Shown here: piece after piece, positions 1 to 21,006 of the stretch
How the letters are laid out: each line of letters starts with the position of its first letter
How positions within the stretch are numbered: the stretch's first letter is position 1
Source of the DNA: a virus
Length of the DNA stretch: 21,006 nucleotides
Direction: 5' to 3' (one strand)
Virus record (IMG/VR): IMGVR_UViG_3300045303_000139
Location: 1-21,006 of that record
Made by a program: the position numbers and the translations under genes
The notes under the pieces: model-generated
What the model saw: only the letters and a program-made list of their open reading frames with translations
The model's database searches: none
Told to the model about the DNA's origin: nothing

Positions 1-1
1 C

Positions 2-268
2 GCCGTGCTGCTGCGCCATACGGTGATGCTGCTGACGCGCAAGATCGCCGGCTGGTCATACCCAGAGATCGGCAAGGCATTGGGCGGCCGCGACCACTCG
101 ACCGTCGTCCATGGAGTTGGTGCCATCCAACGCAGGATGGCCGCAGACCCCGCGCTCGCCGGCAAGATCGAAAGCCTGATGGCGCGGCTCGAAGCGGCGA
201 CACAAAGGGAAGGAGGCAACCCCCGTGAAGCGATCGACCCAACAGAGACAGTGCTATCGCATCGATGA
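2..268 (+). CDS. DnaA domain IV-like DNA-binding protein, 5' end cut by window
   Basis: The readable part matches the C-terminal DNA-binding domain (domain IV) of the replication initiator DnaA. It has the helix-turn-helix ending in the signature GGRDHSTVVH, which in E. coli DnaA (GGRDHTTVLH) contacts the DnaA box. Only a conservative Thr-to-Ser change is seen in the signature. No AAA+ ATPase domain can follow, because the ORF ends about 25 residues after the domain. The reading frame is open to the left edge and the first helices of the domain are missing, so the true start lies outside; GTG at 5 is only the first visible start codon. The last 44 bases overlap the next gene. It could target DnaA boxes on the host origin or on the phage genome, or act as a regulator; which one is inference. 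The family assignment is firm. Confidence 0.8.
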   Translation, partial: AVLLRHTVMLLTRKIAGWSYPEIGKALGGRDHSTVVHGVGAIQRRMAADPALAGKIESLMARLEAATQREGGNPREAIDPTETVLSHR

Positions 269-458
269 ATTCTGCCTGACCCACGGAATGTCGCGCCGCA
301 CTTATTACAGACTGCGCGCCGAGGGCACCGGCCCACACGAAATTCGCATCGGTGATCATGTGCTCATCACTGCGGAGTCGGCCGCACGTTGGCGTGCCAA
401 GCGCGACGCCGCTGCGGTGGTCCAAGCCCGGGCCTCCCGGAAGGCGAGCGCGCGATGA
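225..458 (+). CDS. small helix-turn-helix DNA-binding protein
   Basis: This 77-residue basic protein has an N-terminal segment (residues about 10-35, around YRIDEFCLTHGMSRRTYYRL) that looks like a winged helix-turn-helix of the MerR/AlpA/excisionase kind. A short beta segment (HEIRIGDHVLIT) and a charged C-terminal helix follow. Proteins of this type occur in phages and integrative elements as excisionases or small regulators. The GTG start is chosen because AGGAGG (211-216) lies 8 bases upstream. The gene overlaps the end of the DnaA-like gene, so the two are probably cotranscribed. Its stop shares the bases ATGA with the start of the ORF that runs through the hairpin array. The exact role (excisionase or repressor) cannot be read from the sequence. 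Confidence 0.75.
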   Translation: MKRSTQQRQCYRIDEFCLTHGMSRRTYYRLRAEGTGPHEIRIGDHVLITAESAARWRAKRDAAAVVQARASRKASAR

Positions 459-718
459 CGCCGATGCTCCACAAGATCAGAACTGCGGTCGCCGATTTGC
501 TGGTGATGCCCAATGACCAACTGCGACTGCATGCGCGCGGCCAGCGATTGATTGATGCCCAGACTGTGGATGCCGCGCGCTCTCCTTTCCCACCTCGAAC
601 TGCGGTCGCCAGGAATGATTTGATGCCCATTCGGCGAGTGCGACCGCATGCGCGCGGCCAAGATACTTCTGATGCCCAAACCGTATGTGCCGCGCGCTCT
701 TCTTCTTCTCAGGTCTAA
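455..718 (+). CDS. possible ORF running through the 117-bp repeats
   Basis: An 87-residue ORF starts at an ATG that overlaps the previous stop (ATGA) and runs through the whole hairpin array. Because the repeat period is 117 bases (39 codons), the predicted protein is itself a two-fold repeat, with matching stretches RTAVA, HARGQ, DAQTV and AARS in each half. Against coding: the frame is also open in other registers on both strands across the same bases, no fold or family is recognisable, and conservation follows the hairpin stems and loop motif rather than codons. It may be an incidental ORF over a structured element. Confidence 0.3.
   Translation: MTPMLHKIRTAVADLLVMPNDQLRLHARGQRLIDAQTVDAARSPFPPRTAVARNDLMPIRRVRPHARGQDTSDAQTVCAARSSSSQV
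484..697 (+). repeat. array of four hairpins in two exact-period 117-bp repeats
   Basis: Two tandem units of exactly 117 bases each contain two hairpins. Hairpins are at 484-531, 533-580, 601-648 and 650-697. Every hairpin has a 9-bp stem and a 30-base loop, and in all four the loop carries TGATGCCCA at loop positions 12-20 (504-512, 553-561, 621-629, 670-678). Type A stems are TGCGGTCGC with GCGACCGCA (one G-T wobble in the first copy). Type B stems are GCGCGCGGC with GCCGCGCGC. Six of nine base pairs differ between A and B with pairing kept. A pyrimidine-rich tract follows each B hairpin (581-590, 698-710). The pattern argues for a structured RNA, a protein-binding array or a REP-like dispersed element. 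Confidence 0.85.
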
Positions 719-755
719 AAAACACAAGTGCGTAAGCCAAACTAACGGTTGACAC

Positions 756-962
756 ATGACCGAAAAACTACCTTTCACCCAGCAGTCCATTCGCCGCGCC
801 ATAGAGGCGGCTCGGAAGGCGGGCCTGCACGTGCTCGCCATCCGCGCCGACGGCACGGTGATCGTGGGCGACCACCCGTTCGACGGCAGCAAGCTGGTGC
901 CGACCGCGGCGCAGACGGTCGACGAAGCCGAGCGCGCGTATTGGGAGAACGTCAAACCGTGA
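756..962 (+). CDS. small hypothetical phage protein
   Basis: A 68-residue protein of no known function. The N-terminal half is a predicted amphipathic helix (FTQQSIRRAIEAARKAGLHV) followed by a short beta hairpin (LAIRADGTVIVGDH). This helix-plus-DGT/V-strand layout is common in small proteins of rhizobial prophages, often near integrase or regulatory genes. The ATG at 756 is the first in frame and fits the start of the helix, but no good ribosome binding site precedes it; TTGACA directly before the start is probably chance. It lies between the hairpin array and the promoter at 984, in the same direction as its neighbours. Confidence 0.6.
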   Translation: MTEKLPFTQQSIRRAIEAARKAGLHVLAIRADGTVIVGDHPFDGSKLVPTAAQTVDEAERAYWENVKP

Positions 963-983
963 CGTTTGTCCAAAGAACAGCCC

Positions 984-1012
984 TTGCCACATACGCGCGC
1001 AATGTGTATTAT
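984..1012 (+). promoter_or_regulatory. sigma-70-like promoter
   Basis: TTGCCA (984-989) and TATTAT (1007-1012) are separated by exactly 17 bases and both are close to the sigma-70 consensus. Transcription would start near 1018-1020, at the beginning of the duplicated 50-bp leader, so the first leader copy would be the 5' end of the mRNA for the genes from 1060 through the integrase. Confidence 0.65.
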
Positions 1013-1015
1013 CTG

Positions 1016-1065
1016 ATTATTGAAACGGGGCAGCGCCCCACCTTACGGAGGAAGAACCGATGACC
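1016..1065 (+). promoter_or_regulatory. duplicated leader, copy 1 (hairpin plus RBS)
   Basis: This 50-base segment is repeated exactly at 1279-1328. It contains the perfect hairpin GGGGC-AGC-GCCCC (1027-1039), the ribosome binding site GGAGG (1047-1051) and, 8 bases on, the ATG of the gene at 1060. Identity stops two codons into the gene. The dyad could act as an operator or as an RNA structure controlling translation. Confidence 0.85.
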
Positions 1066-1254
1066 CAGATGACCAAGAGCAATGCCACGCAGATGACTGC
1101 ATTTTGGACGGCTTATTGGGCCGCCAAGGCAAGCAACAATCAAACTGTCATGGCGGCGGCGAAGCGGATGATGGACGCGGCGGCCAAACATCGCCCTGCG
1201 AATGAAGAGGATTGGGCGGTCATGGCAACCGCAGTCGCCGCGAACCAAGCGTAA
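1060..1254 (+). CDS. small hypothetical protein behind leader copy 1
   Basis: A 64-residue protein, Ala-, Met- and Lys-rich and probably all helical, with no recognised domain. It resembles small phage proteins only in size and context. GGAGG at 1047-1051 with 8-base spacing supports the ATG at 1060. A sigma-70-like promoter at 984-1012 would make this the first gene of a transcript that also includes the regulator at 1323 and the integrase. Its start region is identical to that of the gene at 1323, but the two proteins are otherwise unrelated, so the leader was duplicated rather than the whole gene. Confidence 0.6.
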   Translation: MTQMTKSNATQMTAFWTAYWAAKASNNQTVMAAAKRMMDAAAKHRPANEEDWAVMATAVAANQA

Positions 1255-1278
1255 ACCAGCGGCGCCCTGTCTGATGCA

Positions 1279-1328
1279 ATTATTGAAACGGGGCAGCGCC
1301 CCACCTTACGGAGGAAGAACCGATGACC
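1279..1328 (+). promoter_or_regulatory. duplicated leader, copy 2
   Basis: Exact second copy of the 50-base segment at 1016-1065, offset by 263 bases, with the same GGGGC-AGC-GCCCC hairpin (1290-1302), GGAGG (1310-1314) and ATG (1323). No comparable promoter precedes this copy, so it is more likely an internal leader on the same mRNA. Confidence 0.85.
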
Positions 1329-1595
1329 GACCAACTGCTATCACGGACTGCACCAATGACCGGCCGCGACATCCGCAATGCGCGCGCCAAGCTCGGCAAG
1401 CTCTGGGGCCTCGATAGGCCCCTGCGCGCCGCCGAGTTGGGCCGGGCGTTACGCTTGCAGGGACGCGATCCCGGCCGCAGCGTCCTTGACTGGGAGTGCG
1501 AGAAGACCCCCGTGACCGGCCCCGTGAGCCTCGCGATCGAGGCCATGCTTGCAGGCTACCTGCGGGCCTCACAGTACGGAGGCACCAATGACTAA
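1323..1595 (+). CDS. XRE-like DNA-binding regulator next to integrase
   Basis: A 90-residue protein whose residues about 12-75 look like a lambda-repressor-type (XRE) helix-turn-helix. The sequence runs DIRNARAKLGKLWGL, then RAAELGRALRLQGRDPGRSV, then WE and a GPVSLAIEAML helix, a layout seen in short regulators beside rhizobial prophage integrases. The ATG at 1323 has GGAGG 8 bases upstream within leader copy 2. Its last 8 bases (ATGACTAA) overlap the integrase start, so the two are translationally coupled. Likely roles are control of integrase expression or directionality of recombination, and it could bind the dyad in its own duplicated leader; these are inferences. The domain call is moderately secure. 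Confidence 0.7.
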   Translation: MTDQLLSRTAPMTGRDIRNARAKLGKLWGLDRPLRAAELGRALRLQGRDPGRSVLDWECEKTPVTGPVSLAIEAMLAGYLRASQYGGTND

Positions 1596-2661
1596 GGTGC
1601 ATCTCAAATACCTGAGCATCGAGCGCTCCAGGCACGGCAAGGAAGTCGCCTATGTCATGGCTGGGTCCGGCCAGAGGCGGCGCATCCGCATCCATGAGCC
1701 GTTCGGCTCCCCTGGGTTCATGGCCGCCTATGAGGCTGCGGTCGCCGAGCTGGGACAGCCGGTTGCACCGGGCAAGTCCGCTGAGCCGAAGAAGGGTACG
1801 CTGCGCTGGCTCGCCGGCCAGTATTTTGCCTCGCCGGTCTTCCGCAATCTTGATCTGAAGTCGCAAGGGGTGAGGATGTCCGTGATCGAGAGTTGCCTGC
1901 TCGAAGCGACGCCTCGCCCGATGGCCGAGTGTCCGTTGACAATGTTCGGTCCGAATCAAGTTCGTCTGCTGCGTGATCGCAAGTCAGCCCAGCCGGGCGC
2001 CGCCAACAACCGCATGAAGTACCTCTCCGCGATGTTTGGCTGGGCGATCGAAAACCTGCCGGACTCGGTGACCAGCAACCCGGTGCGCGACGTCCAAAAG
2101 CTGAAATATGACAAGGCGGGCTTCCGCCCCTGGACCGAGACCGACTTGGTGAAATTCGAGGATGCCTATCCGGTCGGCACCAAGCAGCGTCTGGCCTTGG
2201 CGCTGCTGCTGTTCACCGGCGCGCGGCGATCCGACGTTGTCGACCTGGGCCCCGCCTGCGTGCGCGACGGCATGATCCGTTTCGTGCCTAAGAAGACCAA
2301 GCGCATTCGCGGCGAGGCAACCCCGAAGCCCTACCTGCCCGAACTGGCGCGGATCGTGGCGGCTACCAAGCTGCAGGGCCGTGAGACCTTCCTTGTGACC
2401 GACTACGGCAAGCCGTTCAGCGTGGCCGGCTTCGGCAACTGGTTTGCCGAGCAGTGCCGCCGGGTCGGCCTCGACGACTGCACCGCCCACGGCCTGCGCA
2501 AGCTGGGTGCCATGCGGGCGGCAATGGCAGGCGCCTCGCACTACCAACTGATGGCCGTCTACGACTGGTCCCAGCCGGCGCAGGCTCAGGCGTATATCAA
2601 CCTCGCCGAGCGCGCCCGCGGTGCTGCCGCGGCGATGGGGTTCCTGGCGAAACGTGGGTGA
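1588..2661 (+). CDS. int: phage tyrosine recombinase (integrase)
   Basis: A 357-residue tyrosine recombinase that would catalyse site-specific integration and excision of the phage genome. The catalytic set is visible: Arg213 in TGARRSDVVDL, a Lys in PKKTK (236-238), His301 and Arg304 in HGLRKLGA, Trp327 in YDWSQPAQAQ in the place of the second His, and Tyr336 in AQAYINLAER. The N-terminal part (about 1-70) is the arm-binding region and about 70-170 is the core-binding domain, with the typical NNRMKYLSAMFGWA helix. Length and layout are normal for rhizobial phage integrases. The ATG at 1588 has ACGGAGG upstream and overlaps the regulator gene. A probable attP lies 78 bases after its stop, as expected for an integrase with an adjacent attachment site. 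Confidence 0.93.
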   Translation: MTKVHLKYLSIERSRHGKEVAYVMAGSGQRRRIRIHEPFGSPGFMAAYEAAVAELGQPVAPGKSAEPKKGTLRWLAGQYFASPVFRNLDLKSQGVRMSVIESCLLEATPRPMAECPLTMFGPNQVRLLRDRKSAQPGAANNRMKYLSAMFGWAIENLPDSVTSNPVRDVQKLKYDKAGFRPWTETDLVKFEDAYPVGTKQRLALALLLFTGARRSDVVDLGPACVRDGMIRFVPKKTKRIRGEATPKPYLPELARIVAATKLQGRETFLVTDYGKPFSVAGFGNWFAEQCRRVGLDDCTAHGLRKLGAMRAAMAGASHYQLMAVYDWSQPAQAQAYINLAERARGAAAAMGFLAKRG

Positions 2662-2675
2662 GGGATTCGAGTCCG

Positions 2676-2847
2676 ACGTTCGCACCCTTCGTTCGCACCT
2701 TTTTATTTATTAGCAAAATCAAACACTTAGAGGCCCGGTGGCGGGAGCGACGGGACTGCAGAAAGTTAGCGGTCTCAAATACTTACCCGAAAGTGCGAAC
2801 GTTTTCCGACCCCCATTTCATGGGCATAACCATAGCGACGTTCGCAC
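2676..2847. other. probable attP region: arm-type repeats around a core
   Basis: Four copies of CGTTCGCAC occur only here: 2677-2685 and 2690-2698 on the + strand, 2793-2801 inverted, and 2839-2847 on the + strand. The last two extend to a perfect 10-bp inverted repeat (2793-2802 with 2838-2847) around an inner dyad CCCAT-TTC-ATGGG (2812-2824). Two copies lie on each side of a tRNA-3'-end-like stretch at 2739-2757. Directly after int, this is what an attP with P and P' integrase arm sites looks like. An alternative is a repressor or replication-initiator binding cluster. Confidence 0.55.
2739..2757 (-). other. putative att core resembling a tRNA 3' end
   Basis: On the - strand this reads AGTCCCGTCGCTCCCGCCA. 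This fits the end of a tRNA gene: last T-loop bases, T-stem strand CCCGT, acceptor strand CGCTCCC, discriminator G and CCA. The rest of the T loop and the tRNA are absent, so it is not a tRNA gene. Phage attP cores are often such tRNA 3' ends. The match to a specific host tRNA was judged from memory and needs checking. Confidence 0.45.
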
Positions 2848-2849
2848 CC

Positions 2850-3266
2850 GCCACGGGCCGCCACAGGGCCCCACGGGCGCGTTTCGGGCCGCCCAGGCGC
2901 CCAACGCCCCGGCTCGGGCCAACGGGCGCACCACGGGCCGCCCTGTGGCCGAACGGGGCGGGCCCTTAAACCTTGATATCTTCGAATTGCCGAAACGGCG
3001 CCTTCCGACGGCGACCTGCCCGCGCTACAGTTGTGGCGGGTGTCAGAACCCGGAAGATTGCTTGGGCGAGTTCGGAAGCCCCTATCCGAGCCGCCGACGC
3101 GGCGCGCGTTCTGAGCGCGCGCACGCAACGGACGCATCCTGGCGGGTGCGCCTCCTGGCCAAATTTGGCCGGGGGCGGGCGCCATGTCCAGGCCTAACGG
3201 CTAAAAACGTCCGACGGGTCGCGATCTCCCGTTCTGAACCCCCGGCTTTTCGGCACGGGGCTCATC
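2850..3266. other. GC-rich non-coding stretch with palindromes
   Basis: No convincing gene is seen. The block contains a 12-bp direct repeat CCACGGGCCGCC (2851-2862, 2931-2942), an inverted pair CCACAGGG/CCCTGTGG (2861-2868, 2941-2948), a GCGCGC hairpin (3102-3120) and a perfect 14-bp palindrome GGCCAAATTTGGCC (3157-3170). Long open frames here run on several frames and both strands, as expected from GC-rich DNA lacking stops. It may hold regulatory sites or a phage origin, but nothing decides this. Confidence 0.5.
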
Positions 3267-3380
3267 GTGACGCACAACGCCACCCGCGACGCTAATCTCG
3301 ACATCGGCAAAGGCCCGTTGGCCCAACGCATTCGGCGTGGGGTGATGACGATTGCCCAAACTGCGGCGCGCGGCACATGA
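3267..3380 (+). CDS. possible 37-residue ORF
   Basis: A short GTG-started ORF beginning MTHNATRDANLDIGKGPLAQ and ending in TAARGT. It has a weak CGGGG six bases before the start. It points the same way as the following operon and ends 24 bases before the YkgJ-like gene. No family is recognised and the start signal is poor, so it may be incidental. Confidence 0.3.
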   Translation: MTHNATRDANLDIGKGPLAQRIRRGVMTIAQTAARGT

Positions 3381-3404
3381 CCCCAATCAAGAGCGAGAAC
3401 GTAG

Positions 3405-4103
3405 ATGACGACGAAACTTGTTGAAGGACCGGTCCTGAGGATAGTGCTGGTCGACAAGTTCGACCGGCAATGCGGAAGCTGCACACTTTGCTGCCGCTTG
3501 CTCCCGATGAGCCCCGAGCTTTACCCGCCCTGGCGCGTGGCCGAGGTCGTCAACGAGATGGTCGAGGCTGGCTGGAACAAGCGGTCAGACTTCGACGGCA
3601 TGGTGCATGAGTGGCCGAAGCCCGCCGGCGAGCCGTGCAAGCACCAGCGCTACGGCAAGGGCTGCGCGATCTATGCGCAGCGCCCGTTCTGTTGCCGCGA
3701 ATGGTCGTGCCGGTGGTTGACCGGGCAGGACACCGCCGACCAGCGGCGGCCCGATCGCTCGCGCGTTGTGATCGACATGGTGCCCGACTTCATCACCGTC
3801 CGGCACAACGACGGCAGCGCGGAGCCGACCAATATCCAGGTCGTACAACTCTGGTGCGACCCGAAGCATCCCGAGGCTTGGCGCGATCCGCTGATGTTGG
3901 CCTTCATCGAGCGCCGCGCCCGTGAGGGCATCGCCGCGCTGGTGCGCTTCGACAACAAGCGCGGCATCACCGTGTTTGCGCCGCCGCTGTGCGGCGATGG
4001 CCAGTGGCACGAGGTGCATAACGGCGAGCTTCGGCCGCAGCACGTCGGCAAGGTGCTGATCGACGGGCTGGCGAGCACGCGCAAGGTCAAGGTGGGAGGA
4101 TGA
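3405..4103 (+). CDS. YkgJ-family cysteine-cluster protein
   Basis: A 232-residue protein of the YkgJ (putative zinc- or iron-chelating) family. The diagnostic CxxCxxCC is CGSCTLCC (Cys23, 26, 29, 30). It is followed by the usual second cluster in GEPCKHQRYGKGCAIYAQRP, then FCCREWSC (Cys78, 87, 96, 97, 102). The C-terminal half (about 110-232) has no recognised motif. Biochemical function is unknown for the family; metal binding is inferred from the cysteines. It is the first clear gene of the + strand accessory operon, and its stop overlaps the next start by ATGA, so the two cysteine-rich proteins are coupled. Ribosome binding before the ATG at 3405 is weak (purine-rich GAGCGAGAA). YkgJ proteins are common in rhizobial prophages. 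Confidence 0.85.
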   Translation: MTTKLVEGPVLRIVLVDKFDRQCGSCTLCCRLLPMSPELYPPWRVAEVVNEMVEAGWNKRSDFDGMVHEWPKPAGEPCKHQRYGKGCAIYAQRPFCCREWSCRWLTGQDTADQRRPDRSRVVIDMVPDFITVRHNDGSAEPTNIQVVQLWCDPKHPEAWRDPLMLAFIERRAREGIAALVRFDNKRGITVFAPPLCGDGQWHEVHNGELRPQHVGKVLIDGLASTRKVKVGG

Positions 4104-4825
4104 CGATGAACGGACATCGAACGATCGACAAGCCAGCACGGATGGCGCGACTGCCGCTAGATCACCGCGGCTTTGCCGTGCCGTGGTTTGTGCAATGGTT
4201 CGCCAACGACACGAAGCGCACCGCGAGCGAGTTCGGCCAGGGCGTGCCGGACTTTCGCGTGGCCGACGAGCGCAAGTTCGCTCGCGCAATGAAAGAGCGG
4301 CTGTGCTGGCTGTGCGGCGACAAGCTTGGCGTCCACATGGCGTTCGTGATCGGGCCGATGTGCGCGGTCAACCGCGTCACTTCGGAGCCGCCTTGCCATC
4401 TCGACTGCGCTACCTACGCCGCGCAGGTGTGCCCGTTCCTGTCGCGCCCACGCATGCGGCGCAACGAGCACGAGCTACCAGAGCAGCGTGTTGACCCGGC
4501 CGGGTTCTTCATTGAGCGCAATCCGGGCGTCGCCTGCATCTGGGTCACGCGCAGCTACAAGCCGTTCCGACCGCACAATGGGGCACCCGGCGTGCTCATT
4601 CATCTCGGCGCCGCGTCGAGCGTGCTGTGGTTTGCCGAAGGGCGGCCGGCCACGCGCGCGGAGGTCGAGGCGTCCATCGACAGCGGGTTCCCGGCGCTCA
4701 AGTCGGTGGCCGAGCGGGAGGGCGCCGACGCGGTGGCTGCGTTGGCCGCCGGGATGGAAAGCATTGCACCGCTGTTGCCCGGGCGACGGGGAAGCAAACC
4801 ATACGCCCACCCAACGGAGGACTAA
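4100..4825 (+). CDS. cysteine-rich hypothetical protein, zinc-ribbon-like N-terminus
   Basis: A 241-residue protein of unknown function. Residues about 65-112 carry a likely metal-binding cluster: CWLCG (Cys69, Cys72), Cys88 in IGPMCAVNR, CHLDC (Cys99, His100, Cys103) and CPF (Cys111). The middle (130-190) looks like a mixed alpha/beta domain with the segments GFFIERNPGVACIW and LWFAEGRPATRAEVEASIDSG. The C-terminus is helical and then basic. Proteins with this cysteine layout are widespread in actinobacterial and alphaproteobacterial phages and genomes, but no activity is known to me. It is coupled to the YkgJ gene by an ATGA overlap, which suggests they work together. A weak copy of the integrase-block leader lies at its end. 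Confidence 0.75.
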   Translation: MTMNGHRTIDKPARMARLPLDHRGFAVPWFVQWFANDTKRTASEFGQGVPDFRVADERKFARAMKERLCWLCGDKLGVHMAFVIGPMCAVNRVTSEPPCHLDCATYAAQVCPFLSRPRMRRNEHELPEQRVDPAGFFIERNPGVACIWVTRSYKPFRPHNGAPGVLIHLGAASSVLWFAEGRPATRAEVEASIDSGFPALKSVAEREGADAVAALAAGMESIAPLLPGRRGSKPYAHPTED

Positions 4826-4834
4826 CCGATGACC
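4806..4834 (+). promoter_or_regulatory. degenerate third copy of the duplicated leader RBS
   Basis: These 29 bases match the last 29 bases of the leader at 1016-1065 at 25 positions without gaps, including CGGAGG and AACCGATGACC. The hairpin is not kept. It supplies the ribosome binding site of the 39-codon gene at 4829. Confidence 0.5.
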
Positions 4835-4948
4835 TACACAGTGCCACTTTGGTTCGCAATCCCGACGCTCATGTCAATGGCTTTTGCGGCCGGCTTCATT
4901 TGGGGCCGCGTCTATGACCGGCGCCGAGGTCCCCAAAATGGACGTTAA
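4829..4948 (+). CDS. 39-residue single-TM membrane protein
   Basis: A very short gene starting MTYTVPLWFAIPTLMSMA. Residues about 5-26 form one hydrophobic transmembrane segment and the C-terminus is basic (WGRVYDRRRG), so the tail is probably cytoplasmic. GGAGG at 4816-4820, 8 bases before the ATG, is a strong start signal. The end overlaps the next gene by 11 bases. No family is recognised. Similar tiny membrane proteins at 6106 and 6805 belong to the same operon. Confidence 0.65.
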   Translation: MTYTVPLWFAIPTLMSMAFAAGFIWGRVYDRRRGPQNGR

Positions 4949-5279
4949 ATGTCTCGAAGTGCGCGACGCGATGACGTTCTGCCCCGTGATCTGCATTCGC
5001 CCCGTGCCAGTCAATGAGCAGCAACGCTACCTGCTTCGGCGCGACGGTTATCGCGGTGACGACCGCGAGCATTGCATCATCTACATCCAGCCTCAGTGCC
5101 GCGGCGTAGCCTACGATTGCTACGACTGGCCGGCCAACCCGCGCACCCATCGGGTGGCACACAACTACATCGCACAACACTGGGACGAGCTTGCCGACGG
5201 CGCGGTCGTCGATGTGGAGTTCATCCTGGGCGAAACCGACAAGCCGAAGATCAGCGAGCGCGACGCGACGGGGGGTTAA
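4938..5279 (+). CDS. conserved hypothetical protein
   Basis: A 113-residue protein containing CPVICIRPVPVNEQQRYLL, CIIYIQP and a C-terminal VDVEFILGETDKPKISERD. It is probably a compact alpha/beta protein, with several cysteines but no clear metal motif. Comparable proteins are common in alphaproteobacteria and their phages, without known function. ATG 4938 is preferred because GAGG lies 8 bases upstream; ATG 4914 would add eight residues. It overlaps the small membrane protein gene and is followed within 40 bases by the DUF3846-like gene. Confidence 0.72.
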   Translation: MDVKCLEVRDAMTFCPVICIRPVPVNEQQRYLLRRDGYRGDDREHCIIYIQPQCRGVAYDCYDWPANPRTHRVAHNYIAQHWDELADGAVVDVEFILGETDKPKISERDATGG

Positions 5280-5318
5280 AGCCGATTGGGATATGCGATG
5301 TGCATGGGAAGGCCGAAC

Positions 5319-5681
5319 ATGAAGGGCATGATGCTGATCATCAAGCCGGGCGCGCTGGCGGGCGAGACTCGCGAACTGACCGCCGAGCCGCCGCTCGATG
5401 TCATCAAGGCGGCGCTGGATGGCGGCTACCTCGAAGCGGTGCCCGGCTTCACGACGCTGGCCGTGCGGGACCATCCGACGCGTCCGTGCGTCGCGTTCTG
5501 CGACGAAGACGGCAAGAGCAAGCAACTGCCGCCGAACCCCACGGCAACAGTCCTGTGGCAGAAGGCGTTGCAGGCGCAAGGCCATCCCGGGCTTATCGAT
5601 CCGGCCGGCCGCGTCGTCGATTGGCTGGTGGGCCCGGTGGTGGTGCTCGCCGGCGACGCCGAGTTCATGTGCGCGATTTAA
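5319..5681 (+). CDS. DUF3846-like protein
   Basis: A 120-residue protein resembling the DUF3846 family, which is found mainly in phages and plasmids. It starts with a beta strand LIIKPG. Then come GGYLEAVPG, CVAFCDEDGKSKQLPPNPTAT, and a C-terminal VVDWLVGPVVVLAGD strand pair, the usual order of conserved blocks in the family. Function is unknown. ATG 5319 is chosen because GGAAGG lies six bases upstream and the protein then begins directly before the first strand; upstream in-frame starts (5286 TTG, 5298, 5304) have no such support. It is followed by the XRE regulator after 17 bases. Confidence 0.75.
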   Translation: MKGMMLIIKPGALAGETRELTAEPPLDVIKAALDGGYLEAVPGFTTLAVRDHPTRPCVAFCDEDGKSKQLPPNPTATVLWQKALQAQGHPGLIDPAGRVVDWLVGPVVVLAGDAEFMCAI

Positions 5682-5698
5682 CAGGAGGGAGGCTTGCC

Positions 5699-6109
5699 AT
5701 GCCAAACACGAAGACCCCTGACCTGGTCGACCGGCACGTCGGCGGCAAGGTGCGGATGCGCCGCCTGATGCTCGACATTTCGCAGGAGAAGGTTGCCGAC
5801 GCTTTGGGGATCACGCTCCAGCAGTTGCAGAAATACGAGAAGGGCAAAAATCGCATCGGGGCGTCGCGCATGCAGCAGATCGCGCGCACCCTGCAGGTGC
5901 CGGTTGCGTTTTTCTTCGAGGGAGCGCCGGGTGGTAACGGCGGCGCTGCCGCCGCCGCCGGTGCGGACGAGGTCCGCGATCTTCATGCATTTCTGGCGAC
6001 GCCCCTTGGGGTCGCGTTAACCAAAACGCTGATGCGAATGGGCGACCGGCCGGTGCGCGCCCTCCTGGCTTTCGTGGAAGCGCTCGCTGACGAGGTGGTG
6101 GAGCCATGA
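5699..6109 (+). CDS. XRE-family helix-turn-helix transcriptional regulator
   Basis: A 136-residue regulator. Residues about 12-67 are a classical XRE/Cro helix-turn-helix (KVRMRRLMLDISQEKVADAL, then GITLQQLQKYEKGKNRIGAS, then the LQVPVAFFFE helix). An Ala/Gly linker and a helical C-terminal tail (about 90-136) follow, probably for dimerisation. The form with LQQLQKYEKG and RIGAS is typical of short rhizobial regulators. AGGAGGGAGG lies just upstream of the ATG. It has no LexA-like peptidase domain, so it would not be cleaved in an SOS response. It may regulate this operon or the lytic switch. The next gene overlaps its stop by ATGA. Confidence 0.88.
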   Translation: MPNTKTPDLVDRHVGGKVRMRRLMLDISQEKVADALGITLQQLQKYEKGKNRIGASRMQQIARTLQVPVAFFFEGAPGGNGGAAAAAGADEVRDLHAFLATPLGVALTKTLMRMGDRPVRALLAFVEALADEVVEP

Positions 6110-6240
6110 GCCGCGCCATATCCGGGGCGATCTTCCTCTGCTCGCTGGGTGTGATTGCGTTCGGAGATAGAAATCTCCAAATGGCGTGCGCGCTTGCGAT
6201 CGTCACGCTCAGCGTCGGCGGCTTGGTGGTGCGGCTGTGA
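6106..6240 (+). CDS. 44-residue membrane protein with two TM segments
   Basis: A short protein, MSRAISGAIFLCSLGVIAFG..., with hydrophobic segments at about 5-19 and 25-43 separated by a short polar turn (DRNLQ). This suggests a small hairpin in the inner membrane. It overlaps the XRE gene by ATGA and the next gene by GTGA, so it is embedded in a translationally coupled run. No family is recognised. Membrane hairpins of this size in phages can be holin-like or superinfection-exclusion proteins, but nothing in the sequence decides this. Confidence 0.6.
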   Translation: MSRAISGAIFLCSLGVIAFGDRNLQMACALAIVTLSVGGLVVRL

Positions 6241-6458
6241 CGCGCCGGCGCCCCCGCCCCGCAGCGCCGCCGCGCACCGTCTTCGAGCGGGCGGCGATCG
6301 CGATGTGCACCACCATCAACGGACAGGGCCGCTGCGCGTGCGAGCGCTCGCCGTCGGTGTGCGACGTCATGGTGAGAGCGGCGCAGGTTGCCGTGCAGGT
6401 GGCGGCGCCGGAAGCGTTTGCCGATATCGAACGCGACGACGACAGGAGGCGCGCATGA
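6237..6458 (+). CDS. small Arg-rich protein with four cysteines
   Basis: A 73-residue protein beginning with an Arg/Pro-rich tail (TRRRPRPAAPPR). It then has Cys24, Cys33, Cys35 and Cys42 in MCTTINGQGRCACE...VC, spaced in a way that could bind a metal ion. The C-terminus is acidic then basic. The GTG start is inferred from the GTGA overlap with the previous stop, the same coupling used through this operon. No family is recognised. Confidence 0.6.
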   Translation: MTRRRPRPAAPPRTVFERAAIAMCTTINGQGRCACERSPSVCDVMVRAAQVAVQVAAPEAFADIERDDDRRRA

Positions 6459-6808
6459 TCGCCTGGACCATCTACGACCACCCCAGCGATTTCCCGCAGT
6501 GCTATGTCGCTCGCAAGTTTCGGCTCGACCAGGGACCGGACCCAGTGCCAACCCCCGGCGTGATAGTCGCCGCCGACATTGACCAGATCCGCAGCATGCT
6601 GGCCGAGCAGGGCCTCATGTGCTTCCCGGCCGCCCCCGGTGATGACGCCGTCATCGTGGAGACGTGGATGGGCTTGCCGGCCGACGAGCGCCCGCCAGTG
6701 CGGAACGCGCTCGCCATCACGGACACCACGGCCTCGACCTCGCGCACGACCGGCGCGCTCACCGTGGCCGGCGGTTTGAGAATGAGCAGGTCAGGAGGAG
6801 CGGAATGA
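6455..6808 (+). CDS. hypothetical protein ending in a tail-fibre motif
   Basis: A 117-residue protein starting MIAWTIYDHPSDFPQCYVAR. The first about 85 residues look like a small folded domain (YVARKF, IVAADIDQIRSMLAEQGL, VETWMGLPADERPPV). The C-terminal end is STSRTTGALTVAGGL followed by 10 residues, and it matches STSPTTGALTVAGGL of the tail fibre encoded on the other strand (9361-9405) at 14 of 15 residues. The underlying DNA differs at several synonymous sites, so this is not a recent copy. The fusion looks like a scar of tail-fibre gene shuffling. The gene overlaps both neighbours by ATGA. Confidence 0.65.
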   Translation: MIAWTIYDHPSDFPQCYVARKFRLDQGPDPVPTPGVIVAADIDQIRSMLAEQGLMCFPAAPGDDAVIVETWMGLPADERPPVRNALAITDTTASTSRTTGALTVAGGLRMSRSGGAE

Positions 6809-6981
6809 CTGATATCTATCTCATAATCGAATTTTTCGCCGGAACACTCTTCGGCTACTCAGTCGGGTTCTTCGTGGCGAGAGGGATTTACCGCCAACAC
6901 TGGCTGGCGCGAGCGCCCAGACTGCGATCGCGAGCGACGGATGCCGGTAGTGGACGCCATGATCAGCAAGGTACGGATTAG
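6805..6981 (+). CDS. 58-residue single-TM protein, last of the + strand operon
   Basis: A short protein, MTDIYLIIEFFAGTLFGYSV..., with a hydrophobic segment at about 4-26 and then a basic tail (RGIYRQHW, RAPRLRSRATD). It has one probable membrane span with a cytoplasmic basic C-terminus. AGGAGG lies 7 bases before the ATG, which overlaps the previous stop. It is the last gene before the junction with the late operon. No family is recognised. Confidence 0.6.
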   Translation: MTDIYLIIEFFAGTLFGYSVGFFVARGIYRQHWLARAPRLRSRATDAGSGRHDQQGTD

Positions 6982-7237
6982 CTAATTCACCGAAGGCGCC
7001 AGCCACTTAGACGAAAGTGCTAGAGACGGCTTGCCAATTGATTATTGTATCAATCCATCAAGAATCGCATTGTGATCTCGCTCGGAACGGGAAAGACCAA
7101 ATCCAGCGAGGGCCGGAGAAATCCGGTGCGTCTGCCAGTTCCAAATCGTGAGGGCCGGGGCGGCTGTTCACCGCTACCCGGCCCTCCGTCCAACATCCAG
7201 CATCCTACGGACGCTGGCCGCGGGCCCGTCGTTAGGG
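6982..7237. other. intergenic region between convergent operons
   Basis: No gene is seen in these 256 bases. The region holds a small dyad ATTGAT-N6-ATCAAT (7037-7054), a hairpin CCGGA-GAAA-TCCGG with a GNRA-type loop (7113-7126) and a strong hairpin at 7150-7186. It is the meeting point of the + strand accessory operon and the - strand late operon. Confidence 0.6.
7150..7186. terminator. strong hairpin, possible bidirectional terminator
   Basis: A 10-bp stem GAGGGCCGGG/CCCGGCCCTC is followed by an inner 4-bp stem GCGG/CCGC, with a 7-base loop and a TA bulge. It lies 52 bases after the late operon's last stop and 169 bases after the last + strand stop. No T tract follows on either strand, so it is not a standard intrinsic terminator. 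It may assist Rho-dependent ends or be part of a structured RNA. Confidence 0.45.
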
Positions 7238-7798
7238 CTAATCGTGTGGTGCGTCGACGCCCTGTGGCATCTCCTCGCCCAACGGCACGATCACCTTGTC
7301 GGGCCTGCCGTCATAGTTTTCATCGGGGATGTTCTGAAACAACAACGCCTCGCTTGCGCGGCGGCGCGTCAGTCCGGCCAAGACCTTGCCGCCGCCCTTG
7401 TTCCACCGCGCGAACTCCTTGGCGGCGCCCGCGAAGTCGCCGCCGTTGACCTTCTCGAGAAGCGTGCTCTTGCCCAGATTGCCCTCACCGCAGTTGTAGG
7501 CGAAGCTCACCAGCGCGTCGAACTGGTGTGGCTCCAGCGGCACCTTGACTAGCCTGCGCACCGCGTCCTCGAAGCCGCGCATGTCGGTCAGAAACTCGGC
7601 ATCGCACTCGGCGCCGGACCAGACGTCGCCCATTGAGAACTTACGGCCATGGTGATTGGTGTGGCCGAATCCGATTGTTGCGACACCCGCTGGGCATTTG
7701 TAAGCGGTGTAGTGATCCGGTCCGATCTTCTTCAGGCAGCCCTCGAAGTGCTTCACGAGGTTCGCGCCCGCGGCGGTCAGCTTGCGATCGTCGTTCAT
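7238..7798 (-). CDS. phage endolysin, GH24 lysozyme
   Basis: A 186-residue T4-type (glycoside hydrolase family 24) lysozyme that would cut the glycan of peptidoglycan during lysis. The catalytic region is HFEG (Glu19), then AYKCPAGVATIGFGHT (Cys35, Thr41), followed by FDALVSFAYNCG and the ARWN block typical of GH24. The position equal to T4 Asp20 is Cys; this Cys form is found in many family members. There is no signal peptide or N-terminal membrane anchor, so export would depend on a holin. ATG 7798 lies one base after the upstream stop and gives a normal N-terminus (MNDDRKLTAAG); upstream start codons in this frame would overlap the holin-like gene. The C-terminal tail after about 165 is acidic and unusual. 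Confidence 0.93.
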   Translation of the reverse strand: MNDDRKLTAAGANLVKHFEGCLKKIGPDHYTAYKCPAGVATIGFGHTNHHGRKFSMGDVWSGAECDAEFLTDMRGFEDAVRRLVKVPLEPHQFDALVSFAYNCGEGNLGKSTLLEKVNGGDFAGAAKEFARWNKGGGKVLAGLTRRRASEALLFQNIPDENYDGRPDKVIVPLGEEMPQGVDAPHD

Positions 7799-7799
7799 G

Positions 7800-8192
7800 T
7801 CACTCGTCCGGTGGGGTTGTCGGTTGTTCCAAGGGTGCGATCGGCCGCGATGGTGGCAGTGGCACATCAGGCGAGAAGAACTGACGCGGAGGCAATTGCA
7901 GCAGCTTGATCGCGTCCTCCGGCAAGATGCAATGCATCACCTTTTCGGTGAGCCCTTGTTGGTCTTTCAGAACGGTGGCCCACTGCGTGTACATCTTGTC
8001 GTTAGCGACAAACAGCGCATTCACCGTGTTCTGGGCGCGAGTCGCGATGATGGAGACGTAGTAAAAAAGGAAGATCAAAAAGGCGATGTTGAGGACGATA
8101 TTAGCCAGCTGCAATGGCTGAGCGCGTAGTGCGTCGACCACGCCACCTGCCGTCTTGACGCCCTCTTCCAGAATGCCAGCCATGGGGTTCAT
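7800..8192 (-). CDS. holin-like single-TM membrane protein
   Basis: A 130-residue protein with one strongly hydrophobic segment at about 29-50 (LANIVLNIAFLIFLFYYVSI), an N-terminal amphipathic region, a helical middle and a Pro-rich acidic C-terminus (PLPPSRPIAPLEQPTTPP). Its place directly before the endolysin, one base apart, suggests a holin or a spanin-like lysis protein. One TM segment with a long C-terminal periplasmic or cytoplasmic part could fit a class III holin or an i-spanin; the topology is not decided. It overlaps the upstream gene by ATGA. Confidence 0.6.
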   Translation of the reverse strand: MNPMAGILEEGVKTAGGVVDALRAQPLQLANIVLNIAFLIFLFYYVSIIATRAQNTVNALFVANDKMYTQWATVLKDQQGLTEKVMHCILPEDAIKLLQLPPRQFFSPDVPLPPSRPIAPLEQPTTPPDE

Positions 8193-8410
8193 TCTTGTTT
8201 GCGAGTGACTGAACCTGCCGCAAGCGTCGCCGGCAGTTCCGACAACTTCATGATCATCGGGTTGGCCGTGCTCTGCTCAATGAAGGTCGCGCCGGTCGGT
8301 TCGCCGTTGTCGTCGAGCGTCTGTCGTTCGGGCCCAACGAACAGCGTCACCATGGGATCGACTTCACCGGCCGTGATGTCGGCCTGAAAGCGCCACGGGA
8401 ATAATGCCAT
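8189..8410 (-). CDS. small hypothetical late protein
   Basis: A 73-residue protein, MALFPWRFQADITAGEVDPM..., without membrane segments or known motifs. It begins within the stop of the tail fibre gene (TGATG) and its own stop overlaps the holin-like start (ATGA). This gives a tight coupling between the fibre and lysis genes. It might be a fibre-associated or lysis-control protein; function is unknown. Confidence 0.65.
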   Translation of the reverse strand: MALFPWRFQADITAGEVDPMVTLFVGPERQTLDDNGEPTGATFIEQSTANPMIMKLSELPATLAAGSVTRKQE

Positions 8411-10857
8411 CAGACGACGCTCCTCTGTGCTTGCTCCAGTTTCGCCACGCGGCGCCGCAGTGCTTGCACCTCGGCGATCAGCACCGGCACGAAGCGGCTA
8501 TAGTCAACGCCCCAGCGCAGATCGTCGTCGTCCGCGCGTGGTGCAGACACTGCATCCGGATAGACCTCGATGGCCTCCTGTGCGATCACACCCACGCCGC
8601 GCTCGCCGCTGGTCTTCCAGCGAAAGTCCCAGATTTTCAGCGCGTCGATGACGTTGCCTGCGCCCACATAGTCGCGCAGGTCTTCTTTCAATCGACCATC
8701 CGAGACGGTGTTGTAGGCAACACCTGTGCCCGGCGCCCCGCCCACGATGCTGATGTTGCCGAGCGCTGCGGCGCCGTTGTTATTCAAGAAATCCATGAAC
8801 ACACCAGCGGCACCCGCCGAAGTGCCGACGATGTCCATGCCGCCCTGGGTGCCGGCGTCGAATTGAAATTGATGCCTGCCGCCATAAGGACTCGTCACCC
8901 GCGCTGCCCCACCGCAAACCAACTTGTTGCTGATGGTCACATCTCCGGGGATTGTCACGCTGGCATCGCTGTTAAGACGCAGGGCATCAGCCGGACTTGT
9001 CGAGCCCACAGGCGTCGTCCGAAACACGACGTAGGCTGGGGTCGATGTCGGCGTCCACGTGCCGCCGGCCTTAAATTGGATGGCAACGGCAGCGCCGGCC
9101 GGGAATGCCGACCCGTTGTGACCGGAGGCTGTGAATAACCCGATAAGCTGATCCGTAATCACTGCGCCGGGACTGGCCGCCGTGTTGCTGGCGGCACGAA
9201 AATCCATGGCGGGGGCGCCACCGTAAGCCTCGACCGAAATCCGCGCGTTGCTGCCGTTCGGCCCCCCGAATTGCGCGACGGAGGTGGGGAGCGGCGTCGA
9301 GAGCGGCGACGCATTGAGACTGACGGTAAGCTTGCCTGCGGCGTTGAGCGCGCCCGCCACGCCAAGACCGCCAGCAACAGTCAACGCGCCAGTCGTTGGC
9401 GAGGTTGACGGTGTTGTACTCGTCACCGTGTTTGTGGCGCTGGTCGAGCCAGTGATGTTGACGATCGAGCCATACTGCCCGCCGGCAGCGATAATACCGG
9501 GTGCGCTCCCTGGGAAATACAGCGGATCGTCCGGCACCCCCCCTCCCTGAACCACCGACCCGTTGCCGGCAAAGAAACGCGTGCCCGTGACCGTGTGACC
9601 ATTAAGATTGATCGCCCCGTGAAAAGAGATCGATCCTTGCCCGCCAAAAGCAAAGTAACTTGGCGAGAGATCGGCCGCGATATTTATGGTTCCGTAAGCC
9701 TGAAAAGAGCCGCCACTCTCAGCAACAACATGAGCAAAACTCGGTGTCCCTGAAATCCTATAGTCATTCCCTAAAATCACGGAGCCGCCATTACCAACTT
9801 GAATATGCGTCTGACACGCCCCAAAATCCATGCCGGGGCCGACGAAAGCTATTGACTGATTTGCGCACGCAATTCCGGCTGCATTTGAGATCAGTTTGAA
9901 ATTGTCGATGGAATACGGCCCAAAGTACAATTCGAAGCAAGACCCACCCATCGAGGTCGAGTCGATCACCGAATTGACGCCGCCCCTAAATCCAAATGCA
10001 GCTCCGCCCTGTGCTCCCGGCGTGCCGTGAACCGCAAGATGGAAGTTGCCGTGAAATGTGGTGTTGTCAGCCTGAATGATAAGTACGCGCGTATTCGCGC
10101 CTGCGGTGCCTCTCCCATCAACATCTGCGTTGATGTTATAAAAAGCCAGCGATCCATCCCGGTAAGCGTTGCCGGGAGTAAGTCCATCGTTATTGTCGTT
10201 GCCGGTGTCTGGATTGTAGTAAATGGGTAGATTCCCGCCCGGCGGACGCCACCTGTTTTGTCTGAGGCATTCCCAGGTGCCGCCGCTCCGGTAGACGATG
10301 GCCGTCTGGTGCGGATAAAGCCTAAAGCGCTCGACTGTCGTCACCCCAACGACATCTTTCGCATAGCTGTCGTCCTGATTGACGATGAGGACCAGGAAAT
10401 TTGCGTCGTAGGTTGTCGGATCGCCGAATGTCACGGTGTACTGAGCCGCGCCAGCCATCGCCAGCGTCGAGCCGTTCTCGGAATTGTCGACGGTGAAGGC
10501 ACCAAGCTTCGGTATCCGAAAATTCGGAAATGTCGTGTCGGCGCCAGGACCGGAGAAGACACTCAAATCCTGCAAGCGCACCGCGTCATACGGCTGCACT
10601 GCCGCCGGCAGGTTACGGATGAAAAATCCGTTCATGTTCTGGTTTTCGGTCGCCGGGTTCTGCATGCCCGGCACGTAGCCAGTCGGCCCCTGCGGTCCAG
10701 GCGGCCCCACCGGCCCCACCGGCCCCTGCGGTCCAGGTGGCCCCTGCTCCAGCGTCTGGATGATCTCCAGCTCTTGGTCCAAGACAACGACAACATCGGC
10801 AGGACCGGGATCGATCCTGGTGTCCGCATCGGTGTTGTCGACAAATACTTCGGTCAT
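8410..10857 (-). CDS. tail fibre/spike with collagen-like segment and S74 chaperone domain
   Basis: An 815-residue receptor-binding tail protein. An N-terminal attachment region is followed by a collagen-like run of Gly-X-Y triplets (about 39-60). Next comes a mid region with NPDTGNDNNDG and predicted parallel beta-helix repeats (about 215-460). Repeats with TTGALTVAGGLGVAG (about 488-500) and beta-rich segments follow. The C-terminal intramolecular chaperone (peptidase S74 type) occupies about 719-815. The S74 dyad is SDGRLKEDLRD (Ser719, Lys724), so the domain should promote trimer folding and cut itself off before Ser719. A coiled coil (VQALRRRVAKLEQAQ) ends the protein. Much of 9690-10260 has visibly lower GC than its surroundings, which suggests a module acquired by exchange. 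The start overlaps the previous gene (ATGA). Confidence 0.9.
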   Translation of the reverse strand: MTEVFVDNTDADTRIDPGPADVVVVLDQELEIIQTLEQGPPGPQGPVGPVGPPGPQGPTGYVPGMQNPATENQNMNGFFIRNLPAAVQPYDAVRLQDLSVFSGPGADTTFPNFRIPKLGAFTVDNSENGSTLAMAGAAQYTVTFGDPTTYDANFLVLIVNQDDSYAKDVVGVTTVERFRLYPHQTAIVYRSGGTWECLRQNRWRPPGGNLPIYYNPDTGNDNNDGLTPGNAYRDGSLAFYNINADVDGRGTAGANTRVLIIQADNTTFHGNFHLAVHGTPGAQGGAAFGFRGGVNSVIDSTSMGGSCFELYFGPYSIDNFKLISNAAGIACANQSIAFVGPGMDFGACQTHIQVGNGGSVILGNDYRISGTPSFAHVVAESGGSFQAYGTINIAADLSPSYFAFGGQGSISFHGAINLNGHTVTGTRFFAGNGSVVQGGGVPDDPLYFPGSAPGIIAAGGQYGSIVNITGSTSATNTVTSTTPSTSPTTGALTVAGGLGVAGALNAAGKLTVSLNASPLSTPLPTSVAQFGGPNGSNARISVEAYGGAPAMDFRAASNTAASPGAVITDQLIGLFTASGHNGSAFPAGAAVAIQFKAGGTWTPTSTPAYVVFRTTPVGSTSPADALRLNSDASVTIPGDVTISNKLVCGGAARVTSPYGGRHQFQFDAGTQGGMDIVGTSAGAAGVFMDFLNNNGAAALGNISIVGGAPGTGVAYNTVSDGRLKEDLRDYVGAGNVIDALKIWDFRWKTSGERGVGVIAQEAIEVYPDAVSAPRADDDDLRWGVDYSRFVPVLIAEVQALRRRVAKLEQAQRSVV

Positions 10858-11198
10858 CGTGTCGGTCCAGCGTTGTTCGTCAACGTTCCAGTCCAGACGC
10901 GGTACTTATAGCCGCCACGCGTCATAATGTTCGACTGATCGAAATCGCCGAGACCTAACCGCATCAATTCGCTCTGTGCGATCCGCACCGTGAACTGACC
11001 ATTGACGGGATCGGTGAGCGCGATCTCGCCAGTGTCACTACCTAGCCGCAACACCGCCGTGTCGTCCTGCGCATGCCGCCGCAATTTCATTTCCAGCGTC
11101 GAGCCGGTCATGTCAATCGGCGTCCCCGATGTCGTTTGCAACGCGAACGTTCGATAGAAGTCCGCGTCGTTCTGCGTCGTGATGTTGACGATGGCCAT
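10854..11198 (-). CDS. small tail-associated hypothetical protein
   Basis: A 114-residue beta-rich protein: MAIVNITTQNDADFYRTFAL, then GTPIDMTGSTLEMKLRRHAQ, then TGEIALTDPVNGQFTVRI and SELMRLGLGDF. The pattern of a polymer-like beta sandwich with LTDPVNGQF is frequent in proteins encoded next to phage tail fibres. It may be a neck or fibre-linking protein; the function is not established. GGAAG lies upstream of the ATG. It is coupled to the fibre gene by ATGA and follows the DUF4376 gene after 6 bases. Confidence 0.7.
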   Translation of the reverse strand: MAIVNITTQNDADFYRTFALQTTSGTPIDMTGSTLEMKLRRHAQDDTAVLRLGSDTGEIALTDPVNGQFTVRIAQSELMRLGLGDFDQSNIMTRGGYKYRVWTGTLTNNAGPTR

Positions 11199-11204
11199 GC
11201 GTTG

Positions 11205-11783
11205 TTACTTCCGGCGATGGCGAACTTCGAGGTCTGCTGTCAGGCCAGTAAAAGTGTTCGAGATCGCCGCGAACGCCGCGTCGATTTGTGCGTGCGTCGT
11301 GATAGTGCCGCCTTCAATGCCGGTGAGCGTCGTGTCTTCGCAGGCGAAGCAGTTCTGCCAAAACTCATTGGCCGCATTTTGCAACGCTGCGATGTCCGCC
11401 ATGTCGAGCGTGATGAAACTGCCGTCCGGGAGCTTCCACGAAAAAGTGGAGGCAGTCTTTGCTTGCGTATAGATGTACGCCGAATTGAGCGATCCGAGCG
11501 TCAATGCGTCGGTTGCGAACGGCAGGCCGTTGACGACGATACCGCCGCCTCCGGTCTGCTGGCGCACATGGGCTGTATAAGTCGGCAGCGTGCCGCGCGG
11601 ATATGAAACCCGCAGCGTGTCTTCCAGCTCCGCCATCGTTGCGAGCGTCGGTGCAATCGGGTTGACCTCAGACCATAGGACATAGTCAGGGTCCGAGATC
11701 GGCACCGACATCGCCCTGGCGCTCGACCAGACATTTTCGGTGTCGGCGCCGATGAACCAGTACCAATCGCTTGGCTTATACAT
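11205..11783 (-). CDS. DUF4376-domain tail protein
   Basis: A 192-residue protein. The N-terminal part (YKPSDWYWFIGADTENVWSS) resembles tail fibre assembly or baseplate-linked proteins. Residues about 85-165 fit DUF4376, with LPFATDALTLGSLNSAYIYT, FSWKLPDGSFITLDMADIAAL and FWQNCFACE. Such proteins are typically encoded next to tail fibres in Mu-like and rhizobial phages and are thought to be fibre assembly or adaptor proteins. ATG 11783 is preferred over TTG 11789 because GGTGGG lies six bases before it. It lies 18 bases after the upstream fibre gene. Confidence 0.75.
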   Translation of the reverse strand: MYKPSDWYWFIGADTENVWSSARAMSVPISDPDYVLWSEVNPIAPTLATMAELEDTLRVSYPRGTLPTYTAHVRQQTGGGGIVVNGLPFATDALTLGSLNSAYIYTQAKTASTFSWKLPDGSFITLDMADIAALQNAANEFWQNCFACEDTTLTGIEGGTITTHAQIDAAFAAISNTFTGLTADLEVRHRRK

Positions 11784-11801
11784 TTTCAACCCACCTTCTC
11801 G

Positions 11802-13112
11802 TTACGGGATATATTGCCCGCCAGTTGTGAGCGGCCCAGGCCCAAGATCGCCCGGAAAATAAGTCGGGCCGCCTCCTAGCGAGGACACCACACCATTACC
11901 GCTGGCGGCGTACTGAAACCCGTGAGCATTGGCCTTGCCGGCAATGGCACTGTAAAAGAGATTGCACACCCCAAGTTGCTCTACATCGACAAACCGACCG
12001 ACGTTTACAGAACCGAGAATGTTCAGCGCCGGCAGGACCAACTGATCCACCACGACCTGACCGGCCAATGTAGCGGCGACGTGCGCGGTAGTCGTTGCGC
12101 CGGCCTCGATTGTAAAAGTGCCGCCGCTTAATTGAACGGTGCCGCCGAAACCAGCCGAGATATGAAAGCGCGTGCAAATACCAAAGCGCAGGTTTGTCAA
12201 AATTGTCCTACCGCCATTGTTGGCAAAACCGTCGCACGATCCTGCGGTGGCTGAAGGCCTAAATCCCCTGAATACATAACTCCCGCCAGCCTGAAGAATT
12301 GCGGTTTGATTTGCTGCACTCCCGGTCACGGTGCAGTTCTCAGGCGCCCCCTCATTGCCGATGAAATGGACTTGCCCGGAGCCGTTTGTCTGTAAAGCCA
12401 CAAAGGCAGCGTAAGCCCCATCAGCAACATGGACATACTGATTGAAGCCGTTTTGATTATACCTGACGACCTCATTCGCCGCACGTTGTAGGGTTTTGAA
12501 CGGCCCACGCGTCCCGCCAGCAGGCGCCGCCAAACTGCCATCATAACTATCGTTGCCAGTGCTGGCGTTGACGTACCAATCTGTGTTCTGCGTCAAGATC
12601 GGCATCGCACCAAATTGACGCGTCGATCCGACAACCACCTGCCAATGCGTGCCATCGTTGTACAAGAGCAACCACGCGGTCGGTAAGATGTCGCCAATCG
12701 CGATCGGCGTCAGATCGCAGCAGACCACCGGCAGGAAAGCACTGCCGTTGACCGAGAACACCGTACCGCCGTTCTGCGACGGTGCATTGGGCTTGAACCA
12801 CAGCGCGGTGCCAACCGGCGGCGGCATTGTCGGCAAAGTTGGACACGTCATACTCCATTGCGAGGCTGTGCCCTGGTTCGTGCCCATCTTCAGAACATTC
12901 TGCACATCGGCCAGCTTGAGCGCCTTGAGCAATTGCCCAAGATCGCCGTTGTCAGGCGTCAGCCCGCAGCCAGCGATAGCCGCAACGATTTCACGTTGCG
13001 GATATTCGATTGACGCAGCCGGCGGGATCGAACCCATCGTACCGGTCGCCGAATTTCCGTTGATGTAGCCGGCATTCGGATCGGAGATACCAAACGGTTG
13101 GTTATATTGAAT
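11802..13112 (-). CDS. tail fibre/spike, beta-helix type, probable ATT start
   Basis: A tail protein of 436 residues when read from the ATT at 13112. The first ATG (13037) would remove QYNQPFGISDPNAGYINGNS and the residues after it. That segment is continuous in frame with MGSIPPAASIEYPQREIVAA, a typical N-terminus of phage tail proteins. GGGAGG lies five bases before the ATT, and no ATG, GTG or TTG in this frame lies between it and 13037. Residues about 60-160 form an adaptor domain and about 165 onward a parallel beta-helix (DWYVNASTGNDSYDGS, then VHVADGAYAAF). The C-terminal block (SGNGVV, YFPG, GGQY) is related to one in the S74 fibre. Part of 11900-12480 is lower in GC, as in the other fibre. 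Confidence 0.8.
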   Translation of the reverse strand: MQYNQPFGISDPNAGYINGNSATGTMGSIPPAASIEYPQREIVAAIAGCGLTPDNGDLGQLLKALKLADVQNVLKMGTNQGTASQWSMTCPTLPTMPPPVGTALWFKPNAPSQNGGTVFSVNGSAFLPVVCCDLTPIAIGDILPTAWLLLYNDGTHWQVVVGSTRQFGAMPILTQNTDWYVNASTGNDSYDGSLAAPAGGTRGPFKTLQRAANEVVRYNQNGFNQYVHVADGAYAAFVALQTNGSGQVHFIGNEGAPENCTVTGSAANQTAILQAGGSYVFRGFRPSATAGSCDGFANNGGRTILTNLRFGICTRFHISAGFGGTVQLSGGTFTIEAGATTTAHVAATLAGQVVVDQLVLPALNILGSVNVGRFVDVEQLGVCNLFYSAIAGKANAHGFQYAASGNGVVSSLGGGPTYFPGDLGPGPLTTGGQYIP

Positions 13113-13143
13113 CTTAGCCTCCCACTTGACCGGAGAATCCCTC

Positions 13144-13908
13144 TTACTGAGCGCTCGCCGTCTCGGCAGACAGTCCCGAATAGTCGAAGATGATTTGTGT
13201 GTGAGCCGGCTTCCAACGATTCAATAGACACTCAAGATCGTCAGCAGTGCCAATGCGCAGATGCGGGTCGACGCCAGTCTGACCACCTCCACCGCCAACG
13301 CGAAACCAGATCAGCTTGACCCCATCGACGTGCACGGTCCAATAAGAGCGATTCGACGGCGGCCCCAGACCGTAGTTCGGCCATTCCGACAACTCACCGT
13401 GGGCAATCGGCTCGCCGAGTGGATTGCAAATCGGCTTGCCCCATTCGTCAAACATAGGGTTAGAGCCGTCGCCGTAAACTCGATTATCGCCGCAGCGATC
13501 AATGCCGCAGACAAACACCCGAAATTCTGAAATCGTGATTCTGTAACCAATCTGCGCCGCGACCGAGATGAAAAACTCACGCGAGGCACCGCCTTGCATG
13601 GTCATCCGCATGACCAGAGCAAGCTGGCGTTCGCCAATCGTTAGCGGTTCCTGATAGCACGGGTCCGGCAAACCCCAATTGCGCTCCCAATCGAGCAGCA
13701 GCTCAAGCGTTTTGCGCGGGTCGCTTTCCTGCTCCAGCAAATCGGCTGCACGGGCGTCGACCGCGCCCCAATAGTCGGCGAGGCCGCAGCAGGCGCGCGC
13801 GAGCGTTGAGCCTGGCTCCTTCGGCCACGCCTGCCCTTGCGGCAGCAACGCAAGAAACGCGGCGCAGTAGTCGTCGCCGGATCGGCGAACGTGGCGATCG
13901 TCACTCAT
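13144..13908 (-). CDS. Mu gp48/YmfQ-like tail protein (DUF2313)
   Basis: A 254-residue protein of the YmfQ/DUF2313 family, equal in position to Mu gp48, which links the baseplate periphery to the tail fibres. Conserved parts are LALLPQGQAWPKEPGSTLARAC near the start, LLDWERNWGLPDPC at about 71-84, ERQLALVMRMTMQGGASREFF, and a C-terminal LECLLNRWKPAHTQIIFDYS. It starts 8 bases inside the end of the baseplate J gene (ATGAGTGA). The protein has several extra Cys residues and a Gly-rich loop (VGGGGGQTGVDP). The identification is supported by order: gp46, gp47, gp48, fibre. Confidence 0.88.
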   Translation of the reverse strand: MSDDRHVRRSGDDYCAAFLALLPQGQAWPKEPGSTLARACCGLADYWGAVDARAADLLEQESDPRKTLELLLDWERNWGLPDPCYQEPLTIGERQLALVMRMTMQGGASREFFISVAAQIGYRITISEFRVFVCGIDRCGDNRVYGDGSNPMFDEWGKPICNPLGEPIAHGELSEWPNYGLGPPSNRSYWTVHVDGVKLIWFRVGGGGGQTGVDPHLRIGTADDLECLLNRWKPAHTQIIFDYSGLSAETASAQ

Positions 13909-15007
13909 AGAGAATCGTGCCCAGCACCGCCATGTGCCCCAGCGACGGCATCACGTAATCGTCGGTCGTGACCAGATGAAACGACTGCACGCCGGGCGCC
14001 GTCATGACCGCATAAGACACCCATGCGGCGTAGATGGTCTGACCGGGAGCTGCCATCTCGAACAGCATGTTGCGCACGCTGACTTCGATCGCGCCGGCCA
14101 CATCGGCGGTACCGGGCACAAGGCCGGCGATCGTGATGTCGATGAATTGCTTGATTGGCGCGAGCACATAGCAATCCTTGACCGCGACCGGGCGCATCTG
14201 ATCGATGTAAATGGCAACCGCTTGCACGTCAGTCGTCGTCGGCCAGCCGTCGTCATCGGCGCGCAAGTCATCCATGAGAAATCGCACGGTGATCGTGCCG
14301 GGCCCTTGTTCGGGCGCGGCCCAGGCCCGGGTCACGCCAGGGACCGCGAGCGCCCAGGTGACGTAGTCGGCCTGCGAGCCGCCCATCGGCGGGCTTTGAA
14401 TGCGGTGCAGAATTCTGGCGCGCAGTTGTTCGTCGGTCTCGGTGTCCACGCCGCCAGTGATTTCGATCACTGTCACGGCGGTATTGGGGATACTGACGAC
14501 CAGCGCCAGAGAACTGCCGGCGGCAGCGTTGCCGGCGCGGCCGGCATCGAGCGCGCGCACCGGCGCGGTGGTCGGGCCGACGCCGATGGTTATTTCGGCC
14601 GTGGTCTCATAGTTGGCTGTAGCGCCCCTAAGCTGGGTTGCGAGCGGGATCACGGTCCCGGTAATTCCCGTGAAGCTCACCGTGCCGGCCGCCAATGTCG
14701 CCAGCTTGCGGCCCGTGGTGCCGTCCGCGTTGGTCAGCCAGATATTGCCGTGCCGGTCGAGCCACTCGGTCTCGGCCGTATCGGGCAGAAGCTGGAGCGC
14801 CAGCCAGTCGAGATATTGCAGGTTGAGATGACACAACGCTCCTTGCGCGTCGGACATGACACGCAGCACGCTGTTCGGCACGTTGGCGTCGGCGCCAGGC
14901 AGCGACGCGTTGACCGCATCGCGCACGAGCGCACGCACGTCACGAAGGGCTGGGGTCTGCCAAGGGATCGCGGCCTCCCATTTGTGTTCGGTTACGTTGC
15001 ATCCCAA
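13901..15007 (-). CDS. baseplate J-like protein (Mu gp47)
   Basis: A protein of about 368 residues of the baseplate J family, forming the baseplate wedge. It shows PWQTPALRDVRALVRDAVNA, LPGADANVPNS, LRVMSDAQGALCHLNLQYLDWLA, DTAETEWLDRHG, then the middle block ITGGVDTETDEQLRARILHRI and PPMGGSQADYVTWALAVPGV, all characteristic of Mu gp47 relatives. The frame is open much further upstream, but that part lies over gp46 in another frame and is not protein-like. TTG 15007, overlapping the end of gp46 by 16 bases, gives the family's usual length; no ATG or GTG is better placed (next GTG is about 20 codons in). The start is therefore uncertain. Confidence 0.88.
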   Translation of the reverse strand: MGCNVTEHKWEAAIPWQTPALRDVRALVRDAVNASLPGADANVPNSVLRVMSDAQGALCHLNLQYLDWLALQLLPDTAETEWLDRHGNIWLTNADGTTGRKLATLAAGTVSFTGITGTVIPLATQLRGATANYETTAEITIGVGPTTAPVRALDAGRAGNAAAGSSLALVVSIPNTAVTVIEITGGVDTETDEQLRARILHRIQSPPMGGSQADYVTWALAVPGVTRAWAAPEQGPGTITVRFLMDDLRADDDGWPTTTDVQAVAIYIDQMRPVAVKDCYVLAPIKQFIDITIAGLVPGTADVAGAIEVSVRNMLFEMAAPGQTIYAAWVSYAVMTAPGVQSFHLVTTDDYVMPSLGHMAVLGTILYE

Positions 15008-15507
15008 AGCACGGCGTAGCGCAGGTCGATCGCCGGGAGCGGCCCGCGGTAGATTCGCAGCAACGCATCGACGCGCTGCTTGTCGACGCGCTGCACCCAG
15101 ACGTCGAATTCCGAACAGATTCTGCGATCGACAAACGGCTGGATCGCGATCCGGATGTAATCCTCGATCAGCACCAGGGTCGCGCTCTCGCGCGCCGAGG
15201 CCGGCGTGATCTTGGCGCGCCGCATGAGCCAGAGCTTCGAGCCGATCGGCCAGCCGTTCCAGATCAGCTCGGCATCGAGGTCGCCCCACCAGCCGCAGCG
15301 GTCGCTGCTGTCGGGATCGGGCAGCACGTCGTCGGGCGAGGCGAGCGCGTTGGTGCCGAGCGCGACGCACACGGCGGTCGCGAGCGCCTGCGTATCGTCG
15401 AGCGTGCCGTCGCCGAGCAACTGCCAGTCCAGCACGGCGGAATAGGCCGAAACCTGGTTGTTCTGAACCAGCCGAATGTCGGGGACGCTGGGGAGGCTCG
15501 CCGGCAT
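14992..15507 (-). CDS. Mu gp46-like baseplate protein
   Basis: A 171-residue protein of the phage GP46 family, a baseplate wedge subunit related to T4 gp25. It has DIRLVQNNQVSAYSAVLDW near the start, then TLDDTQALATAVCVALGTNA and the diagnostic DRCGWWGD (about 69-76). A helix IGSKLWLMRRAKITPASARE and the C-terminal RVDKQRVDALLRIYRG follow. The gene starts 6 bases after the spike gene and its end overlaps the baseplate J gene. Order and length fit Mu. Confidence 0.88.
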   Translation of the reverse strand: MPASLPSVPDIRLVQNNQVSAYSAVLDWQLLGDGTLDDTQALATAVCVALGTNALASPDDVLPDPDSSDRCGWWGDLDAELIWNGWPIGSKLWLMRRAKITPASARESATLVLIEDYIRIAIQPFVDRRICSEFDVWVQRVDKQRVDALLRIYRGPLPAIDLRYAVLWDAT

Positions 15508-15513
15508 GACGGA

Positions 15514-16296
15514 TCAGCCAATCCGGCCGAGGCTGTTCACGCACGGCCCGTCGAGCGTCGCCAGCACCGAGAACGTGTGCTTGCCGGCCTCGCCGCCGAC
15601 ATAGACGTTCTTGTCGGTATGGCAGTGCAAGTAGGTCTGGCTGTCGTCGAGCATCAGATGCACTTGCGATCCCGATGCGCGGGTCTTGTCCTTGGTGACG
15701 TCGACGAACCGCGCCGACTTCTGCCCGTCCTTATAGACCGCCTCCTGGCCGCGCTTCTGCTGCTGCTGCTGCTGGCCACTGCTGGACGTTCCCGCGTCGC
15801 GCGCCACCGCTGTGGCCGGCGCGCCACCGCTGCCGCTCTGCACCGTCTTATTGCTTTCGCTGTTGCTGGTCAGCAGCTGCATGCGCACGGTCTTGTCCTG
15901 CGGCGCCGACCAAAAGCCGCCGTCCGTCGTCATGTGGAACTGCTGCTTGTCGCCGCGCCCGCGGAACATGGCGGTATCGCCTTGCGCCAGCTTGTAGAGA
16001 CGATGACGCCGATCATCCATCGCGCCGGCCGCCGGGAACGAGCGGTTGCCGCCCATGAAGCTCATGAAATTTTCGGCGCCGACCTTCTTGCCGTCCTGGC
16101 CCGTCTCGGCGTCGAACACGACGCTGGTGAAACCGTAGTTCTGCGCCGCCTCGATCTCCTTGCGGGTTTCGTTGTGCATCATGCTGCCGGCCATCTCCTG
16201 CATCAGTTTGGTGTCGTCAACCTTGTCGACGACGCTGCGGGAGCCGCCAGCGGTATATGAGCGGATCGAAGTGTTGAGCGGTGTGGCGCGATGCAT
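15514..16296 (-). CDS. Mu gp45-like baseplate spike (gpV family)
   Basis: A 260-residue member of the phage baseplate assembly protein V/Mu gp45 family, the membrane-piercing spike. Recognisable parts are YGFTSVVFDAETGQDGKKVGAE, then the OB-like GDTAMFRGRGDKQQFHMTTDGGFWSAP, and a C-terminal beta-helix KDKTRASGSQVHLMLDD with the end HCHTDKNVYVGG. AGGAGG precedes the ATG at 16296. A low-complexity insert at about 170-178 (SSSGQQQQQQKRG) sits in the middle and is encoded by a CAG-type triplet run (15763-15778). Mu gp45 is about 200 residues, so this version has an extended middle and tail. Confidence 0.85.
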   Translation of the reverse strand: MHRATPLNTSIRSYTAGGSRSVVDKVDDTKLMQEMAGSMMHNETRKEIEAAQNYGFTSVVFDAETGQDGKKVGAENFMSFMGGNRSFPAAGAMDDRRHRLYKLAQGDTAMFRGRGDKQQFHMTTDGGFWSAPQDKTVRMQLLTSNSESNKTVQSGSGGAPATAVARDAGTSSSGQQQQQQKRGQEAVYKDGQKSARFVDVTKDKTRASGSQVHLMLDDSQTYLHCHTDKNVYVGGEAGKHTFSVLATLDGPCVNSLGRIG

Positions 16297-16342
16297 CGTT
16301 TGCCTCCTATTCCTCGATCGGCGCTGGCGGTTGCGGTTGCGG

Positions 16343-17503
16343 TTACGGTTCCGGCGGCGTTGGCGGTTGCGACGGCGCGGGTGACGGATCGAAGTTCGGC
16401 GATCCCTTCAGCAGGCCGGGCAGCACCAGGTCGAGCACCGTCTCGGTGCCGTTGGTGCTGTCCTGGGTGAAGGTGACGTTCTGGATTTTCATGTCTTGAT
16501 TGAGCATTGCCATCGGCGACCGCACGAACACCTGGTCGCCAGGCGTCCACAGCCTGCTCTCGTTGTACAGCCAGCCCTGCACCGTGATGGTGGCCTGCAC
16601 CTCGGTGTCGTCGTGCCAGACGCGCTCATTCTCGACGCGCGCCTGCACCTCGGCCTGCGTCGTCACCGGCTGCTCGGCAGCGGTAATCAATTTGCTGTAG
16701 GGCTGCGTGGTGATGCGGCTCGCCACGGTCGCATGCAGGTCGCTCATGTCCGAACCAGATCGGCTGTCGGTCGCGGTCCCCTGCGCGCGCGTGTCGTATT
16801 GTTCATACGTCATGTCGTGCCGGATGGTGCATTGGCATGACTTGATGTTCTGGCCTTCGATCAGTTGTGTGACGGTGGGGAACGTGTGCGGCCCGATCAG
16901 CAGGAAATTGCCGTGCGCGTCCGACCCCATCACGATGCCACGCGGGCGCGCCAGCCGCTCGAGGAAGTCCCAGATCAGTTCGCCGTGCTCGTTCTGCAGA
17001 TGCACGAACGGCGTCAGGTCGAGCTTGCCGACGGTCTTGATGCCGACCGGGTATGGCGCGAGCACCTCCTGCGCCACCTGTAGGATGTTCTTGCCGTCGA
17101 ACGAGCCGGTCTTGGTATCGACGCTCGATCGCGCGGCCCAGGCGGTGACGCTCTTGCCCTGCAGCATCACGCCGTGGCTGGTGGCGTTATAGGCCGCCTG
17201 GCGGATCTCGATGACGCCCGACACCACCTGCACTTGGGCGAGCGAAACGGTACATTTGTCACCCGGCTTAAATTGCAGCTTCTCCCAGAGCGGCACGTCG
17301 TAGGGCTGCTTCCCGAACACCGGATCGCGCTCGGCGGCGGCGAACCTGAAATAAGTGAACGGGTCGGCCCAGCGGCCTTGGACGAACACCGACTCCCAGT
17401 CGTCGAACTCGACGCCGTTGACGGTGAGCACCGCGGTTTCTTGCGGCTTCGACGCCGGCCGTGGCGGCGGGCTGGACGGAAGCTCGACGACCTTGATGCC
17501 CAT
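16343..17503 (-). CDS. Mu gpP-like tail/baseplate hub protein
   Basis: A 386-residue protein of the Mu gpP (gp44) family, which forms the baseplate hub ring beneath the spike. It contains VLTVNGVEFDDWESVFVQ near the start, then GVIEIRQAAYNATSHGVMLQ and KSVTAWAARSSV, then NILQVAQEVLAPY, ELIWDFLERLARPRGI and the C-terminal WTPGDQVFVRSPMAMLN, in the order of that family. A Pro-rich tail ends at TAA 16343. The frame continues with a matching Pro-Gln tail of 11 codons to TAG at 16307, which overlaps the spike's ribosome site. The start ATG 17503 has only a weak AAAGG upstream. Confidence 0.88.
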   Translation of the reverse strand: MGIKVVELPSSPPPRPASKPQETAVLTVNGVEFDDWESVFVQGRWADPFTYFRFAAAERDPVFGKQPYDVPLWEKLQFKPGDKCTVSLAQVQVVSGVIEIRQAAYNATSHGVMLQGKSVTAWAARSSVDTKTGSFDGKNILQVAQEVLAPYPVGIKTVGKLDLTPFVHLQNEHGELIWDFLERLARPRGIVMGSDAHGNFLLIGPHTFPTVTQLIEGQNIKSCQCTIRHDMTYEQYDTRAQGTATDSRSGSDMSDLHATVASRITTQPYSKLITAAEQPVTTQAEVQARVENERVWHDDTEVQATITVQGWLYNESRLWTPGDQVFVRSPMAMLNQDMKIQNVTFTQDSTNGTETVLDLVLPGLLKGSPNFDPSPAPSQPPTPPEP

Positions 17504-17547
17504 TGATGCATTGCCTTTGTCAGTTCATGCGGCTGCGGCGCCATGAT

Positions 17548-18216
17548 CTAAGCCGACAGCGCCCGGCCGGCCGGCGGGCAAAAGGCCGGATGCACCACCT
17601 TGTTTTCCTCGCGCAACTCGTCGGCGCGGGCGGCGTCGCCGTAGAGCCGAAGCGCCATCACCAGCGACGGCAGCGGCTCATAGAACTGAAACCCGAGCAT
17701 GCGTGGCAGCGGCCGTGCGGTCGCCACCAGATGATTGACCGTCGCGCCGTGCAGCGCGAGCAGCTGCGCGAACCCCGCCTGGTCCATGTCGTCGGCGGCG
17801 ATCTCTTCGGCATCCCGGAACGGCGGCAGCAGTTGTTGCTTGATCGCATCCACGTCCTGCCGGCTTACGAACGTCATCGCCGAGACGATGCGCGCCTGCG
17901 TCGCCAAGCACAATCGGATGCCAGCATTCTTGACCAGCGCGCCGCCGAGCGTTGCCGTGGCTTCCGCCGCGACGCCCTGGCGCACCACCTCGATCTGCGC
18001 GAGGCTTGCGCCGGCCAGCCGCGCCGAAGTGAAACAGGCAATCAGCGGCGGCCCGAGCGCATCGGCGGCGCAGAGCTTGAGCGCGTTCGCCCTGGTGTCG
18101 CCGATAACGGTGCGCGCGTCCGATCCGGCGCGCCCCTTGCCCGGAACGGCGGCGACGAGGTTCGCCAGCATGCGATCGACCAGCGGGGCCGCCTCGAGGG
18201 CGTCGGCGTGCTTCAT
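17548..18216 (-). CDS. gpN-like DNA circularisation/tail protein, C-terminal part
   Basis: A 222-residue protein that looks like the C-terminal two thirds of Mu gpN-type DNA circularisation/tail proteins. Its end, PSLVMALRLYGDAARADELREENKVVHPAFCPP, is the usual end of that family, and the middle is helical (DRMLANLVAAV, AIKQQLLPPF, DDMDQAGFAQLLALHGATVN). The N-terminal DNA_circ_N-like domain is encoded by the preceding separate gene. The two share ATGA, so this half begins by reinitiation. Two-gene forms may be natural or due to a fixed nonsense or frameshift mutation. Whether the halves assemble is inference. Confidence 0.75.
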   Translation of the reverse strand: MKHADALEAAPLVDRMLANLVAAVPGKGRAGSDARTVIGDTRANALKLCAADALGPPLIACFTSARLAGASLAQIEVVRQGVAAEATATLGGALVKNAGIRLCLATQARIVSAMTFVSRQDVDAIKQQLLPPFRDAEEIAADDMDQAGFAQLLALHGATVNHLVATARPLPRMLGFQFYEPLPSLVMALRLYGDAARADELREENKVVHPAFCPPAGRALSA

Positions 18217-18803
18217 GGTGGCGGCACCGGCGTGATCTCAATGTTGTCACGATCGACCGTGACCGTGGCATCCGTGCTGGGCGGCGCGAGATTGTTCTCG
18301 ACACCTTGCTCGACGCCCTGCGCCGCGGTGTTGACCTTGCCGGCGGTATCGGCGGCCGGCGACGCGTTCACCGGATCGAGGCCGTATTCCTGAAACGTCA
18401 TGTCGAAGCTGCAGAAGCCGCCGGTGCGCTGCTCTTCGCTCATGCGGTAGCGGGTGCAGACCACCAGCTGCGGCGGCTGCGTCGGCAATTGCAGGATGCT
18501 CGACCCTTCGGTTTCGAGGCGCTTCATCAACGCATCGCGGGCGACGAGATAGTTGCGCTGCTTGAGCGTGTCGCCGCTGGCGCTGTCGGAGCCGAACACG
18601 ACGATGTAGCCGCGGACGGTGAACTCGCGCGCCGAGCGGCCGAGGTCCTCGGCATAGGGCAGTTCTTTTTTTGGGAACTGATGCTCGACGATGCGCCGGC
18701 CGCTTTCGCGGGTGTTGCTCTCGCAATGGAAGCGCGCGCCGCCGAACGACGCCGGCCGCAGCTTGTCGCGCCAGGCCGTCGGCAGATCGAGGATGTCGGT
18801 CAT
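18213..18803 (-). CDS. gpN-like protein, N-terminal DNA_circ_N domain
   Basis: A 196-residue protein with the N-terminal DNA_circ_N domain: WRDKLRPASFGGARFHCESN near the start, then GRRIVEHQFPKKELPYAEDLG, REFTVRGYIV, RDALMKRLETEGSSILQLPT, and RRTGGFCSFDMTFQEYG. These steps match the first about 150 residues of Mu gpN relatives. A disordered tail with Pro (ITPVPPP) ends at a stop overlapping the next start (ATGA). The tape measure gene ends four bases into it. Mu gpN is one polypeptide of nearly 500 residues; here the two parts sum to 418. Confidence 0.85.
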   Translation of the reverse strand: MTDILDLPTAWRDKLRPASFGGARFHCESNTRESGRRIVEHQFPKKELPYAEDLGRSAREFTVRGYIVVFGSDSASGDTLKQRNYLVARDALMKRLETEGSSILQLPTQPPQLVVCTRYRMSEEQRTGGFCSFDMTFQEYGLDPVNASPAADTAGKVNTAAQGVEQGVENNLAPPSTDATVTVDRDNIEITPVPPP

Positions 18804-21006
18804 TCCTCAAACCCCACCGGACCGCGCCGCGCCGGCTCCATCTGGGTCTGCCGGTTGATCTCGACCGCCTTGAACAGCCCCTTGCCCTCGGCGCCGACGT
18901 TGGTACCCTTCGGTGCATTGACGTCGACCGTGATCTTGCCCGACCCCTCGACCGTATGCTTTTGCGCATCCGACCGATCGAGAATCCGGCTCCATTCTCG
19001 CATCCGTGCGGCACTCTGCGGCTGCGAGCCGCCCGGCAGGCCTACCCAGTTCTTGTGCAGGAGGCGCGCGGCCTCCTTGAAGTCGCCGCGTCTGATGGCC
19101 TCCTGCGCGCCGGGGTATTTTTTCATATAGGCGAAGTTGGCGTCGGCCTGCTCTTCATAGGTGCCGACGCGCGGGTCGGCGAGGCCGTGCGCCTTTGCCC
19201 AGGCGGCGTCGTTGGCGTTCTGGCGGAAGAAGCCGGTGTTGCCACCTTCACTTCGCGCCGCAATGCGCGGGTCGTTGCTGGTTTCGAGAAACGATAGGCC
19301 GCGCATAAAATTGCGGACGTTGCGCTGCTCGTCGGTCGGCTGGCCGGCGTCCGGCTGCTGGCCGCCAGGGGCATAGGGTCGGCGGAAGTCAAAACGGCTT
19401 GCTGAATAGTTACTTTCAAACCGACCCTGGTTGCCGCCCAAGCCGGTAAACGTTCCGGTCTTCGGATCGAAGTTCTCGACGAAGGTGACGTGACTGCCGG
19501 TGTCGCCCGTGCGCGGCCCTTTGCGCACGGCAATGTCGCCGGGCTGCGGAGCGCCCTCGACCGGCGCGCCGAACTTGCGCCAGTTCGATGCGACAGCGGC
19601 GTCCTTCGGCGGCGTCAGGCCCTGCGACTTCACCACCGCGGCCGCGAATTCACCACACCAGTTGCCGGCTTTGGGATAGCCTTGCGCGGCCATGAACCGC
19701 TCGACAGCGCCAGGCCCGCCGCGCAGCGCCACCGCCTTCGCCTGGTCGAGAATATGGCCGGGAACAGTAGGGTCGCCCGAGACGGCTGCGGCCCCCGCGC
19801 TCGGCGGCGCGCCGGTGCCGGTCGAGGCACCCCTGCCGCCCGCACCGCCCGCACCTGGGATATTGATGCCGCCGCCGCTGAGCCGCTGGGCGACCGCGCC
19901 GCCGCCGCCCAGAAACCCATAGCTGCCGCCACCGGCAGTCCCCGTCGTGGCGGGACCGACCAGGAAGTCGTTGAGGCGCTTCAATTCGGCGGTGTTCTCC
20001 TGCATGTATTTTTTGCTGTCCCACTCGCCGCGCCGGTCTTCGATGTTGGTCGACAGCGGCCAATCGGCGCCGAACTCGTCCGAGCCGCCACCGCTGAAAT
20101 AAAGCGGCTTCGCGCCCCTGCGGGTGCGTGCGCGCTCGTGGTTTTTTGCCGGCGTGTTCTCTTCCTCATTGAGCTTTTGCCTGGCGCGCTCGGCTTCTTG
20201 TTCCGGCGTCAGGTGCTCCTCATGCTCGTGCCTCGCGCCCTGAATCCATTCGATGATCTCCTTGGCCTTCTTGAGCGAATTTTCCAGAATTGTGGCGCCA
20301 ATGACCATCGGGCTGCGATCGCCGAACAGCGGGCTGCTCAGCAGCTTGGTGATCTCATCCCATTCTTTTTTGATCCGACCCAGCTGATTTGCGTAGGCCT
20401 CCATATTCTTGGTGCGCGCTTCCTCGGCCTTGCGTTCCTCCGCGTTCAGGTCTTTTAGCTGGCCGGCCACCCGTAGCCGCGAATCGTAGCCAAGCCGCTC
20501 CTCGATCATGCGCCGTTCGCCGGCCGCGCGCTCGGGCGTCTCGCCGCGCTTGAGCGCATTCCGCTCGATGTCCTCCCCGAGTTGGCGGACGAGATTGAGC
20601 TTCTCGATCGCGGACTTGGCCGCGTCGATCTGCGCCAAGCGCCGCTCCATCTCGCGCTCGGCGCCAGGGTCTCGGATGACGCCGAGCAGGATGTCGTGCC
20701 GCAAGGCCGGGTTGCGCTGCATCTCGCCCATGCGAGACATGAAATTGGTGAGCGCGCCCAACGACTGCTCGGCCGAGACGCCGAAGGCCTCAAGCTGCTC
20801 CTGAATGTTGCGAATATCTTCCGGCTTGATGCCGAACAGGCGGCCGGCCTGATTGATGCCGCGCATCTTTTCGGCAAGTTCGCCCATTTCCTTAATTTGC
20901 TTGGCGATCTCGAAGCCGAGCAGCGCGACGCCGCCAGCGGCGCCGAGCGCGCCGAGCCGCATCATGCCGAACGCCTTGTAGGCTTCGCCGGCTTCGCCCG
21001 CCATCC
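18800..21006 (-). CDS. tail tape measure protein with hydrolase-like domains, 5' end outside window
   Basis: 734 residues are visible; the frame reaches the window edge, so the start (the ATG at 21004 is only internal) lies to the right. The position upstream of gpN equals the tape measure gene of Mu. Residues 1-290 are helical and coiled, with a hydrophobic segment at about 15-35. About 353-410 is Gly-rich and flexible. About 430-545 resembles a CHAP/NlpC-type cysteine peptidase (Cys450 in GNWCGEFAAAVV, His505 in GSHVTFVE, Asn525 in GLGGNQG; PGDIAV). About 555-675 is a second lysozyme-like domain (GLSFLETSNDPRIAARSEGG, possible Glu574). These would open the cell wall during DNA injection. 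Activity is inferred from motifs. Confidence 0.85.
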   Translation of the reverse strand, partial: MAGEAGEAYKAFGMMRLGALGAAGGVALLGFEIAKQIKEMGELAEKMRGINQAGRLFGIKPEDIRNIQEQLEAFGVSAEQSLGALTNFMSRMGEMQRNPALRHDILLGVIRDPGAEREMERRLAQIDAAKSAIEKLNLVRQLGEDIERNALKRGETPERAAGERRMIEERLGYDSRLRVAGQLKDLNAEERKAEEARTKNMEAYANQLGRIKKEWDEITKLLSSPLFGDRSPMVIGATILENSLKKAKEIIEWIQGARHEHEEHLTPEQEAERARQKLNEEENTPAKNHERARTRRGAKPLYFSGGGSDEFGADWPLSTNIEDRRGEWDSKKYMQENTAELKRLNDFLVGPATTGTAGGGSYGFLGGGGAVAQRLSGGGINIPGAGGAGGRGASTGTGAPPSAGAAAVSGDPTVPGHILDQAKAVALRGGPGAVERFMAAQGYPKAGNWCGEFAAAVVKSQGLTPPKDAAVASNWRKFGAPVEGAPQPGDIAVRKGPRTGDTGSHVTFVENFDPKTGTFTGLGGNQGRFESNYSASRFDFRRPYAPGGQQPDAGQPTDEQRNVRNFMRGLSFLETSNDPRIAARSEGGNTGFFRQNANDAAWAKAHGLADPRVGTYEEQADANFAYMKKYPGAQEAIRRGDFKEAARLLHKNWVGLPGGSQPQSAARMREWSRILDRSDAQKHTVEGSGKITVDVNAPKGTNVGAEGKGLFKAVEINRQTQMEPARRGPVGFEE

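What the first reader, a model, noticed from the sequence alone, without database searches (positions are those of the whole stretch)
484..697. Four matched hairpins with an invariant loop nonamer and compensatory stem changes
Four hairpins with identical geometry (9-bp stem, 30-base loop) stand in a row, spaced 1, 20 and 1 bases apart. In all four, TGATGCCCA sits at loop positions 12-20, while the rest of the loops differ widely. Between type A and type B stems, six of nine base pairs differ and pairing is fully kept; the only non-Watson-Crick pair in the array is a G-T wobble at 487-528. A conserved loop with covarying stems is the signature of a structured, functional RNA or a multi-site binding array. 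Possible roles are an RNA sponge exposing the nonamer to a host sRNA or mRNA, a repeated binding site for an RNA-binding protein, or a REP-like mobile repeat family. Pyrimidine-rich tracts after each B hairpin add a terminator-like look.
Basis: seen in the sequence. Interest (0 to 1): 0.75.

Follow-up and report, generated by a model that had tools for sequence, protein, structure and literature searches.

The report
Phage TIGR guide-RNA stem-loop array
The four hairpins are a small array of guide RNAs of the recently described TIGR-Tas type, carried by an uncultured temperate phage without its own Tas gene in sight; related arrays show statistical signs of being aimed at conserved genes of sister phages, which bears on the open question of what these guides are for.

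Summary
The four hairpins are one array of a large family (about 400 distinct guides in these data): a variable 8-16 bp stem, then box C (CCA), 9-nt spacer A, UGAUGCCCA, 9-nt spacer B, box D (UG). This is the architecture of TIGR stem-loop arrays (Faure et al. 2025, PMC12045711). Searching by hairpin finds phages with a solo Nop-like protein whose predicted fold best matches TasH and TasR in the PDB; searching by that protein finds the hairpins in 67 of 80 loci, 373 of 376 units on its strand. The nonamer is box D + linker + box C, not a sponge or REP. The window record and a sister contig overlapping its start have no Tas gene, so the array is either cut off from its tas or an orphan. Two further points go beyond the paper. 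Spacer positions A9 and B9 covary (48% Watson-Crick, 24% expected, p~7e-26), and target matches are enriched only when both spacers share one central base pair (17-bp target). Matches fall in tasA, recT, exonuclease and integrase genes of sibling phages, and in own genes always with 1-3 synonymous mismatches; unit 4 reads the window integrase codons NRMKY. The target signal is statistical and needs a bench test.

The parts
484..531 (+). TIGR stem-loop unit 1 (type A stem TGCGGTCGC/GCGACTGCA): spacer A 495-503 ATTTGCTGG, loop repeat 504-512, spacer B 513-521 ATGACCAAC; box C variant CCG
   Evidence: implied 17-mer encodes MTNQQ, matched at the start codon of a sibling-phage gene with two synonymous changes
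533..580 (+). TIGR stem-loop unit 2 (type B stem GCGCGCGGC/GCCGCGCGC): spacer A 544-552 GCGATTGAT, loop repeat 553-561, spacer B 562-570 GACTGTGGA
581..600 (+). pyrimidine-rich linker between dyads
   Evidence: long linkers of the family are 61% pyrimidine against 48% background
601..648 (+). TIGR stem-loop unit 3 (type A): spacer A 612-620 GGAATGATT, loop repeat 621-629, spacer B 630-638 TTCGGCGAG
650..697 (+). TIGR stem-loop unit 4 (type B): spacer A 661-669 AGATACTTC, loop repeat 670-678, spacer B 679-687 AACCGTATG; implied target AGATACTTCATACGGTT = integrase codons NRMKY(L)
   Evidence: same spacer A in the sibling L159 unit 6
698..711 (+). pyrimidine-rich tract after the last B hairpin
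   Evidence: sequence
2008..2024 (-). site in the window's own integrase gene matching unit 4 with two synonymous mismatches
1588..2661 (+). tyrosine integrase gene downstream of the array
   Evidence: PF00589 E 2e-8
225..458 (+). AlpA/HTH_17-like excisionase-type gene just upstream of the array
   Evidence: HTH_17 E 9e-4, weak
2..268 (+). 3' end of a gene with a DnaA domain IV; 190 bp at 98.4% identity overlap the end of sister contig L160, whose protein hits Bac_DnaA_C E 1e-16

Best explanation
The array is the guide part of a TIGR-Tas (TasA type) system of the stem-loop kind in a temperate phage. Transcribed with the early operon, each hairpin would become one guide RNA in which two 9-nt spacers, each between box C (CCA) and box D (UG), are held by the stem on a dimer of a nuclease-less Nop-domain protein (TasA). 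Spacer A pairs with one strand of a DNA target and spacer B with the other; in this clade they appear to share the central base pair, giving a 17-bp target. The likeliest role is to bind and silence conserved early genes (integrase, recombinases, tasA) of competing sister phages, own copies being spared by synonymous differences. Shown here by computation: array architecture, stem covariation, association of such arrays with TasA in relatives, A9/B9 covariation, enrichment of sibling and own gene targets. Inferred: transcription, processing, DNA binding, silencing, self-sparing, and that this phage uses a TasA coded outside the record or by another element. The confidence below is for the identification as a TIGR stem-loop array; for the sister-phage target model it is about 0.5.
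For: Unit = stem-CCA-N9-UG-AUGC-CCA-N9-UG-stem', as published for TIGR stem-loop arrays. Hairpins lead to Tas: PF02371 (IS110/Nop-like) hits in 16 of 19 array-bearing records. Tas leads to hairpins: 67 of 80 loci, 373 of 376 units on the Tas strand, 0 units in shuffled sequence. Profile matches TasR (9mty) at E 4.5e-7; AlphaFold model pLDDT 84.5 with the top six Foldseek PDB hits all TasH/TasR, E 4.5e-5 to 2.3e-4. The closest relative L159 has the same two stems, a shared spacer A, 92% DNA identity from within the array onward, and tasA directly upstream. Stem covariation. A9/B9 covariation p~7e-26, no other pair. Targets: near arrays, up to 2 mismatches, 170 observed against 125 expected, only at 1-bp overlap; own genes, amino-acid-identical with up to 2 mismatches, 8 against 0.38 (300 permutations, maximum 4), none exact; recurrent sites in recT, exonuclease, tasA and integrase.
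Against: No Tas gene in the 21-kb record by PF01798, PF02371 or a wide family profile. Only a small fraction of guides have a recognisable target, and no exact match to a window guide was found in a related phage. The properly controlled sibling-target excess is modest in absolute terms. No expression data. TasA has no nuclease, so the effect on a target is inferred.
Confidence: 0.9

Rival explanations
1. Orphan or trans-acting array (a sub-case of the identification above): the phage lacks tasA and its guides ride on the TasA of a co-resident sister phage, or act as decoys for it.
For: No TasA in the window, none in sister L160 (14 kb, overlapping the window's dnaA-like gene at 98.4%) and none in G002 (40.6 kb, 9 units). 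In all, 7 of 47 listed entries with at least 3 units lack it; two of those seven are pieces of one contig, G002. Hairpins in these Tas-less records are intact, as if still selected.
Against: All these records are fragments or of unknown completeness, so tasA may lie just outside. A TasA too diverged to be recognised is possible, though the profile spans members near 25% identity.
Confidence: 0.45
2. Autoregulation: guides are aimed at the phage's own early genes (tasA, recT, integrase) to tune its lytic or lysogenic programme.
For: Own genes are hit far more than chance (8 against 0.38), partly in the same operon.
Against: None of the own-gene hits is exact; all carry 1-3 mismatches that keep the protein sequence, which is unexpected if own genes were the intended target.
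Confidence: 0.25
3. Chance or REP-type repeats, or an RNA sponge exposing the nonamer.
For: Several copies with an invariant loop; GC-rich stems.
Against: Association with TasA in both search directions, fixed spacer lengths, box C/D logic, virtual absence of stems from bacterial contigs with this pattern.
Confidence: 0.02
4. The repeats are part of a coding ORF (455-718) under protein-level selection.
For: An open frame spans the array; 32 of 42 arrays of 3 or more units have an open forward frame.
Against: Units begin in mixed codon phases within one array, reverse frames are often open too, spacers vary at every position, stems covary.
Confidence: 0.02

Closest known systems
TIGR stem-loop arrays with TasA (Faure et al. 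2025, PMC12045711; Peromyscus gut contig with 13 stem-loops)
   Different: Two alternating stem types in 1-nt-spaced dyads; strongly conserved loop repeat UGAUGCCCA; A9/B9 covariation and a 1-bp spacer overlap (the paper saw no obvious spacer covariation and tested gaps of 0-2 bp and more for TasR); no tas in this record
TIGR dual-repeat arrays with TasR/TasH
   Same: 9-nt spacers, UG...CCA loop repeat, Nop-domain effector
   Different: Edge repeat replaced by variable stems; effector without nuclease
IS110 bridge RNA and IS621/ISCro4 recombinases
   Same: Related RNA-binding domain (PF02371; Foldseek hits at lower rank); guide held by stem-loops
   Different: No DEDD transposase domain, many guides in an array, no mobile element ends seen
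Box C/D snoRNA (sRNA)
   Same: C and D boxes flanking guides, Nop-domain protein
   Different: No K-turn and no fibrillarin seen; DNA rather than RNA targeting is inferred

Membership tests
TIGR stem-loop array (Faure 2025) | two 8-12-nt variable spacers per unit, each between box C and box D | tested here: met
   CCA-N9-UG twice in every unit, unit 1 with CCG at its first box C
TIGR stem-loop array (Faure 2025) | variable but palindromic stems in place of edge repeats | tested here: met
   87% paired against 56% shuffled, compensatory types at nearly every pair, closing C-G almost invariant
TIGR stem-loop array (Faure 2025) | several tandem units | tested here: met
   4 in the window, up to 26 in relatives
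TIGR stem-loop array (Faure 2025) | Tas (Nop-domain) protein encoded nearby | tested here: inconclusive
   absent from this truncated record; present beside the homologous array in L159 and in 40 of 47 entries with at least 3 units (a set partly found by TasA)
TIGR stem-loop array (Faure 2025) | array transcribed and processed into single-hairpin guides bound by Tas | not testable with these tools
   needs small-RNA sequencing of a Tas pull-down
TasA (solo Nop-domain protein), relatives only | Nop fold related to TasR/TasH, no nuclease domain | tested here: met
   290 aa, no RuvC or HNH hit in Pfam
Known Rfam RNA family | covariance-model match | tested here: not met
   none at gathering score over the window, only noise at E up to 10
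REP/RAYT repeats | scattered chromosomal copies | tested here: not met

The most novel reading that the evidence does not exclude
TIGR arrays in these phages are weapons between sister phages: guides read 17-bp sites in conserved early genes (integrase, recT, exonuclease, tasA), own genes are protected by synonymous recoding at those sites, and some phages, this one included, carry only guides and borrow the rival's TasA.
Probability: 0.3. Interest if true: 0.92.

Novelty: new variant of a known kind. Interest (0 to 1): 0.75.

Why it matters
Natural targets and the purpose of TIGR systems are stated as unknown by their discoverers (PMC12045711). This clade gives a concrete, testable answer: short conserved coding sites in sibling phages with self-sparing by synonymous change, and a target rule (one shared central base pair) that differs from the published one. 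Arrays without a tas gene would be a new ecological strategy.

Tried and rejected
Rfam: nothing. The first target count (25 one-mismatch hits against 2.2 expected) was inflated by A9/B9 covariation and duplicate contigs; with the centre base left out are the valid ones. Exact 17-mers of units 1 and 4 in IMG/VR hit only contigs without detectable relatedness to the array phages. TasA was not found in INPHARED phages or PLSDB plasmids (tblastn with the L159 protein) or in 385 alphaproteobacterial genomes. Spacer shuffling between units: shared halves are only mildly above chance (14 and 26 against 8.7); the AGATACTTC and CTCCTTCGG cases are suggestive, no claim made. Some scripts also read the 15 protein rows of A1 as DNA (about 8 kb, negligible); one search repeated the own-genome nucleotide test without them. 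Record grouping merged sibling phages, so its SELF labels are unreliable; one search uses a stricter grouping.

Full report
Observation. The four hairpins are exactly where reported. Geometry, spacing, the six differing stem pairs and the single wobble all check. The nonamer is far above expectation, and in all loci fetched the stem geometry around it is essentially unique (131 cases against at most 2). Individual hairpins fold stably; the whole-array fold does not stand out, because arms of the same type can cross-pair.

Family. A pattern scan of IMG/VR for two nonamers, then for GGCCA-N9-TGATGCCCA-N9-TGCC, returned contigs full of such units. The invariant frame is stem-C[A/G]-N9-TG-NNNN-CCA-N9-TG-stem'; the loop repeat varies (TGATGCCCA, TGAAGCCCA, TGAAACCCA and others), and the two 9-mers vary freely with fixed length. 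Neighbouring units almost always have different stems (156 of 157), usually 0-2 nt apart within a dyad and with a pyrimidine-rich linker of mostly 10-20 nt between dyads.

Identification. Two 9-nt spacers between box C (CCA) and box D (UG) in tandem hairpins are the stem-loop form of TIGR arrays (PMC12045711). The test of that reading was the partner protein. Array-bearing contigs share one protein family lying among the arrays, with the IS110/Nop-like domain PF02371 in 16 of 19 records (11 over the curated cut-off). Its profile matches the TasR structure 9mty at E 4.5e-7. Its AlphaFold model (pLDDT 84.5) has TasH and TasR as the six best PDB fold matches. In the reverse direction, 80 loci found by this protein hold 376 units in 67 loci, 373 on its strand, none in shuffled sequence. 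Stems chosen by motif alone pair at 87% against 56% for shuffled partners, with compensatory changes at nearly every pair.

The window itself. It is a temperate phage with contractile-tail genes (baseplate hub and wedge, tail fibre), endolysin and integrase. The array lies after a DnaA-domain gene and an excisionase-like gene and before the integrase. No Tas gene is present by any search. Sister contig L160 overlaps the first 190 bp at 98.4% and continues upstream with exonuclease, array, a conserved phage protein (phrog_3657) that I take, by inference, for a RecT-type annealing protein, array, a small gene and dnaA, again without tas. The closest relative L159 has tasA directly upstream of its array, with 92% DNA identity to the window starting inside the array at 597. 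So tas is either outside the record or supplied in trans; G002 (40.6 kb, 9 units) is a stronger orphan case.

Spacer rule. Over 400 thinned spacer pairs, A9 and B9 are complementary in 48% (24% expected, p~7e-26; G-U 22% against 17%), and no other of the 81 position pairs behaves so. If A and the complement of B cover one DNA site, this means they share its central base pair. Independently, leaving the centre base out, target matches of the form A1-8 N rc(B1-8) are enriched only at that spacing: near arrays 2 exact, 17 one-mismatch and 151 two-mismatch hits against 0.17, 7.9 and 117 expected, with no comparable excess at spacings 0, 2 or 3. The orientation A.rc(B) was derived by me from the published cleavage rule (8-nt 3' overhangs). 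A pairing of A9 with B9 in the RNA is an alternative cause of the covariation; the centre base of the near hits with at most one mismatch agrees with A9 in 9 of 19 (my count), somewhat above a quarter.

Targets. At protein level, amino-acid-identical matches with up to 2 nt mismatches in genes of array-bearing phages number 49 against about 20.6 in permuted pairs. Different guides of different phages converge on the same codons: FKHVP in a recT-like gene, REEIM in the YqaJ exonuclease. Others hit tasA (FAMKV, KAFLK, MLAKP). In own genomes there are 8 such hits against 0.38 expected, none exact; the nucleotide-only own test agrees in direction (19 against about 10 with up to 2 mismatches, at spacing 1 only). 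Window unit 4 encodes NRMKY of the integrase: own gene 2 mismatches, the four nearest siblings and L159 2-5, all keeping NRMKY; the L159 unit with the same spacer A points to the same integrase site, with 7 mismatches to its own gene. Window unit 1 encodes MTNQQ, a start-codon site in G003, with two synonymous changes. Two clean exact cases: a G019 guide matches tasA of G012/G015/G018 while its own tasA differs at 6 of 17 positions in an 88%-identical region; a G002 guide matches the dnaA-like gene of G011.

Mechanism and limits. The most economical reading is RNA-guided binding by TasA to conserved genes of sister phages, with own copies escaping by synonymous difference. TasA lacks a nuclease, so silencing by occupancy is inferred. 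Only a minority of guides have recognisable targets; all relatives are metagenomic; record completeness is unknown. Confidence is about 0.9 that this is a TIGR stem-loop array, about 0.5 for the sister-phage target model.

Novelty. The array type is known, so this is not a new kind. New relative to the held literature are the alternating stem dyads, the one-base-pair overlap rule, arrays without tas in the record, and candidate natural targets.

Noticed in passing
window 1005-1065 and 1268-1328: A 61-nt direct repeat (92% identical) ending at an RBS and start codon stands before two different small ORFs and contains a GGGGCAGCGCCCC hairpin: a duplicated leader of unknown role.
   Followed up: no
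window 597 against L159 1484: Homology between the two sibling phages begins abruptly inside the TIGR array (92% downstream, only array similarity upstream): arrays coincide with a mosaic recombination junction.
   Followed up: partly
L136 3869-4573, L039 3290-3940 and 8 more loci: A 210-270 aa protein family (weak DUF6195 hit) is encoded in the tasA operon of ten array phages; a candidate accessory gene, itself a possible guide target (TLHDL).
   Followed up: partly
G023 (73 kb), G034 (88 kb), G025 (22 kb), G002 (41 kb): Phage records with 3 or more intact TIGR hairpins but no recognisable Tas protein.
   Followed up: partly
window 6708-6774: A short ORF carries a motif (STSRTTGALTVAGGL) much like one in the window's own tail fibre gene (8413-10857, minus strand); a displaced fragment or fusion.
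   Followed up: no
L043 units: Box C reads CCG instead of CCA in most of its six units, as in window unit 1; a tolerated variant.
   Followed up: no
window 17494-17502: A fifth TGATGCCCA without the stem geometry, overlapping the start of a baseplate gene; chance.
   Followed up: yes
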